NCBI RefSeq assembly: GCF_015350805.1
Contig: NZ_JADKSG010000002.1
Coordinates: 1,426,001 to 1,490,000, forward strand
Source of the DNA: Herbiconiux sp. VKM Ac-1786
GTDB taxonomy: Bacteria; Actinomycetota; Actinomycetes; Actinomycetales; Microbacteriaceae
Reading direction: 5' to 3'
Length of the DNA stretch: 64,000 bases
Below, in pieces: positions 1 to 64,000 of this stretch (its first letter is position 1; every line of letters begins with the position of its first letter). The notes beneath the pieces were generated by a model. It had not been told where the DNA came from and did no database searches. It saw only the letters and a list, made by a program, of their open reading frames with translations. The position numbers were made by a program, and so were the translations under genes.

Positions 1-1
1 C

Positions 2-136
2 ACCGACGACCGCTCGGGGTGGCACGCGCTGGCGGCGAGCGCCGCCGCCCGGCCGCTGCCGGCGCTGCCGTCGCGCGGGGTGGCGTGGTACCCGCGGGAG
101 CGCGCGGGCGAGCCGCTGGCGCTGCGGTTCGGCTGA
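2..136 (+). CDS. 3' end of an unidentified protein (partial)
   Basis: The window opens inside a reading frame that stays open from base 2 to a TGA at 134-136 and gives the last 44 residues of a protein ending in GEPLALRFG. The composition is Ala/Arg/Pro-rich with GC-ending codons, as in the genes around it, which is why I call it coding. No signal, membrane segment or domain motif is visible in this tail, so I cannot name the family. The bulk of the gene lies before base 1. Confidence 0.5.
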   Translation, partial: TDDRSGWHALAASAAARPLPALPSRGVAWYPRERAGEPLALRFG

Positions 137-293
137 ACGTGGCCCACGGGCGACGGTGCCGCAAGCCCCTGCGGGCGGGCGCGGGGTGTGTCTAGCGTGA
201 GGTCGTGAGCGATCCGGGCACCGCCGCCGACACGGGACGGAGCTCGGTCTGACGCCGCACACCGCACCCCGCACACCGATGGAAGGACACGCC

Positions 294-476
294 ATGACCG
301 ACAGCGGACCCCAGGACAACCCGCAGAACCACGACCTGATCGAGGGCGACGCCGGAGTCGACAAGCCCTCGCAGGCCGAGGGCAGCGAGGAGCAGGCCGA
401 CCAGGCGCAGCCCGCGCCCGGCCAGGGCGGCGGCAGCGAGGCCGACGAGGCCGAGACCCTCGGCGGCCACGACTGA
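294..476 (+). CDS. small acidic hydrophilic protein of unknown function
   Basis: A 60-residue protein beginning MTDSGPQDNPQNHDLIEG. I chose the ATG at 294 because a good ribosome binding site, GGAAGGA at 281-287, lies six bases upstream; the in-frame ATG at 279 has none. The protein is rich in Glu, Asp, Gln, Gly and Ala, has no Cys, no hydrophobic stretch and no signal peptide, and looks intrinsically disordered and cytoplasmic. A possible -10 box, TAGCGT, lies at 193-198. I do not recognise a family; lineage-specific small acidic proteins of this type are common in actinobacteria, and stress or hydration roles would be guesswork. Confidence 0.55.
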   Translation: MTDSGPQDNPQNHDLIEGDAGVDKPSQAEGSEEQADQAQPAPGQGGGSEADEAETLGGHD

Positions 477-558
477 GCAGCACCCTCACCGGCGGGCACG
501 GGTGAGTGCTCGCAGTGAGCGGTGGCGGTGGGACGGCGGGAGTCGTAGGGTCGGCGGC

Positions 559-669
559 ATGTCAACGATGCCTCCGCCCGACGTTCCGCCCGACGCTCCC
601 ACTCCCCCGCCCGGCGCTCCAGGCGAGCCGCCCCAGGCGCCGCCCGAGCCGCCGCAGTTCCAGCGCTAG
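559..669 (+). CDS. putative 36-residue proline-rich peptide
   Basis: ATG at 559 opens a 36-residue frame starting MSTMPPPDVPPDAPTPPPG and ending PQFQR. About 45% of the residues are Pro, arranged as PPPD/PPG/PPEPP spacings. There is only a weak upstream GGG and no other motif. It is followed within 25 bases by a strong hairpin terminator, which supports a short transcript here. It could instead be non-coding leader sequence; conservation of the frame in relatives would decide. Confidence 0.35.
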   Translation: MSTMPPPDVPPDAPTPPPGAPGEPPQAPPEPPQFQR

Positions 670-690
670 GGCCGAGCCCCACGCACGACG

Positions 691-721
691 AAGGGCGCCG
701 AGCTTCACGCTCGGTGCCCTT
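691..721. terminator. bidirectional stem-loop terminator
   Basis: A 13-bp inverted repeat, AAGGGCGCCGAGC at 691-703 and GCTCGGTGCCCTT at 709-721 with one G-U pair, encloses the loop TTCAC. The A-rich left edge and TT right edge let it work in both directions. It sits between the small plus-strand ORFs and the 3' end of the convergent MFS gene. Confidence 0.75.
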
Positions 722-744
722 TCGCGCGCGGTCGGGAGCTGTGC

Positions 745-2220
745 CTAGTGCATCGGCGCGGCGGCCGGGGCGCCCTCGGGCATCCGCTCGCCCTCGTCGG
801 CCGTCTCGGCCGGACGCCGCACGAACAGCGCCGCCACCACCCCGAGCACCGAGATGATCGCGCCGCACAGGAACGCGGCCTGGATGCCCGACGCCGTCGC
901 CGCGACCTGCGTGGCCCCGGCCGTCAGGCGCTGCGCGGTGACGCTGGCCATCAGCGCCACGAAGAGCGCGGTGCCGGCTGCTCCCGCGAGCTGCTGCACG
1001 GTGCCGATGATGGCCGAGCCGTGCGAGTACAGCCGAGGGGTGAGCGAGCCGAGGCCCGCGGTGAACAGCGGCGTGAACATGAACGCGAGCCCGGCGCTGA
1101 GCGCGATGTGCGCCCCGAGCACGAACCACACCGAGGTGTTCTGGTCGACCATCGTGAGGCCCCAGAGCACGAGGCTCACGGTGATGGCGCCGGGGATGAC
1201 GAGCGGCCGCGGCCCGACCCGGTCGTACAGGCGGCCGACGAACGGCGCGAGCACGCCCATCACGAGCCCGCCCGGCAGCAGCAGCAGACCGGTGGCGAGC
1301 GGGTCGAGCCCGAACACGCCCTGCAGCAGGAACGGCAGCACGATGATGGTGCCGAACAGCGCCATCATGCTCACCGCCATCAGCAGGATCGACACCGTGA
1401 AGGTGCGCGAGCGGAAGGTGCGCAGGTCGAGCAGCGCCTTGTCGCGGCGCTGCAGCGCGAGCTGGCGCAGCACGAAGGCCCCGAGCGACGCGATGCCGAC
1501 GATCAGCGGCAGCCAGCTCGACAGGAAGGTCGCGCCGGCCCCGCCGAGGGTGCTGAGGCCGTAGACCAGTCCGCCGAATCCGAGGGCCGACAGGATGATC
1601 GACCCGACGTCGATCGGCACCCGACGTGGCTCGGTGACGTTCACGACCCGCAGGGCGCCGAGCAGCAGCGCGCCGAGGGCGATCGGCAGCACGAGGATGA
1701 ACATCCACCGCCAGGACAGGGTGCTGAGGATGATGCCCGAGATGGTCGGGCCGATCGCGGGGGCGACCGAGATGACGATCGAGATGTTGCCCATCGTGCG
1801 CCCGCGCACCGCCGGCGGCACGAGGGTCATCACGGTGGTCATGAGCAGCGGCATCATGATCGCGGTTCCGCTGGCCTGCACGACGCGGCCGACGAGCAGC
1901 ACCTCGAAGCCGGGCGCCATCGCGGCGATCAGCGTGCCGAGCGAGAACAGCGACATGGCGGCGATGAAGATCGGGCGCGTGTTGAAGCGCTGCAGCAGGA
2001 AGCCGGTGATCGGGATGACCACCGCCATCGTGAGCATGAAGGCGGTCGAGAGCCACTGCGCCGCCACCTCGGTGATGCCGAGGTCGGTGACGAGGTGCGG
2101 GATGGCCACGCCCATGATCGTCTCGTTCAGGATGACGACGAAGGCCGAGACGAGCAGGAGGTTGATGACGAGGCGGTCGCGTGGTGCGACGCGCGTCTCG
2201 GAGGGAGCGGTTGCGGTCAT
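745..2220 (-). CDS. MFS drug exporter, DHA2 (14-TM) family
   Basis: A 491-residue polytopic membrane protein that should export small molecules by proton antiport. The start at 2220 gives MTATAPSETRVAPRDRL followed directly by the first membrane helix; the frame continues 40 residues upstream, but that part is Cys/Arg-rich and not membrane-like. Helix 1 carries VILNETIMGVAIP, the usual DHA motif D1; GFLLQRFNTRP near residue 75 matches loop motif A; and APAIGPTISGII is the antiporter motif C of the EmrB/QacA group. About 14 hydrophobic segments are visible. It is transcribed away from a MarR gene, with a palindromic operator between them. The substrate cannot be read from sequence. Confidence 0.88.
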   Translation of the reverse strand: MTATAPSETRVAPRDRLVINLLLVSAFVVILNETIMGVAIPHLVTDLGITEVAAQWLSTAFMLTMAVVIPITGFLLQRFNTRPIFIAAMSLFSLGTLIAAMAPGFEVLLVGRVVQASGTAIMMPLLMTTVMTLVPPAVRGRTMGNISIVISVAPAIGPTISGIILSTLSWRWMFILVLPIALGALLLGALRVVNVTEPRRVPIDVGSIILSALGFGGLVYGLSTLGGAGATFLSSWLPLIVGIASLGAFVLRQLALQRRDKALLDLRTFRSRTFTVSILLMAVSMMALFGTIIVLPFLLQGVFGLDPLATGLLLLPGGLVMGVLAPFVGRLYDRVGPRPLVIPGAITVSLVLWGLTMVDQNTSVWFVLGAHIALSAGLAFMFTPLFTAGLGSLTPRLYSHGSAIIGTVQQLAGAAGTALFVALMASVTAQRLTAGATQVAATASGIQAAFLCGAIISVLGVVAALFVRRPAETADEGERMPEGAPAAAPMH

Positions 2221-2313
2221 GAAGATCCCGTCTGAGCATGCGGAAGGCGGAAGGGCGCTTGGGAGGCAACGTCGGCACACGATCGTTCTATTCCCCCGGA
2301 ACGGCCGACGTAA

Positions 2314-2328
2314 GTGAACAGTGTACAC
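2314..2328. promoter_or_regulatory. palindromic operator in the MFS promoter
   Basis: GTGAACAGTGTACAC is a 15-bp dyad of the form GTGnACAnTGTnCAC with one mismatched pair outside the centre. It overlaps a candidate minus-strand -10 box (TACACT, plus-strand 2320-2325), about 100 bases upstream of the MFS start. A repressor bound here would block exporter transcription. The spacing is typical of TetR-family or MarR-family sites; the adjacent MarR is the obvious candidate. Confidence 0.6.
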
Positions 2329-2438
2329 ATTCTCGATCACCCGCGCGAGGTGCGGGCGATTCTCGAGCGGCGGACCGCGATCCGGTGAGGCGTGTGGGAG
2401 ACTTCCGGTACTCCACCCGGTGACCGAAGGCCTCCCGA

Positions 2439-2879
2439 ATGACGAACAGCACCGGCTCCGACCGAGCCGAGATCGCCGCGCGACTCGCCGTCGCGGTCGG
2501 GCGACTGAACCGCCGCATCCGGCCCGCCGGCGAGCTGACCCCGGGTCAGGTCTCGGCGCTGTCGATCATCGTGCGGCAGGGTCCGATCCGCCCGGGCGAC
2601 ATCGCCCGCGCCGAGCGGGTGGCCGCGCCCACCATCACGCGACTGCTCACCGAGCTCGAGAACCGCGCCCTGATCACCCGCAGCGCCGACCCGGGCGACG
2701 GCCGCTCGTTCTTCGTCACGGCCACCGAGGCCGGCTCGGTCGCCATCGCGACGGCCCGCCGGCAGCGCGCCGAGCGGGTGCTGGCGCTGTTCGACGAGCT
2801 CGACCCCGAGCAGATCGAACGCCTCGGCGAGGCCCTCGACGCCCTCGAGCTGGTCGCCGACAGCACCACCGCCGACTAG
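2439..2879 (+). CDS. MarR family transcriptional regulator
   Basis: A 146-residue winged-helix repressor. The ATG at 2439 follows GAAGG at 2426-2430. Residues 33-100 form the MarR DNA-binding domain: LTPGQVSALSIIVRQGPIRP, then the recognition helix region VAAPTITRLLTELENRALITR, and the wing SADPGDGRSFFVTATEAG. The flanking N- and C-terminal helices would form the dimer interface. The gene is divergent from the MFS exporter at 745-2220, the classic arrangement in which MarR represses the pump until a ligand releases it. The ligand is unknown. No Cys is present, so thiol sensing is unlikely. Confidence 0.88.
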   Translation: MTNSTGSDRAEIAARLAVAVGRLNRRIRPAGELTPGQVSALSIIVRQGPIRPGDIARAERVAAPTITRLLTELENRALITRSADPGDGRSFFVTATEAGSVAIATARRQRAERVLALFDELDPEQIERLGEALDALELVADSTTAD

Positions 2880-2921
2880 AGCGGCCCGCGCGACGGCGCG
2901 ACCACCCGCACCAGCCGGCGC

Positions 2922-3698
2922 CTAGAGCACCGGGTTCGAGAGCACCCCGATGCCCGCGATCTCGATCTCCACGGTGTCGCCCGCCTCGATCGCCGCGACG
3001 CCCGCCGGCGTGCCGGTGAGGATGACGTCACCCGGCAGCAGCGTGAACACCGACGAGGCGTAGGCGACGATCTCGGCCACCGAGTGGATCATGTCGGTGA
3101 CCGGCGCGCTCTGAGCGAGCACCCCGTTCAGCCGCGTCTCGACCGTCGCGGCGGCGAGGTCGAACTCGGTCTCGATCACGGGCCCGAGCGGGCAGAAGGT
3201 GTCGAAGCCCTTGGCGCGCGTCCACTGCCCGTCGCTCTTCTGCAGGTCGCGGGCGGTGACGTCGTTGGCGATCGTGTAGCCGAAGACGACGCTCGCGGCG
3301 TCGGCCACCCGCACGTTCTTGGCGATGCTGCCGATCACGACGGCGAGCTCGCCCTCGAAGTCGACCCGGGTCGACTGGGCCGGCCGCACGATGCGGTCGC
3401 CCGGGCCGATCACCGAGGTGTTCGGCTTCAGGAACATCAGCGGCTCGGCCGGCGCCGCGCCCGTGTCCATCTCGGCGACGTGATCGAGGTAGTTCTTGCC
3501 GATTCCGATCACCTTCGAGCGAGGGATGACCGGGGCGAGCAGCGTCGCCTCGGCGAGCGGCACGCGCTCCCCCGTGGTGTCGAAGCCGGCGAACATCGGG
3601 TCGCCGTTCAGCACGACGAGCTCGGGCACCCCCGCGTCGCTCTCGTCGAGGATGCCGAAGGTGATGGCGCCCTGGTGGCTGAACCGTGCGATCTTCAT
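2922..3698 (-). CDS. fumarylacetoacetate hydrolase (FAH) family protein
   Basis: A 258-residue cytoplasmic enzyme of the FAH/HpcE/YcgM fold, whose members hydrolyse or decarboxylate acylpyruvate-type beta-diketo acids. Visible motifs are IGIGKNYLDHVAEM near residue 64, FLKPNTSVIGPGDRI near 89, the metal ligands in DFEGELAVVIG (E115, E117) and NDVTARD (D146), and DVILTGTPAGV near the C terminus. The ATG at 3698 overlaps the ilvE stop (ATGA), so translation is coupled to the branched-chain aminotransferase. That suggests clean-up of oxo acids related to branched-chain or aromatic metabolism, but the substrate is inference. Confidence 0.85.
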   Translation of the reverse strand: MKIARFSHQGAITFGILDESDAGVPELVVLNGDPMFAGFDTTGERVPLAEATLLAPVIPRSKVIGIGKNYLDHVAEMDTGAAPAEPLMFLKPNTSVIGPGDRIVRPAQSTRVDFEGELAVVIGSIAKNVRVADAASVVFGYTIANDVTARDLQKSDGQWTRAKGFDTFCPLGPVIETEFDLAAATVETRLNGVLAQSAPVTDMIHSVAEIVAYASSVFTLLPGDVILTGTPAGVAAIEAGDTVEIEIAGIGVLSNPVL

Positions 3699-4810
3699 GC
3701 GTCGAGCCTAGTCAGCCAGCCGTGGCGGTCGGCGACGCGGCCGTACTGGATGTCGGTCAGCTCCTGCCGGATCGACATCGTCAGCTCACCGGCCGCCGCG
3801 TTCTCGTCGCCGATCACGCCGTCGGCCGACTTCAGCGCCGAGATCGGCGTGATGACGGCGGCGGTGCCGCAGGCGAACACCTCGGTGATCGACCCGTCGG
3901 CGACGCCCTGGCGCCACTCCTCGACCGTCACGTCGCGCTCCTCCACGGTCAGCCCGCGGTCCTTCGCGAGCTGGATGATGCTGTCGCGGGTGATGCCCTC
4001 GAGGATGGTGCCGGTCAGGCGCGGGGTGACGATCCTCGTGCCGCCGTCGTGCACGAAGAAGATGTTCATGCCGCCGAGCTCGTCGATGTGGGTGCCGGTC
4101 TCCCCGTCGAGGAAGAGCACCTGCGCGCATCCGTTCTCATAGGCCTCCTGCTGCGGCAGCAGCGATGCCGCGTAGTTGCCGCCGCACTTGGCCGCGCCCG
4201 TGCCGCCGCGGCCGGCGCGCGAGTACTCGGTCGACAGCCAGATCGACACGGGGGCGACGCCGCCCGTGAAGTAGGCGCCTGCGGGGCTCGCGATGACGTA
4301 GTAGGCCACGCGCTGCGAGGGCCGCACGCCGAGGAACGACTCGTTCGCGATCATGAACGGGCGGATGTACAGGCTCGTCTCGGGCGCGCTCGGCACCCAG
4401 GAGCCATCGACGGCCACGAGCTGCTTGAGCGACTCGATGAAGTCCTCGGTGGCGAGCTCGGGCAGGGCGAGGCGCCGGGCGGAGCGCTGCAGCCGCTCGG
4501 CGTTCTTCGAGGGCCGGAACGTCCAGATCGAGCCGTCGGCGTGACGGTAGGCCTTCAGGCCCTCGAAGATCTCCTGGGCGTAGTGCAGCACGGCCGCCGA
4601 GGGGTCGAGCATCAGCGGGCCGTACGGGACGACCTCGGCGTCGTGCCAGCCGTTCTCGATCGTCCAGTCGATCTTCACCATGTGGTCGGTGAAGTGCTTG
4701 CCGAAGCCGGGGTCGGCGAGGATGACCTCCCGCTCCGCCTCGTCCCGAGCCGCCTGCGAGGGCGTGAGCTCGAACGTCAGGGGGAAGGTGGAGGACTCTG
4801 CGATGGTCAT
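3695..4810 (-). CDS. ilvE: branched-chain amino acid aminotransferase
   Basis: A 371-residue class IV PLP aminotransferase that interconverts Leu, Ile and Val with their 2-oxo acids using glutamate/2-oxoglutarate. The hallmark GTGAAKCGGNYAASLL places the PLP lysine at K208. The N-terminal FGKHFTDHMVKIDW, QEIFEGLKAYR near 80 and SLYIRPFMIA near 146 match the IlvE family, as does the length. It lies 13 bases downstream of leuB and shares ATGA with the FAH gene, so these three probably form one transcript. Confidence 0.95.
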   Translation of the reverse strand: MTIAESSTFPLTFELTPSQAARDEAEREVILADPGFGKHFTDHMVKIDWTIENGWHDAEVVPYGPLMLDPSAAVLHYAQEIFEGLKAYRHADGSIWTFRPSKNAERLQRSARRLALPELATEDFIESLKQLVAVDGSWVPSAPETSLYIRPFMIANESFLGVRPSQRVAYYVIASPAGAYFTGGVAPVSIWLSTEYSRAGRGGTGAAKCGGNYAASLLPQQEAYENGCAQVLFLDGETGTHIDELGGMNIFFVHDGGTRIVTPRLTGTILEGITRDSIIQLAKDRGLTVEERDVTVEEWRQGVADGSITEVFACGTAAVITPISALKSADGVIGDENAAAGELTMSIRQELTDIQYGRVADRHGWLTRLDA

Positions 4811-4823
4811 GGGCTGTCTTTCG

Positions 4824-5900
4824 TCAGTGGGTCGAAGGAGTGTCTGAGGCGCCGAGGGCCGTCACCACGGCGTCGCCGATCTCGGCGGTCGTGCGCGCCG
4901 GCCGCCCGTCCCGAGCGGCGATGTCGGCGACCACGGCGGTGCGCACGCGGCCGGCCGCATCCGTCAGCCCGAGGTGGTCGAGCAGCAGCGCCGCCGAGAG
5001 GATCGCGGCGGTGGGGTCGGCCTTCTGCTGGCCGGCGATGTCCGGCGCGGATCCGTGGACCGGCTCGAACATCGAGGGGAACGCGCCGTCGGGGTTGATG
5101 TTGCCCGAGGCCGCCAAGCCGATGCCGCCGCTGATCGCGCCGGCCAGATCGGTGAGGATGTCGCCGAAGAGGTTGTCCGTGACGATGACATCGAATCTAG
5201 CAGGGTCGGTGACCAGGAAGATGGTCGCGGCGTCGACGTGCAGGTAGTCGACGGCCACGTCCGGGAAGGTGGCCCCCACCTCGTCGACGACGCGCTTCCA
5301 GAGCCCGCCCGCGAACGTGAGCACGTTGGTCTTGTGCACGAGCGTCAGCTTCTTGCGACGAGCGGATGCCCGGGCGAACGCGTCGCGGACGACCCGCTCC
5401 ACCCCGTACGCGGTGTTGATCGACACCTCGTTGGCGATCTCGTGCGGCGTGCCGGTGCGGATGGCGCCGCCGTTGCCGACGTAGGGGCCCTCGGTGCCCT
5501 CCCGCACGACGACGAAGTCGACCTCGCCGTGCTCGGCGAGCGGCGAGGGGACACCCGGATAGATGACCGTGGGGCGGAGGTTGACGTAGTGGTCGAGCGT
5601 GAAGCGCAGCTTCAGCAGCAGACCCCGCTCGATGTTCGCGTCCTTCAGCCGCGGGTCGCCGGGCACGCCGCCGACGGCACCCAGCAGGATGACGTCGTGC
5701 GCCGCGATGGCGGCGAGGTCGTCGTCGGTGAGCACGTCGCCCGTCTCGAGGAAGCGGGCGGCCCCGAGCGAGAAGTGCGTCTTCTCGAACTCCACGCCCG
5801 CGCCGGGCGCCACCGCGTCGAGCACCTTGACGGCCTCGGCGACGACCTCCGGCCCGATGCCGTCACCGGGGATGAGCGCGAGCTTGATGGTTCGTTCCAT
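4824..5900 (-). CDS. leuB: 3-isopropylmalate dehydrogenase
   Basis: A 358-residue NAD-dependent decarboxylating dehydrogenase that makes 2-oxoisocaproate in leucine synthesis. It begins [19 protein letters not shown], carries the substrate loop [17 protein letters not shown], the Mg-binding [21 protein letters not shown] and the cofactor region [13 protein letters not shown], all in family order. It sits between serA and ilvE on the same strand, linking leucine synthesis to the aminotransferase for the last step. A TAAGCT box six bases before the ATG suggests its own promoter. Confidence 0.95.
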
Positions 5901-5906
5901 GCGCCC

Positions 5907-5912
5907 AGCTTA
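5907..5912 (-). promoter_or_regulatory. candidate -10 box of leuB (near-leaderless)
   Basis: Minus-strand TAAGCT (plus strand AGCTTA) ends six bases before the leuB ATG, so transcription would begin at or next to the start codon. There is no ribosome binding site in between. Confidence 0.45.
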
Positions 5913-5957
5913 TTGCCGCGCGGACGCGCGGACCGCGCCGAGCGGCGGCGCCGCGGC

Positions 5958-7547
5958 TCAGGCGGTGATGTCGACCTCGACCATGACGTCGGCCTCGATC
6001 GCGTCGCGGAGCGCGTCGAGCAGCCCGTCGGGCACGGGCGAGTCGACGGTCAGCACGCTGAGCGCCTTGCCGCCGGCCTCGTGCCGGGCGATCTGCATGC
6101 CCGCGATGTTGACCTGCGCCTCGCCGAACTCCTTGCCGTAGACCGCGACGATGCCGGGGCGGTCGGTGTAGAGCATGACGATCAGGTGCTTCGCGAACGG
6201 CACCTCGACGTCGTAGCCGTTGATCTCGACGATCTTCTCGATCTGCTTCGAGCCCGTCAGGGTGCCCGAGACCGAGACCTGCGAGCCGTCGCTGAGGGCG
6301 CCGGTGAGCGTGATGACGTTGCGGTACTCGGCCGACTCGGGGTCGGTGATCAGGCGCACGGCGACCCCGCGCTGCTCGGCGAGGAGCGGCGCGTTGACGT
6401 AGGACACGGTCTCGCTGACGACGTTGGTGAACACGCCCTTCAGCGCCGCGAGCTTCAGCACGCTGACGTCGTAGTCGGCGAGCTCGCCCTTGACGATCAC
6501 GTCGACGCTCGTGAGCGGGCTGCCGGCGAGCCCGGAGAAGACCTGGCCGAGCTTCTCGACGAGGGCGATGCCGGGGCGCACGTACGGGTCGATGACCCCT
6601 CCGGCGACGTTCACGGCATCGGGCACCAGCTCGCCCGACAGCGCGAGGCGCACCGACTTGGCGACCGAGACGCCGGCCTTCTCCTGGGCCTCGTCGGTCG
6701 ACGCCCCGAGGTGCGGGGTGACGACGACGTTCGGCAGGGCGAGGAGCGGCGAGTCTGTCGGCGGCTCGCTGACGAACACGTCGAGGCCGGCCCCCGCGAT
6801 TGTCTTGGAGGTCAGGGCGCGGTGGAGCGCATCCTCGTCGATCAGGCCGCCACGGGCGACGTTCACGATGAAGGCGGTGGGCTTCATCAGGGCCAGCTGC
6901 TCGTCGGAGATCATGCCCGTGGTCTCGGGCGTCTTCGGCATGTGGATGGTGATGAAGTCGCTCTGCGCGAGCAGCTCGTCGAGGGTCACGAGGGTGACGC
7001 CGAGCTGCTGGGCGCGGGCGCTCGTGACGTAGGGGTCGTAGGCGATGACGTTCACGCCGAAGGCCTGAAGGCGCGCGGTGATCAGCGCGCCGATGCGGCC
7101 GAGGCCGATGATGCCGACCGTCTTCTCGAACAGCTCGACGCCGGTGTAGGCGGAGCGCTTCCACTGCCCCTGCGCCAGCGCGGCGTGCGCGGCGGGGATG
7201 TGGCGGGCGAGGCTCAGGATGTGCCCGACGGTGAGCTCGGCGGCCGAGACGATGTTCGAGGTGGGCGCGTTGACGACCATGACGCCGGCGGTGGTGGCCG
7301 CCTTGATGTCGACGTTGTCGAGACCGACGCCGGCGCGGGCGACGACCTTCAGCACGGGAGCGGCCGCGATGGCCTCCGCGTCGACCTTCGTGGCCGAGCG
7401 CACGAGCACCGCGTGGGCGTCGGCGAGGGCGGCCAGCAGTGCCGGACGATCGGTGCCGTCGACGGAGCGCACGTCGAAATCGGGCCCGAGGGCGTCGACG
7501 GTGGCGGGGGACAACTCTTCGGCGATCAGCACGACCGGCTTCGACAC
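5958..7547 (-). CDS. serA: D-3-phosphoglycerate dehydrogenase
   Basis: A 529-residue NAD-dependent enzyme of the first serine step. I chose the GTG at 7547 (VSKPVVLIAEELS) because GAAGGA lies eight bases upstream and this gives the standard length of the long actinobacterial SerA; the upstream ATG at 7568 has no ribosome binding site. Order of domains: substrate/nucleotide-binding core with ARAGVGLDNVD, the NAD motif GIIGLGRIG near 145, catalytic MPKTPETTGM and PHLGASTDEAQEKAG near 275, then the allosteric substrate-binding insert, and a C-terminal ACT domain (IVMLYTDRPGIVAVYGKEF) that binds serine for feedback control. It precedes leuB by 57 bases. Confidence 0.94.
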   Translation of the reverse strand: MSKPVVLIAEELSPATVDALGPDFDVRSVDGTDRPALLAALADAHAVLVRSATKVDAEAIAAAPVLKVVARAGVGLDNVDIKAATTAGVMVVNAPTSNIVSAAELTVGHILSLARHIPAAHAALAQGQWKRSAYTGVELFEKTVGIIGLGRIGALITARLQAFGVNVIAYDPYVTSARAQQLGVTLVTLDELLAQSDFITIHMPKTPETTGMISDEQLALMKPTAFIVNVARGGLIDEDALHRALTSKTIAGAGLDVFVSEPPTDSPLLALPNVVVTPHLGASTDEAQEKAGVSVAKSVRLALSGELVPDAVNVAGGVIDPYVRPGIALVEKLGQVFSGLAGSPLTSVDVIVKGELADYDVSVLKLAALKGVFTNVVSETVSYVNAPLLAEQRGVAVRLITDPESAEYRNVITLTGALSDGSQVSVSGTLTGSKQIEKIVEINGYDVEVPFAKHLIVMLYTDRPGIVAVYGKEFGEAQVNIAGMQIARHEAGGKALSVLTVDSPVPDGLLDALRDAIEADVMVEVDITA

Positions 7548-7610
7548 GGGGCGGGTCCTTCGGTTCATCGGCGGGGAACCCGTCCAGCGTAGTGCAGGCG
7601 GAATGGGCCG

Positions 7611-8009
7611 ATGGACTTCATGACGTCGGGCGTCGTCCTCGACGTGCTCCGCCTGCTGATCGCCGCCGTCTTCGTGCTGATGGGGGTGAATCACTTCGTG
7701 CCGCGCTCGGCTCGCACCATGGCCGCGATGATGCCGCCGCGGATGCGCGGGACGGGCATCCTGGCCCCGCTGAACCTGGTCTACCTCACCGGCGTGTGCG
7801 AGATCGCGGGCGGGCTGGGGCTCGTCTTCCCGCCGACCCGGATCGCCGCGGGCATCGCCCTCGTGGTGTTCCTCGCGGCCGTGTTCCCGGCGAACGCCTA
7901 CGCGGCGACGCGGCGCGACCGCTTCGGCTCGCTCGCGGTGCCGTTCGTTCCGCGGCTGATCGCGCAGCTCGTGCTGGCGGCGCTGATCCTGCTGGTGGCC
8001 TTCTTCTAG
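7611..8009 (+). CDS. DoxX-like small membrane protein
   Basis: A 132-residue protein with four hydrophobic helices and the DoxX/DoxD-like pattern: LLIAAVFVLMGVNHFVP in helix 1, LAPLNLVYLTGVCEIAGGLGLV in helix 2, and a final PRLIAQLVLAALILLVAFF helix. The conserved NHF and the intramembrane E in CEIAGG are seen in this family. The ATG at 7611 is preferred, with AGGCGGAA upstream; ATG 7620 is possible. The gene is divergent from serA. DoxX-like proteins sit in the cytoplasmic membrane and are linked to redox or thiosulfate chemistry in some bacteria; here the role is unknown. Confidence 0.75.
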   Translation: MDFMTSGVVLDVLRLLIAAVFVLMGVNHFVPRSARTMAAMMPPRMRGTGILAPLNLVYLTGVCEIAGGLGLVFPPTRIAAGIALVVFLAAVFPANAYAATRRDRFGSLAVPFVPRLIAQLVLAALILLVAFF

Positions 8010-8018
8010 CCCCGCCGG

Positions 8019-8354
8019 CTAGAGCGAGACCAGGCTCAGCGAGACCACCGACACCACCGCGAAGCCGACGGCGAAGACGACTGCCCGCTCCCAGGTGCGG
8101 AGCGTCCGGCCGACGAGGAGCGCCACGAGGTACACCACGATGGGCACCACGGCATAGCCGATGATCAGCGCCCAGAGCCCGGTGTCGGGCGAGGTGCCGT
8201 AGCTGTTCAGCAGCGAGACGACGCCGATCAGGTTCGCCAGCCCGCCCCACAGGTGGTACGCGTACAGGAACGCGAAGATCACCGCGACCGCCCAGCCGGA
8301 CTTGCCGAAGGTGCGGAACCCGCGCTTGGGAGCGACCGGCGCCGCGGCGGTCAT
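8019..8354 (-). CDS. small membrane protein, function unknown
   Basis: A 111-residue protein starting MTAAAPVAPKRGFRTFGKSGW, with three hydrophobic segments (about residues 21-48, 60-80 and 88-111). Its ATG overlaps the stop of the next upstream gene (ATGA), so the two are co-translated. No catalytic motif is visible. The pair looks like a conserved two-gene membrane module; I cannot assign a function. Confidence 0.7.
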   Translation of the reverse strand: MTAAAPVAPKRGFRTFGKSGWAVAVIFAFLYAYHLWGGLANLIGVVSLLNSYGTSPDTGLWALIIGYAVVPIVVYLVALLVGRTLRTWERAVVFAVGFAVVSVVSLSLVSL

Positions 8355-8872
8355 GCCCCGCCCCCGATCAGGAACGGCCAGGGCACGAGCACGAGCACTC
8401 CGATCACGAGCCAGAGGAAGCGGTACCGCAGGTCGCGGCGCTGCGTCACGAGCAGCGTCGCCACGAACCACAGCGGCGCGGCGGCGATCGCGAGCGTGCG
8501 CGCGATCAGGTCGCTGAACACCCCGAAGGTCACGACGGTCGCCATCTCGTAGCGGCTGAAGAACACGACCCAGCCGATCGTGTAGAGCAGGTAGACCCCG
8601 CCGAGCACGCCGAGACCGATCAGTGCGGCCGAGCTCAGCTGAGCGGATGCGCGTTCCGCCTCCTCGAGCTCGCGATCCGCCGCCCGGTCCTCCGCGTCCT
8701 CGGCCTCGTCGAGCACCGTGCGGGGTGCCGCGGGTGCCGACTCGCCCCGGCGCGGGCCCCGCCCGCGCGGAGCCGCCGGCGCGCCCGGTCCGCCCGGCAC
8801 GCCCTCGGGCGCGAGGGTCGGGTCGTCGTCCCCGGCCCACCCCAGGGCCTCGTCGTCGCGCGCGTCGCTCAT
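8351..8872 (-). CDS. membrane protein with acidic N-terminal region, function unknown
   Basis: A 173-residue protein. Residues 1-80 are hydrophilic and low in complexity (MSDARDDEALGWAGDDDPTL, then Pro/Ala/Gly and a Glu-rich stretch) and should be cytoplasmic. Three membrane helices follow: ALIGLGVLGGVYLLYTIGWVV, TLAIAAAPLWFVATLLV and FLWLVIGVLVLVPWPFLIG. It is translationally coupled to the downstream 111-residue membrane protein. Homologous-looking proteins in this family of bacteria have no established function that I can recall with confidence. Confidence 0.7.
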   Translation of the reverse strand: MSDARDDEALGWAGDDDPTLAPEGVPGGPGAPAAPRGRGPRRGESAPAAPRTVLDEAEDAEDRAADRELEEAERASAQLSSAALIGLGVLGGVYLLYTIGWVVFFSRYEMATVVTFGVFSDLIARTLAIAAAPLWFVATLLVTQRRDLRYRFLWLVIGVLVLVPWPFLIGGGA

Positions 8873-8896
8873 GCCCTCACCCTACCGGGGGCGGGG

Positions 8897-10990
8897 TCAG
8901 GGCAGCAGCGGTTCCGCGGTGGCGGCGCCCGGGGTCGCGACGACGCGGAACGGGCGGCCCGCGACACGGAGGCCGTCGAGCGTCACGTGCCCGAGGGCGG
9001 CGTCGGCGAGCGGCGCCACGAGGAGGGTCGTGCGGTCGGGCGCGGGACGCGCATCCGTCGCCGCCACCGCCACCGCCACGGCGGCCGCCGCCGACCACGC
9101 CTGCGGCCGGCACGCCGCGGGGTAGGGCGCCGGCACCGCGGTGACCGCCGCCGAGTCGCCCGAGTGCAGCTCGGGCATGCGGTAGCCGAAGCTCTCGGCC
9201 GCGCGCAGCAGCCCGCGCCCGAGCCGGGCGGCCTCGGCGCGGAAGCCCTCCCGCGCGAGCCCCTGCACGGCGATCGCCGTGTCGTGCGCCCAGACCGACC
9301 CGCCGTGGTAGCTGAGCGGCCAGAACCCGGCCGAGTCGGTGGCCATCGTGCGCAGGCCGAAGCCCGAGTCGAGCCGCTCGTCGACGAGCAGCCGGGCCAC
9401 GTCGGCGGCCTCGTCGGCGTTCAGGATGCCCGTGCCGAGCAGGTGCCCGATGTTGCTGGTCAGCGTGTCGACCGGTCGCTTCGCGGCGTCGAGCGCGATC
9501 GCCGGGTAGCGGCCGCCGTCGCGCTCGATCCAGAAGGACGCCCGGAAGCGATCGGCGAGCGCAGCGGCCCAGGCCCGCCACTCGTCGCCGCCCGGCTCGC
9601 CGAACGCGTCGAGCAGCTCGGCGCCGTCGCGGGCGGCCTGGTAGGCGTAGCCCTGCACCTCGCAGAGCGCGATCGGCCCCTCGGCGAGGCGCCCGTCGCG
9701 CCACTGCACCGAGTCGCCGGAGTCCTTCCAGCCCTGGTTCGCGAGGCCGTGCCCCGTGGTGTCGGCGTACTCGAGGAAGCCGTCGCCGTCGCTGTCGCCG
9801 TGGTCGCGCATCCAGGCCAGGGCGCGCTCGAGGTTCGGAAGCAGCGGGCGCACCTCGTCGTCGGAGAGCCCCCAGCGGCGGGCCTCGGCGAGCAGCACGA
9901 TCCAGAGCGCGGTGGCGTCGACGGTGCCGTAGTAGAGCGGGGGCAGCGTGATGTCCTCCCCCGGCATGGTGAGCTCGCCGGGACGGAGCTCGTGCATGAT
10001 CTTGCCCGGCTGCTCGGCGGTCTCTCCCACCGTCCGCTCGCCCTGCAGCCCGGCCAGCACGCGCAGGGTCGAGGCAGCGAGCTCGGTGCCGAGCGGTAGC
10101 AGCAGGCGGGCGGCCCAGAGCGAGTCGCGGCCGAACAGGGTGAAGAACCAGGGGGCGCCGGCCGCGAGGAAGGGCTCGCCGGGGGCGCGGCTCGTCTCCA
10201 TCCGCAGGGCGGAGAGGTCGTCGAGGGCGCGGCGGTTCCAGTGCGCGAGGCGGCTGTCGCCGGCGTCGACGCGGGCCGCGGCCCACTCGGCGGTTCCGGA
10301 TGCGCCCGTCACGACGGCCGCCGAGTCCTCGAGGGCGAGCCCCCACGTCAGCGTGATCGTGCCGTGCGCGGGCACGACGAGCGGCCAGGCCAGGGTGATC
10401 CGGGCGGCGGGGTCGGTGGTCGCCCCGTCCGGCGCCGCCACCGCGACCGCGGCGCCGGGGGCGTCGAGCCGGGCGGTCGAGGTGCCGGACGCGAGGAGCA
10501 CGGCGTCGCCCCGCTCGACGACGGTGACCGGGTCGAGGGCGGCTCGGGCATCCGGAGCCCCGTCGAGGCCCGAGCCTGCGAGCCCCGCCTTGACGATCTG
10601 CATCGGCGCGAAGTCGGCGGTGAGCGTGAGGCGCACCTCGGTGACGATCTCGTGACCGAGCGCCGAGCTGACCCGGAGCTCCTCGGCGAAGCCGCCAGGC
10701 GTCACCCGGCGGCGGAGGTCGAGGCGCACGCGCGGGTCGGCGGTGCGGTCGTCGATCGAGCGGAGGAGCGCCGTGAACACCGTGTCGGAGGCCCCGTGGG
10801 ACGCCTGGGACACCGTCTCGGGCGCCGCCCCGCCCACCTCGAGCCGGAGCCCGCGCAGCACCCTCGTGTCGGAGTGGTAGACCCCGTGGATCGGGTCCGT
10901 CATCGCGCCCGAGGCCGCCGACCAGGCCTGGGTCGGCGCGGCGAGCACCACCGTGGCGTCGTTGAGGAAGGGCTGCAGGGGGTGGGACAT
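8897..10990 (-). CDS. glycogen debranching / amylo-alpha-1,6-glucosidase-like glycoside hydrolase
   Basis: A 697-residue enzyme, cytoplasmic since no signal peptide is present. The start at 10990 (MSHPLQPFLND) is preceded by AGGAGA at eight bases; an upstream ATG at 11038 overlaps the permease stop and is the alternative. The N-terminal third is the beta-sandwich GDE_N_bis type (GVYHSDTRVLRGLRLEVGG). The rest is an (alpha/alpha)6 barrel with PWFFTLFGRDSLWAARLLLP, YYGTVDATALWIVLL, DGDGFLEYADTTGHGLANQGWKDSGDSV and SYHGGSVWAHDTAIAVQGL, the acidic-residue segments of this clan. It is the last gene of the ABC sugar-uptake operon, so it probably cleaves the imported oligosaccharide. Confidence 0.85.
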   Translation of the reverse strand: MSHPLQPFLNDATVVLAAPTQAWSAASGAMTDPIHGVYHSDTRVLRGLRLEVGGAAPETVSQASHGASDTVFTALLRSIDDRTADPRVRLDLRRRVTPGGFAEELRVSSALGHEIVTEVRLTLTADFAPMQIVKAGLAGSGLDGAPDARAALDPVTVVERGDAVLLASGTSTARLDAPGAAVAVAAPDGATTDPAARITLAWPLVVPAHGTITLTWGLALEDSAAVVTGASGTAEWAAARVDAGDSRLAHWNRRALDDLSALRMETSRAPGEPFLAAGAPWFFTLFGRDSLWAARLLLPLGTELAASTLRVLAGLQGERTVGETAEQPGKIMHELRPGELTMPGEDITLPPLYYGTVDATALWIVLLAEARRWGLSDDEVRPLLPNLERALAWMRDHGDSDGDGFLEYADTTGHGLANQGWKDSGDSVQWRDGRLAEGPIALCEVQGYAYQAARDGAELLDAFGEPGGDEWRAWAAALADRFRASFWIERDGGRYPAIALDAAKRPVDTLTSNIGHLLGTGILNADEAADVARLLVDERLDSGFGLRTMATDSAGFWPLSYHGGSVWAHDTAIAVQGLAREGFRAEAARLGRGLLRAAESFGYRMPELHSGDSAAVTAVPAPYPAACRPQAWSAAAAVAVAVAATDARPAPDRTTLLVAPLADAALGHVTLDGLRVAGRPFRVVATPGAATAEPLLP

Positions 10991-11034
10991 GGCGGGGATC
11001 TCCTGGGAGGTCGACGGGGACGGGAGCACGGCGG

Positions 11035-11946
11035 TCATTCCTTGACGGCCCCCTCGCTGGCGTTCATGATGCGGCGCTGGAAGATGAAGAACATGACGGC
11101 GACGGGCACGGTCATGATGGCCGCGGCCGCCAGCTTCAGCGGATACTGCGTGCCCTGGCTGAGCTGCCCGGAGGCGAGTGAGGCGACGCCCTTGGTGAGC
11201 GTCGTCAGCTCGGGCGACTGGGTCGAGACGATGAAGTGCGAGAGCTCGTTCCACGAGCCCTGGAACGACAGGATCACGATGGTGATCAGCGCGGGACGGG
11301 CCATCGGCAGCACCACCGACCAGAAGATGCGGAAGGTGCCTGCGCCGTCGATGCGGGCCTGCTCCTCGACGCTCGCCGGGATCGACTCGAAGAAGTTCTT
11401 CATGATGAACACGCCGGCGGCGTCGACCAGCAGCGGGATGATCATGCCCGCGTAGGAGTCGTAGATGCCGAGCTGGTTGATCACGAGGAACTTGGGGATG
11501 AGCAGCACCACGAGCGGCACCGACATCACCGCGACGAGCCCGGCGAAGATCACGTTGCGGCCCCGGAAGTCGAGCCGCGCCAGCGCGTACCCGGCGAGGG
11601 AGGCGAGGAACACACGCCCGATGGTCACGAACACCGTCACGACCGCCGAGTTCGCGAACCAGGTCGGGAAGTCGGAGTTGAGGAACAGGCGCTCGTAGGC
11701 CGCCGTCGTCCAGGTCTGCGGGATCAGCGAGAGCGGGTCGCTCGCCGCTTCCGCGTCGGACTTGAACGAGGTGGCGACGTCGATCAGGAACGGGAAGATG
11801 TAGATGATCGCGATGACGACGAGGATGGCGTAGAGCAGCGAGGTGCTCGCGATGAAGCGGCCGCTGCGGCGGCGGCGCGGCTGCTCGGGTGCCCCGCCGG
11901 CTGCTGTCGGCGTCGCCGGGCTCAGGGTGCTCGTGGCGGCGCTCAT
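11035..11946 (-). CDS. carbohydrate ABC transporter permease (MalG type)
   Basis: A 303-residue inner-membrane permease with six helices. The cytoplasmic EAA loop that docks the ATPase reads VEEQARIDGAGTFRIFWSVVLPMARPAL, standard for CUT1 sugar importers. The ATG at 11946 overlaps the stop of the partner permease (ATGA). The N terminus is a 30-residue Thr/Ala/Arg-rich tail. Together with the MalF-type partner and the binding lipoprotein it forms the uptake channel; no ATPase is encoded nearby, so a shared MsiK-type ATPase is expected. Confidence 0.93.
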   Translation of the reverse strand: MSAATSTLSPATPTAAGGAPEQPRRRRSGRFIASTSLLYAILVVIAIIYIFPFLIDVATSFKSDAEAASDPLSLIPQTWTTAAYERLFLNSDFPTWFANSAVVTVFVTIGRVFLASLAGYALARLDFRGRNVIFAGLVAVMSVPLVVLLIPKFLVINQLGIYDSYAGMIIPLLVDAAGVFIMKNFFESIPASVEEQARIDGAGTFRIFWSVVLPMARPALITIVILSFQGSWNELSHFIVSTQSPELTTLTKGVASLASGQLSQGTQYPLKLAAAAIMTVPVAVMFFIFQRRIMNASEGAVKE

Positions 11947-13106
11947 GGCCGGCCCTCCTTGTTCGCGGTCTGGCTGCTCGCGATGCTGTACGCCCGCATC
12001 CGTCTCTTCGACACGGGTCGGTCGCGCAGCACGATGCGCTGGATGATCGTCAGCACCACGATGATCACGAACAGCACGAACGCGATCGCGGCGCCGCGGC
12101 CCCAGTCCTGGCTCTCGAACGCCGAGGTGTACGAGAGGTAGGCGGGGGTGACGGTGGTCTTGCCCGGCCCGCCCTGGGTGCCGGTGTAGATCTGGTCGAA
12201 CACCTGCCAGGTGCCGATGAGGCCGAGGGTCAGCACGGTGAACAGCGTCGGCCGCAGCTGCGGCAGGGTGACCCGCCAGAAGCGCTGCCAGCCGTTGGCG
12301 CCGTCGATCATCGCCGCTTCCTGCACGTCGCCGCCGAGGTTCTGCAACGCCGCGATGAACAGCAGCATGAAGGTGCCGGAGGTCGTGAACACGGCCATCA
12401 GCACGAAGGCCGACATGGCCACGCTCGGCCCGGCCCACCAGTCCCACCACGAGACGCCGAGGGTGGTGTTCTCGGTCATCCACGCCGGACCCTGGGTGAT
12501 GCCGACGGTGGCGAGCAGGTTGTGCACGACGCCCGACGGGTCCTGGAACCAGTTCGGGCCGTTCACGCCGAACCACGACAGCACCTTGTTGACGGCTCCG
12601 GATGCGCCGAAGAGGAAGAGCCAGAGCACCGTGATGGCGACCGAGCTGGTCACGCTCGGGAAGTAGAACGCGGTGCGGAAGAACCCGCGCCCCTTCAGCA
12701 CCTGCCGGTTCACCAGCACGGCGAGGAAGAGCGACAGCGCCGTCTGGATGGGCACGACGAGCAGCACGTACCAGGCGTTGTTGCGGAGGGCCACGCCGAA
12801 GTCGCGTTCGGCGAGCCCGCCGCCGGCGAGGAGCTCGTCGTAGTTGTCGAGCCCGACGAAGTTCACGCCCGACGCGAAGGGGCTGCCCCGCCCCGACCAG
12901 TCGGAGAAGCTGACCCAGAGGGCCATCAGCACCGGCACGACGAGGAAGAGGCCGAGGATGATCAGCATCGGGGCGGTGAACAGCCAGCCGGCGATGCCCT
13001 CCGACTTGCGGATGCCCTTCGGCGCGCGGCGGCCCGAGGGCCTCCCGGCGCTCTTCGGGCTCCGGGGTGCCGCCGCCGTGGGCGGCACCGTCACGGATGC
13101 ACTCAT
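11943..13106 (-). CDS. carbohydrate ABC transporter permease (MalF type)
   Basis: A 387-residue permease. After a basic Pro/Arg-rich N-terminal tail (residues 1-38), the first helix FTAPMLIILGLFLVVPVLMALWVSFSDW starts, followed by five more. The EAA loop reads VQEAAMIDGANGWQRFWRVTLPQLRPTLF. A long periplasmic loop, about residues 180-230, is typical of MalF-like subunits. It is 44 bases downstream of the solute-binding gene and overlaps the MalG-type gene by ATGA. Confidence 0.92.
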   Translation of the reverse strand: MSASVTVPPTAAAPRSPKSAGRPSGRRAPKGIRKSEGIAGWLFTAPMLIILGLFLVVPVLMALWVSFSDWSGRGSPFASGVNFVGLDNYDELLAGGGLAERDFGVALRNNAWYVLLVVPIQTALSLFLAVLVNRQVLKGRGFFRTAFYFPSVTSSVAITVLWLFLFGASGAVNKVLSWFGVNGPNWFQDPSGVVHNLLATVGITQGPAWMTENTTLGVSWWDWWAGPSVAMSAFVLMAVFTTSGTFMLLFIAALQNLGGDVQEAAMIDGANGWQRFWRVTLPQLRPTLFTVLTLGLIGTWQVFDQIYTGTQGGPGKTTVTPAYLSYTSAFESQDWGRGAAIAFVLFVIIVVLTIIQRIVLRDRPVSKRRMRAYSIASSQTANKEGRP

Positions 13107-13150
13107 TCGATCCTCCTCGACCTCGTCGTCGTGATCATCGGCCGATCGCC

Positions 13151-14392
13151 CTACTGGACGATCGCCTCCATGTTCTTCTGCGCGGTCTCGAGGATCGCGG
13201 CCGGGTCACCGGTGGACAGAGACTCGAGCTGCGAGTTGAGGTCCTTGATCACGTCGGCCGAGCCCTCGAGCGTCGGCACGCCCTGGGCGTAGTCGGCGGA
13301 GTCGAGGAACGCGGCCTTGTCGGGGTTCTCGGTCTTCCACTGCTCGGCGGCCGACTGCACCGACGGCATCACGCCGAAGGCCTTGGCGAACTCGAGCTGC
13401 TGGTCGGTGCTCGTCAGCTTCTCGACGAGGGCGAGAGCGGCCTCCTGGTTGGGGCTGTCGGCGGCGATGCCCCAGCAGTTGCTGAACTGGAGCGTGCCCT
13501 CGCCGCCGGGGCCGGCGGGCAGGGAGGCGACGGTGTACTTCACGTCGGGGTAGTCGGCCTGCAGGCCGCCGGCGATCCAGTTGCCCTCGATGGTCATCGC
13601 GGCCTGGCCCTTGCCGAAGGCCTCGCCGCCCCAGCCGGCGCCGAGGTCGGAGGAGTACTTCGCGACGCCGGAGCTGAACAGGGACTTCACGTACTCGAGC
13701 GCCTCGACGTTCTCGGGGCTGTTCACGGTGGCCTCGGTGCCGTCCTCGTTCAGCAGGCTGCCGCCGGCCTCCGCCATGAAGGCGCCGACGCGGGCGTACT
13801 CGGGCGAGAAGGCCAGGCCCACGTGCTCGGGGGTGGTGAGCTTCTGCGCCACCGCGGTCAGCTGGTCCCAGGTGGTGGGAACGTCGGCGTCGGTGAGGCC
13901 CGCGGCCGTCCAGAGGTCGGTGTTGATGATCAGGGCGAGGGTCGAGAAGTCCTTCGGGGCGCAGTAGAACTGGCCGTCGTAGGTGAAGGAGTCGACGAGG
14001 GTCGGGTAGAAGTCGTCCTTGTTCGAGAGCTGGTCGCCGTAGGGGTAGAGCGAGCCGTTGGCGGCGTAGCCGGCGAGCGCGTCGGTCGAGACGTAGAAGA
14101 CGTCGGCGGGCTTGCCGCTCGCGAAGCCCTGGCTGAGCTGCTGGTTGAGGTCGGAGGCGGTGTTCAGGGTGGCCTCGGTGCCCGACTCCTCCGACCAGGC
14201 GGCGACGGCGTCGGTGACGGCCTTGGTCTCGGCGTCGCCGCTCGAGCCGATCAGCACGGTCAGGCCGGCGCTGCCGTCCTGGGCCGCGCCGGTCTCGCCG
14301 GCGTCGTCGAAGCCCGAGCCGCAGGCCGAGAGGGTGAGTGCGGTCGCGGCGGCGAGGCCGAGCGCGACGGCGAGGGAGCTGCGTCGTTGCAT
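13151..14392 (-). CDS. extracellular solute-binding lipoprotein, sugar ABC transporter
   Basis: A 413-residue cluster-1 (SBP_bac_1) binding protein. The ATG at 14392 has AAGGAGA six bases upstream. Residues 1-24 are a lipoprotein signal with lipobox LSAC (acylated Cys24). The mature part opens with GLTVLIGSSGDAETKAVTDAVAAW and contains PTTWDQLTAVAQKL, GKGQAAMTIEGNW and a C-terminal hinge, as in maltose/glucoside binders. It is anchored outside the membrane and delivers sugar to the two permeases downstream. A LacI-type operator sits directly upstream. Confidence 0.93.
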   Translation of the reverse strand: MQRRSSLAVALGLAAATALTLSACGSGFDDAGETGAAQDGSAGLTVLIGSSGDAETKAVTDAVAAWSEESGTEATLNTASDLNQQLSQGFASGKPADVFYVSTDALAGYAANGSLYPYGDQLSNKDDFYPTLVDSFTYDGQFYCAPKDFSTLALIINTDLWTAAGLTDADVPTTWDQLTAVAQKLTTPEHVGLAFSPEYARVGAFMAEAGGSLLNEDGTEATVNSPENVEALEYVKSLFSSGVAKYSSDLGAGWGGEAFGKGQAAMTIEGNWIAGGLQADYPDVKYTVASLPAGPGGEGTLQFSNCWGIAADSPNQEAALALVEKLTSTDQQLEFAKAFGVMPSVQSAAEQWKTENPDKAAFLDSADYAQGVPTLEGSADVIKDLNSQLESLSTGDPAAILETAQKNMEAIVQ

Positions 14393-14409
14393 GGTGTTCT
14401 CCTTGTGCA

Positions 14410-14465
14410 AATTTGATCGTTCAAATTCCTGCCGTCAGCCTAACCCGGGTGCCCCCGGGAAGCAA
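14410..14465 (-). promoter_or_regulatory. promoter and LacI-type operator of the sugar ABC operon
   Basis: On the minus strand a -35 TTGCTT (plus 14460-14465), a 17-bp spacer and a -10 TAGGCT (plus 14437-14442) form a near-consensus promoter. The operator at 14410-14427, AATTTGATCGTTCAAATT, is an 18-bp palindrome with a central CG and one mismatched pair. It lies just past the expected transcription start and before the ribosome binding site, where a bound LacI protein blocks initiation. Confidence 0.8.
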
Positions 14466-14535
14466 CACGACCATGCCCGGCGCGGGTGTTAGCCTCGTAA
14501 AACGAACAGTCCGCCGACGTACCGGGAGGGTGAGC

Positions 14536-15582
14536 ATGGGCGCACTCCCCACCATCCACGACGTCGCGCGCGTCGCCGGCGTCTCGCGCCAGACTGTCTC
14601 GAACGTGCTGAACTCCCCCGGCATCGTGCGTCCCGACACCCGCGACCGCGTCACCACCGCCATCGCCGAGCTCGGCTACCGCCCGCACGAGTCCGCACGG
14701 CGCCTGCGCACCCGCAAGAGCTCGACCATCGGCATCCGTATCGACCCGATGACCGACGGCATCTCGGGCAGCGTGCTCGACCGCTTCCTGCACGCCCTCA
14801 CCGAGCAGGCCGCCGCCCAGGGCCTCCGCGTCATGCTCTTCACGGCCACCGACCCCGACGACGAGATCCGCCAGTTCGCGCGCCTCCGCGACGGCGCCGA
14901 CGTCGACGCCTTCGTGCTCACGAGCACCTTCCACGGCGACCCGCGCACCGAGTGGCTGATCGCCAACGACCAGTCCTTCGTCACCTTCGGACGCCCCTGG
15001 GGCATCGACGACATGAACGACCCCACCCACCTCTGGGTCGACGTCGACGGCTGGTGGGGCCTGCACGAGGCCACCACCGCGCTCCTCGCCCAGGGTCGCC
15101 GCCGCATCGGCTACATCGGCTGGCCGAGCCCCTCGGGCACCGGTGACGACCGCCGCCGCGGCTGGCACGACGCCATGGTCGCCGCCGGCGGGCTCACGGA
15201 TGCTCAGCTGACCCCCCTGGCGATCGCGACCCCCGACGGCGTCACCCCCGGCGGCGCGGCACTCCGCGCCCTCCTGGCGGGCCGACCCGGAGTCGACCCC
15301 GTCGACGCCGTGGTCTGCGCCTCGGACTCCCTCGCCCTCGGCGCCCTCATCGCCTCGGCCGGCTCGATCCCCGTGATCGGCTACGACAACACCCCCGTCG
15401 CCCAGGCCCTCGGCCTCTCGAGCGTGGAGCAGCCCCTCGACGAAGTCGCCTCCGGCGTCCTCGAGCTGCTCACGGGCGCCCACCGCGGACGCCCCGACGC
15501 GGGCCCCACGACCGACCCCCGCCACCGCCTCGTGCGCCCCCGCCTCGTCCTCCGCTCCCCCGCGCCCCTCCCCGCCCCCTAG
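14536..15582 (+). CDS. LacI family transcriptional regulator
   Basis: A 348-residue repressor. The ATG at 14536 follows GGGAGGG at 14524-14530. Residues 5-28, PTIHDVARVAGVSRQTVSNV, are the LacI helix-turn-helix, followed by the hinge helix (YRPHESARRLRTRKS) that inserts at a central CG. The rest is a periplasmic-binding-protein-like sensor domain ending in the VEQPLDEVASGVLELL region. It is divergent from the sugar ABC operon and almost certainly represses it through the operator at 14410-14427, released by the sugar. A second small dyad, TCGTAAAACGA at 14495-14505, lies in its own promoter region and may allow autoregulation. Confidence 0.9.
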   Translation: MGALPTIHDVARVAGVSRQTVSNVLNSPGIVRPDTRDRVTTAIAELGYRPHESARRLRTRKSSTIGIRIDPMTDGISGSVLDRFLHALTEQAAAQGLRVMLFTATDPDDEIRQFARLRDGADVDAFVLTSTFHGDPRTEWLIANDQSFVTFGRPWGIDDMNDPTHLWVDVDGWWGLHEATTALLAQGRRRIGYIGWPSPSGTGDDRRRGWHDAMVAAGGLTDAQLTPLAIATPDGVTPGGAALRALLAGRPGVDPVDAVVCASDSLALGALIASAGSIPVIGYDNTPVAQALGLSSVEQPLDEVASGVLELLTGAHRGRPDAGPTTDPRHRLVRPRLVLRSPAPLPAP

Positions 15583-15589
15583 CTCCCAA

Positions 15590-15645
15590 CGAACCGTCGC
15601 AAATCGCCCTCTCAGAGGCGTGAGAGGGCGATTTGCGACGGTTCG
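15590..15645. repeat. perfect 25-bp inverted repeat (hairpin)
   Basis: Bases 15590-15614 are exactly complementary to 15621-15645 with a 6-base loop (GAGGCG). The arm starts CGAACCGTCGCAAATC. It lies between the convergent lacI and ilvC genes. There is no T-tract. It may end transcription from lacI, but the arm is much longer than the neighbouring terminators and is A+T-richer at its core, so it may also be a dispersed palindromic element. Confidence 0.75.
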
Positions 15646-15663
15646 ATCAGCGGGCGAACGGGA

Positions 15664-15695
15664 GAGGGCCCCGGAGCGGATGCTCCGGGGCCCTC
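15664..15695 (-). terminator. terminator of the ilv operon
   Basis: GAGGGCCCCGGAGC at 15664-15677 pairs perfectly with 15682-15695 around a GGAT loop, 14 bases past the ilvC stop on the minus strand. Confidence 0.75.
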
Positions 15696-15709
15696 AGGGG
15701 TGGTGCGGG

Positions 15710-17291
<1,582 letters not shown>

Positions 17292-17294
17292 GGT

Positions 17295-19097
17295 CTACTC
17301 CTCATCCCATTCCGGAGCGTGCTCCTTGGCGTACTGCACGAAGCTGTTGCTGACACCCTGCGGCACCATCGGCCACACCATGGCGTCGGCCGAGACGACG
17401 AAGTCGATCACGACGGGCCGGTCGTTGGTCTCGAGCGCGAGCTTGATCGCCGCATCGACCTCCTCGAGCTTCGTGACGCGGATGCCCAGTGCGCCGTACG
17501 CCTCGGCCAGCTTCACGAAATCTGGCACCATGCGGCTCTCGTGCCCGGTGTTCAGGTCGGTGAACGAGTGCCGGCCGTCGTAGAACAGCGTCTGCCACTG
17601 CCGCACCATGCCGAGCGAGGAGTTGTTGATGATCGCGACCTTGATCGGGATGTCGTTGATCGTGCAGGTGGCGAGCTCCTGATTGGTCATCTGGAAGCAG
17701 CCGTCGCCGTCGATCGCCCAGACGGTGCGCTGCGGCTCGGCGACCTTGGCACCCATCGCGGCGGGCACCGAGTAGCCCATGGTGCCGGCGCCGCCGGAGT
17801 TCAGCCAGGCGTGCGGGCGCTCGTACTTGATGAACTGCGCGGCCCACATCTGGTGCTGGCCGACGCCCGAGGCGTAGATGGCCTCGGGGCCCGAGAGCTC
17901 GCCGATGCGCTTGATCACGTACTGGGGAGCCAGCAGACCGTCGGTCGGCTCGGCGTAGCCGAGCGGGAACTCGCTCTGCAGCCCGCGCAGGTACGTCCAC
18001 CACTCGTCGAGCTCCAGCGGCGCGCCGGAGAGCTCGGCCCACGCGGCGGTCAGATCGGTGATGACGTCCTTCGCGTCGCCCACGATCGGCACGTCGGCGA
18101 TGCGGATCTTCGAGATCTCGGCGGGGTCGATGTCGACGTGCACGACCTTGGCGTTCGGCGCGAACTCGCTCGCCTTGCCGGTGACGCGGTCGTCGAAGCG
18201 GGCGCCGAGCGAGATCAGCAGGTCGCTCTCCTGCAGCGCGAGCACCGCCGGCACCGTGCCGTGCATGCCGGGCATGCCGAGGTGCTGCGGGTGCGAGTCG
18301 GGGAAGGCGCCGCGGGCCATCAGCGTGGTGACGACCGGCGCTCCGGTGGCCTCGACGAGCTGCAGCAGCTCGGCCGACGCCTCGGAGCGGATGACGCCGC
18401 CGCCCACGTAGAAGACGGGCTTCTTCGCCTCGGCCAGCAGCTGCGCCGCGGCCTGGATCTGCTTGCCGTGCGCCTTCGTGATCGGCCGGTAGCCCGGCAG
18501 GTCGATCTTCGGCGGCCAGATGAAGGGCGCCTTGTTCTGCTGCGCATCCTTCGTGATGTCGACGAGCACCGGGCCGGGGCGACCGGTCGAGGCGATCTGA
18601 TAGGCCGCGGCGAGGGTCGCCGGCACGTCCTCCGGACGCTTCACCAGGAAGGAGTGCTTGGTGATCGGCATCGTGATGCCGACGATGTCGGCCTCCTGGA
18701 ACGCGTCGGTGCCCATCAGGTGCGAGAACACCTGGCCGGTGATCGCGAGCAGCGGCACCGAGTCCATGTAGGCGTCGGCGATCGCGGTGACGAGGTTCGT
18801 GGCGCCGGGGCCCGAGGTCGCGATGGCGACGCCGACCTTGCCGCTGGCCGAGGCGTAGCCCTCGGCCGCGTGGCCGGCGCCCTGCTCGTGGCGCACGAGG
18901 ATGTGACGGATCTTGTCCTGCGTCATCAGCTCGTCGTAGAACGGGATGATCGCGCCGCCCGGTAGCCCGAAGACGTCCTTGACGCCGAGGTGCTCGAGCG
19001 TGCGGAGGACCGCCCCCGATCCGGTGAGGATCTCGGGCGAGGACTCCGCGCTGGGCGGTGACTTCTTGGTTGGCACGGGGAAGGCGTCCGTGGACAT
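17295..19097 (-). CDS. ilvB: acetolactate synthase large (catalytic) subunit
   Basis: A 600-residue ThDP enzyme that condenses pyruvate with pyruvate or 2-oxobutyrate. The ATG at 19097 is preceded by GAGGAA. The catalytic glutamate lies in [16 protein letters not shown] near residue 87. The FAD-binding middle domain and the ThDP/Mg motif [29 protein letters not shown] complete the family pattern. An upstream TACCGT box in the 43-base gap after ilvD could give an internal promoter. It pairs with ilvN downstream. Confidence 0.96.
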
Positions 19098-19140
19098 GGT
19101 GGTTTCCTCAGTCAGAGTGCACGGTAGATGGATGCGCGGG

Positions 19141-20835
19141 TCACCCCGTGATCGCGCCCTCCGCAGCGGAGTGCACGAGCTTGGAGTACTTCGCGAGAAC
19201 GCCACGGGTATAGCGCGGAGGAAGTGGAGCCCAGCCGTCTCGGCGAGCTGCAAGCTCATCTGGTTCGACAAGTAGGTCGAGCGAGCGAGCGGCGATATCG
19301 ACCCGTATTAGATCACCATCGCGCACGAAGGCGATCGGACCTGCGTCGACCGCTTCGGGTGCTATGTGGCCGATGCACAGGCCGGTTGTGCCGCCTGAGA
19401 ATCGTCCGTCTGTCAAGAGTAGTACATCTTTGCCGAGCCCCGCGCCCTTGATGGCGGCGGTGATCGCCAGCATCTCGCGCATGCCGGGGCCGCCCTTGGG
19501 GCCCTCGTAGCGGATCACCACGACGTCGCCGGCGTTGATGCGACCCTCGGTCAGTGCATCCATCGCCGCGCGCTCGCGCTCGAACACGCGGGCCGGGCCC
19601 TCGAAGACGTCGGCGTCGAAGCCGGCCGACTTCACCACGGCGCCGTCGGGGGCGAACGAGCCCTGCAGCACCGTGAGGCCGCCCGACTTGTGGATGGGGT
19701 TCGACAGGGGGCGGAGCACCTCGCCGTCGAGCGGCGCGATGTCCATCTCGGCGAGGTTCTCCTCGATGGTCTTGCCGGTGACGGTCATCGCGTCGCCGTG
19801 CAGCAGGCCCTCGTCGAGCAGCGCCTTCATCACGGCCGGCACGCCGCCGTGACGGTCGACGTCGTTCATCACGAAGCGGCCGAAGGGCTTGAGGTCGCCG
19901 ATGTGCGGCACCTTGTCGCCGACCCGGTTGAAGTCGGCGAGCGTCAGGTCGACCTCGGCCTCGGCGGCGATGGCCAGGAGGTGCAGCACGAGATTGGTCG
20001 AACCGCCGAAGGCCATGCCCACGGCGATCGCGTTCTCGAGCGACTTCTTGGTGATGACGTCGCGGGCGGTGAGGCCGAGGCGCAGCATGTTCACGACGGC
20101 CTCGCCCGAGCGGTGCGCGAAGTAGTCGCGACGGCGGTCGGCGGCGGCCGGCGAGGCGGAGCCCGGGAGGCTCATGCCCATCGCCTCGGCGGCGCTCGCC
20201 ATGGTGTTCGCGGTGTACATGCCGCCGCACGAACCCTCACCGGGGGCGAAGGCGCACTCGATGCGGTGCGCGTCCTCCATCGACATGCGGCCGGCACGCA
20301 CGGCGCCGACGGCCTCGAAGGAGTCGATGATCGTGATGTCCTTCTCGGTGCCGTCGGAGAGCTTCACCCAGCCGGGCGCGATCGATCCGGCGTAGAGGAA
20401 GACCGAGGCGAGGTCGAGCCGGGCCGCCGCCATCAGCATGCCGGGCAGCGACTTGTCGCAGCCGGCGAGCAGCACCGAGCCGTCGAGGCGTTCGGCCATC
20501 ATGACGGTCTCGACCGAGTCGGCGATGACCTCGCGGGAGACGAGGGAGAAGTGCATCCCCTCGTGACCCATCGAGATGCCGTCGCTGACGGAGATGGTGC
20601 CGAACTGCAGCGGGTACCCGCCGCCGGCGTGCACGCCCTCCTTCGAGGCCCGCGCGAGGCGCTCGAGCGAGAGGTTGCAGGGCGTGATCTCGTTCCACGA
20701 GCTCGCGATGCCGATCTGGGGCTTCTCCCAGTCGCCGTCGCCCATGCCGACGCCGCGCAGCATGCCGCGCGAGGTGAGGGCTTCGATCCCATCGGTGACG
20801 GTGCGGCTGCGAGGCTTCATGTCTATTTCGGGCAT
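19141..20835 (-). CDS. ilvD: dihydroxy-acid dehydratase
   Basis: A 564-residue Fe-S dehydratase of the third branched-chain step. Iron-sulfur cysteines are visible in [19 protein letters not shown] and [20 protein letters not shown]; the catalytic C-terminal segment includes [22 protein letters not shown] prefer the ATG at 20835 ([16 protein letters not shown]) because a -10 box ends exactly seven bases upstream; ATG 20820 is an alternative. It is first in the ilvD-ilvB-ilvN-ilvC run, all on one strand. No leader peptide or attenuator is visible ahead of it. Confidence 0.96.
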
Positions 20836-20842
20836 GTTACGT

Positions 20843-20848
20843 AGTTTA
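20843..20848 (-). promoter_or_regulatory. candidate -10 box of ilvD (leaderless)
   Basis: Minus-strand TAAACT is followed by seven bases (acgtaac) and the ATG. The first transcribed base would be the A of the start codon. No ribosome binding site is present. Confidence 0.55.
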
Positions 20849-20866
20849 GAACCGCCGAACGGATGC

Positions 20867-21640
20867 TCATGCACCCGTGTCGCGTCGGAGCCTCCCCAGC
20901 TCGGCCAGCACGGCGGCCATCTCGGCGGGTCCGTCCACCCGGAAGGCGGCCCGCGTGTCCCCCGCACCCACCTTCACGCCGACGTCGTCGCCGCCCAGCG
21001 CGCCGAAGCCGTCCTCGTCGGTGACGTCGTCGCCGGCGAAGAGCACGGCGGTCGCGCCGGTCTGCTCGCGCAACCGGTCGACGGCGTCGCCCTTCGTGGT
21101 GCCGCGCACCGAGAACTCGAGGATGTCCTGGCCGTGCCGCACGGTGATGCCGTGCGCCTCGGCGTCGGCGGCGGCGAGCGCCTGCTCCTCGGCCGCCGTC
21201 GTCGCGTCGGCATCGGCGAGTCGCGTGTGCATCGCGAAGCCGGCGGGCTTCTCCTCGATCCAGACGCCGTCGAGCGGCTCGACGACGGCCGCCAGCAGCG
21301 GCTCGAGGCGGTCGCGCTCGGCCTGCTCGGCGTCGCTCAGGTCGAGCGCCACGCGGCCCTCGGTGCGCACCTCGACGCCGTGCGATCCGGCGAGCAGGGC
21401 GTGATCGGGCAGGTCGCTGACGGCGGCGAGGCTGTCCATCGCCCGGCCCGAGACGTAGGCGACGTGGGTGTCGGGGAGATCGAGCAGTGCCAGCACGGCG
21501 TCGCGGGCCTCGGGGAGGGCCCGGGCATCCGCCGGCACGTCGACGATGGGGGCGAGGGTGCCGTCGAAGTCGAGGGCCACGAGCAGCACGGGGGTGGCGG
21601 CGAGGCGCTGGAGGGCCTCGGCCGTGGGGGCGGCGGTCAC
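20867..21640 (-). CDS. otsB: trehalose-6-phosphate phosphatase
   Basis: A 257-residue HAD phosphatase that releases trehalose. The nucleophile motif [14 protein letters not shown] has D24 and D26; motif II is AYVSGR; the C-terminal motif is [15 protein letters not shown]. The GTG start at 21640 overlaps the otsA stop (GTGA), so synthase and phosphatase are translated together. It acts in the cytoplasm, completing the OtsA product for osmoprotection and stress tolerance. Confidence 0.94.
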
Positions 21641-23208
21641 TCGCCGACCTCGTCGGCGTCGGTGTCGATCACCGGGGCGGCCTGGTTCGCCTTCGGCAGG
21701 GCCAGCCCGTCGGAGGGCGTCGTGAGCGTGGCGAGGAACGACGACGACCACCGCGCCACGTCGTTCTCCTGCACGCGCTTGCGCAGGGCGCGCATCCGCC
21801 TCGCCCGCTCGGTCTTCGGCATGGCGATCGCCTGCAGGATGGACTCCTTCAGCCCCTCGATGTCGTGCGGGTTGACGCGCAGCGCGGTGCGCAGCTCGTC
21901 GCTCGCGCCGGCGAACTCGCTCAACACGAGCACGCCGTCGTTGTCGAAGCGCGAGGCGACGTACTCCTTGGCGACGAGGTTCATGCCGTCGCGGAGGGCG
22001 GTGACGAGCATCACGTCGGCGGCGAGGTAGAGGGCCACCATCTCCTCCCGCGGGTAGCCGTGGTGCAGGTAGCTGATGGCCGTGTGGCTGATGGTGCCGA
22101 AGTCGCCGTTGATGCGGCCGACCGTGAGCTCGATCTCGTCGCGGAGGTTCTGGTAGGCGGTGACCCGCTCGCGGCTGGGGCTCGCGACCTGCACGAGCGT
22201 GACGTCCTCGACCTCGACCGTGCCGTCGGCGAGCAGCTCGCCGAACGCCTTCAGGCGGTGGCCGATGCCCTTGGTGTAGTCGAGGCGGTCGACGCCGAGC
22301 ATGACGACCTTCGGGTTGCCCAGGCCCTCGCGGATCTCGCGGGCGCGCTCCTGGATGTCGGGGCGGCGGGCGAGCTCCTCGTAGCGGGCCGCGTCGATCG
22401 AGATCGGGAAGGCCTTCGCCACGACGGTGCGGACGAGCTTGTCGTCGCGAACCCGCGAGATGCGGTGCTTCGCGCTCTTCACCTCGGCCTCGGCCTCGAC
22501 CGGCACGTCGATCACGGTGCCCTTGGTCTGGTGCCCGAGCAGGCGGCGCACGGCCCTCGTGAAGTTGCCGGCATCCGCCGTGCGCTGGAAGCCGATGACG
22601 TCGGCGCCGAGCAGGCCCTCGATGATCTGGGTGCGCCAGGGCAGCTGCGAGTAGATGCCGTATGCCGGGAACGGAATGTGGTTGAAGAAGCCGATGGTGA
22701 GGTCGGGCCGCTGCTCGCGGAGCATCTTCGGCACGAGCTGCAGCTGGTAGTCCTGCACCCAGACCGTGCCGCCCTCGGCGGTGACCGCGGCCGCGCGGTC
22801 GGCGAAGCGCTGGTTGACCGTGACGTAGCTCTCCCACCACTCGCGGTGGTAGGCCGGGGGCGCGATGACGTCGTGGTAGAGCGGCCACAGCGTGTCGTTC
22901 GAGAAGCCCTCGTAGTAGAGCTCGACGTCGTCGGCGCTGAGCGTGACGGGGATGAGGTGGATGCCGTCGTGCTCGAACGGGTCGGTCTCGTCGTCGGCCG
23001 AACCGGTCCAGCCGATCCAGGCGCCGTCGGCCTCGCGCATCACGGGCTCGAGCGCCGTGACGAGCCCGCCCGGCGAGGTGCGGAACGACAGCGTGCCGTC
23101 GGCGTGCACCTGCCGGTCGACCGGCAGCCGGTTGGAGACGACCACGAAGGGGAAGGCCCCGGGGGTTTCGGCGGAGGTTTCGTCGGAGGTTTCTGTCGAG
23201 GAAGGCAT
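21637..23208 (-). CDS. otsA: trehalose-6-phosphate synthase
   Basis: A 523-residue GT20 enzyme joining UDP- or ADP-glucose to glucose-6-phosphate. After a Ser/Thr/Glu-rich 20-residue N terminus, FVVVSNRLPVDR opens the catalytic domain. YHREWWESYVTVNQRFADRAA, VWVQDYQLQLVPKMLREQRPDLTIGFFNHIPFP, GVDRLDYTKGIGHRLKAFGELL and MNLVAKEYVASR with LSEFAGASDEL are the donor and acceptor site motifs in order. Upstream, 23215-23275 is rich in overlapping GGATCC palindromes and may hold its promoter. Confidence 0.95.
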   Translation of the reverse strand: MPSSTETSDETSAETPGAFPFVVVSNRLPVDRQVHADGTLSFRTSPGGLVTALEPVMREADGAWIGWTGSADDETDPFEHDGIHLIPVTLSADDVELYYEGFSNDTLWPLYHDVIAPPAYHREWWESYVTVNQRFADRAAAVTAEGGTVWVQDYQLQLVPKMLREQRPDLTIGFFNHIPFPAYGIYSQLPWRTQIIEGLLGADVIGFQRTADAGNFTRAVRRLLGHQTKGTVIDVPVEAEAEVKSAKHRISRVRDDKLVRTVVAKAFPISIDAARYEELARRPDIQERAREIREGLGNPKVVMLGVDRLDYTKGIGHRLKAFGELLADGTVEVEDVTLVQVASPSRERVTAYQNLRDEIELTVGRINGDFGTISHTAISYLHHGYPREEMVALYLAADVMLVTALRDGMNLVAKEYVASRFDNDGVLVLSEFAGASDELRTALRVNPHDIEGLKESILQAIAMPKTERARRMRALRKRVQENDVARWSSSFLATLTTPSDGLALPKANQAAPVIDTDADEVGE

Positions 23209-23344
23209 GTGTCCGTTCAGCGAGTCCGGGAGGCGAGCGGATCCGCACGGATCCGGGCCGGATCTCCTTCGCTCACCCTACCAGGGGCACCTCGGGGCGG
23301 CCCGGGGTAGCGTAGGCAGCACGACGTCCGAGAACGGGGAGACC

Positions 23345-23539
23345 GTGCGCAAATTCATCCTGAACAGCAGCATCATCAGTTCGATCATCGGCGGGTTCTC
23401 GGTGATCCAGACCACCCGCAAGGGGCCGCGCGACTGGCGGCTGATCCTGATGTGGCTGAGCTGGGGCATCACGCTGGCCCTCGCGGTCGGCAGCGTGCTG
23501 CAGAGCGACGAGGACGCCCGCGAGCTCGAGGGCCACTGA
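23345..23539 (+). CDS. small membrane protein, function unknown
   Basis: A 64-residue protein from a GTG start behind GGGGAGA, beginning VRKFILNSSIISSIIGGFSV. It has a weak N-terminal hydrophobic segment and one clear helix (LILMWLSWGITLALAVGSVL), then a charged tail SDEDARELEGH. It ends one base before the next gene. No family can be named, but the coding pattern and the tight link to 23541-23930 support it. Confidence 0.6.
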   Translation: MRKFILNSSIISSIIGGFSVIQTTRKGPRDWRLILMWLSWGITLALAVGSVLQSDEDARELEGH

Positions 23540-23540
23540 G

Positions 23541-23930
23541 ATGGGCTACGGGCCCGGCGGGGGCGTGCTCACGGTTCTGCTGCACGTGTTCGGCAGCGTG
23601 TTCTCGCTGGTCGCGGGGGCCATCGCGTTCCTCGTGGTACTGGCGCTGATCGTGCTGCTGGTGCGGTTCCTGTGGTTCGGCACCCGGGCCGCGCAGGTGT
23701 ACTTGGCGAAGAACGGGGAGTCGCCGCGGTTCACCTGGCCGGTGACGCGGATCGGGGATCCGGCGGATCCGGCGGCTCCGGCGGCTCCGGCCGCGACCGA
23801 GACCGCCGCGCAGTCCCCCGCCGACGACGACCTCACGCAGACCCGCCCCTACGAGACACCGGATGCCCCCGACGCACCCGCGGCCCCCAAGACGCCGCGC
23901 AAGCCGATGACGCCGCCCAGCGCATCCTGA
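23541..23930 (+). CDS. membrane protein with Pro/Ala-rich cytoplasmic tail
   Basis: A 129-residue protein. Residues 8-55 form two closely spaced hydrophobic helices (VLTVLLHVFGSVFSLVAGAIAFLVV, LIVLLVRFLWFG). From about residue 75 the chain is a disordered Pro/Ala/Thr-rich tail with a short GDPADPAAPAAPAA repeat. It is probably co-transcribed with the preceding 64-residue membrane protein and runs convergent to the MscS gene. Function unknown. Confidence 0.65.
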   Translation: MGYGPGGGVLTVLLHVFGSVFSLVAGAIAFLVVLALIVLLVRFLWFGTRAAQVYLAKNGESPRFTWPVTRIGDPADPAAPAAPAATETAAQSPADDDLTQTRPYETPDAPDAPAAPKTPRKPMTPPSAS

Positions 23931-23937
23931 AGCCGGC

Positions 23938-25119
23938 CTACCGCCCGTCGGGGTCGATGTGCGCGGTCTGGATGGGCCCGGTGAACAGGCTCGCCCGGCC
24001 CTCGGCGCCGACGTCGCCGTGGAAGAGGCCCGACGCCTCCTGAGCGCGCTTCGCGCCCCGCGCGGGCTTCCGGCTGATGTCGGGCTCCTCGTCGACCATC
24101 CGCACGCGGCTCTTCGGCAGCGACTGCGGGCTCTCGCGGTGCAGCCACACGATCATCTCCTCGCGCACGAAGCAGCGCAGGTCGAACAGCGTGGGGGCGT
24201 CGACGGCCGTCACGAGGATGCGGACGCGCACGTAGCCGCCCACCGCATCCGTCACCTGGAGCACCGAGACCCGCTTGTCCCAGAGGTCGGTGCGCTCGAG
24301 GATGCGGTCGAGCTCCTCCCGCATCTCGTGCGGCGTGACCCGCCAGTCGAGGTCGAACTCGACGGCGCCGAGCAGCTCGGAGGTGCGCCTGGTCCAGTTC
24401 TGGAAGGGCTGGGAGGTGAAGTAGGTGCTCGGCATCACCAGGCGCCGGTCGTCCCAGAGGTGCACCACGACGTAGGTCAGGGTGATCTCCTCGATGCGCC
24501 CCCACTCCTGCTCGACGATCACGACGTCGTCGACCCGCACCGCGTCGCTGAACGCGATCTGCATGCCCGCGAACACGTTCGACAGCGTCGACTGCGCGGC
24601 GAGACCCGCGATGATCGACACCAGTCCCGCCGAGGCCAGCACGCTCGTTCCCACCGCCTGGGCGCCCGGGAAGGTGAGCAGGATGGCGCCGATCGCGAGC
24701 ACGATCACCACCGCCATGCCGAGCCGGCGGAGGATCAGCACCTGGGTGCGCAGCCGCCGGGCGATGCGGTTGTCGGGCCGGTCGATCGTGTAGCGGGCGA
24801 GCGCGACATCCTCGAGGAACATCGCGAGCATGCAGACCAGCCAGGCGCCGAGGGCGATGGTGGCGATCAGGAAGAGCTGGTCGACCACGGGCTGGTAGTC
24901 GCCGACCGGGATGGTGAGGTCGACGCCGATCCAGAGCAGCACCACGAGCAGGAAGATGCGGAACGGGATGCGCGCCCGGCGCACCAGCGCGTTCGGCCAC
25001 CTCCGGCGCCGACCGGCGGCGCGCACGATCAGCGCGACGAGCGCCGTCACGACGAGTGCCGCGACGAGGGCGGAGACGGTCGCGACCGCGAAGGCGGTCC
25101 AGGTTCGTTCGATGGCCAT
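23938..25119 (-). CDS. mechanosensitive ion channel, MscS family
   Basis: A 393-residue membrane channel that should open under osmotic downshock. One N-terminal helix is followed by three more and the pore-lining/beta domain region SAGLVSIIAGLAAQSTLSNVFAGMQIAFSDAVRVDDVV, the MscS signature. The C-terminal alpha/beta domain follows (VVHLWDDRRLVMPSTYFTSQPFQNW). The last 50 residues are hydrophilic and variable. The ATG at 25119 is preceded by a -10 box at the leaderless distance. Confidence 0.9.
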   Translation of the reverse strand: MAIERTWTAFAVATVSALVAALVVTALVALIVRAAGRRRRWPNALVRRARIPFRIFLLVVLLWIGVDLTIPVGDYQPVVDQLFLIATIALGAWLVCMLAMFLEDVALARYTIDRPDNRIARRLRTQVLILRRLGMAVVIVLAIGAILLTFPGAQAVGTSVLASAGLVSIIAGLAAQSTLSNVFAGMQIAFSDAVRVDDVVIVEQEWGRIEEITLTYVVVHLWDDRRLVMPSTYFTSQPFQNWTRRTSELLGAVEFDLDWRVTPHEMREELDRILERTDLWDKRVSVLQVTDAVGGYVRVRILVTAVDAPTLFDLRCFVREEMIVWLHRESPQSLPKSRVRMVDEEPDISRKPARGAKRAQEASGLFHGDVGAEGRASLFTGPIQTAHIDPDGR

Positions 25120-25126
25120 GAATTCC

Positions 25127-25132
25127 AGCCTA
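25127..25132 (-). promoter_or_regulatory. candidate -10 box of the MscS gene (leaderless)
   Basis: Minus-strand TAGGCT, then seven bases (ggaattc), then ATG. No separate ribosome binding site fits. Confidence 0.5.
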
Positions 25133-25229
25133 ATCAGGGCATCGGGCCCGTGCCTGCGGCGTGTCGAATGGCCCCCCGGATGCCCAGCCCGCACACTGTT
25201 CACACAAGGGTGGCGCGAAGGGAGTTGCG

Positions 25230-25742
25230 ATGATCGGCTGGAGGCGTCGCGCGAAGGCTCAGCGCGAGAGTGTTGTGAGTCAGGAACGCCTCTACGAACT
25301 CGTCAACCAGACCCTGATGGAGAACTTCGGCCCGCTGGGATCGTTCGCGATCACGCGCCGCAGCTCCGTGGACACCGACGACATCTTCCATACCGCACTC
25401 GCCCGCTCGGTCGCCCGCGACATCGTCGCGACGCTCGCCGAGCACGGCATCTCGGTCAAGACCACGACCGCGGTCGCCGCCCCGGCACCCGTCGCCGTGC
25501 CCGTCTTCACGCCACGGGCCCGCATCGCCCAGCCCGTCCGGCCCGCGCTCGCGCCCGTCGATCGTGTCGAGGTCGACCGCCGGCTCGCCGGCATGGTCGC
25601 GTCGGTGGGTGCGGTTCAGGATGCTCCGACCCTCGATCCGCGTGACGACGACGCGCTGCGGGCGCTCGTGGCGCACCACGCCGAGGTCGAGGCGGCTGCG
25701 GCGGCGAAGCGGCTGAGCGCCGGGGCTCGCACCCGGGCGTAG
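25230..25742 (+). CDS. hypothetical protein
   Basis: A 170-residue protein starting MIGWRRRAKAQRESVVSQERL, with AAGGGAG five bases before the ATG. Residues 1-90 look globular and soluble (YELVNQTLMENFGPLGSFAITRRSSVDTDDIFHTALARSVARDIVATLAEHG). The middle is a Pro/Ala/Val linker and the C-terminal third is alpha-helical and charged. No signal peptide or Cys. I do not recognise the family. It is divergent from the MscS gene. Confidence 0.65.
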   Translation: MIGWRRRAKAQRESVVSQERLYELVNQTLMENFGPLGSFAITRRSSVDTDDIFHTALARSVARDIVATLAEHGISVKTTTAVAAPAPVAVPVFTPRARIAQPVRPALAPVDRVEVDRRLAGMVASVGAVQDAPTLDPRDDDALRALVAHHAEVEAAAAAKRLSAGARTRA

Positions 25743-25803
25743 CTTTCGGGCTTCGGCTTCTGCTGCGGCTTCGGCCTCGGCTTCTGCTTCTGCCTTTCGC
25801 GTC

Positions 25804-25826
25804 GGCCGCGTGCTCTGCGCGCGGCC
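25804..25826 (-). terminator. possible stem-loop downstream of the G6PDH-like gene
   Basis: GGCCGCG at 25804-25810 pairs with CGCGGCC at 25820-25826 over a 9-base loop, between the convergent hypothetical gene and zwf. Bases 25746-25795 before it are a degenerate run of CTTCTGC/CTTCGGC units. Confidence 0.35.
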
Positions 25827-25835
25827 TGCCCGCCT

Positions 25836-27212
25836 CTAGCCGATCGGCGTCCAGCTGCTCGGGCCCTCGCTGCCGGCGGGGTACTCGTCGAGCGGCACCT
25901 CGTCGGCCTTCCAGGCCGCGATCACCGGCGCCAGGATGCGCCAGCCCTCGACCGCGGAGTCACCGCGCACGCCGAGCGTCGGGTCGCCGTCGAGGATGCC
26001 CGCGAGCACCTCGCGGTACGCCAGCAGCTGCCCGTCGCCGAACGTGGCCTCGAGGCTCGCGCGCTCGAGCTCGTAGGGGTCGCCCGGACCGTTGATGTCG
26101 ATCTCGAGCGACATCGCGTCGGGGGCGAGGAAGATGCGCAGCACGGTCGGCGAGCTCACGCCCGTCAGCCCCACCGGCACCTGCTGCGCCGGCTTGAAGG
26201 TGATCACGATCTGACGGCGGCGCTCGCCGATCGCCTTGCCGGAGCGCAGCGTGATCGGAACGCCCTTCCAGCGCCAGGTCTGCACCTCGAGCGTCACCTC
26301 GGCGAGGGTCTCGGTCTCGCGCGCCGGGTCGACCCCCTTCTCGTCCGCGTAGCTCGGCAGCTCGCGGCCGTCGATGGTGCCGGCGGAGTACCGGGCGCGG
26401 CGGCTCGACTCCTTCGGGTCGTCGCCCCAGACGTGGGTCGCGCGCAGCACGAGCTCCTTGGCGTCGCGGAGGTCGTCCTGGCCGAGGGTCGACGGCGGCT
26501 CCATGGCGAGCACGGCCATGACCTGCAGCAGGTGGCTCTGGATCATGTCGACCAGGGCGCCCGCGGTGTCGTAGTAGCCGGCGCGGCCCTCGAGGGCGAG
26601 CTGCTCGTCGTAGACGACGTCGATCTTCGCGATGTGCTCGGAGTTCCAGAGCGGCTCGAAGATGCGGTTCGCGAAGCGCAGCCCGAGGATGTTGAACACC
26701 GTCGACCGGCCGAGGAAGTGGTCGACCCGGTGCACCTGGTTCTCGGGCACCAGCTTCGCCAGCTCGCCGTTCAGCGCCTGGGCGGTCTCGACGTCCATGC
26801 CGAACGGCTTCTCGAGCGCGAGGGTCAGCCCGTCGGGGATGTCGACGCCCTGCAGTGTGGTGACGACCTTGGCGGCCACCGCGGGCGGGAGCGCGAAGTA
26901 GATGGCGGGGGTGCCGGTCGCCATGCCGAGCAGCTTCGTGAGCGCCCCGGCGTCGGTGACGTCGGCCTTGACGTAGCGGGTGCCGGCGAGCAGCTTCTCG
27001 ACGGCGGCGCCCTTCGCGTGCACCTGGGCGAAGGAGTCGGTGACGACCTTCCGCCACTCCTCGTCGCTCCACTCGGCGCCACCGGCCCCGATCAGCGTGA
27101 GCGTGCGATCGGGCTGTGCGGTCAGCAGCTGGGCGAGCCCGGGGAGCAGGAGGCGGGCCGTGAGGTCTCCGCTGGCTCCGAAGATCAGGAGCGTGTCGAC
27201 ACGTTGCGTCAT
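25836..27212 (-). CDS. zwf: glucose-6-phosphate dehydrogenase family protein
   Basis: A 458-residue NAD(P)-dependent dehydrogenase of the G6PDH family, which oxidises glucose 6-phosphate to the lactone. The coenzyme motif LLIFGASGDLTARLLLP is at the N terminus. The substrate helix reads HRVDHFLGRSTVFNILGLRFANRIFEPLWN, and YYDTAGALVDMIQSHLLQ supplies the catalytic histidine. The usual DHYLGKE lysine is replaced by arginine (DHFLGR). The gene stands alone, without opcA, tal or tkt, so it may be a paralogue with altered kinetics or substrate. The ATG at 27212 fits a leaderless promoter. Confidence 0.85.
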   Translation of the reverse strand: MTQRVDTLLIFGASGDLTARLLLPGLAQLLTAQPDRTLTLIGAGGAEWSDEEWRKVVTDSFAQVHAKGAAVEKLLAGTRYVKADVTDAGALTKLLGMATGTPAIYFALPPAVAAKVVTTLQGVDIPDGLTLALEKPFGMDVETAQALNGELAKLVPENQVHRVDHFLGRSTVFNILGLRFANRIFEPLWNSEHIAKIDVVYDEQLALEGRAGYYDTAGALVDMIQSHLLQVMAVLAMEPPSTLGQDDLRDAKELVLRATHVWGDDPKESSRRARYSAGTIDGRELPSYADEKGVDPARETETLAEVTLEVQTWRWKGVPITLRSGKAIGERRRQIVITFKPAQQVPVGLTGVSSPTVLRIFLAPDAMSLEIDINGPGDPYELERASLEATFGDGQLLAYREVLAGILDGDPTLGVRGDSAVEGWRILAPVIAAWKADEVPLDEYPAGSEGPSSWTPIG

Positions 27213-27568
27213 GGCTCTCACAGTATCGCCCCGCCCTGCTCCCGCAACGCCCTCTCCCGGAGGACACAGCTGCGACGGCGCGGAGGATGGATGTGCAGAA
27301 GAGGAGGGATGTGCAGAAGATGACGGGAGGAGGCGACCACCCGAAGGCCGCCCCCACCCGTCGGTCATCGCGCGATCGCCCACCACCCCGAGCTGACGAT
27401 TGAACGGGGCTCTGCCGGCCTCTGCCGGCGACGACCGCGCCGGTGATGACCCGGCGTGATGCCTCTGCCATTCTGCGCGGCGACCCGACCGGGGTGTGAT
27501 GAGTAATCGCTACTCCACTTCGCACCCCGGCGCGCCGCGCCTTCCCGTCACTCCCCGTGACTCCCTTG
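27213..27568. other. 356-bp intergenic region between zwf and the LuxR gene
   Basis: No convincing gene. On the minus strand a -10 box TACTGT (plus 27220-27225) ends seven bases before the zwf ATG. GGATGTGCAGAAGA occurs twice, at 27289-27302 and 27307-27320, 18 bases apart. TCTGCCGGC occurs twice in tandem near 27411-27429. A copy of the LuxR-linked palindrome lies at 27501-27515. The region could hold a longer zwf regulatory leader or a small RNA. Confidence 0.6.
27501..27515. promoter_or_regulatory. GAGTA-N5-TACTC palindrome, copy A
   Basis: GAGTAATCGCTACTC, preceded by GGTGTGAT. It is the same dyad as those upstream of the LuxR gene (30466-30480) and of the septum-formation lipoprotein gene (31400-31414). 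It lies 54 bases past the 3' end of luxR and 289 bases upstream of zwf. Confidence 0.65.
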
Positions 27569-30427
27569 TCACTCCCCCGTCAGCGAGTACTCCTCGTACG
27601 GGTTCTCGAGCTGCAGCGCGCTCAGCTCGGCCGCGAGCTCCCGCCGGCTGGCGATGCCCAGCTTCTTGTAGATGCGCGCCAGGTGGTTGTCGACCGTCCG
27701 CACCGAGATCCCGTACTCGGCGGCGAGCTCCGCGCTGGTGCGGTGCGCCGCCGCCCCCGACGCGAGCTGCCACTCCCGGTCGGTCAGCGGCATGACCCGC
27801 GGATGCGTCTGCCGCCGCCGATGCGCCATCGCCACCCCCGCCCGCACCGTCCACGAGTCGGCCAGCCGATGCGCCCGCGAAGCCCGCACGAGGTCGCCGT
27901 CGCAGTGGTCGGCCGCCCAGCGCGCCGCGTCGATCGCGGGCCCGAGCAGCCCCGCCTCGCCGAGCTCCTTCGCGATCGGCAGCACGTCGTTCCGGGCGAT
28001 CACGGCCCGCGCGTGCGACTCGCAGATCGGGAACGCGCTCCGCGCCGCGATCAGGTGCGGCAGCATCACCGTCGCCCCCACCACCGGCTCGATGCGCACG
28101 GCCTCGTACGCCACGAGCGCCGCCAGGTACCGCTGCCCGCCGTCGGCCGCCTTGTGCAGCGCCGGCCCGAGGCTCCGGATGGCGAACCCCGGCCGCCCCG
28201 CCGACGCCGACACCCAGGCCCGCGCCAGCGACGCGTACAGCTCGACCTTGGGGTCGCGCACCTCGGCCGGCGTGAGCTGGTCGAGCCAGCTCCGTGCGAT
28301 CGCGAACCGGCCCGTGCGGGCGGCGATCGCCGCCGAGAGCGCGTCGGCGGTCGGCAGCAGGCCGGCGATGTCCCGCCAGATGAGGTCGCGCCGCCCCTCC
28401 TGGATGTACTTCCACGCCCGCGCCGGCGACCCGGTGTGCAGCTCGATCATCGCGAGCGCGAACTTCCACATGCCGCGAGCGCTGGGGTTCGATTCCTCCG
28501 CGCGGGAGAGGTTGGCGCGAGCGGCGGCTCGAGCATCCGGGAACCTCGCCGTGAACGAGAGCACCAGCACCTCGCTCAGCTGCAGCAGGTCACGGGCGTT
28601 GGGCAGCACGTCGCGGAAGCGGTCGCACTCGGCGAGCCCCCGCTCGACCGCCTCTCCCGCGAGGGTGAGGTTGCCGCCCATCGTGTGCAGCGTGGCCGTG
28701 AGGATGAGCAGGTTGAGGTCGGCGGGCGTCTCGACCGGCCCGAGCACCGAGATCGACTCCAGCTCGGTCGAGAGGCCCTGCCCGGCCATCAACCGCCACT
28801 TGACCAGGTCGGACTCGACGAGCGCGCGCAGTGCCGGGTCGCCGATGTGGGCGAGCACCGGTTCGACCCGGGCCACCGCGAGCTCGGGCTGCAGCGTGCG
28901 GAACGCGAGGTGGTTGCCCTCGGCCTGGGCGAGCTGCGCGAGGAAGAGCTCGGGCGCGTCGGCCCCCGCCTGCTCGACGGCGCGCCAGGCGGCCGCGAAG
29001 AACTCGCTGGCCTCGCGGATGCGGCCGATCTGCGACAGCGCCTGCGCCCGCACGTACTCGCCGGTGGCGCGCAGCACGGGCTCGGCCGTTCCGCCGGCGA
29101 CCGCGTGGGCGCCGAGCGTGATGGCGGTGGAGTAGCGCTGCTCGCCGAGCTCCCGCCGGGCCAGCTCGAGCAGGGTCGGCGCGGCGACGGGCTGCCCCGC
29201 CGCGAGCTGCAGCAGCGAGCGCCGCACCACGTGCTCGGGGTAGCCGTCGAGCATGTCGGCGCCGGCGGCCGAGAACCCGGGCAGCTCGGCCTCCGAGACG
29301 GTGGTGCGCATCACGGGGGCGAAGAGCGGATGCGCGAACCCCACCCACACGCGCCCCTGACCCGTGCGCGTCCGCACGTACCCCTGCGCCTCGGCCAGCC
29401 GCGTCGCCCGGGCGCTGACGCCCGACGTGCCGCCCTGCTCGACCGGCAGCTCGCCGGCCACCGCGAGCAGCGCGAGGAGGTCGCCGACGAACTCGTCGGC
29501 CGCCAGCGGATCCACGGGGAGCGAGGCGACGACACCCTCGGACAGCACCGTCCACGCGGTGCGCCACTCCCCCGCGTCGTCGGCGAGGTCGCACACGCCG
29601 ACCGCGGCCTCGGCCAGCTCGACGAGGGTGCGCGTGCTCCCGGCGGCCAGCCGCACCATCTCGTCGGCGGCGGCGGCGCCGATGCTGCGGCCGAGCCGGT
29701 CCTTCACGATCGCGTGGGCGTCGGCCGCCGACAGCGGCGGGAGGTCGACCACGACTCCGGCGTTCCGCCAGAACACGCCGGCGTCGGCTGCTGCTGCTGC
29801 CCCGTCGGGTTCGGCTGCCTCGTCGATGCCGGACGGAGCGGCCACGCTCGCGCCGCGGGTGTCGGTGCCGGTGCCGGTGGCCGTGTCGGTGTCGGTCTCG
29901 GCGGCGGACCGCGAGGCGCCGCCACGGCGGCCTCGGGTGGCGCCGGGGAGCTCGCGGGTGGCCTTCGCCACGAGCACGGAGGCCTGGCCGCCGTCGACGA
30001 TCTGCTCGAGCAGGCAGCGGCTGGCGGAGTCGAGGTGGTCGGCGTCGTCGACGACCAGCAGGATGCCCGGCTCGTTCATCGCGCGGTGGAACTCCACCAC
30101 GGCGGTGCCGTCGCCCGCGCCGACCGGCAGCACGGCGAGCACGGGGGCCAGCGCGCCGAGCGGCACGTTCCGCAGATCGGACCGTCCGCGGACGACGTGC
30201 ACGGCGCGCTCGGCGCCGACGGCCTCGACCACCGCGTCGAGGAACGCCGTGCGGCCGACGCCGGGCCGCCCGGTGACGAGCACGACGGATCGCCGGCCGG
30301 AACGGGTGAGGGCCGAGACCGTCTGCGCGAAGGCGCGGTCGCGGCCGTGCAGGCGATGACCGCCCTGGGCGAAGAGGGCCTGCTTGGTGCTGCGCGACGT
30401 CGGAGTCGCGCCGGTTCGAGGTGCCAT
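27569..30427 (-). CDS. LAL-type LuxR family transcriptional regulator
   Basis: A 952-residue regulator. The ATG at 30427 has AAGGAGAA upstream. Residues 45-160 form an AAA/STAND-like ATPase region with Walker A GRPGVGRT (53-60) and Walker B GILLVVDDADHLD (121-133). The Walker A lysine is replaced by arginine (R59). A long helical, TPR-like sensor region follows, interrupted near residues 165-210 by a low-complexity Thr/Asp/Gly insert (DTDTATGTGTDT). The C-terminal LuxR helix-turn-helix reads LTDREWQLASGAAAHRTSAELAAEYGISVRTVDNHLARIYKKLGIASR. A 17-residue tail rich in Glu/Tyr ends it. It has a palindrome 39 bases upstream of its start, suggesting autoregulation. Confidence 0.88.
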   Translation of the reverse strand: MAPRTGATPTSRSTKQALFAQGGHRLHGRDRAFAQTVSALTRSGRRSVVLVTGRPGVGRTAFLDAVVEAVGAERAVHVVRGRSDLRNVPLGALAPVLAVLPVGAGDGTAVVEFHRAMNEPGILLVVDDADHLDSASRCLLEQIVDGGQASVLVAKATRELPGATRGRRGGASRSAAETDTDTATGTGTDTRGASVAAPSGIDEAAEPDGAAAAADAGVFWRNAGVVVDLPPLSAADAHAIVKDRLGRSIGAAAADEMVRLAAGSTRTLVELAEAAVGVCDLADDAGEWRTAWTVLSEGVVASLPVDPLAADEFVGDLLALLAVAGELPVEQGGTSGVSARATRLAEAQGYVRTRTGQGRVWVGFAHPLFAPVMRTTVSEAELPGFSAAGADMLDGYPEHVVRRSLLQLAAGQPVAAPTLLELARRELGEQRYSTAITLGAHAVAGGTAEPVLRATGEYVRAQALSQIGRIREASEFFAAAWRAVEQAGADAPELFLAQLAQAEGNHLAFRTLQPELAVARVEPVLAHIGDPALRALVESDLVKWRLMAGQGLSTELESISVLGPVETPADLNLLILTATLHTMGGNLTLAGEAVERGLAECDRFRDVLPNARDLLQLSEVLVLSFTARFPDARAAARANLSRAEESNPSARGMWKFALAMIELHTGSPARAWKYIQEGRRDLIWRDIAGLLPTADALSAAIAARTGRFAIARSWLDQLTPAEVRDPKVELYASLARAWVSASAGRPGFAIRSLGPALHKAADGGQRYLAALVAYEAVRIEPVVGATVMLPHLIAARSAFPICESHARAVIARNDVLPIAKELGEAGLLGPAIDAARWAADHCDGDLVRASRAHRLADSWTVRAGVAMAHRRRQTHPRVMPLTDREWQLASGAAAHRTSAELAAEYGISVRTVDNHLARIYKKLGIASRRELAAELSALQLENPYEEYSLTGE

Positions 30428-30464
30428 GGTGGGTTCTCCTTCTCAGACGCCTGGGCTGTGCGCC

Positions 30465-30481
30465 TGAGTAGGTTCTACTCA
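30465..30481. promoter_or_regulatory. GAGTAG-N3-CTACTC palindrome, copy B (luxR promoter)
   Basis: TGAGTAGGTTCTACTCA: perfect 7-bp arms around GTT. It lies 38-54 bases upstream of the LuxR start, in the promoter or 5' leader. This is the most extended of the three copies. Confidence 0.75.
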
Positions 30482-30515
30482 CAATTTCGACCCCGCATCG
30501 GGCGTTTCGACGCGA

Positions 30516-30581
30516 TTACGTAGCCCCGACCCCCGCGTTACGTAGCCCCCACCCCGCCACTCAGTAGCCGACCGCCCCGGG
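30516..30581. repeat. three 22-bp direct repeats upstream of the LuxR gene
   Basis: TTACGTAGCCCC begins at 30516 and again at 30538, exactly 22 bases apart; a degenerate third unit, CTCAGTAGCC, begins at 30560. The 22-bp period is two helical turns, so the same face of DNA is presented each time, as for cooperative activator sites. The block lies about 90-155 bases upstream of luxR and before the tRNA terminator. Confidence 0.65.
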
Positions 30582-30630
30582 CCCCTCTTCGCCCTCTCCC
30601 CCGCGCCGTGCGGGAGAGCGCGCTTAACGA

Positions 30631-30662
30631 CGAAACCGCCCGGTGAGGACCGGACGGTTTCG
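30631..30662 (-). terminator. terminator of tRNA-Lys
   Basis: CGAAACCGCCCGGT at 30631-30644 pairs with ACCGGACGGTTTCG at 30649-30662 over GAGG, with one mismatch, directly after the tRNA 3' end on the minus strand. Confidence 0.75.
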
Positions 30663-30665
30663 ATG

Positions 30666-30741
<76 letters not shown>

Positions 30742-30855
30742 GTGGCTCTTGGTGAGCCAGTCGACAACATTAGCATGCTCCGGCGAGGTTCGCGAACCAG
30801 GGTCGCGCACCCCGCCGGAGACCGTTCGGGAGTCCCGGATCGGGGCGCGGAGGGA

Positions 30856-31362
30856 TCAGATCGCGGCGTTCTCGACCGTGCCGGTGAGCTTGCCGGCGGG
30901 GTCGTAGACGAGGCAGACGACCGTGCGGTCGTCGAGCTCGTTCCACGAGTCCTCGGTGGGTGTGAGGTACTGCACGTCGAGCTTCGAGTCGTCGTAGCCG
31001 AGGCCGACGAACTCGCCCATGGCCGCCGCGCAGGCCTCCTGCGCCTGGGAGTGCACGGCGTCATCGCCCGGGTACTCCCCCGGGTCGAAGTCGAACGAGG
31101 TGAACGCCTCGAAGTCGTGTGGGCCGGCGCAGTCGACGACCGGGAGCTCCGTGACGTTCTCGTCGTCGGTGTCGTCGACGCAGTCGCCGGGTTTGACCGT
31201 GAAGACGTCGGTCTTCGTTCCGGGGTCGGCCGCCTGGGACGTGCCGGGGTCGCCGACGGCGCGGGTGGGGTCGGACGTGCCGCCGCCGGCACAGCCGGTG
31301 AGGGAGAGCACGAGGGCTGCCGCTACGGCGGCCAGGGCGAGAGGTAGGGATCGGATTGTCAT
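30856..31362 (-). CDS. septum formation family lipoprotein
   Basis: A 168-residue secreted lipoprotein. The signal MTIRSLPLALAAVAAALVLSL ends in lipobox LTGC (Cys24), then a Gly/Asp/Thr linker. The folded part starts DVFTVKPGDCVDD and includes PVVDCAGPHDFEAFTSFDFD, EACAAAMGEFVG and TVVCLVYDPAGKLTG: four cysteines that can form two disulfides, the Septum_form (DUF4190-associated) pattern of actinobacterial proteins implicated in septation. The ATG at 31362 lies 38 bases from a copy of the LuxR-linked palindrome. It is divergent from bcp. Confidence 0.8.
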   Translation of the reverse strand: MTIRSLPLALAAVAAALVLSLTGCAGGGTSDPTRAVGDPGTSQAADPGTKTDVFTVKPGDCVDDTDDENVTELPVVDCAGPHDFEAFTSFDFDPGEYPGDDAVHSQAQEACAAAMGEFVGLGYDDSKLDVQYLTPTEDSWNELDDRTVVCLVYDPAGKLTGTVENAAI

Positions 31363-31399
31363 GGAGCCATGGTCGGGGCGAGCATCCGCTGGGTGTGAG

Positions 31400-31414
31400 G
31401 AGTAGTTGCTACTC
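31400..31414. promoter_or_regulatory. GAGTAG-N3-CTACTC palindrome, copy C
   Basis: GAGTAGTTGCTACTC, perfect 6-bp arms, preceded by GGTGTGAG as copy A is by GGTGTGAT. It lies between the divergent lipoprotein gene (38 bases away) and bcp (60 bases away), so it could control either. Confidence 0.75.
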
Positions 31415-31474
31415 AATCTCGGGCCCCGACGGATTGCGGAACCGAGTGTCGGAGGGATGGGAAATACTGGAGGC

Positions 31475-31957
31475 ATGACCGACACCTCCTCGCGCATCGC
31501 CGCCGGACAGCCCGCCCCCGACTTCACCCTGCTCGACGCCGACGGGGTGGAGCGCTCGCTCTCCGACTACCGCGGGCAGCGCGTCATCGTGTACTTCTAT
31601 CCCGAGGCGGGCACGCCGGGCTGCACGACCGAGGCGTGCGACTTCCGCGACAACCTGAATTCGCTGAAGAGCGCCGGGTACACGGTGCTCGGCGTCTCGC
31701 GCGACAAGCCGGCGAAGCTGAAGGGCTTCGAGGAGGAGCAGGGGCTGAACTTCACGCTGCTGTCCGACCCCGACAAGGCCGTGCACGAGCTGTACGGGGC
31801 GTGGGGCGAGAAGTCGCTCTACGGCAAGACCGTCACGGGCGTGCTGCGCTCGACCTTCGTGCTCGACGAGGAGGGCGTCGTGACGCTGGCGCTCTACAAC
31901 GTGAAGGCGACGGGGCACGTGGCGTCGCTGCGCAAGAAGCTCAAGATCGACGCGTAG
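31475..31957 (+). CDS. bcp: thiol peroxidase, Bcp/PrxQ type peroxiredoxin
   Basis: A 160-residue thioredoxin-fold peroxidase that reduces hydrogen and organic peroxides with thioredoxin. PDFTLLDADGVERSLSDYRGQRVIVYFYPEAGTPGCTTEACDFRD carries the peroxidatic Cys and, five residues on, a second Cys that can resolve it, as in Bcp. The ATG at 31475 gives MTDTSSRIAAGQPAPDF; TGGAGG lies just before it. It shares a promoter region and palindrome C with the septum-formation lipoprotein gene. Confidence 0.92.
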   Translation: MTDTSSRIAAGQPAPDFTLLDADGVERSLSDYRGQRVIVYFYPEAGTPGCTTEACDFRDNLNSLKSAGYTVLGVSRDKPAKLKGFEEEQGLNFTLLSDPDKAVHELYGAWGEKSLYGKTVTGVLRSTFVLDEEGVVTLALYNVKATGHVASLRKKLKIDA

Positions 31958-31960
31958 CGG

Positions 31961-31984
31961 CGCCGGGGCGCCGGGGCCCCGGCG
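31961..31984. terminator. bidirectional GC hairpin terminator
   Basis: CGCCGGGG at 31961-31968, repeated at 31969-31976, can pair with CCCCGGCG at 31977-31984. It lies between the convergent bcp and 31991-32437 genes. Confidence 0.5.
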
Positions 31985-31990
31985 GGCCCG

Positions 31991-32437
31991 TCAGACGCGG
32001 CGGGTCGCCGCCACCACCGACGGCGTGAACAGGAGCCCGAGCGCGAGCAGGGCGGGCACGAGCAACCACCACCCGACGACCGGCGTCGCGACGATGCCCT
32101 GGAAGCAGCCGATCGCGATCACGATCTGGAATAGCTGCCAGGTGAGGGTGCCGGCGCGTGTCCAGGCGGCGGCGCGCAGGGTGTGGATGGCCGCGAAGGC
32201 GAGGAAGAGGGCCGCGATGGCGGCGAGCACCACGATCGCGAGCGCGGTCTCGTAGGACGCGGGCTGCTCGGTCAGCAGCTCGATCAGCAGCCAGACGACG
32301 ACGACGGCCATGACGAGCGCCTCGGCACCGACGATGACCGCCAGGAGCGTGAGCAGCGGAGGGCGCCTGCGGCGAGCGACGCCGTCGCCCTGAAGACGTT
32401 CATCGGGTGTTCGTCTGTCGTTCGCCTCGTCAACCAC
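31991..32437 (-). CDS. four-helix membrane protein, function unknown
   Basis: A 148-residue protein from a GTG start (VVDEANDRRTPDERLQ in the + direction of the protein) with GGGAG nine bases upstream. An Arg-rich cytoplasmic N terminus is followed by four helices: LLTLLAVIVGAEALVMAVVVVWLL, ALAIVVLAAIAALFLAFAAIH, TWQLFQIVIAIGCFQGIVA and WLLVPALLALGLLF. Conserved-looking W and Q in helix 3 are notable, but I know of no assigned role. It is divergent from whiB1. Confidence 0.7.
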   Translation of the reverse strand: MVDEANDRRTPDERLQGDGVARRRRPPLLTLLAVIVGAEALVMAVVVVWLLIELLTEQPASYETALAIVVLAAIAALFLAFAAIHTLRAAAWTRAGTLTWQLFQIVIAIGCFQGIVATPVVGWWLLVPALLALGLLFTPSVVAATRRV

Positions 32438-32505
32438 GCCTGTTACTCCCGAGAAAACCCTTGATTTGCAAATACCAGTATGCGACCATATTTGAGGTCA
32501 ATGTT

Positions 32506-32557
32506 GCTCACAGTGACGTGAGCGGGTGCAGTCTGATCTGACTGCAACGTCTACCGT
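32506..32557 (+). promoter_or_regulatory. whiB1 promoter region with two dyads
   Basis: GCTCAC-AGTGAC-GTGAGC at 32506-32523 and TGCAGTCTGATCTGACTGCA at 32527-32546 (7-bp arms) sit side by side just before a candidate -10 TACCGT at 32552-32557. Transcription would start about 65 bases before the whiB1 ATG. Both dyads overlap the -35/spacer zone, so at least one regulator probably binds here. Confidence 0.6.
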
Positions 32558-32626
32558 GCCTTTGACCTTCTACCCGAATCACTCGGTCATTCGACCGCAG
32601 CACCCTGCAACAAAGGAGCTCCCGCT

Positions 32627-32875
32627 ATGGATTGGCGTGACAAAGCCGCCTGCCTGACTGCCGACCCCGAACTGTTCTTCCCCGTCGGGAACACCGGGCC
32701 GGCCGTCGACCAGATCGACAAGGCGAAGGCCGTGTGCGCACGTTGCTCCGTCACGGAGGTGTGCCTGCAGTACGCCCTCGAGACCGGTCAGGACTCCGGC
32801 GTCTGGGGAGGCCTCAGCGAAGACGAGCGCCGCGCCCTCAAGCGCCGCGCCGCCCGCGCCCGCCGGGCCTCCTAG
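32627..32875 (+). CDS. whiB1: WhiB family Fe-S transcription factor, WhiB1 type
   Basis: An 82-residue protein with AAAGGAG ahead of the ATG. The four cluster ligands are C9, C37, C40 and C46 in the C-X2-C-X5-C pattern. GVWGG at 58-62 and the basic tail RRALKRRAARARRAS form the DNA/sigma-contacting part. WhiB1 proteins bind a [4Fe-4S] cluster that reacts with NO and associate with SigA region 4. The neighbour is a convergent pdtaS gene, the same order as in Mycobacterium (Rv3219-Rv3220c), which supports the WhiB1 assignment. Confidence 0.93.
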   Translation: MDWRDKAACLTADPELFFPVGNTGPAVDQIDKAKAVCARCSVTEVCLQYALETGQDSGVWGGLSEDERRALKRRAARARRAS

Positions 32876-32897
32876 CCCGCACCCCGACTCGGCGCCC

Positions 32898-32930
32898 CGA
32901 CGCCCGGCCTCACGCAGAGGCCGGGCGTCG
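32898..32930. terminator. terminator between whiB1 and pdtaS
   Basis: A perfect 14-bp stem, CGACGCCCGGCCTC at 32898-32911 and 32917-32930, with loop ACGCA, 22 bases past the whiB1 stop. Confidence 0.75.
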
Positions 32931-33073
32931 TCGCGTCCGGGCGCCTTCGGCACCCCCGACCCACCTCACGCGCCTCCGAGCGCGTCGGTTGATGGGTGCC
33001 TCGGGCGACGGCGTCGGGGACGGAGCGGCCGCGCATCCTGTGGCCGCAGTGCACGGAAGGTGCCGCTGCAGCG

Positions 33074-34567
33074 CTAGGGTTTCTTCAGCCAGCGCGTCGG
33101 GATCTCGATCGTCACGACCGTGCCCGTGCCCACCATCGTGTGCCAGTCGATCGTGCCGCCGAGCTCGCCCTGGATGAGCGTACGCACGATCTGCGTGCCG
33201 AGCCCCGAGCCGACCTTGCCCTCGGGCAGGCCGGTTCCGCTGTCGCGCACCTCGACCGTGAGCGTCTCCTCGGAGCGCGACGCGACGATCTCGACCTCGC
33301 CCTCCTGCCCGGCCAGGCCGTGCTCGACCGCGTTGGTGACGAGCTCGGTCAGCGCCAGCGCGAGCGGGGTGGCGTACTCGCTCGGCAGCACGCCGAAGCT
33401 TCCGGTCGACTTGGGGTGCACCGTCGTGTTGTGCGCCGACGCCACCTCGGCGACGAGCAGCAGCACGCGGTCGAAGACGGTGTCGAAGTCGACGCGCTGG
33501 TTCAGGCCCTCGGAGAGGGTGTCGTGCACGACCGCGATCGCGGCGACGCGGCGCATGGCCTGGGTGAGGGCGTCGCGCGCCTCGTCCGAGTGGGTGCGGC
33601 GGGCCTGGATGCGCAGCAGCGACGCCACCGTCTGGAGGTTGTTCTTGACGCGGTGGTGGATCTCGCGGATCGTCGCGTCCTTCGTGATCAGCTCGCGCTC
33701 CTGGTGGCGCAGCTCGGTGACGTCGCGGGTCATCACGATGGCGCCGAAGCGGTGCCCACGAGTGCGCAACGGGATCGCGCGCAGCGACACCGTCACGCCG
33801 CGCGCCTCGATGTCGGTGCGCCACGGCGCGCGCCCGGTCACGACGAGCGGAAGCGACTCGTCGACGATCAGCCGGCCGGCGAGCAGCCCGGTCGTGACCT
33901 CGGCGAGCGACTGCCCCTCGAGCTCGCCCGCGAAGCCCATGCGGTTGAACGCCGACAGGCCGTTCGGGCTGGCGAAGGTCACGATGCCGTCGACGTCGAG
34001 CCTGATCAGACCGTCGGATGCGCGGGGCGCTCCGCGGCGCGGCCCGGTCGGAGCGCCGAGGTCGGGGAAGTCCCCCGCCGAGATCATCGCGAAGAGGTCG
34101 TTCGCGCACTCGTTGAAGGTAAGCTCCTGGCGGCTGGGGGTGCGCGCCTCGCTGAGGTTGGTGTGGCGGGTGATGACGGCGATGGGCCGCTCGGTCGTGG
34201 TCTGCTCGCTCACCGAGAGGCGACGGAGCACCGGGACGGCGCGGACGCGGGTCGGCGTCTCCTCGTACCAGTCGGGAGCGGCGGTGTCGACGATCTGGGC
34301 GCTCTCGAAGGCGTCGGTGACCTGCTTGCGCCACTCGGGCTTGATGGTCTGGCCGACGAAGTCGCGGTAGAACAGGGTCGCGGAGCTCGAGGGGCGCGAG
34401 TGGGCGACGGCCACGAAGGTGCCCTCCTGCGTCGGCACCCAGAGCACGATGTCGGCGAAGGCGAGGTCGGCCAGCAGCTGGCAGTCGCTGACGAGCAGGT
34501 GCAGCCACTCGACGTCGGCCTCCGTGGAACGGCCGTGTGTGGTGACGAGATCGCTGAGAGTTGACAC
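33074..34567 (-). CDS. pdtaS: PdtaS-type sensor histidine kinase
   Basis: A 497-residue soluble kinase. Residues 1-150 match the PdtaS N-terminal GAF-like domain (VTTHGRSTEADVEWLHLLVSDCQLLADL, then FYRDFVGQTIKPEWR). Residues 185-290 are a PAS domain (LDVDGIVTFASPNGLSAFNRMGF). The HisKA_2 box EIHHRVKNNLQTVASLLRIQ has the phosphoacceptor near H304, and the ATPase domain contains ALTELVTNAVEHG and GSGLGTQIVRTL. The partner in known systems is the RNA-binding antiterminator PdtaR, not encoded here. The GTG at 34567 sits at the leaderless distance from TAGGCT. It is convergent with whiB1. Confidence 0.9.
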   Translation of the reverse strand: MSTLSDLVTTHGRSTEADVEWLHLLVSDCQLLADLAFADIVLWVPTQEGTFVAVAHSRPSSSATLFYRDFVGQTIKPEWRKQVTDAFESAQIVDTAAPDWYEETPTRVRAVPVLRRLSVSEQTTTERPIAVITRHTNLSEARTPSRQELTFNECANDLFAMISAGDFPDLGAPTGPRRGAPRASDGLIRLDVDGIVTFASPNGLSAFNRMGFAGELEGQSLAEVTTGLLAGRLIVDESLPLVVTGRAPWRTDIEARGVTVSLRAIPLRTRGHRFGAIVMTRDVTELRHQERELITKDATIREIHHRVKNNLQTVASLLRIQARRTHSDEARDALTQAMRRVAAIAVVHDTLSEGLNQRVDFDTVFDRVLLLVAEVASAHNTTVHPKSTGSFGVLPSEYATPLALALTELVTNAVEHGLAGQEGEVEIVASRSEETLTVEVRDSGTGLPEGKVGSGLGTQIVRTLIQGELGGTIDWHTMVGTGTVVTIEIPTRWLKKP

Positions 34568-34574
34568 GCGTTCT

Positions 34575-34580
34575 AGCCTA
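34575..34580 (-). promoter_or_regulatory. candidate -10 box of pdtaS (leaderless)
   Basis: Minus-strand TAGGCT, seven bases (agaacgc), then the GTG start. Confidence 0.5.
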
Positions 34581-34661
34581 CGGTGCGCGGTCTCCGCGAA
34601 CCCTCCGCACACCCTGAGCAGGCCGCCCGCCTCTCGACTCTCGCAACCGCCTCGCGTCGCG

Positions 34662-34807
34662 TCTCTCGTAATCGCCCGCGCCGCGTCTTCCGTAATCGCT
34701 CGCGCTGCGTCTCTCGTAATCGCTCGCGTCACATCTCTCGTCATCGCGTCGCATCGCGTCTTTCGTAATCGCGGCGCAGCGCGTCTCTCGTAAGCGCTCG
34801 CATCGCG
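34662..34807. repeat. six tandem 24-25-bp repeats upstream of pdtaS
   Basis: Units begin at 34662, 34686, 34710, 34734, 34759 and 34784 and share a core TCTCTCGTAATCGCTCGCG; four are 24 bp apart and two 25 bp. They lie about 80-225 bases upstream of the pdtaS -10 box in otherwise gene-free DNA. The repeat is open in several frames, but no start with a ribosome binding site reads it. Confidence 0.8.
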
Positions 34808-35146
34808 ACGCTCGCCGCGCGTCCGAGCGCGCGCGGGAGGCGCCCCCGCGGCCGCGTTTCCCTACGAAGCGACCGCGGGAGCAGTTTCATTCCGGCCGGG
34901 GCTGCGACAGTCGGGGGAACGGGGGCGCCCCGACCGGAAATCTGAACCTGTGTGGTTCCGAGAGACAGTCCACCATCCGGACGGGTGGGGGCGTTATGAG
35001 CAATTTCCACTCAGCGACGAACGCCGTCGGTGGAATTCCACAGGGCACAAACGCATCTGGACAAGCAATCTCGACACTGGTTGAGTACAGCCGCCGACAC
35101 CTTGTTGAGCAATGCTTACTTCAAGCATGCGGGCGAAAGGAGCAAC
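34808..35146. other. gene-poor region with inverted repeats
   Basis: No convincing gene. ATTCCGGCCGGGGC at 34889-34902 is complementary, with one mismatch, to 34927-34941 (24-base loop). GAACCTGTGTGGTTC at 34944-34958 is a small dyad. GAGCAATTTCCACTC at 34998-35012 resembles the LuxR-linked palindrome, but its arms are imperfect. GTGGAATTCCAC at 35030-35041 is a perfect 12-bp palindrome. These probably belong to the promoter/leader of the gene starting at 35147. Confidence 0.5.
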
Positions 35147-35911
35147 GTGACCTCTCCATCCCTCGCCGCCACGCCGGTGCGTGAGCGCACCGGAGCGGTG
35201 ACGCCGGTTCCAGCGACCGCAGTGCGGGCCGAGCCCGCGTTCGGGGCGCCGGCTCCTCCGGGCCGCGGGCGTCCGCGCGTGGTGCTGGTCGACGACGGCC
35301 CACCGCCGTTCGATCCGCCCGCGCCGGTCTCGCCGCTCTTCGACGAGGGTATCGATCCGGCCGGGAGCCCGACCGCCCGCGTGGTCATGGACATGGACAT
35401 GGACACGAACGTGAACCTCGACGTCGACGTGGACGACGACGAGGACTTGGACGACGGCGTCGACGTGGACGACGACGTGGACTTGGACGTGGACGCGGAC
35501 TTGGACGTCGACGCGGGCGAGCGGGTGAGGGCCGGGGCGGGCGCGGGGGCTTCTGGCGGTGACGCGGGGCTGCTGCCTGATCCGCGGCCGCTCGCCGAGA
35601 CGCTCGCGCGGTGCGTGGTCGAGGTGCTGGCCGGCACGCGCGACATCGATCAGATCGCCCGGTGGCTGTCGACGGATGTGCACGCGCACCTGATGAAACG
35701 CGTCGTGCTGGCACGTCGCGCCCGCGCTCTCCGCGACGAGTCCCCCGGCCGGTTCGCGTTCACCATGGGGTCGACCGTGCTGTGCGAGCCGAGCGCCGGT
35801 GTCGTCGAGGCGGTCGTCATCGTGCACGGTCGCGCGCGGTCGCGGGCCGTGGCCCTGCGCCTCGAGGCGCTCGGCCCGCGCTGGCGCGCGAGCGCCGTCC
35901 ACGTGCTCTGA
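35147..35911 (+). CDS. Rv3235-like protein with an acidic repeat insert
   Basis: A 254-residue protein from a GTG start at 35147 with GAAAGGAG five bases upstream. Residues 150-254 form the conserved part (DPRPLAETLARCVVEVLAGTRDIDQIARWLSTDVHAHLMKRVVLARRARAL, then a beta-rich end RSRAVALRLEALGPRWRASAVHVL). This matches the small Rv3235-type family found next to secA in actinobacteria; function unknown. Residues about 78-124 are an almost pure Asp/Val/Leu run built from DVD, DLD and DDD units, which looks like repeat expansion. The N terminus is Pro/Ala-rich. Family name moderately sure. Confidence 0.65.
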   Translation: MTSPSLAATPVRERTGAVTPVPATAVRAEPAFGAPAPPGRGRPRVVLVDDGPPPFDPPAPVSPLFDEGIDPAGSPTARVVMDMDMDTNVNLDVDVDDDEDLDDGVDVDDDVDLDVDADLDVDAGERVRAGAGAGASGGDAGLLPDPRPLAETLARCVVEVLAGTRDIDQIARWLSTDVHAHLMKRVVLARRARALRDESPGRFAFTMGSTVLCEPSAGVVEAVVIVHGRARSRAVALRLEALGPRWRASAVHVL

Positions 35912-36003
35912 CCCCGCAGCCGCCGCCGTCGCCGTCCCGCCCGCACCTCCGTGCGGACCAAGGTGGGCGGAAACACGAGACCCCGCGCCACCGTGCGCAT
36001 CGG

Positions 36004-36054
36004 CACGAATCCCGGCCACCGACGGCTATAGAGCGTCGGTGGCCTGGATTCGTG
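36004..36054. repeat. 21-bp inverted repeat hairpin
   Basis: Bases 36004-36024 (CACGAATCCCGGCCACCGACG would be the arm; its core is GGCCACCGACG) pair with 36034-36054 with one mismatch, loop GCTATAGAG. It lies between the convergent Rv3235-like and secA genes and is distinct from the secA terminator at 36136-36171. It resembles the hairpin at 15590-15645 in size and setting, not in sequence. Confidence 0.7.
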
Positions 36055-36135
36055 CGCCAACCCACCTCCCCGGCACCGCGAGGGTGAGTGGGGCGGCGGG
36101 GAGGCAGATAGGGGATGGGCGGTGGGGCGCAACGA

Positions 36136-36171
36136 CGACGTCCCCACGCCGCGGAGCGGGTGGGGACGTCG
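36136..36171 (-). terminator. terminator of secA
   Basis: CGACGTCCCCAC at 36136-36147 pairs with 36160-36171; the inner CCGC/GCGG pair extends the stem. It lies 18 bases past the secA stop. Confidence 0.75.
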
Positions 36172-36188
36172 GGGGGTGGGAGGTGGGG

Positions 36189-39104
<2,916 letters not shown>

Positions 39105-39231
39105 GGAGACTCTCCCACTGCTTTCGGGCTCGTACGGATCGCATGAGCGATAGCCATACTAGTTGCTCGTCCCTGAGCGTCGGCGGGAGATCCGGTGAGT
39201 GCTCCGTGGCCCCAGTGCTGGTGCGCGGGGG

Positions 39232-39951
39232 TCAGCCGGCGGCGGCTCCGACCGTCTCCGAGGTGATCTCGGCGAACGCCGCGGCGTTCTCGTCGAGGCC
39301 GATCACGCCGTAGTCCCAGCCCTTCCGGCGGTAGACCACGCTCGCCCGGTTGGTCTCCGAATCGATGAACAGATAGAAGTCGTGGCCCACGAGCTCCATG
39401 TGGTAGAGCGCGTCGTCGACCGTCATCGGCGCCGCTCCGTAGACCTTCTTGCGGATGACCACGGGGCAGTAGTCGTCCTCGGTGTCGACCGGCGATCCGG
39501 TAGCAGCGGCGGGAACCGCGGCCTCGTCGTCGGAGCGACTCGACGGCACGCCCACGAGCACGTCGGCTCCGGCCGGCTGCACGTCGAGCGCGTTGAACGC
39601 GCCGGTCGTGGCCTCGTGCACCGACACCGGCCGGTGCTGGCCGCGGTGCACCTTCTTGCGGTCCTTCGCCCGGCGCACCCGCTGCATCAGCTTCGCGAGC
39701 GCGAGGTCGAACGCCGCGTACTTGTCGGAGGCGGCGCACTCGGCGCGCACCAGCGGGCCGGGGCCGATGAGCGTGAGCTCCACCCGATCGTCGCCGCTCT
39801 GCGTGCCGTTGGCCGAGTTGTGGCGGCTCACTTTGATCTCGAGGGCAAGAGCCTTGTCGGCGAGATGCGCGACCTTCTCCGCCTTCTCGCTCGCGTACTC
39901 GCGAAAGCGATCCGTGATCCCTAGGTTTCTTCCAGTGATGTTGACTTCCAT
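39232..39951 (-). CDS. hpf: ribosome hibernation-promoting factor, long form
   Basis: A 239-residue protein that pairs ribosomes into inactive 100S dimers. GGAGG lies before the ATG. Residues 1-105 are the S30AE/YfiA domain (MEVNITGRNLGITDRFREYASEKAEKVAHL); a 60-residue linker follows; residues 175-235 are the dimerising C-terminal domain (PVVIRKKVYGAAPMTVDDALYHMELVGHDFYLFIDSETNRASVVYRRKGWDYGVIGL). The last residues after that domain are acidic/Ala-rich. In actinobacteria hpf regularly precedes secA, as here. Confidence 0.94.
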   Translation of the reverse strand: MEVNITGRNLGITDRFREYASEKAEKVAHLADKALALEIKVSRHNSANGTQSGDDRVELTLIGPGPLVRAECAASDKYAAFDLALAKLMQRVRRAKDRKKVHRGQHRPVSVHEATTGAFNALDVQPAGADVLVGVPSSRSDDEAAVPAAATGSPVDTEDDYCPVVIRKKVYGAAPMTVDDALYHMELVGHDFYLFIDSETNRASVVYRRKGWDYGVIGLDENAAAFAEITSETVGAAAG

Positions 39952-40052
39952 GGAGACCTCCTAGCCATATTGGGTGGCGCAGCCCCGACAAGCCGAGACC
40001 GTTCGCGCCTTGTGACCCTCACCGTAGTACGCCCGCTCCGGATAGTCACCGG

Positions 40053-40742
40053 TTAACTCCCTGCCGGTCGTCTCTGCGTCACCTGGGCTTCACCGCGGCC
40101 GTCGCGCCGCCTGGTGTAGGCCAGGCAGACGGCGCCCTCGACCCGCGCGCCGACGGCCACGAGGGCCCGCCGCGCCTCGAGCAGCGTGGCTCCGGTGGTC
40201 AGCACGTCGTCGACGATCAGCACCCGTCGGCCGGCCAGACGAGCGGATGCCCGAAGCGCCCCCGAGAGGTTCGCCCGACGCTCCTCCACCCCCAGCCCCG
40301 CCTGATCCGCCACGTCCCGAACCAGCACGAGGCCCCCTCTCACGGGCGCGAGACCGGCCCCGGATCGCCGCACCAGCTCCTCGACGGGCCGGAACCCGCG
40401 CCGCCGCACCGCCGCGCGCGTCGACGGCACCGTCACGATCACCGACGAGGCGGACGACGCGACCTCGAGCGCGACTCCGAACGAGCCCGCCAGCACCCCC
40501 AGCGCATCCGTCCGCCCCCGCTCCTTCACCGCCCCCAGCACGTGCGCGATGACGCCTCCGTAGTCGAGAGCCACCAGAACGGAGACCGGCCCCGCCCGCA
40601 CCCGCTGCAGCGACGGCCTGAGCGCGACGCGGCACTCGGGGCACACGCCGACATCGGCAGCTTCGCACCCGGCACAGCAGACGGGCGACACCACGGCGGC
40701 AGCCTCGGCCAGCCACCCGCGAAGAACACAAGACGACATCAT
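40053..40742 (-). CDS. ComF family phosphoribosyltransferase-like protein
   Basis: A 229-residue protein from ATG 40742 (MMSSCVLRGWLAEAAAVV); starts at 40790 or GTG 40808 are also possible, and none has a good ribosome binding site. A zinc ribbon CCAGCEAADVGVCPEC is followed by the ComF helix region DYGGVIAHVLGAVKERGRTDAL and the PRPP-loop VLIVDDVLTTGATLLEARRAL. ComF proteins aid DNA uptake or recombination in some bacteria; no other competence gene is near. It follows lpqB, as in Mycobacterium (Rv3242c-Rv3244c). Confidence 0.85.
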   Translation of the reverse strand: MMSSCVLRGWLAEAAAVVSPVCCAGCEAADVGVCPECRVALRPSLQRVRAGPVSVLVALDYGGVIAHVLGAVKERGRTDALGVLAGSFGVALEVASSASSVIVTVPSTRAAVRRRGFRPVEELVRRSGAGLAPVRGGLVLVRDVADQAGLGVEERRANLSGALRASARLAGRRVLIVDDVLTTGATLLEARRALVAVGARVEGAVCLAYTRRRDGRGEAQVTQRRPAGS

Positions 40743-40820
40743 GCGCCCAGGCAACAGCAGGCGAGACCAGCGCAGCCGCGCATCCGCCATTCTGTGCAGA
40801 AGAAGCACCGCCGCCGAGAT

Positions 40821-40853
40821 GTGCAGAACCAGAACCAGCCCCTAGTTCTGCAC
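40821..40853 (-). terminator. small inverted repeat across the lpqB stop
   Basis: GTGCAGAAC at 40821-40829 and GTTCTGCAC at 40845-40853 are perfect complements over a 15-base loop that includes the lpqB stop codon. It may attenuate read-through into comF. Confidence 0.35.
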
Positions 40854-42572
40854 CCCCAACTCCGACACCCCGCCCGTCGTCGCCTGCCACGCGCTCCCCC
40901 GCTGCTGCAGCAGGCTGCCGTCGGTGCCGAGCACCCGCAGCCCGTCGAGGTCGTTCGACCCCGACAGCGACACGGCCGAGGCCGGGGCCCCCAGGTTGGT
41001 GGTGCGCCCACCGAGCTGCTGCGCCACCACGCGCACCTCGCCCGGCAGCGCCGTCGCCGAGGCGACCGAGAACTGGTCGACCCAGGTGGCGTCGATCGGC
41101 GTGCCGGGCCCGGTCGCGAGCTCGACGGCCTGCCCGAGCTGCTGCGGCACCCCGTTCTGGTCGCGGATGACCGCGGCGACCACGAGCTTCGCCGCCCCCG
41201 CGACCTCGAGGAACGCGAGCGCCCGGGTGCCGTCGCGGGAGATCTCGAAGCTGGTGATGCTCGAGGCGCCGTCCCAGGTGGTCGGGATCGCCAGGGGCGC
41301 GTCATTCGAGGCCCCACCGGCGACCACGGCCGTCGGCTCGCCGGCCGGGATCGACCAGACGTAGCCCCAGGGGTCGACGGCGGGGTCGATCAAGCCGGCC
41401 CGGGTGTCGATCTGCTGCACGATCGGCACGCCGCCCGAGGTCTCCCGCACGGCCACGACCGCGCCGTTGCCCGCCTTCACGGCCACCGTGCCCGACACGG
41501 CCGAGTAGGCCGCCGCCTGCGGCTGCACCGACTGCACGCCCTCGCTGACGCCGTCGATCGGGCTCACCCCGCCGCCGCTGAGATAGCCGAACTCGCCCCC
41601 GCTGACCACGAGCGGCAGCGAGTTCACGCGCGGCGTCGCGTCGGCCACGTTCGAGTCGGAGCCGGGGATCGGCACCACGTTCTGGTCGACCGAGATCACC
41701 ACCGACGACGCCGAGGCCAGCCCGCTGAGGCTCGAGCGCAGCTGCGCCTGCATGCGCCGCAGATCGGTCTCGTCGGCCTGCAGCACGTTGCTCGACAGCT
41801 CCACGCGGGTCTGCCCCGCCGCGGTCACCACCGAGGTGGTCGCGGTGCCCTCGGGGAACGCCGTCACGACGGCGCCGTTGCCGAGCCAGGCCACCGGCCC
41901 CTTCAGCAGCGCCTTGACCACCCGCGTGCCGACCGCCGACGAGGTCGCGAACCAGCGAAGGTCGGGCACGAGGTAGGTGAAGGTCGGGTCGTAGTAGTAC
42001 AGGGCGTACGAGCTGAAGATCTGGTCGAAGAAGACGTCCTCGATCACCGTGCCGTCGTCGAGCCGGCTGATGCGCCACTCGCCGTCCTGCTGCGTGAAGC
42101 CGAAGCTGAGCGAGGTGGGCGCGCTCGAGGGGCTCGCGGCGTAGATGCCCGAGGCGTCGACGGTCGCGACCGGCGTCGCCGACAGGTCGAGGGTGAGGTC
42201 GTCACCGCGGCTCGTCGGCCGGGTGCCCGAGTCGACCAGGGTCTTCTCGTTCGGCTTCCAGCTCGCCGCGGCGGCCGAGGTGAGGTACTGGCGCGCGATG
42301 GCGTAGTCGTCCTGCGGGCTCTTCGCGGCCTGGATGAACCCGTTCAGGATGGCCTGCTGCGATGCCCCCGCCGTCGGGCCCTCCGCGAGGAAGACCACGT
42401 CGATGTCGTCGTCGGTGCCGATCGCATCGCCCGGCTGCACGTCGCCCGAGCGCGGGATGCCGGTGCACGCGGCCAGCCCGGCCAGCACCACGAGGGCGAG
42501 CAGGGCCCCGAGCCACCGGGTGAACGAGCGGATGCGCGGCGAACCGCCCCCCGCGAGAAGACGCTCAGCCAC
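40842..42572 (-). CDS. lpqB: lipoprotein LpqB, MtrAB accessory
   Basis: A 576-residue lipoprotein. The GTG start at 42572 overlaps the end of mtrB by 8 bases. The signal RWLGALLALVVLAGLAAC puts the acylated Cys at 36. A GerMN-type domain (about residues 200-320, FPEGTATTSVVTAAGQTRVELSSNVLQADETDLRRMQAQLRSSL) precedes a beta-propeller-like LpqB domain. LpqB sits outside the membrane and modulates the MtrB sensor in mycobacteria. It follows mtrA-mtrB in one transcript. Confidence 0.93.
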   Translation of the reverse strand: MAERLLAGGGSPRIRSFTRWLGALLALVVLAGLAACTGIPRSGDVQPGDAIGTDDDIDVVFLAEGPTAGASQQAILNGFIQAAKSPQDDYAIARQYLTSAAAASWKPNEKTLVDSGTRPTSRGDDLTLDLSATPVATVDASGIYAASPSSAPTSLSFGFTQQDGEWRISRLDDGTVIEDVFFDQIFSSYALYYYDPTFTYLVPDLRWFATSSAVGTRVVKALLKGPVAWLGNGAVVTAFPEGTATTSVVTAAGQTRVELSSNVLQADETDLRRMQAQLRSSLSGLASASSVVISVDQNVVPIPGSDSNVADATPRVNSLPLVVSGGEFGYLSGGGVSPIDGVSEGVQSVQPQAAAYSAVSGTVAVKAGNGAVVAVRETSGGVPIVQQIDTRAGLIDPAVDPWGYVWSIPAGEPTAVVAGGASNDAPLAIPTTWDGASSITSFEISRDGTRALAFLEVAGAAKLVVAAVIRDQNGVPQQLGQAVELATGPGTPIDATWVDQFSVASATALPGEVRVVAQQLGGRTTNLGAPASAVSLSGSNDLDGLRVLGTDGSLLQQRGSAWQATTGGVSELGVQN

Positions 42573-44268
42573 GGTCGTCCCCCACCATCGACGTCGATCC
42601 GGTGGGCGAGCGCAGCTCGGCCACCGCCGGAGCCTCGCCGAACGCGTCGCCCGGCACGAGCGGCAGCGGAGAGGACTGACCGCCCGCGGCGACCGAGCCG
42701 ACGCGCCCCTGCACGCGCGGCAGCGTCAGCCGGAAGCAGCTGCCGGCACCCGGCCGCGACCACACCTCGAGCGCGCCCCGGTGCAGGGTGGCGTCCTCGA
42801 GCGAGATCGCGAGCCCGAGGCCCGTGCCGCCGATGGTGCGCTTGCGGGAGGGGTCGGCCCGCCAGAAGCGGTCGAACACGCGCTCGGCCTCCTCCTCGGT
42901 CATGCCGCTGCCGTAGTCGCGCACCGACAGCGCCACGAAGCGCTCGTCGCTGTCGACGCTCACCACGATCGGCTTGCCCTCGCCGTGCTCGATCGCGTTG
43001 CCGAGGAGGTTCCGCACGATGCGGCGGATGCGGCGGGCGTCGACCTCGGCCTCGAAGTAGCCGCCGGGCGCCACGAGGCGAAGCGGCGACCCGGCCTGCT
43101 CGGCGAGCGACTCCATCTGCTCGATGGCGTCCTCGGCGAGGCGCACGAGGTTGGTGGGCTCGGTGTCGAGCGAGGCGGAGCCCGCGTCGAAGCGGCTGAT
43201 CTCGAGCAGGTCGCCGAGCAGCAGCTCGAACCTCTCGGTCTGGGTGTGCAGCAGCTCGGCGGTGCGGCCGGTGGCCGGCGGGAAGCTCTCACGCTGGTCG
43301 TAGAGCACGTCGCCGGCGAGCCGGATGGTGGTGAGCGGGGTGCGCAGCTCGTGCGAGACGTCGGAGACGAAGCGCTGCTGCACCTGCGACAGCTCGGCCA
43401 GCTGGGTGATCTGGGACTGCATGCTGTCGGCCATCCCGTTGAAGGAGCGCGCGAGAGTCGAGATGACGTCCTGCCCGCGCTCGGGGATGCGCACCTCGAG
43501 CTGCCCCGCGGCGAGCTTCTCGCTGGTCTCGGCGGCGGTGCGGATGGGCTTCACGACGAGCCGCACGATCAGGCCGGCGATCAGTCCGATCAGGATGATC
43601 AGCGCGAGGCTCGACAGCAGCAGGGTCTGCTGCACGAACACGAGCGTCTGCTCGGCCTCGGCGAGGTTGTAGCCGATGTACAGCTCGAACTGCCCGGCGC
43701 CCGGGATGGTGAGCGGGGAGCCGACCACGATGCCCGGGTCGGTGCCGCCCGTCTGGTTGGGCAGCGGCACCGACTGCCAGTACTGCTGGTCGTCGGTGTC
43801 GCCGGCCACCGCATCCTGGAGCTGCTGGGTGATCACGCCGTTGCCGGCCAGCTCGGGGCTCGCGAAGGAGAGCACGGTGGTCTCGCCGGTGGACTGGCCG
43901 GGGGTCGCGTACAGCGCGATCAGCCGGCTCGACGAGGAGGCGATGATGGCCGACTTGGCCGAGGAGAGCAGGGAGATCGTCGAGGCCTCGCCCCCCGCAT
44001 CCGAGGAGTCGAAGATGGTCTGCGCCGCCGACGCCGCGTTCTTGGACTCGACGAGCACCTGCTGCAGCCGCGACTGGAACAGGTCGTTGCCGATCGAGAT
44101 CGACATGTAGGTGCCCGTCACGAGCACGGCGACGGCCGAGAGCGCGACCGTGATGACGACGGTGCGGAACTGCAGCGAGCGCCGCCAGGCGCGCACGATC
44201 CGGCGCGGCCACGAGCGCCAGTCGCGCAGCACGGCCGAGGGGCGACGGATGCCCCGGCCGTCGCTCAC
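42565..44268 (-). CDS. mtrB: sensor histidine kinase MtrB
   Basis: A 567-residue membrane kinase. The first helix (VVITVALSAVAVLVTGTYMSISIG) and second helix (LALIILIGLIAGLIVRLVVKP, in family context) flank an extracytoplasmic sensor of about 135 residues. A HAMP domain, the phosphoacceptor box VSHELRTPLTTIRLAGDVLYD and an ATPase domain (NLLGNAIEHGEG, YGSGMTEEEAERVFDRFWR, GGTGLGLAISLEDA) follow. The C-terminal 50 residues are disordered. It phosphorylates MtrA and coordinates cell-wall turnover with division. Confidence 0.95.
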   Translation of the reverse strand: MSDGRGIRRPSAVLRDWRSWPRRIVRAWRRSLQFRTVVITVALSAVAVLVTGTYMSISIGNDLFQSRLQQVLVESKNAASAAQTIFDSSDAGGEASTISLLSSAKSAIIASSSSRLIALYATPGQSTGETTVLSFASPELAGNGVITQQLQDAVAGDTDDQQYWQSVPLPNQTGGTDPGIVVGSPLTIPGAGQFELYIGYNLAEAEQTLVFVQQTLLLSSLALIILIGLIAGLIVRLVVKPIRTAAETSEKLAAGQLEVRIPERGQDVISTLARSFNGMADSMQSQITQLAELSQVQQRFVSDVSHELRTPLTTIRLAGDVLYDQRESFPPATGRTAELLHTQTERFELLLGDLLEISRFDAGSASLDTEPTNLVRLAEDAIEQMESLAEQAGSPLRLVAPGGYFEAEVDARRIRRIVRNLLGNAIEHGEGKPIVVSVDSDERFVALSVRDYGSGMTEEEAERVFDRFWRADPSRKRTIGGTGLGLAISLEDATLHRGALEVWSRPGAGSCFRLTLPRVQGRVGSVAAGGQSSPLPLVPGDAFGEAPAVAELRSPTGSTSMVGDDRG

Positions 44269-44272
44269 GACA

Positions 44273-44950
44273 TCAGGACGACCCGGCGCGGTAGCCGACC
44301 CCGCGCACGGTCATCACGATCTTGGGGTTGTCGGGGTCTTCCTCGACCTTGGCGCGCAGGCGCTGCACGTGCACGTTCACGAGGCGCGTGTCGGCCTTGT
44401 AGTGGTAGCCCCAGACCTGCTCGAGCAGCATCTCGCGGGTGAACACCTGCTGGGGCTTGGACGCCAGGGCGAGCAGGAGGTCGAACTCGAGCGGGGTGAG
44501 GTTGATGCGGTCGGCGCCGCGCTTGACCTCGTGGCCGGCGACGTCGAGGGTGAGGTCGCCGATCTGCAGCGTCTCGGGCGTCGACTCGGGTGCGGGGCGC
44601 AGGCGGGTGCGGATGCGCGCCACCAGCTCCTTGGGATTGAAGGGCTTGACCACGTAGTCGTCGGCCCCGGACTCGAGGCCCTTCACCACGTCGGAGGTGT
44701 CGGTGCGGGCGGTCAGCATGATGATCGGGGTGCCGGACTCGGCGCGGATGAGACCGCAGACCTCGATCCCGTCCATGCCGGGGAGCATCAGGTCGAGCAG
44801 CACGAGGTCGGGCTTGGCGTCGCGGAAGGCGGCGAGCGCCTCCGAGCCGTCGGCGCAGAACACGGGGTCGAAGCCCTCCGCCCGCAGCACGATGCCGATC
44901 ATCTCCGCAAGGGCCGTGTCGTCGTCGACAACGAGAATGCGAGGGTCCAT
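44273..44950 (-). CDS. mtrA: response regulator MtrA (OmpR family)
   Basis: A 225-residue regulator. The receiver domain MDPRILVVDDDTALAEMIGIVL has acidic D10/D11, the phosphoacceptor D53 in LLDLMLPGMDG and the lysine in YVVKPFNPKEL. The C-terminal winged helix is NLTPLEFDLLLALASKPQQVFTREMLLEQVWGY ... LVNVHVQRLRAKVEEDP. It is near-identical in motif content to actinobacterial MtrA, which controls rpf and cell-wall hydrolase genes. The ATG at 44950 is leaderless behind TACTCT. Confidence 0.96.
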   Translation of the reverse strand: MDPRILVVDDDTALAEMIGIVLRAEGFDPVFCADGSEALAAFRDAKPDLVLLDLMLPGMDGIEVCGLIRAESGTPIIMLTARTDTSDVVKGLESGADDYVVKPFNPKELVARIRTRLRPAPESTPETLQIGDLTLDVAGHEVKRGADRINLTPLEFDLLLALASKPQQVFTREMLLEQVWGYHYKADTRLVNVHVQRLRAKVEEDPDNPKIVMTVRGVGYRAGSS

Positions 44951-44957
44951 GGCGACC

Positions 44958-44963
44958 AGAGTA
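44958..44963 (-). promoter_or_regulatory. candidate -10 box of mtrA (leaderless)
   Basis: Minus-strand TACTCT, seven bases (ggtcgcc), then ATG. A TTGCC-type -35 lies 16-17 bases upstream. Confidence 0.55.
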
Positions 44964-45105
44964 GTCGAGCAGGGGCGGCGGCAAGCGGATGCGGCGGGCC
45001 CCCGGGCGGTTGCCGGGCGAACTCCGAGCGAGTGTGAAAGCATGGGGGCATCAAGTCGGGGCGTCGGCGTGGGGGTCGGGTCGTCACAGAGGTCGAGGAG
45101 TGCCG

Positions 45106-46455
45106 ATGAGCGATGGAGGCAGCTGGGCCGCGCCCGGCGCAGAGCCCGGTGAGCGGCCGGATGCGCGGGCCGACGAGCCCGTGACGCCCCCGCCCGCGGC
45201 GCCGTCGCCCGTGCCGCCGATGCCGCAGTACGGGCAGTACGCGCCGCCGCCGCCGCCGCAGCAGTACGGGCAGCCCGCGCCGCAGTACGGGCAGTACGCG
45301 CCACCGCTTCCGCCCCAGCAGCAGCAGCAGCCCGCGTGGCAGCAGCAGCCGCCCGCCTGGCAGTACGCCGCCCCGCCCGCGGGCTACACGGCCCCTCCGC
45401 AGTGGGCCCCGCCGCCCAAGCCCGGCCTCATTCCGCTGCGCCCGCTCGGCTTCGGCACCCTGCTCGGCGCCCCGTTCCAGGCGGTGCGCCGCAACCCCAA
45501 GGCCACCTTCGGCTCCGGTCTGCTGGTGCAGCTCGTGATCGTGCTGGTCACCGGCGTCTTCGTCGGGGTCGCCGTGTTCTGGGCGATCTCCCGCTCCGTC
45601 TCGGCCGAAGGTCAGGCCGACGCCGACGCGGTGGCCGCCGGCAGCGTCGGCATCGTGCTCGTCTCGCTGGTCGTGCCCCTGCTGCTGTCGCTGTTCGCCT
45701 CGGCCCTGCTGCAGGCGGTGCTCGTGCTCGAGGTCGCCCGCGCCACCCTGGGCGAGAAGCGCCGCCTCGGCGAGCTCTGGAAGGCCGCCTTCACGCGCAC
45801 CCTCCCCCTGGCCGGCTGGTTCGCGCTCACCGCCGCCGCCGTGATCGTGGTGATCGCGATCCTGGTCGGCATCGTGCTGCTCGCGAACCTCCTCGGGGGC
45901 GAAGGCGGACTCGTCGCGGGCATCCTCGTGACGGTGCTCCTCGGGATCGCCCTGATCGTGCCCGCCGCGTGGCTCTCGACCAAGCTCGCGCTGGTGCCGA
46001 GCGTCATCGTGCTCGAGCGAGCGGGGCTCGTGCAAGCCGTCCGCCGCTCGTGGAGCCTCACGAACGGCAACTTCTGGCGCACGCTCGGGGTGATCTGGCT
46101 GGTCTCGATCATCCTCTCGGCGGCGGGGCAGATCATCCAGGCGCCCTTCTCCTTCCTGCTGCCCATCGTCATGACGGTGATCGACCCCAACAACACCGGT
46201 TCGGGCATCGTGGCCCTGATCGTGCTCTACATCGTCTTCCTCGCCCTGAGCCTCCTGCTCGGCGCCGTCACCTCGGTGGTGCAGGCGGCCACCGTCGCCG
46301 TGGTCTACCTCGACCTGCGGATGCGCAAGGAAGGCCTCGACATCGAGCTGCAGCGCTTCGTCGAGTCGCGGCAGGACGGCCTGGACTCCTGGCCCGACCC
46401 GTACGCCACCGCCGGATACCCCGCCCAGGCGCGCCCCGCCGAGCCCCGCGCATGA
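45106..46455 (+). CDS. membrane protein with GDPD-type membrane domain and Gln/Pro-rich N terminus
   Basis: A 449-residue protein, GAGGAG before the ATG at 45106. Residues 1-110 are disordered and repetitive (PQYGQYAPP occurs twice, with QQQQQ and PAWQ runs). The membrane part starts at RPLGFGTLLGAPFQAVRRNPKATFGSGLLVQLVIV and has six helices, with the segment WLSTKLALVPSVIVLERAGLVQAVRRSWSLTNGNFWRTLGV, the hallmark of the glycerophosphoryl diester phosphodiesterase membrane domain family. It lacks a catalytic GDPD domain. First gene of the DUF4129/DUF4350/MoxR/DUF58 operon. Confidence 0.8.
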   Translation: MSDGGSWAAPGAEPGERPDARADEPVTPPPAAPSPVPPMPQYGQYAPPPPPQQYGQPAPQYGQYAPPLPPQQQQQPAWQQQPPAWQYAAPPAGYTAPPQWAPPPKPGLIPLRPLGFGTLLGAPFQAVRRNPKATFGSGLLVQLVIVLVTGVFVGVAVFWAISRSVSAEGQADADAVAAGSVGIVLVSLVVPLLLSLFASALLQAVLVLEVARATLGEKRRLGELWKAAFTRTLPLAGWFALTAAAVIVVIAILVGIVLLANLLGGEGGLVAGILVTVLLGIALIVPAAWLSTKLALVPSVIVLERAGLVQAVRRSWSLTNGNFWRTLGVIWLVSIILSAAGQIIQAPFSFLLPIVMTVIDPNNTGSGIVALIVLYIVFLALSLLLGAVTSVVQAATVAVVYLDLRMRKEGLDIELQRFVESRQDGLDSWPDPYATAGYPAQARPAEPRA

Positions 46456-47138
46456 TCGCCGCCCTCGCCGCGGCCCTGCCCGCCGCCGTCACCGACGTGC
46501 CGGTCGAGCCCGGTGCCGACGAGGCGCGCGAGTGGATGATCGGCGAGCTCAGCAAGCCCCCCTACCAGGCCGCACAGCCGACCTGGTTCGACCTGCTCTC
46601 CCGGGCGATCGGCGACTGGTTCTCCTCGCTCCGGGTGCCCGACGGATCAGGACTCGGTGGGCTCATCCCGCTGATCGGCGTCGTGATCGTGGTCGTCGTG
46701 CTCGTCGTCGTCTTCCTGGTCTACGGCCGTCCGCGGCTGAACCGGCGCAGCCGGGCCGAGATCGGCGGACTGTTCGGCACCGACGACACCCGCTCGGCCG
46801 CCGAGCTGCGCGCCTCGGCCGCCCGCGCCGCGGCGGCCGGCGACTTCACCGTCGCCGTCGAGGAGGCCTTCCGCGGGCTCGCCCGCGGCCTCACCGAGCG
46901 CACCATCGTGACGACCTCCCCCGGCACCACCGCCCAGGACTTCTCCCGGCGCGCCGGCAGCTCCTTCCCGGCCGCCCTGGGCGAGCTCGCCGACGGGGCC
47001 GCGCTGTTCGACGGCGTGCGCTACCTCGACCGCTCGGCCGACCGCGCCGACTACGACCGCATCGTCGCCCTCGACCGCCGCCTGCAGACCGAGCGGCCGG
47101 TCGCGCTCGAGGCCGTGCCCGCCGAGCTGGTGCGATGA
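46452..47138 (+). CDS. DUF4129 domain-containing protein
   Basis: A 228-residue protein whose ATG overlaps the upstream stop (ATGA). One membrane helix, GGLIPLIGVVIVVVVLVVVFLVYG (about residues 68-92), separates an outer N-terminal part from a cytoplasmic DUF4129 domain (DTRSAAELRASAARAAAAGDFTVAVEEAFRGLARGLTER, GTTAQDFSRRAGSSFP, FDGVRYLDRSADRADYDRI). DUF4129 proteins accompany MoxR/DUF58 systems and are sometimes fused to transglutaminase domains; here it is stand-alone. Confidence 0.85.
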   Translation: MIAALAAALPAAVTDVPVEPGADEAREWMIGELSKPPYQAAQPTWFDLLSRAIGDWFSSLRVPDGSGLGGLIPLIGVVIVVVVLVVVFLVYGRPRLNRRSRAEIGGLFGTDDTRSAAELRASAARAAAAGDFTVAVEEAFRGLARGLTERTIVTTSPGTTAQDFSRRAGSSFPAALGELADGAALFDGVRYLDRSADRADYDRIVALDRRLQTERPVALEAVPAELVR

Positions 47139-48376
47139 GCGCCCCCGCCACACCAGCCACCGAGGCCGACGCCGTCACCGAGACCCCGCGGCTGCGCACC
47201 ACACTCCGCCGCCGCTTGTTCTGGATCGGCGCGATCGTCCTGGCGATCCTCGGCGCCCTGTTCACCGTGTTCTCCAGCGCCTCGGGCATCCCCGACGGCG
47301 AGCGCTTCTCCGTCGGCAACGCCGGTGCCTCCGGCAGCCGCGCGGTCGCCGAGGTGCTGCGTCAGCAGGGCGTCGACGTGGTGGAGGCGAGCACGCTCGA
47401 GGCGGCGCAGTCCGCCGTCGACGCCGCAGGCGGCCGGGCGGGCATCCTCTTCTCCGACGCCTCGGGCTACCTCGACCAAGACGGACGCGACGCCGTGCGG
47501 GCCCTCGCCGAGGGCGGCGCCGACCTGGTGCTCGTCGAGCCGGGCTCCGACGAGCTCGAGTCGATGACCGACGGCATCGCCAACGCGGGTGCGGCCGAGG
47601 ACAGCTCCTCGGTGGCGGCCGGATGCACGCTGCCGGCCGCCGAGCGCGCCGGAACGATCTCGCAGCCGTCGTGGGCCTACCGCCTGCTCGAGGCAGGCGA
47701 GGCCGGAGCCGCCTCAGCCGGAACCGACACCGTGACCTGCTTCGCCGCGGGCGGCGACTCCTTCGCCCTGCTGCAGCAGCCGGCCGGGGACGGCACGGTC
47801 ACCGTGCTCGGCGCCGGCGACGCCCTGACCAACGGGTCGGTCGCCCTCCAGGGCAACGCGGCGCTCGTGCTCGGCCTCCTCGGCACCCACGAGACCCTGG
47901 TCTGGTACCAGCCCGGCTACGAGGACTTCGACGGGGCGACGCCCACGCTCGGCGAGCTCACTCCGGGCTGGGTCACCCCGGTCATCCTGGTGCTGCTGCT
48001 CACGACGGTCGCGGCCGGTCTCTGGCGCGGCCGGCGGTTCGGCCCCGTGGTCGTCGAGAACCTGCCGGTGACGGTTCGGGCGTCGGAGACGATGGAGGGC
48101 CGTGCGCGGCTGTACGCCCGGCAGTCGGCGCACGGCCGGGCCCTCGACGCGCTGCGCATCGGCACGATCTCCCGGCTGACGGCGGCGCTGAACCTGCCGC
48201 GCTACGCCTCCGTCGTCGAGGTCAGCCGCTCCGTCGCGAACAGCACCGGCCGCCCCGTCGACGAGGTGCACGACATCCTCGTCGGCGCCGTGCCCCGCTC
48301 GGAGCGCGAGCTCCTCGAGTACTCCGACCGCCTGCTCGTGCTCGAGCAGCAGGTCGCCGCGAACCGGCCGCGATGA
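47135..48376 (+). CDS. DUF4350 domain-containing membrane protein
   Basis: A 413-residue protein, again with ATGA overlap. Helix 1 (RRRLFWIGAIVLAILGALFTVF, residues 27-48) leads to an outer domain (NAGASGSRAVAEVLRQQGVDVVEASTLEAAQSAV, GGADLVLVEPGSDELESM, GDALTNGSVALQGNAALVLGLLG) of the DUF4350 type, related to glutamine-amidotransferase-like folds. A second helix (TPVILVLLLTTVAAGLWRGRRFGPV) precedes a cytoplasmic helical tail. It is part of the MoxR/DUF58 operon; activity unknown. Confidence 0.82.
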   Translation: MSAPATPATEADAVTETPRLRTTLRRRLFWIGAIVLAILGALFTVFSSASGIPDGERFSVGNAGASGSRAVAEVLRQQGVDVVEASTLEAAQSAVDAAGGRAGILFSDASGYLDQDGRDAVRALAEGGADLVLVEPGSDELESMTDGIANAGAAEDSSSVAAGCTLPAAERAGTISQPSWAYRLLEAGEAGAASAGTDTVTCFAAGGDSFALLQQPAGDGTVTVLGAGDALTNGSVALQGNAALVLGLLGTHETLVWYQPGYEDFDGATPTLGELTPGWVTPVILVLLLTTVAAGLWRGRRFGPVVVENLPVTVRASETMEGRARLYARQSAHGRALDALRIGTISRLTAALNLPRYASVVEVSRSVANSTGRPVDEVHDILVGAVPRSERELLEYSDRLLVLEQQVAANRPR

Positions 48377-48426
48377 CCGCGGCGGCCGATCCCCCGTCCA
48401 GCGAAGCAGTGAGGAACCACGGATGA
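48373..48426 (+). CDS. bridging mini-ORF between DUF4350 and MoxR genes
   Basis: A 17-codon frame, MTAAADPPSSEAVRNHG, whose ATG overlaps the DUF4350 stop (ATGA at 48373-48376) and whose TGA overlaps the MoxR start (ATGA at 48423-48426). It carries the MoxR ribosome binding site GAGGAA within it. It would let terminating ribosomes pass on to MoxR. It may have no product function; whether it is translated is unproven. Confidence 0.4.
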   Translation: MTAAADPPSSEAVRNHG

Positions 48427-49403
48427 CAGACCAGTACACCGCCACCCCGAGCGACGACGAGCTGCGGCGCACCCTCGCGCAGGTGCGCACCGAGGTCGGC
48501 AAGGCCGTCGTCGGCCAGGACGGCGCCGTGACCGGCATGATCATCGCGCTGCTCGCCCGCGGCCACGTGCTGCTGGAGGGTGTGCCCGGCGTCGCGAAGA
48601 CGCTGCTCGTGCGCTCCGTCAGCCACGCGCTCAGCCTCGACACCAAGCGCGTGCAGTTCACCCCCGACCTGATGCCGGGCGACGTCACCGGCTCGCTGAT
48701 CTACGACGCGAAGGCCGGCGAGTTCTCGTTCCGGGAGGGGCCGGTGTTCACGAACATCCTGCTCGCCGACGAGATCAACCGAACCCCTCCCAAGACGCAG
48801 TCGTCGCTGCTGGAGGCCATGGAGGAGCGCCAGGTCAGCGCCGACGGCGTGACGCGGGCCCTGCCCGACCCGTTCCTGGTCGCGGCCACCCAGAACCCGA
48901 TCGAGTACGAGGGCACCTACACGCTGCCCGAGGCGCAGCTCGACCGCTTCCTGCTGAAGCTCGTGCTCGACCTGCCCGAGCGGGCCGTCGAGGTCGACGT
49001 GCTGACCCGCCACGCCGGCGGCTTCAACCCGCGCGACCTCACCGCGGCGGGGGTCACCCCGGTGCTCGGCGCCGCCGAGCTCACCCAGGCGCAGCGCGCC
49101 GTCGCCCGGGTGCAGGCCTCCCCCGACGTGCTCGGCTACATCGTCGACCTCGCCCGGGCCACCCGGCAGAGCCCCTCGGTGAAGCTCGGCGTCTCGCCCC
49201 GAGGCTCGACCGCGCTGCTGGCCGCCAGCAAGGCCTGGGCCTGGCTGAACGGCTCTCCCGGAATCACGCCCGACCACGTGCAGGCGATGGTGCTGCCGGT
49301 GCTTCGGCACCGCATCCAGCTGCGGCCCGAGGCCGAGCTCGAGGGCGTGTCGGTCGACGCCATCCTGCGCTCGATCCTCACCCAGGTGCGGGTGCCGATC
49401 TGA
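48423..49403 (+). CDS. MoxR family AAA+ ATPase
   Basis: A 326-residue chaperone-like ATPase. Walker A is LLEGVPGVAKTLLVRSVSHAL near residue 43; Walker B and the arginine-linked region read ILLADEINRTPPKTQSSLLEAMEERQVSADG; sensor 1 is VAATQNPIEYEGTYTLPEAQLDRFLLK. The C-terminal lid domain contains SPRGSTALLAASKAWAWLNG. MoxR ATPases act with von Willebrand A-like DUF58 partners in protein or complex maturation. The ribosome binding site GAGGAA lies eight bases upstream. Confidence 0.95.
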   Translation: MTDQYTATPSDDELRRTLAQVRTEVGKAVVGQDGAVTGMIIALLARGHVLLEGVPGVAKTLLVRSVSHALSLDTKRVQFTPDLMPGDVTGSLIYDAKAGEFSFREGPVFTNILLADEINRTPPKTQSSLLEAMEERQVSADGVTRALPDPFLVAATQNPIEYEGTYTLPEAQLDRFLLKLVLDLPERAVEVDVLTRHAGGFNPRDLTAAGVTPVLGAAELTQAQRAVARVQASPDVLGYIVDLARATRQSPSVKLGVSPRGSTALLAASKAWAWLNGSPGITPDHVQAMVLPVLRHRIQLRPEAELEGVSVDAILRSILTQVRVPI

Positions 49404-49465
49404 TGAGGGTCCCCCAGACGGCGGCGGCCGCATCCGGGCCCGCGGCAGCGGCGGCGCGCCCGTGA
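49403..49465 (+). CDS. bridging mini-ORF between MoxR and DUF58 genes
   Basis: A 20-codon frame, MRVPQTAAAASGPAAAAARP, whose ATG overlaps the MoxR stop (TGATG) and whose TGA overlaps the DUF58 GTG start (GTGA at 49462-49465). The DUF58 start has no ribosome binding site of its own, so this frame could deliver ribosomes to it. The alternative is a 58-base untranslated gap. Confidence 0.4.
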   Translation: MRVPQTAAAASGPAAAAARP

Positions 49466-50769
49466 CGGTCACCGGGCGCCTCGTCGCCCTCGTGGCCCTC
49501 GGCGTCGTGCCCGTGGTGCTGATCGGCGAGTTCTACGACCGCGCCCTCGAGGCGCTGCTCGTCTGGATCGCCCTCGTCGTCTCGCTGGTCGTGATCGACC
49601 TGGTCGCAGCGGCCTCCCCGCGCCGCCTGCGCATCGAGCGCACGCTGCCCGCCCGCGTGCGCCTCGGCGAATCCGCGACGAGCACGCTGTTCCTCACCAA
49701 CACCGGTCGGCGGATGCTGCGGGCCGTCGTGCGCGACGCCTGGCAGCCCTCGGCGGGCCCGAGCACCGCGCGCCAGCCGGTCGCCATCCCCGCCGCCGAG
49801 CGCCGCGGCCTGACGCTCACCCTGACGCCCTTCCGGCGCGGGGAGCGGCGCACCGAGCGCATCACCGTGCGCAGCACCGGACCGCTCGGGCTGGCCGCCC
49901 GCCAGGCGACCCTGACGGCGCCCGGGCGCATCCGCGTGCTGCCCCCGTTCAACGCCCGCAAGCACCTGCCCTCGCGGCTCGCCCGGCTGCGCGAGCTCGA
50001 CGGGCGGGCGAGCGTGATGATCCGGGGCCAGGGCACCGAGTTCGACAGCCTGCGCGAGTACGTGCGCGGCGACGACGTGCGCTCCATCGACTGGCGCGCG
50101 ACCGCACGGCACAGCGACGTGATGGTGCGCACCTGGCGGCCGGAGCGCGACCGCCGCGTCGTGATCGTGATCGACACCGGCCGCACCCAGGCGGCGCGCA
50201 TCGACGACGAGCCGCGCATCGACACCGCCTTCGAGAGCGCCCTGCTGCTCGCCGCTCTCGCGACCCGCGCGGGCGACCGGGTCGACGTCATCCTCTACGA
50301 CCGGCGACTGCGCGGCCGGGTGCACGGCGCCTCGGGCCCCGAGCTCCTCTCGCGGATGGTCGACGTGATGGCGCCGATCGACCCCGACCTGATCGAGATG
50401 GACTGGACGGCGGTGCCCGGCCTCGTGCGCCAGGTCACGACCCAGCGCTCGCTCGTCGTTCTGGCGACGGCCATCGACGCCCCCGGCATCTCGCGCGAGC
50501 TGATGGCGATCGTGCCGCAGCTGACGCGCGACCACACGGTCGTGGTGAGCTCGGTGACCGACCCCGACGTGCTCGCCGGGGTGCACCGGCGCGGCGACCG
50601 CGAGGAGGTCTACCGCGCGGCGGCGGCCGAGCGGGCCCTGCTCGACGCGGCCCGGGTGACCACCGTGCTGAAGCGGTTCGGCGCCGACGTCATCACCGGC
50701 TCGCCCGCCGAACTGCCGCCGGCCCTCGCCGACCGGTACATCGCGCTGAAGGCGGCCGGGCGGCTCTGA
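49462..50769 (+). CDS. DUF58 (von Willebrand A-like) domain protein
   Basis: A 435-residue protein. Two N-terminal helices (residues 5-50) anchor it; a beta-sandwich segment follows (IERTLPARVRLGESATSTLFLTNTG). The DUF58 signature GQGTEFDSLREYVRGDDVRSIDWRATARHSDVMVRTWRPERDRRVVIVIDTGRT lies near residues 190-245, and a vWA-like domain completes the chain (VDVILYDRRLRG). It is the presumed partner of the MoxR ATPase. The start is GTG, embedded in the stop of a mini-ORF. Confidence 0.92.
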   Translation: MTVTGRLVALVALGVVPVVLIGEFYDRALEALLVWIALVVSLVVIDLVAAASPRRLRIERTLPARVRLGESATSTLFLTNTGRRMLRAVVRDAWQPSAGPSTARQPVAIPAAERRGLTLTLTPFRRGERRTERITVRSTGPLGLAARQATLTAPGRIRVLPPFNARKHLPSRLARLRELDGRASVMIRGQGTEFDSLREYVRGDDVRSIDWRATARHSDVMVRTWRPERDRRVVIVIDTGRTQAARIDDEPRIDTAFESALLLAALATRAGDRVDVILYDRRLRGRVHGASGPELLSRMVDVMAPIDPDLIEMDWTAVPGLVRQVTTQRSLVVLATAIDAPGISRELMAIVPQLTRDHTVVVSSVTDPDVLAGVHRRGDREEVYRAAAAERALLDAARVTTVLKRFGADVITGSPAELPPALADRYIALKAAGRL

Positions 50770-50799
50770 GCCAGGCAGTGTCCGGATGCGCGGCGGCGC

Positions 50800-51795
50800 T
50801 CAGCCCGCGACGAGCTGCGTGGCGCCGGCCTCGAACTCCTCGAGGTCACCCGTCTGCCCCGCCCGTGCGGCGCGGCCGCCGATGACCACCATGTAGAACA
50901 GGAACGCCAGGAGCGCCACCGCCCCGATGCCGATCTTCAGCCACCACGGCCAGGGCGCCGGCGTGACGAAGCCCTCGATCACGCCCGAGACGAAGAGCAC
51001 GAACACCAGCCCGATCGCCACCGTGAACAGCGAGCGGCCGTTCTCGGCGAGCGAGCGCGCGCGCGTCTTCGCGCCCGGTGCGACCCAGGCCCAGAAGATG
51101 CGCAGCCCCGCGGCCGCGGCCACGAAGATGGCCGTCAGCTCCAGCAGGCCGTGCGGCATGATGTAGAGGAAGAAGATGTCGCCGTGGCCGTACTCGAACA
51201 TCACGGCGGCGTTCACACCCAGGTTCTGGGCGTTGCTGATCACGACCGCGGGCACGTAGAAGCCGAGGATGCCGAAGGCGATGCACTGCGCGGCGATCCA
51301 GGCGTTGTTCGTCCAGACGAGTCCGGTGAACGAGGCCGCCGGGTTCTCGGAGTAGTAGTCGACGAAGTCCTCCTCCGCCAGCTTCTTCAGCGTCGCGTCG
51401 TCGCCGAGGGCGGCGAGCACGGCGGAGTTCTGCGAGATCCAGACGGCGTAGAGCCCGGCGATCACGACCGTCGCCATGGCGACGGCGAGCGTGAGCCAGC
51501 GCAGGCGGTACAGGGCGGCCGGGAGCTGCACCGCGAAGAACGTCGGCAGCTGCCGGAACAGGTTCGACCCGGCGCCGGTGAAGCGCAGCCGGGCCCGCGA
51601 CAGCGCCACCGACAGCCGGTCGCCCTGCGCCGTGGAGCCCGCCACCGTCTTGATCGCCGAGAGCTGCGTCGAGCCCGACTGGTACCGCTCGATCAGCTCG
51701 TCGGCATCCCGGCCGGAGAACGTGCGGCGTCGCCCGAGTTCATCGAGACGAGTCCACTCGTCACGATGCGCTTCGGAGTACGCGTCGAGATCCAT
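50800..51795 (-). CDS. stage II sporulation protein M (SpoIIM/DUF95) family membrane protein
   Basis: A 331-residue protein. Residues 1-75 are a soluble helical region (MDLDAYSEAHRDEWTRLDELGRRRTFSGRDADELIERYQSGSTQL). Six or so membrane helices follow, with the family segments NNAWIAAQCIAFGILGFYVPAVVISNAQNLGVNAAVMFEYGHGD and FFLYIMPHGLLELTAIFVAAAAGLRIFWAWV. The organism type is not a spore former; in actinobacteria these proteins sit with RDD, MoxR and DUF58 genes, as here. It is divergent from the RDD gene. Confidence 0.88.
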   Translation of the reverse strand: MDLDAYSEAHRDEWTRLDELGRRRTFSGRDADELIERYQSGSTQLSAIKTVAGSTAQGDRLSVALSRARLRFTGAGSNLFRQLPTFFAVQLPAALYRLRWLTLAVAMATVVIAGLYAVWISQNSAVLAALGDDATLKKLAEEDFVDYYSENPAASFTGLVWTNNAWIAAQCIAFGILGFYVPAVVISNAQNLGVNAAVMFEYGHGDIFFLYIMPHGLLELTAIFVAAAAGLRIFWAWVAPGAKTRARSLAENGRSLFTVAIGLVFVLFVSGVIEGFVTPAPWPWWLKIGIGAVALLAFLFYMVVIGGRAARAGQTGDLEEFEAGATQLVAG

Positions 51796-51812
51796 CTGAT
51801 TAGATGATATTC

Positions 51813-52667
51813 ATGTCGCAGCCGTCCGTGGTGGGAACCAGTGCGGCCCTAGCCGATGACGAGCTCCTCACCGGCGAGGCCGTCGCCCTCGACGTGCGCC
51901 CCGCGAGCTTCCTGCTGCGCAGCGCCAGCGGCGCCATCGACTTCGCCGTGTACGTGCTGCCGCTGATCGGCGCCCTCTGGTTCTTCTCGGCCGTCGTCGC
52001 CACGGGGGCCGCGTTCGACCCGGCGCTCACCCAGGCCCTGTCGATCGCGCTGCTGATCGCCTTCCTCGTGATCGCCCCCATCGTCGTCGAGTTCGCCTCG
52101 GGCGGCCGCTCCCTCGGCCGCCTGGCCATCGGCGCCCGCATCGTGCGCGACGACGGCGGAGCCATCGCGCTGCGGCACAGCATCATCCGCGGCCTGCTCG
52201 GTTTCGTCGAGATCTTCATCACCGTGGGCGGCCTGGCCTTCGTGACCTCGCTGCTGAACTCGCGGTCCAAGCGCCTGGGCGACCTGCTCGCCGGCACCTA
52301 CAGCCAGCACGAGCGCGTGCCCGCCCCGCGGCCCTTCGCCGTCGGGGTGCCCGCCGAGCTCGCGTCCTGGGCGCAGACGGCCGACGTGGCGAAGCTGCCC
52401 GACCGGCTGTCGAGGCGCCTCGTCGCCTTCCTCACCCAGGCCGGGCGGATGGCCCCGCCCACGCGCGCCCGGCTCGCGCACGAGCTCGCCGCCGAGACAT
52501 CGCCGTTCGTGTCCCCGCTGCCGAACGTGCCTCCGGAGACCTTCCTCGTCGCCGTGGCCGCCCTCCGCCGCGACCGCGAGTACCGGGCGCTGATGATCGA
52601 GCGCGACCGCCTCGCGCGGGTCGACCCGGTGCTGAAGGGCCTGCCGAACGGGTTCCCCGACCGCTGA
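51813..52667 (+). CDS. RDD family membrane protein
   Basis: A 284-residue protein from ATG 51813 (MSQPSVVGTSAALADDELL); ATG 51804 adds three residues. The RDD domain spans residues 30-160: VRPASFLLRSASGAIDFAVYVLPLIGAL (the Arg-Asp pair in helix 1), GRSLGRLAIGARIVRDDGG and NSRSKRLGDLLAGTYSQHERV. The C-terminal 110 residues are soluble and helical. Its promoter overlaps that of the divergent SpoIIM gene in only 17 bases between starts. The role is probably in membrane transport or envelope homeostasis with the MoxR cluster. Confidence 0.88.
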   Translation: MSQPSVVGTSAALADDELLTGEAVALDVRPASFLLRSASGAIDFAVYVLPLIGALWFFSAVVATGAAFDPALTQALSIALLIAFLVIAPIVVEFASGGRSLGRLAIGARIVRDDGGAIALRHSIIRGLLGFVEIFITVGGLAFVTSLLNSRSKRLGDLLAGTYSQHERVPAPRPFAVGVPAELASWAQTADVAKLPDRLSRRLVAFLTQAGRMAPPTRARLAHELAAETSPFVSPLPNVPPETFLVAVAALRRDREYRALMIERDRLARVDPVLKGLPNGFPDR

Positions 52668-52720
52668 CGGTCCGACCTAGCGCCGTCGGCGGGCGGTCGC
52701 GATTTCTGCTTCGCCGCACT

Positions 52721-52749
52721 GGTAGCAGTGCTACCGGTAGTGCTACTAT
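52721..52749 (+). promoter_or_regulatory. MerR-gene promoter with overlapping palindromes
   Basis: GGTAGCAGTGCTACC at 52721-52735 is a perfect 15-bp palindrome; CTACCGGTAG at 52731-52740 is another that overlaps it; AGTGCTAC repeats at 52728 and 52739. The -10 box TACTAT at 52744-52749 ends six bases before the ATG at 52756. Binding here should control the MerR operon. Confidence 0.7.
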
Positions 52750-52755
52750 CGGCTC

Positions 52756-53382
52756 ATGCTCATCTCCGCCCTCGCCGACCTCTCCGGCACCCCCGCCGCC
52801 ACCATCAAGTACTACGTGCGCGAGGGGCTGCTGCCGGCGGGCACCCGGGAGGGCGGCAACCGCACCAGCTACGACGACACCCACCTGCACCGGCTGAGGC
52901 TCATCCGGGCCCTGCTCGAGGTGGGCAAGCTGTCCATCGGCTCGGTCTCGGCGGTGCTCGAGGCGCTCGACGACGACGAGCGGCCGATCGCCGAGACCTT
53001 CGAGACGGCGCAGAACGCGCTGTCGCGCGACGCGGTGCCCGGCGTGTCCGAGCCCGGTGCCGAGAGCTTCGAGCGCGCCGACGGCGTGATCGAGCGGGCG
53101 GGCTGGGCGCACTGCGGCGACAACGTGGGGCGCCGGATCGTGGCGCAGACGATCGACGCGTTCGCGAAGGCGGGGCATCCGCTCACCGACGACTACCTCG
53201 ACCGGTACGCCGAGGCCGCCGCCACGGTCGCCTCGGCCGACCTCGACGCCGTGGGCGCCATCGCCGACCGGGCCGACCGCACCGAGCTGATGGTCGTCGG
53301 CACCGTGCTCGGCGACACCCTCTCCCTCGGCCTCCGGCGCATCGCCCAGGCCCACCGCACCGCCGAAAGGAACCTCCGATGA
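52756..53382 (+). CDS. MerR family transcriptional regulator
   Basis: A 208-residue regulator. Residues 1-70 are the MerR DNA-binding domain: MLISALADLSGTPAATIKYYVREGLLPAGTREGGNRTSYDDTHLHRLRLIRALLEVGKLSIGSVSAVLEAL. A coiled region and an effector domain of about 110 residues follow, without the Cys pattern of metal sensors. Transcription is probably leaderless. The stop overlaps the start of the downstream membrane protein (ATGA), so it likely regulates this operon. Its own promoter is packed with GTAGCA/TGCTAC palindromes. Confidence 0.9.
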   Translation: MLISALADLSGTPAATIKYYVREGLLPAGTREGGNRTSYDDTHLHRLRLIRALLEVGKLSIGSVSAVLEALDDDERPIAETFETAQNALSRDAVPGVSEPGAESFERADGVIERAGWAHCGDNVGRRIVAQTIDAFAKAGHPLTDDYLDRYAEAAATVASADLDAVGAIADRADRTELMVVGTVLGDTLSLGLRRIAQAHRTAERNLR

Positions 53383-54404
53383 CCGCACCACGCCCCGCCC
53401 TGCTGAGGGCGTTCGACTGGCACCGGCCGCTGATGGCCGTCGCCGCCCTGATGGTGCTCTGCTCGCTGGTCTGCCTCGTGGGAGCCGCCGTCGACCCGAG
53501 GCAGGTGACGGGGGCCGAGGTCTGGCTGAAGCCGCTGAAGTTCTCGCTGTCGATCCTCGTCTACAGCGTCACGTGGGCCTGGCTGATCGCCCACCTGCCC
53601 CGCTTCCGGCGCCTGGCGCAGGTCGCCGGCACCGTGATCGCGGTGGCTCTGGCGATCGAGCAGCTCGCCATCGTGGGGGCCGCCGCCGCGGGGGTCACCA
53701 GCCACTTCAACGTGTCGAGCGGATCCTCGACCGCGGTCTGGGGTGTCATGGCCATCTCGATCACGGTGCTCTACCTCGCCACCTTCGTCACGACGGTGCT
53801 GCTGTTCTGGTTCCGGCTGCCGACCCGGTCGCTGACCGTCGCCGTGCGGGCGGGAGCCGCGCTCGCGCTGGTCGGGATGGGGCTGGCGTTCCTGATGACC
53901 GGCCCGACCGCCGCGCAGCTGGACGACTGGCAGGGCATCGCCGGGGCGCACACCGTGGGGCTCGCCGACGGCGGGCCCGGGCTGCCGGTGCTCGGCTGGA
54001 GCACGGTGGCGGGCGATCTGCGCATCCCGCACTTCGTGGGCATGCACGCGCTGCAGCTGATCCCGCTGGTGGCCATCGGGCTCGACCTGCTCGGGCGGCG
54101 GGTGCGGCGGCTGGCCGACGACCGGGTGCGCACGCGACTCGTCGCCGTCGCGGTCGCCGGGTACGCGGCGGGGCTCGGGGTGCTCACCGCGCAGGCCCTG
54201 GCGGGGCAGTCGATCGTGCAGCCCTCGGGGGCGGTGCTCGTGGCGGGGTGGGCGGTCGTGGCCGCGGTCGTGATCGCGGCGGGAGTGGTGCTGCTGACGG
54301 CACCGCGCGGCGGGGCGGGTGGCACGCCGCCGCCGCCTCCTTCCCCGGCGGCGTCCGGCCACGCGCTGGCCGAGCCCGTCGCGAGCGGCGAGGTGCGGGC
54401 ATGA
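53379..54404 (+). CDS. multi-helix membrane protein, function unknown
   Basis: A 341-residue protein with about eight helices. GAAAGGA precedes the ATG, which overlaps the merR stop. Notable segments are EVWLKPLKFSLSILVYSVTWAWLIAHL near residue 47 and LRIPHFVGMHALQLIPLVAIGLDLLGRR near 220; conserved His residues in the latter could bind a cofactor or metal. The last 30 residues are Pro/Ala-rich. No transporter signature is visible. It is controlled with merR and the DUF2834 gene. Confidence 0.75.
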   Translation: MTAPRPALLRAFDWHRPLMAVAALMVLCSLVCLVGAAVDPRQVTGAEVWLKPLKFSLSILVYSVTWAWLIAHLPRFRRLAQVAGTVIAVALAIEQLAIVGAAAAGVTSHFNVSSGSSTAVWGVMAISITVLYLATFVTTVLLFWFRLPTRSLTVAVRAGAALALVGMGLAFLMTGPTAAQLDDWQGIAGAHTVGLADGGPGLPVLGWSTVAGDLRIPHFVGMHALQLIPLVAIGLDLLGRRVRRLADDRVRTRLVAVAVAGYAAGLGVLTAQALAGQSIVQPSGAVLVAGWAVVAAVVIAAGVVLLTAPRGGAGGTPPPPPSPAASGHALAEPVASGEVRA

Positions 54405-54838
54405 GCGCCGGAGCAGGCCGGAGCGCCGGAGCAGGAGCGGGCGCCGGAGCGGGCGCTGCCGGGCGGGTGCGCGGGCGCTGGAGCGCCGCGGCCGTGATCT
54501 ACCTCGCGCTGGCCGTGGTGGGGCTCGCCGGCACCTGGACGTTCAACGTGATCGCCATCGTCGAGCAGCGCGACTTCCTCGGCGAGTGGTTCGGCAGCGG
54601 GCCGTCGGTGAACTCGCTCGGCGTCGACCTCGCGGTGGTGGCCGTGGCCGCCATCGTCTTCATGGTCGTCGAGGGCCGGCGGCTCCGGATGCGCGGACTC
54701 GCGCTCTACGTGCTGCTGGTGCCGTTCGTGGCCCTCGCGTTCGCGTTCCCGCTGTTCCTCTCGGCGCGCGAACGGCGGCTGGCCGGGGAACGGGCGGAAC
54801 GCGCATCCGGAACCCCCGCCGACGCCGGAAGCGTCTAG
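54401..54838 (+). CDS. DUF2834 family membrane protein
   Basis: A 145-residue protein with ATGA overlap upstream. An N-terminal Gly/Ala tract (GAGAGAGAGAA) precedes three helices: IYLALAVVGLAGTWTFNVIAI, GVDLAVVAVAAIVFMVVEGRRLRMRG and LYVLLVPFVALAFAFPLFLSARER. The FNxxAI...DL...EGRRL...FALPLFL..RE arrangement is the DUF2834 pattern. Its stop shares the bases CTAG with the stop of the convergent DUF3499 gene. Confidence 0.8.
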   Translation: MSAGAGRSAGAGAGAGAGAAGRVRGRWSAAAVIYLALAVVGLAGTWTFNVIAIVEQRDFLGEWFGSGPSVNSLGVDLAVVAVAAIVFMVVEGRRLRMRGLALYVLLVPFVALAFAFPLFLSARERRLAGERAERASGTPADAGSV

Positions 54839-55041
54839 CTCTCGATGTAGACGTGCCGCATGACCTGCCAGCCCTGCGGGGCCGAGAAGCGGTCGATGTG
54901 GCGGGCGCAGAGGTCGTAGCTGTGCGGCTCGGCGACGGGGCTGAGCGGGCCGACGACGATCAGCGAGTCGGCGTAGTCGTAGGTGAGCGTCGTGGTGGCC
55001 TCACCACGGCACGAGGGCCGAGAGCATTCCCTGTTCGTCAT
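54835..55041 (-). CDS. DUF3499 family protein
   Basis: A 68-residue protein, MTNRECSRPSCRGEATTTLTYDYADSLIVVGPL, with three cysteines (RECSRPSC and DLCARHIDR) that with His may bind zinc. The motif APQGWQVMRH near the C terminus is typical of DUF3499, which is encoded next to a metallopeptidase-like gene in many actinobacteria (Rv3258c-Rv3259). ATG 55041 is leaderless behind TAGGCT at plus 55049-55054. Confidence 0.9.
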   Translation of the reverse strand: MTNRECSRPSCRGEATTTLTYDYADSLIVVGPLSPVAEPHSYDLCARHIDRFSAPQGWQVMRHVYIES

Positions 55042-55048
55042 CGCTGCC

Positions 55049-55054
55049 AGCCTA
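55049..55054 (-). promoter_or_regulatory. candidate -10 box of the DUF3499 gene (leaderless)
   Basis: Minus-strand TAGGCT, seven bases (ggcagcg), then ATG. Confidence 0.5.
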
Positions 55055-55163
55055 ACCGCGGCCTCCGACAGCGGGCGGCAGCCGGGCACCGTGTCGCGCG
55101 GTGGGCCGCCGGTGCCGGAGGGCGTCGCTCCTGGCCGAGGGCCCGCCGCTCTAGACTGAGGGC

Positions 55164-55604
55164 ATGGCACGTTCCCGCAGGTCACCGCGCTCGGCGGCGG
55201 TGCGGGCGCGCAGCCGCAGCCGTCACGGGCGGGAGCTGCGCTCCTCGGTGGCGGGGCCGCACCTGCCGTTCCTGCGCACCCGCATCGACCTGTTCGACCA
55301 GACCGTCGCGTCGACCGCGGAGTACCTCAAGAGCCTCTGGTCGGCCGAGCTCGAGGGCGTCACCTTCGAGGTGGCCACCATGCCGTTCGGCAGCTTCGGC
55401 TCCCCCGACCACGTCGACCGCTGGGCGGTGACGAAGACGCGGGTGATCATGTTCCGGCTGCCGATCGAGCGGATGTCGCGGCTGCACGAGGACGACGAGA
55501 CACATCGGCGGCTCGCGATCGAGTCGTGCGTGTTCCGGGCGGTCGCCGAGCTGCTCGGCAAGGACCCGTGGGACCTGGCGCCGGAGCGGTTCCGGCACTT
55601 CTGA
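55164..55604 (+). CDS. metallopeptidase-family (zincin-like) protein lacking HExxH
   Basis: A 146-residue protein. After a basic N terminus (MARSRRSPRSAAVRARSRSR), the body FEVATMPFGSFGSPDHVDRWAVTKTRVIMFRLPIERMSRL aligns with the small actinobacterial Zincin_1-type family adjacent to DUF3499. At the place of HExxHxxG it reads IESCVFRAVAELLGKDPWDL, so the zinc ligands are absent and proteolysis is unlikely. It may be a pseudoenzyme with a structural or regulatory role. TAGACT at 55152-55157 ends six bases before the ATG. Confidence 0.8.
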   Translation: MARSRRSPRSAAVRARSRSRHGRELRSSVAGPHLPFLRTRIDLFDQTVASTAEYLKSLWSAELEGVTFEVATMPFGSFGSPDHVDRWAVTKTRVIMFRLPIERMSRLHEDDETHRRLAIESCVFRAVAELLGKDPWDLAPERFRHF

Positions 55605-55685
55605 GCCGCGGGGGCTCCTGGCGGGTGGGCGCTGACGCGCATCCGTCTCCCGGCGCAGCCCGACCCGTCTGACCAGGCGCCTGGC

Positions 55686-57446
55686 CTAGGGGTAGACGGT
55701 GATCGGCGTGGCCTCGGGGCCCGGGCGGGCGATCGCGTACGACGAGAGCACGCCGTCGCCGAAGTAGCTGACGGTCGCACCGACGGGCACCGACGAGGTG
55801 ACGAGGTACGAGCCCGGCTCGAGCGAGAGCGAGCGCGCCCCGGGCACGAAGGTGCCGGTCGACTCGGTGCCGTCCGTCTTCGCGAACACCACGTCGGCGT
55901 CGCCCTCGGTCTCGTTCACCAGGTGCAGCCGGGCGCCGGGGCCGTCGGCGATGGTGACGAAGAACGGCGAGTCGAGCTGCTCGACCGGCTGGTACCAGGC
56001 GAAGTCGGTCTTCCCGTTGACGATGGTCGAGGTGCGGGCACCGGCGACGACCGGCTGGTCGGAGTCGATGGTCACGGAGTAGAGGCCGTCGGGGATGTCC
56101 TGCAGCGGGAACTCGGTCACGACGCCCGGCGTCAGGCCGACCTGGTACTCGGTCTCGGTGCCGCCCGTGCGCTCCTCGGCGACGCGGATCGTGACGGAGG
56201 CGGGGTCGGCGCCGGGCACGACCATCCGCAGCACGCTCTGCAGGTCGGCCGTCTCGGGGCTGCCCACCTGCTCGGCGATCGACGAGGTGCCCGAGACGCG
56301 GATGCCCGCGATGACCTGCTCGGTCGACGCCCCCGCGATCGATCCGGCGACCTCGGCGCCGCCGGGCGCGAGGCCCCGCACGACGCTCTGCTGCAGCGCG
56401 GCGGTGACCGCGCCCACCTCGGCGGTGACGTGCAGCACGGGTGAGGCGAGGTCGGGTGCGAGCCCGGCCAGCGACAGGATGCGCGTCGAGCGCGCGGGCA
56501 CGTCGATGTTCGAGGCGCCGGGCGCGTCGATCGCACCCTGCTCGCCGTAGAGCGCCAGGTCGACCACCGCCGGCACGTCGCCCGGATTGCCCAGCACCAC
56601 GAAGCTGGTGCGGCCGACCGTCGTGGCGCCGGCCACGAGCCAGCTGTCGGCGCTCGCCTCGCCGCAGGCGGCGGTGGCGAGGCCGACGAGGTCGCCCTCG
56701 GCGACGTTCTGCGACTGGGCGGCGGCGAAGAGCGTGTCGCCGGCGGCGGCCGCGTCGGCCGGCAGCGCGATGCGCAGCGGAGCGGAGTCGGCGGTGGAGG
56801 TGCGGTCGTCGGGCGAGAGGAGGGCGCTCACGTCGATCGCCGCGTCGGGCGTGGTGGCGGCCTCGTCGGTCTGGGCGGTGCCGACGCCGGAGATGGCGGT
56901 GGCGTCCTGGCCCGACTCGTCGGACAGGCGCACCAGGGGGCCGGGGCAGGCCCGCACCTCCTCGGCGGGGGCGGGGTCGACGGTCTCGGCGGAGGGCGCG
57001 GCGGTGATCGCGGGCAGGGGCAGCGCGAAGGCGGCACCCACGACGGCGGCGCCGAGCGCCACGACGACCACGCCGGTCGCGATGCGGGCGCCGGTGGCGA
57101 CGGCGCGGCGGGAGCCCGTGGCGGGGCGCTTGGCCGGCTTCGCCGGGCGGCGGGTGCGGCGGGGGCGGGCGGCGCGCTTGGCGGCGGCGCTGTCGGCGGT
57201 GGTGGTTTCGGCGGTGGTGGTGGTGGTTTCGGCGGTGGTGGTGGCGGCGGCGTCGGTCGGGGTGGCCGGGGTGTCAGCCTTTCCCGTCATGTCGCTCGCG
57301 CCGGTGGACGCGGTGGATTCGGTGGTCTCCGTCGCTCCGGCTTCAGCCGGGGCCGCAGGCGGGGTCGCGTTCGCGGGCTCGCCGGAGGCGGCGGTCGCGT
57401 CGATGTTCTCGGGTTCGCCGTTCGTGGGGCGGGACTCATCGGCCAT
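55686..57446 (-). CDS. DUF5719 family membrane-anchored protein
   Basis: A 586-residue protein with AGGAGGGA before the ATG at 57446. Residues 1-125 are a disordered cytoplasmic Thr/Ala/Glu tail with repeats (TTTAETTTTTAETTT) and an Arg/Lys/Pro patch. A single helix (IATGVVVVALGAAVVGAAFALPLP) leads to a 430-residue outer, beta-rich domain (RTSFVVLGNPGDVPAVVDLALYGEQGAIDAPGASNIDVPARSTRIL...). It starts 11 bases inside the end of the GT2 gene, as DUF5719 partners do, suggesting a joint role in envelope glycan or glycolipid assembly. Confidence 0.75.
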   Translation of the reverse strand: MADESRPTNGEPENIDATAASGEPANATPPAAPAEAGATETTESTASTGASDMTGKADTPATPTDAAATTTAETTTTTAETTTADSAAAKRAARPRRTRRPAKPAKRPATGSRRAVATGARIATGVVVVALGAAVVGAAFALPLPAITAAPSAETVDPAPAEEVRACPGPLVRLSDESGQDATAISGVGTAQTDEAATTPDAAIDVSALLSPDDRTSTADSAPLRIALPADAAAAGDTLFAAAQSQNVAEGDLVGLATAACGEASADSWLVAGATTVGRTSFVVLGNPGDVPAVVDLALYGEQGAIDAPGASNIDVPARSTRILSLAGLAPDLASPVLHVTAEVGAVTAALQQSVVRGLAPGGAEVAGSIAGASTEQVIAGIRVSGTSSIAEQVGSPETADLQSVLRMVVPGADPASVTIRVAEERTGGTETEYQVGLTPGVVTEFPLQDIPDGLYSVTIDSDQPVVAGARTSTIVNGKTDFAWYQPVEQLDSPFFVTIADGPGARLHLVNETEGDADVVFAKTDGTESTGTFVPGARSLSLEPGSYLVTSSVPVGATVSYFGDGVLSSYAIARPGPEATPITVYP

Positions 57447-60400
57447 CGGTGGTTCCCTCCTCGTGGTTCTCGTGGGCGGTGTCGTCGGCGGCGTCGCGGT
57501 CGGCGGCGTCGCGGACGGTCAGCACCGTCTCGTCGTCGGGGTCGTAGTCGGAGTAGTCCGGGCCGGGCAGCGGATCCGCCGCCGGGGCCTCGTAGCCGGG
57601 CTCGAACCGGGACATCGGACGAGCCTCCTCACTCGGGAGGGCATCGACCGGGCCGGTCGGCCGGGTGGCGGCGTGGTCGGACGCCGACACGGGGGCGGGC
57701 AGCGCCTCGGTGGCGGACCCCTCGCCCTCGCGGCCGTCGTTCCCGCGGCCGTCGCCGTCGCGGTCGTCCGGGGTGGAGTCGGCGGGCGGGATGACGGGCG
57801 TCGGGGCGGTGTCGGCGGTGGCCGCCTCGACCTGCTCGCTCACGCTGGGCTGCGGCACGACGGGCGCTTCGACGGGGGCGTCGTGGGTGTACTCCCCCGA
57901 GCCCTCCGTCTCGTCGGCGGTGGGAGCCTCCGGGCGGTGGCCCGCGTACTCGGCGGTGGAGTTCTGCTCGGCCACGGGCATCGTCGGCCGCGCGGTGCCG
58001 GCCCACCACGGGGTGTCGGCATCCGACTCGGGCGCCGGAACGGGGGCGGGGGCCGGAACGGAGGCCGGAGCATCCGGAGCAGCGGGCTGCTCGTCGACGT
58101 AGTGCGCCGCGTAGACACCGGCCGGGGTGGTGACGCTGCTCGCGGCGCGCTCGCCCGTCGGGGACGCACCCACCACCTCGGGCTGGGCGCGCTCGTCATC
58201 ATCGGCACCGGCGACGAGCGGCTCGACGGTGTCCGCGGTGCGGTCGGCGTCGGCGTCGGCGGCGGGCTCGACGGAGTCGGCAGTGCGGTCGGCGACCACC
58301 GCGGCAGCGGCCGCGCCGGCCAGGGCCGCGGCCGAGACCGTGGCGACCTCGGGGCCGCCGGTGCCGATGCCCGGGGCCGCTGCCGGGCCCGCGCTCTCGA
58401 GCGAGGACGGGGCGGCCGGCGCAGCGGAGGGCTCGGCAGAAGGCGCGGAGGGCGTCGCGGGCCGCACCGCCGGGGCCGGCGAGGGGCCGGCCGGGGTGTC
58501 GAGCACCTCGGGCTCCTCGCCGACGGGCACGCGGTCGGCCACGTCGGTGAGCTTCTCCTCCGCGATCTCCTCCTCGACCGAGTCGGCCGCGCCGACATGG
58601 GCCGTGGTGCTGACCGCGCGGTTGCCCTGCACCTGCAGGCGCCCGGCCGGCAGGGCCAGCAGCAGCGCGATGCCGAACACGAAGGCCTGGATCACGAGCA
58701 CCAGCACGCCGAGCGGCGTCCCGGTGTTGGTGGGCGACGGCTGGGGCAGGCTCGCCAGTGTGCCGTCGTCGGCGACCTGCCAGAGGGCGCCGGCGAAGGT
58801 GTCGCCGATGAAGGTGAACTGCGCGTTGCTGTTCAGCGCGTTGGCGGTGCGCGACGCGATGTCGTCGGCGGGCGCGCCCTGCTCGTCGGCCGGGGCCGGG
58901 GTGAGCAGCACGAACTCGATGCCGAGCGCGGTGAGTCGGCTCGAGACCTCGGCGCCGCTGATCGAGGCCGCGTTGCCGACGATCGAGGCGAGCTCCGAGC
59001 CGTCGGCGCCCACCGAGTCCGAGAGCGCCGCCGTCGAGGCGAGGGTCGACTGCTGGTCGAGGGTCGGTCCGGCTCCGTGCACGACGGATGCCCCGATGCC
59101 CCCGTCGCCCTGCGGCGAAAGCAGCAGCGTTCCGACGCGAGGCGTGTTCGAGGCCTCGGCGGTCACGTAGGCCGGCAGCTGCCGCGCCGATCCCGCGGCG
59201 ACCTCGGACGTGCCGAGCAGCAGCCCGAGCGCCGACGGCAGCACGATCACGGCGACGGCGGCCGTGGCCACCACGGCGGGCAGCGCGACGAGACGCGGAA
59301 GGGAGGAGAGCCCGATGACGGCCGCGCCGACCAGGCCGAGCCACGCCAGGCTGAGCCCGGATCCCGGCCAGATGACGACCGACTGCGACCCGCTGGTGGC
59401 GAGGGCCAGCTGCTGCGACGCCACCGCGGTCGCGAAGCCGAGCAGGGCGATCACGACGGCGACGACCGCGCGGTAGGACCCGGGCAGGAACAGGGCGGCG
59501 AGCGCGATCAGCGCGAGCGGCACCACGAGGATGCCGAGCACCAGCAGCACGACGCCCGCGTCGATCCCGACGCCCGCCGCGAGCGACTCCCAGCCACCGA
59601 GCCCCGTGCGCGGAAGCCCGAGCAGCAGCTCGATCACCGGAACCGTCGGCCGCCACACGGGCAGCCCGGGGTCGGCGAGGAGGGCGAGCGGGGTGCCGCG
59701 CTGGAACTGGTCCCAGATCAGCGGGGCGAACAGGGCGAGGGCCGGCACCGGGATGCCGATCAGGCGCATCACGTCGCGGCGGCTGGCGATGGTGGCGATC
59801 AGCCAGACCACGATGAGCGCCGGCCAGAGCGAGGGGGCCGTGGCGAGCACCGCGGCGAAGAGGATCGACGCGATCGCCGACGCCGACCACGACTTGGGCG
59901 CGGCGAGCAGGGCGAGCACGAGCCAGGGCAGCAGGAGGTGCGCGAGCACCGGGCCGATCATGCCGGCATCGAGCGCGCCGACGAACGGCGGGGCGAGCAC
60001 CCAGAGCACCGCGGCGGCGCTGCGCAGCACCGGACGGTCGGTGAGCCGCGCGGCGCAGAACCAGGCGGCCAGCGCGGCCAGCGGCAGCGCGACGAGGTAG
60101 AGGCCGACGATCGCGAACGACGGCGACCAGAAGGTGAGGCTGCCGAGCACGGCCAGCACGGCGGCGAACGGGTCGGCCGCACCGACGAAGCCGAGGCCGA
60201 TGTCGCGGAAGCCGGTGCCGATCTGGGCCCAGAGCCCGCCGACGGTGGTCTCGAGCGGCAGCGCTCCGTCGCCGGTGATCGCCGCGGCCCCGAACACGGG
60301 CAGGAAGACGACGAAGCCGATCAGGGCGACGACCAGCACGGTCGCGACTCCGCCGCTGGAGATGAACTGGATGCGGTCGCGTTCGCCCCGGAGGTACGTC

Positions 60401-61425
60401 AAGGCGATCTCCCGCTGCAGGGAGGCGCGGCGGCGCATCTCGTCGCCGGGCATCCGGAGCGGGGCGATCGCTCGCCAGCCGACCTTCTTCGACGCCTTCA
60501 GCTGCCGCCGGGCTGCACCGATGTGCGAGCCGAAGGCGGTCTTGAACGCCGCGGCGAACTCGCCGCCGATGGCCCCGGGCTGCTTGCGCACGAGCTGGAA
60601 GAGCGAGCGGCCGACGGCGAGCGGCACCAGCGAGAGCCAGTGGAAGACGACGGCGAACGGGGGCGCGTAGACGAGCCGGCGGTGCAGCTGCGCCGCACGG
60701 CGGGCCGTCTGGCGCTTGCGGCGCGCCGAGCCCTTGATCGAGCGGCCCGGGCCGGAGAGGCCGTCACCGTCGGTCGACACCCGGGCGGCGGGCACGGCGA
60801 TGACGCGGTGACCGGCCAGGCGGGTGCGGATGCTGAAGTCGAGCGAGTTGTCGGCCGTCGGCAGGGCGGGGTCGAAGCCGCCCACCTCGTTCCAGACGGT
60901 GTGGCGCACGAGGAGGCCGGCGGCACCCATGGCGAGCACGTCGCTCATGCGGTCGTGCTGGGCCTGGTCGAGCTCGGTCTCGACGAGCGGAACGCTGGCG
61001 CCGAGGCGGGTGACGGTCTCGCCGAACTCGCTGATGTAGTCGGGGTCGTCCCACTCCATCTGCTTCGGGCCGGCGGCGGCGACGGAGGGGTTGACCTCGA
61101 CGGCGGCCAGCAGGGCGGCCAGCGCATCCGGTTCAGGAGCGGTGTCATGGGCGAGCAGCCAGAGCCACTCGTTCTCGTCGGCGGGCGGGGGCGCGACGCC
61201 GAGGGCGTGCGAGATCGCGGTGCCGAAGTTCAGCCGGCTCGAGGCCTGGATGAAGCGGGTCGGCTGCGCGGCCGCCAGCAGCGCGGAGGTGGCGTCGGTC
61301 GAGGCACAGTCGACGACCACCAGCGCGTCAGGGGCTCGGGTCTGGGCCGCGATGGCCTCGAGGGTTCGCGGGAGGTAGTCGGCTCCGTTGGAGGAGACGA
61401 GGACGGCAGTGACTCGGGCGTGCAT
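57436..61425 (-). CDS. giant family 2 glycosyltransferase with membrane domain and disordered tail
   Basis: A 1,329-residue protein. Residues 1-250 are a GT2 domain: TAVLVSSNGADYLPRTLEAIAAQ, VVDCASTDATS, WLWLLAHDTAPEPDAL (DxD-like), VGGFDPALPTADNSLDFSIRTRLAGHRV. Residues about 270-930 hold roughly 13 membrane helices and outer loops. The last 390 or so residues are a cytoplasmic, acidic Ala/Pro/Asp/Glu/Thr-rich tail with internal repeats (ADRTADSVEP, DRTADTVEP). It is the likely enzyme of an envelope glycan, paired with DUF5719 and flanked by whiB2, as in Mycobacterium near Rv3260c-Rv3267. Confidence 0.82.
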   Translation of the reverse strand: MHARVTAVLVSSNGADYLPRTLEAIAAQTRAPDALVVVDCASTDATSALLAAAQPTRFIQASSRLNFGTAISHALGVAPPPADENEWLWLLAHDTAPEPDALAALLAAVEVNPSVAAAGPKQMEWDDPDYISEFGETVTRLGASVPLVETELDQAQHDRMSDVLAMGAAGLLVRHTVWNEVGGFDPALPTADNSLDFSIRTRLAGHRVIAVPAARVSTDGDGLSGPGRSIKGSARRKRQTARRAAQLHRRLVYAPPFAVVFHWLSLVPLAVGRSLFQLVRKQPGAIGGEFAAAFKTAFGSHIGAARRQLKASKKVGWRAIAPLRMPGDEMRRRASLQREIALTYLRGERDRIQFISSGGVATVLVVALIGFVVFLPVFGAAAITGDGALPLETTVGGLWAQIGTGFRDIGLGFVGAADPFAAVLAVLGSLTFWSPSFAIVGLYLVALPLAALAAWFCAARLTDRPVLRSAAAVLWVLAPPFVGALDAGMIGPVLAHLLLPWLVLALLAAPKSWSASAIASILFAAVLATAPSLWPALIVVWLIATIASRRDVMRLIGIPVPALALFAPLIWDQFQRGTPLALLADPGLPVWRPTVPVIELLLGLPRTGLGGWESLAAGVGIDAGVVLLVLGILVVPLALIALAALFLPGSYRAVVAVVIALLGFATAVASQQLALATSGSQSVVIWPGSGLSLAWLGLVGAAVIGLSSLPRLVALPAVVATAAVAVIVLPSALGLLLGTSEVAAGSARQLPAYVTAEASNTPRVGTLLLSPQGDGGIGASVVHGAGPTLDQQSTLASTAALSDSVGADGSELASIVGNAASISGAEVSSRLTALGIEFVLLTPAPADEQGAPADDIASRTANALNSNAQFTFIGDTFAGALWQVADDGTLASLPQPSPTNTGTPLGVLVLVIQAFVFGIALLLALPAGRLQVQGNRAVSTTAHVGAADSVEEEIAEEKLTDVADRVPVGEEPEVLDTPAGPSPAPAVRPATPSAPSAEPSAAPAAPSSLESAGPAAAPGIGTGGPEVATVSAAALAGAAAAAVVADRTADSVEPAADADADRTADTVEPLVAGADDDERAQPEVVGASPTGERAASSVTTPAGVYAAHYVDEQPAAPDAPASVPAPAPVPAPESDADTPWWAGTARPTMPVAEQNSTAEYAGHRPEAPTADETEGSGEYTHDAPVEAPVVPQPSVSEQVEAATADTAPTPVIPPADSTPDDRDGDGRGNDGREGEGSATEALPAPVSASDHAATRPTGPVDALPSEEARPMSRFEPGYEAPAADPLPGPDYSDYDPDDETVLTVRDAADRDAADDTAHENHEEGTTDGR

Positions 61426-61514
61426 ATCGTGACGACTCTAAGTGGCCCTCGACGCTGTGCCCGGCGACCTCCGCGGCGTGCCGGTATCTTATGAATCCCG
61501 TGTGAAGGAGGCGG

Positions 61515-61841
61515 CTATACGGCGCGCTTGCGCAGCTTGCGGCGCTCGCGCTCGCTGAGTCCGCCCCAGATGCCGAAGCGCTCGTCGTTCTGCAGCGCGT
61601 AGTCGAGGCACTGGGCCTTCACCTCGCAGGAGGTGCAGATGCGCTTCGCGTCGCGGGTCGATCCGCCCTTCTCGGGGAAGAACGCCTCGGGGTCGGTCTG
61701 TGCGCAGAGCGAGTCGGCCTGCCAGGCGAGGGGGTTCTCCTCCTCGTCGACGCGGGGCTTGCGCACACCGGGGACGCCGAGGCTGACCGGGTCGACGAAC
61801 CAGTCATCCGGTACGCCTGAGCGATACTCTGACATGGCCAT
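61515..61841 (-). CDS. whiB2: WhiB family Fe-S transcription factor, WhiB2/WhmD type
   Basis: A 108-residue protein from ATG 61841 (MAMSEYRSGVPDDWF), with GGTGGAG six bases upstream; GTG 61853 and ATG 61835 are alternatives. The cluster ligands are C46, C69, C72 and C78 (DSLCAQTDPEAFFPEKGGSTRDAKRICTSCEVKAQC). FGIWGGLSERERRKLRKRAV is the WhiB turn and basic end. The N-terminal extension before the first Cys (about 45 residues) matches WhiB2/WhmD, which controls septation and division in actinobacteria. It heads the strand leading into GT2. Confidence 0.92.
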   Translation of the reverse strand: MAMSEYRSGVPDDWFVDPVSLGVPGVRKPRVDEEENPLAWQADSLCAQTDPEAFFPEKGGSTRDAKRICTSCEVKAQCLDYALQNDERFGIWGGLSERERRKLRKRAV

Positions 61842-61896
61842 ATCACGCTCCACCCTCTGAACCAGCTTGCGACTTGCCGAAAACCCCGATGCCTAA

Positions 61897-61910
61897 TTAC
61901 ACCCGTGTAG
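61897..61910. promoter_or_regulatory. TACAC-N2-GTGTA dyad upstream of whiB2
   Basis: TTACACCCGTGTAG: arms TACAC/GTGTA, 56 bases upstream of the whiB2 ATG. A regulator of whiB2 may bind here. Confidence 0.45.
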
Positions 61911-62036
61911 TTCGCTCACGTCAAGTCGCAGATGGTAAACCCTCAACCACGCCTTAAGGCTTGCGACACGGCGCGTGTCGCGCCCCTCCGAGGGCCTGGC
62001 TGGACATTTCTCGGCTGCCGTCGATATCCTGCCAGC

Positions 62037-62990
62037 ATGCTCCAGAAGGTCGCCCTCATCGCCATCCCCGGCGTCGCCCCGTTCGAGTTCGGCGTGGTCT
62101 GCGAGGCGTTCGGCATCGACCGCAGCGACCACGGCGGCCCACGGTTCGACTTCACGATCGTCGCCGCCGAACCCGGCCCGGTGCGCACCAGCCTGGGGTA
62201 CGAGATGACGATCGCCGACGGCCTCGACAAGGCGGCCGACGCCGACCTGATCGCCGTGCCGGCGCACGAGATCGACGCGGACGTGCATCCGGAGGTCGTG
62301 CGCCTGCTGCAGGAGGCCTCGGCCCGCGGCGCCTGGATCATGAGCATCTGCAGCGGCGCCTTCACCCTCGCCAAGGCCGGGCTGCTCTCGGGCCGGCGCG
62401 CCACGACGCACTGGATGCACGCCGAACGCCTCGCCCGCGACTTCCCCGACATCGACGTCGACCCCGACGTGCTCTTCGTGGAGGACGGCAACATCATCAC
62501 CGGCGCCGGCACCGCCTCGGGGATCGACGCCTGCCTGCACCTCATCCGCACCGAGCTCGGCGCCTCGGCCGCCAACGTGGTCGCCCGGCGGATGGTCGTG
62601 CCGCCGCAGCGCTCGGGCGGCCAGTCGCAGTACATCGCGACGCCCATCCCCGAGAGCCGCAGCGACTCCTTCGCCGAGGTCACGGCGTGGATGCTCGAGA
62701 ACCTCGACCAGGAGCTCACCATCGACGAGCTGGCGCGCCGGGCCCTGATGTCTCCGCGCACCTTCGCCCGGCGCTTCAAGGCCGACACCGGCACCACCCC
62801 CGGAGCGTGGCTGAACCGCCAGCGCCTGCTGCGGGCGCAGCAGCTGCTCGAGGAGAGCACGCTCGCGCTCGACACCGTGGCCGCCGAGAGCGGATTCGGC
62901 ACGGCCGCCGTCATGCGCCACCACTTCTCGAAGACGCTGAGCACCACCCCGGCGGCCTACCGCCGCACGTTCTGCCGCGTCCCCGCCTGA
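62037..62990 (+). CDS. GlxA family transcriptional regulator (DJ-1/PfpI plus AraC)
   Basis: A 317-residue protein. Residues 1-185 are a DJ-1/PfpI amidotransferase-like domain (VALIAIPGVAPFEFGVVCEAFGIDRSDHGG, SICSGAFTLAKAGLLSGRRATTHW with the nucleophile-elbow Cys). Residues 220-315 hold the AraC double helix-turn-helix (ELTIDELARRALMSPRTFARRFKADTGTTPGAWLNRQRLLRAQQLLEESTLALDTVAAESGFGTAAVMRHHFSK). TATCCT at 62025-62030 ends six bases before the ATG, so it may be leaderless. Target genes are not visible; the convergent manA is not an obvious one. Confidence 0.9.
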   Translation: MLQKVALIAIPGVAPFEFGVVCEAFGIDRSDHGGPRFDFTIVAAEPGPVRTSLGYEMTIADGLDKAADADLIAVPAHEIDADVHPEVVRLLQEASARGAWIMSICSGAFTLAKAGLLSGRRATTHWMHAERLARDFPDIDVDPDVLFVEDGNIITGAGTASGIDACLHLIRTELGASAANVVARRMVVPPQRSGGQSQYIATPIPESRSDSFAEVTAWMLENLDQELTIDELARRALMSPRTFARRFKADTGTTPGAWLNRQRLLRAQQLLEESTLALDTVAAESGFGTAAVMRHHFSKTLSTTPAAYRRTFCRVPA

Positions 62991-63002
62991 GTCGAGGCCG
63001 CC

Positions 63003-64000
63003 CTAGGGCAGCTCGGCCGCCGGCGCGCCCGGCGCCGCCACGAACACGGTGCCCGAGCCACCGAACGCCAGCGCCCCCTCGTCGGGCGTCGCGAAGAACG
63101 CCTCGCCGCGCGAGACCCGGTGCGTGCCCGACGCTCCCGTCACGGTCACCGCCCCCGCCGTGCAGATGCCGATGGCCGCGCCGAGCGGCGTGAAGCCCAC
63201 GGTGGGCGCCGCGAACGGTCGGTCGATGCCGACCTCGACCTGCGCCAGCACGAAGTCGGGCACGCCCGGCGTGAACACCGACAGCCCGGGCACCGGCTGC
63301 GTCGGCACCAGGTAGGGCACCGGCAGCGCGTCGAAGTCGAGCACCTCGAGCAGCTCGGCCACGTCGACGTGCTTGGGCGTCAGCCCGCCGCGCAGCACGT
63401 TGTCGCTCGCCGCCATCAGCTCGACGCCGAGCCCCGAGAGGTAGGCGTGGATGTTGCCGGCCGGCAGGTACAGCGCCTGCCCCTTGGCGAGCGTCACCCG
63501 GTTCAGCAGCAGCGAGATGACGATGCCGGGGTCGCCCGGGTACTCCTCGTTCAGCCGCACGACGGTCTCGAGCGACGGCGTGTACGGGTCGGTGAGGTGG
63601 GCGTGCGCCGGGTGCAGCGCCTTCTCGGCGGTGCGCACGAGGTGCCCGACGAGCGCCGGCACCTCCTCGGCGCCGCTCAGCAGGTAGGACACGACCGAGC
63701 GCAGGATGTCGGCGTCGCTCTCGAACGCCGTCGGCGAGTCCTCGAGCAGGTGCACGATCGGGCCGTAGAGCTCCCAGCGCGGCGCGGTCTGCGAGCCGTC
63801 GATCATGACGAGCAGGTCGACGATCTGGCGCACCTCGTACAGGGGGCGGAAGCCGCAGAGCGCCTCGTACCGCTCGCTCAGCGCGACGATGAGCTCGGGC
63901 TTGTGCAGCTCGTCCTTGTAGTTGCGCGCCGGGTCGTCCAGCGGGATCCCGGCCGCGTTCTCGCGGGCGAAACCCTCGCGGGCGCGCTCCAGCGTCGGGT
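63003..64000 (-). CDS. manA: mannose-6-phosphate isomerase, 5' end beyond the window
   Basis: The last 332 or so residues of a class I phosphomannose isomerase, which links fructose 6-phosphate to mannose 6-phosphate for GDP-mannose and glycan synthesis. NYKDELHKPELIVALSERYEALCGFRP near the window edge is the family's metal/active-site region; LLNRVTLAKGQALYLPAGNIHAYLSGLGVELMAASDNVLRGGLTPKHVDVAELLEVLDF is the catalytic cupin. The reading frame is open to base 64000, so the N terminus lies outside. It is convergent with the GlxA regulator and sits with the envelope GT2 gene. Confidence 0.92.
   Translation of the reverse strand, partial: PTLERAREGFARENAAGIPLDDPARNYKDELHKPELIVALSERYEALCGFRPLYEVRQIVDLLVMIDGSQTAPRWELYGPIVHLLEDSPTAFESDADILRSVVSYLLSGAEEVPALVGHLVRTAEKALHPAHAHLTDPYTPSLETVVRLNEEYPGDPGIVISLLLNRVTLAKGQALYLPAGNIHAYLSGLGVELMAASDNVLRGGLTPKHVDVAELLEVLDFDALPVPYLVPTQPVPGLSVFTPGVPDFVLAQVEVGIDRPFAAPTVGFTPLGAAIGICTAGAVTVTGASGTHRVSRGEAFFATPDEGALAFGGSGTVFVAAPGAPAAELP

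What the first reader, a model, noticed from the sequence alone, without database searches (positions are those of the whole stretch)
27501..31414. A shared palindrome links the giant LuxR gene, a septum-formation lipoprotein gene and bcp
Seen: GAGTAATCGCTACTC (27501), TGAGTAGGTTCTACTCA (30465) and GAGTAGTTGCTACTC (31400) share the form GAGTAG-N3-CTACTC. Two lie 38-39 bases from the start codons of the LuxR gene and of the septum-formation lipoprotein gene; two share the flank GGTGTGA. Known: LuxR-type helix-turn-helix dimers bind short palindromes of this size. Inference: the 952-residue LuxR protein autoregulates and controls the lipoprotein (or bcp). I know of no described regulon with this motif.
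Basis: partly seen in the sequence, partly recalled or inferred. Interest (0 to 1): 0.75.

Follow-up and report, generated by a model that had tools for sequence, protein, structure and literature searches.

The report
Surface-protein and small-RNA switch in Herbiconiux
A short palindrome beside a giant regulator gene appears to mark the on-switch of a set of cell-surface protein genes and of small RNA genes in a genus of environmental bacteria, and the regulator beside it is the likely reader of that mark.

Summary
The palindromes are real. GAGTA-N5-TACTC occurs exactly four times in the 3.89-Mb genome, three within 3.9 kb here. In Herbiconiux genomes the working form has an extension (ATMAC) and a sigma-A-like -10 at one fixed spacing: NANNNT in 80% of 44 held-out sites against 2% background. 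It looks like an activator operator centred near -45. Among 81 collected sites the targets are CWB2 cell-wall-binding genes (38), other mostly secreted proteins, lipoproteins including the septum-formation one (leaderless; not bcp) and non-coding genes. The site behind luxR drives a covarying, terminator-ended ~145-nt RNA with a near-invariant loop, seen in 15 Herbiconiux genomes and one other genus, without an Rfam match. A fourth window site (34993-35012) precedes a second such RNA. LuxR is the likely binder: sites flank it in 15 of 15 Herbiconiux orthologues and in another genus, and among 199 family genomes those with two or more extended sites are exactly the five with a strong orthologue (two genera, so few independent events). 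The site before luxR lacks the -10 and may serve feedback. Binding, expression and RNA function are inferred.

The parts
27569..30427 (-). luxR: 952-aa STAND/LAL-type regulator (ATPase-like N-terminus, helical TPR-like middle, GerE HTH at 880-932)
27496..27515 (-). operator (GAGTAGCGATTACTC + ATCAC) of the small RNA 1 promoter
27470..27475 (-). -10 element CAGAAT at the fixed spacing
27318..27463 (-). small RNA 1 (about 145 nt; predicted +1 at 27463)
   Evidence: 16 homologues, compensatory changes in 19 of 31 pairs (0/500 shuffles), model score 120 bits (the window sequence is in the model)
27392..27405 (-). near-invariant loop of small RNA 1 (UUCACUCGUCAGU class; here GUUCAAUCGUCAGC)
27322..27362 (-). 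terminator-like hairpin of small RNA 1 (U-tract weak in this species, better in several relatives)
27220..27225 (-). own -10 (TACTGT) of the glucose-6-phosphate dehydrogenase gene 25836-27212, predicted leaderless, hence separate from small RNA 1
30465..30481 (-). luxR-upstream palindrome TGAGTAGAACCTACTCA, a distinct class
30517..30545 (-). two CTACGTA direct repeats 22 bp apart, 42 bp start-to-start from the luxR palindrome; second conserved element of the luxR promoter
31395..31414 (-). operator of the lipoprotein promoter (GAGTAGCAACTACTC + CTCAC)
31369..31374 (-). -10 element GACCAT; predicted +1 is the A of the ATG at 31362
30856..31362 (-). Septum_form-family lipoprotein, regulon target
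   Evidence: PF13845
34993..35012 (-). fourth operator (GAGTGGAAATTGCTC + ATAAC), of the small RNA 2 promoter; its -10 TGGACT (34967-34972) is weak
34838..34960 (-). small RNA 2 (C-rich loop on a GC stem, then a terminator-like hairpin; predicted +1 at 34960)

Best explanation
The palindrome is the operator of the neighbouring LuxR/STAND regulator, acting as an activator. Bound at about -52 to -38 upstream of weak sigma-A promoters without a recognisable -35 box, it would switch on CWB2 cell-wall-binding proteins, other secreted proteins, lipoproteins and at least two small RNA genes, one directly behind luxR. The differently built palindrome before luxR (invariant AACCT core, no -10 at that spacing) is best read as a feedback site over the luxR promoter, probably repressing. 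Shown by sequence: site conservation, fixed -10 spacing, target classes, ATGs at the predicted +1, RNA covariation, co-occurrence with luxR. Inferred: that LuxR is the binder, that it activates, the sign of autoregulation, and what the RNAs do.
For: Herbiconiux luxR orthologues, 15 of 15: palindrome upstream (exact in 14, one with a 1-base shorter spacer) and downstream (8 exact, 6 with one and 1 with two mismatches to GAGTA-N5-TACTC). Another genus, G040 (LuxR 53% identical), has both. Residues 880-935 (HTH) are the most conserved 56-residue window of LuxR: 43 invariant against 279 of 952 overall, 15 sequences. Of 199 family genomes the 5 with a strong luxR orthologue have 2-9 extended sites each and no control hit; 18 of the other 194 have one hit each, 12 of 194 a control hit. 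-10 at one spacing: NANNNT in 80% of 44 held-out sites against 2.1% background. ATG exactly at the predicted +1 in 12 of 83 sites, at most 2 at any other position from 48 to 59; one of the 12 is probably accidental and several are orthologues of each other. Targets of 81 collected sites: 38 CWB2, 22 non-coding (13, 6, 3), 6 lipoprotein, 1 luxR, 14 other (with one row reassigned). Own genome: 12 sites at up to 2 mismatches to GAGTAGNRANTRCTCATMAC (15 at up to 3; control 5 at up to 3).
Against: No binding or expression data. The five co-occurring genomes are two genera, so there are only one or two independent events. G014 (Herbiconiux, 92% complete) has 13 extended-pattern hits but no luxR; its luxR-adjacent G6PDH orthologue and CTACGTA pair are missing too, so an assembly gap is likely but unproven. 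Only 2 of 22 more distant homologues have an exact GAGYA-N5-TRCTC within 350 bp (L222 upstream, L311 across the luxR stop codon), several flanks being truncated; with 4 such sites per 135 kb in those loci about 0.4 are expected, so this is weak support. 27 of about 32 CWB2 loci of the genome lack the site. The bare palindrome is only about twofold over control. ATMAC was a selection criterion for the training sites.
Confidence: 0.74

Rival explanations
1. Another transcription factor confined to the same lineage binds the sites, and luxR is only one of its targets.
For: A gene flanked by sites can be a target; G014 has sites without a detected luxR. The luxR promoter carries a second conserved element, CTACGTA x2. 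Co-occurrence rests on two genera only.
Against: Sites on both sides of luxR in every orthologue of two genera and the HTH as the most conserved part of the protein. The other regulators nearby, WhiB and PdtaS, are widespread in Actinobacteria (recalled), so they would not explain the narrow distribution.
Confidence: 0.17
2. The element is the promoter of an alternative sigma factor (palindrome plus ATMAC as a -35 region).
For: Fixed spacing to the -10 element; ATMAC lies near where a -35 would be (conserved partly by selection).
Against: The -10 looks ordinary (NANNNT, often AGAAT or AGGAT); the palindrome lies upstream of -37 and keeps dyad symmetry, which sigma factors do not need; luxR carries the palindrome without the -10.
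Confidence: 0.06
3. The palindromes act as RNA hairpins (terminator of luxR at 27501, leader hairpins elsewhere).
For: The 27501 site lies 53 bp past the luxR stop and is enclosed by a further inverted repeat.
Against: By the predicted +1 the palindrome lies upstream of the transcripts; at 27501 no U-tract follows it; the GAGTA/TACTC letters are kept rather than exchanged for other pairs.
Confidence: 0.04
4. Small RNA 1 is the leader or attenuator of the G6PDH mRNA rather than a separate RNA.
For: It lies directly upstream of that gene in the 16 loci read; in the window the U-tract after the hairpin is poor.
Against: A terminator-like hairpin separates them, U-rich behind it in several relatives, and G6PDH has its own conserved TACTGT-like -10 just before its ATG.
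Confidence: 0.15

Closest known systems
LAL (large ATP-binding LuxR) regulators such as MalT and Streptomyces SCO0877/SCO7173
   Same: Large ATPase-like N-terminus, TPR-like middle, C-terminal GerE HTH. The family is called poorly studied in the start of the PMC3282765 abstract, seen in a listing.
   Different: The predicted regulon is surface proteins and small RNAs, not sugar uptake or antibiotics; Walker A lysine replaced by arginine; operator is a 15-bp palindrome. What MalT and other LAL proteins bind is recalled.
NarL/LuxR-type HTH sites (NarL heptamer TACYYMT, recalled)
   Same: The half-site TACTCAT fits the heptamer.
   Different: Halves are arranged the other way round with 5 bp between; no receiver domain was reported by Pfam.
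Regulator and small-RNA circuits such as LuxO-Qrr in Vibrio (recalled)
   Same: A regulator tied to small RNAs with a conserved loop.
   Different: No sequence relation was looked for; LuxO is not a LuxR-HTH protein (recalled); targets here unknown.
CWB2 (PF04122) proteins
   Same: 38 of 81 collected sites precede them by sequence signature; all five own-genome CWB2 targets hit PF04122.
   Different: Only 5 of about 32 CWB2 genes of this genome carry the operator.

Membership tests
LAL / STAND LuxR regulators | C-terminal GerE (LuxR) HTH | tested here: met
   PF00196 E 4.6e-11 at 880-932
LAL / STAND LuxR regulators | N-terminal AAA/STAND ATPase with Walker A and B | tested here: inconclusive
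   AAA_16 just over its cut-off (33.5 against 32.6 bits); Walker B-like VVDDAD; Walker A has Arg for Lys (GxxGxGR) in all 15 aligned sequences
LAL / STAND LuxR regulators | Helical TPR-like middle region | tested here: met
   AlphaFold2 model helical from about 380 to 867 (mean pLDDT 71, pTM 0.50); best PDB hit 6mfv, a STAND-TPR protein, E 3.8e-6, with low TM
MalT | Full-length MalT similarity | tested here: not met
   NCBIfam MalT model 21.8 bits against a 537 cut-off, HTH only
Known Rfam RNA families (small RNAs 1 and 2, orphan candidate 3) | Match to an Rfam model above gathering score | tested here: not met
   in the window stretches and six loci searched only tRNA reached its gathering score
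Intrinsically terminated small RNA (RNA 1) | Conserved structure with compensatory changes and a 3' terminator | tested here: met
   19 of 31 pairs with compensatory changes, 0/500 shuffles reach this; 0/500 also for paired cells and covariation score, 41/500 for further pair types; folding z -4.6 to -6.4 in the 6 of 16 tested; terminator-like hairpin in 16 of 16, U-tract variable
Intrinsically terminated small RNA (RNA 2) | Conserved structure with compensatory changes and a 3' terminator | tested here: inconclusive
   7 of 32 pairs with compensatory changes among 6 sequences, all in the 3' hairpin; the loop-bearing stem is replaced by another complementary stem in G040, seen by eye in its fold; z -3.7 and -4.1 in the 2 tested
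Small RNA | Detected transcript | not testable with these tools
   no RNA data available
LuxR regulon | Binding of LuxR to the operator | not testable with these tools
   needs gel shift or DAP-seq

The most novel reading that the evidence does not exclude
A clade-specific STAND-LuxR sensor runs a surface-coat programme: one signal turns on a species-variable set of CWB2 coat proteins together with two or three dedicated small RNAs with conserved seed loops, which retune other mRNAs while the coat is changed; luxR, its feedback site and the operator-driven RNA gene behind it form one compact module inherited as a unit.
Probability: 0.38. Interest if true: 0.8.

Novelty: new variant of a known kind. 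Interest (0 to 1): 0.65.

Why it matters
CWB2 proteins are abundant here (96 repeat matches in about 32 genes), and the paper searches made (listed in the report, of limited reach) showed no regulator or motif for them in this family. This work gives a motif, a candidate regulator, a promoter architecture placed to the base, and one strongly and one moderately supported RNA family, so that surface remodelling and small RNAs under a LAL-type regulator become directly testable in an environmental genus.

Tried and rejected
bcp as target: rejected by orientation and by the -10. G6PDH and PdtaS as targets of the 27501 and 34993 sites: rejected, because each has its own -10 beside a leaderless-looking start and a terminator-like hairpin lies in between. 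The palindromes between DUF4193 and DUF3071 genes (L028, L103, L110) show no -10 at the spacing and were not counted as regulon members. Target search by duplex energy of the RNA loops against 219 gene starts of the own genome (only those in fetched loci) gave nothing better than shuffled loops. Rfam: only tRNA above the gathering score. One intragenic row without -10 was dropped before the held-out count (83 rows at 24 bits or more; 38 training and 44 held-out used). Two rows from outside the clade were dropped before the class count (83 to 81). One row that the script put under luxR (L218 8211) is, by its translation, a leaderless short lipoprotein, and I moved it. The 81 sites come from fetched loci, not from a complete genome scan; the 13 RNA 1 sites came in mainly through luxR. 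CWB2 was assigned by a sequence signature and secretion by eye, without a signal-peptide predictor.

Papers. Searches returned no paper. Searches (25 of 53 listed; 2 papers; 15 of 41 listed; 10 of 1,291 listed, none of the ten naming Microbacteriaceae) were seen as titles and abstract starts only. One paper, PMC10011130, was searched for five terms: no LuxR, regulator, small RNA or surface, and cell wall only in a reference.
Full report
Observation. The three palindromes are at the stated coordinates. In the window alone the count is mildly unusual: 6 of 100 shuffles had at least 3 matches at up to 2 mismatches. The bare palindrome is a poor marker beyond that: with one mismatch 36 against 55 control in the own genome, exact 78 against 37 control over 16 genomes of the genus. 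The extended form GAGTANNNNNTACTCATMAC at up to 2 mismatches gives 175 against 21 control on both strands.

Organism. Seven luxR loci from the named collection (about 62-89% identity) are Herbiconiux (L214-L219) or 'Microbacteriaceae bacterium 3FA27C10' (L220); an eighth, L221, is named 'Corynebacterium-like bacterium B27'. The held set has 16 genomes of the genus; luxR is found in 15 of them (in G009 it is split over two contigs). The exception, G014, also lacks a close orthologue of the gene next to luxR (best hit 47% identity) and the CTACGTA pair, which suggests an assembly gap.

Conservation at luxR. Upstream, 14 of 15 have an exact GAGTA-N5-TACTC (core AACCT) and G006 has it with one base less. 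Downstream, 8 are exact, 6 have one mismatch and G001 has two. G040, of another genus, has both, with a 53% identical LuxR. Of 22 more distant homologues only two have an exact GAGYA-N5-TRCTC within 350 bp: L222 upstream, and L311 as a 17-bp palindrome across the luxR stop codon. About 0.4 would be expected, so this is weak support.

Promoter architecture. A weight matrix was made from 33 sites of other genomes (selected for the palindrome with up to one mismatch plus ATMAC, so those columns are conserved by construction). It shows an unselected -10, NANNNT, at one spacing, 25 bp after the palindrome. In 44 sites whose operator sequence was not used in training, NANNNT stands there in 80%, against 2.1% background. 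ATG stands exactly at the predicted +1 in 12 of 83 sites, with at most 2 at any other position from 48 to 59. Eleven of the twelve begin plausible exported proteins, several of them orthologues of each other; the twelfth (L273) is probably accidental. The lipoprotein of the window is one of these leaderless cases. The palindrome then lies at -52 to -38, a usual place for an activator that touches RNA polymerase; the lack of a TTGACA-like -35 fits this (general promoter knowledge; inference).

Targets. Of 81 distinct sites scoring at least 24 bits in the fetched loci of luxR-bearing genomes, G014 and G040, 38 precede CWB2 genes by sequence signature, 13 small RNA 1, 6 small RNA 2, 3 an orphan conserved hairpin, 6 lipoproteins, 1 luxR (G040) and 14 other genes, of which 12 have signal-peptide-like starts by eye. 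In the own genome 12 sites match GAGTAGNRANTRCTCATMAC at up to 2 mismatches: 5 before CWB2 genes, all with PF04122 hits, 2 before the RNAs of the window, the lipoprotein, an Ig-like surface protein, two further exported proteins and the orphan hairpin. The 5 CWB2 sites score 31-38 bits; in the 27 other CWB2 loci the best upstream score is -1.8 and a scan of those whole loci found no site of 18 bits or more.

Who binds. In 199 genomes of the family a strong luxR orthologue (E below 1e-200) is found in 5 and a weak homologue (E 3e-47) in one more. The extended pattern at up to 1 mismatch gives 2-9 hits in each of those 5 with no control hit, and one hit in each of 18 of the other 194 (12 of the 194 have a control hit). 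Of the 9 such outside hits that reached the later scan, 7 lie inside predicted genes. The 5 genomes are two genera, so they are not five independent events. The HTH, residues 880-935, is the most conserved 56-residue window of LuxR. The LuxR model has an ATPase-like N-terminus of low confidence, a helical TPR-like middle and a confident HTH; the best PDB match is the STAND-TPR protein 6mfv (E 3.8e-6, low TM). All 15 aligned sequences have arginine for the Walker A lysine, so ATP use is uncertain.

Small RNA 1. The 27501 site reads leftwards. The regions behind it contain a hairpin with a CCUUCGGG loop, U-rich behind it in several species, before the G6PDH gene, which has its own TACTGT-like -10 next to its ATG. 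Sixteen homologues (15 Herbiconiux, G040) were aligned. The GAUCAUC/GAUGAUC helix is paired in 95% of cells and the terminator hairpin in 97%; 15 of 16 have UCGUCAG; 13 of 16 minimum-energy folds show it in an open apical loop, and 13 of 16 show the 5' hairpin. 19 of 31 consensus pairs have compensatory changes; no shuffle of 500 reaches this, and slid controls give 6-9; the count of further pair types is reached by 41 of 500. Folding z-scores of the 6 of 16 tested are -4.6 to -6.4. Rfam has no match.

Small RNA 2 and a third candidate. The 34993 site also precedes a conserved non-coding block in 6 aligned sequences, with a C-rich loop on a GC stem and a terminator-like hairpin. RNAalifold on the 6 gives 7 of 32 pairs with compensatory changes, all in the 3' hairpin; in G040 the loop-bearing stem has another sequence that is still complementary, seen in its own fold. 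PdtaS (33074-34567) follows with its own -10-like TAGGCT and a GTG start. An orphan site elsewhere in the genome (L265) precedes a hairpin conserved in three close species; its letters barely vary, so covariation cannot be judged.

The luxR-upstream site is different: no -10 at the spacing (scores -5.7 to -11.6 in the six Herbiconiux-group loci where the site reached the listing threshold), an invariant AACCT core among the Herbiconiux loci, and two CTACGTA repeats at a fixed distance upstream. At up to 1 mismatch that repeat pair is found only before luxR, in 15 of 16 genomes, plus one place in G001; at 2 mismatches it is not above control. I read the palindrome as a feedback site over the luxR promoter, with a second, unknown regulator at CTACGTA (inference).

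Verdict. What is missing is any wet evidence. In print: searches showed nothing on this motif, regulon or RNAs in the titles and abstract starts listed; their reach is limited (see Tried and rejected).

Noticed in passing
window 30517-30545: Two CTACGTA direct repeats 22 bp apart at a fixed distance from the luxR palindrome in 15 of 16 Herbiconiux genomes, with a near match in G040; perhaps the site of a second regulator of luxR.
   Followed up: partly
L265 (G000 C1:1815092-1815111): Operator plus -10 before a hairpin with C-rich loops and no downstream ORF found on that strand, conserved in three close species; a possible third small RNA.
   Followed up: partly
L040, L041, L044, L045, L046, L049, L311: The luxR stop codon TAG is part of the downstream operator, so gene end and operator overlap.
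   Followed up: no
L028, L103, L110: A similar palindrome lies between DUF4193 and DUF3071 (SepH-like, name recalled) genes but without the -10 spacing; perhaps another site class.
   Followed up: partly
window 27569-30427: Walker A lysine is replaced by arginine in all 15 aligned LuxR sequences.
   Followed up: yes
window 25836-27212: A glucose-6-phosphate dehydrogenase gene with a leaderless-looking TACTGT promoter sits beside luxR in the 16 loci read; G006 and G009 also have a second homologue at 35% identity.
   Followed up: no
G000 genome: 96 CWB2 repeat matches in about 32 genes, in open frames of up to 2036 codons: a striking expansion of this family.
   Followed up: no
L218 8211-8480: At the place of the Septum_form lipoprotein this species has the operator before a different, short leaderless lipoprotein-like ORF.
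   Followed up: no
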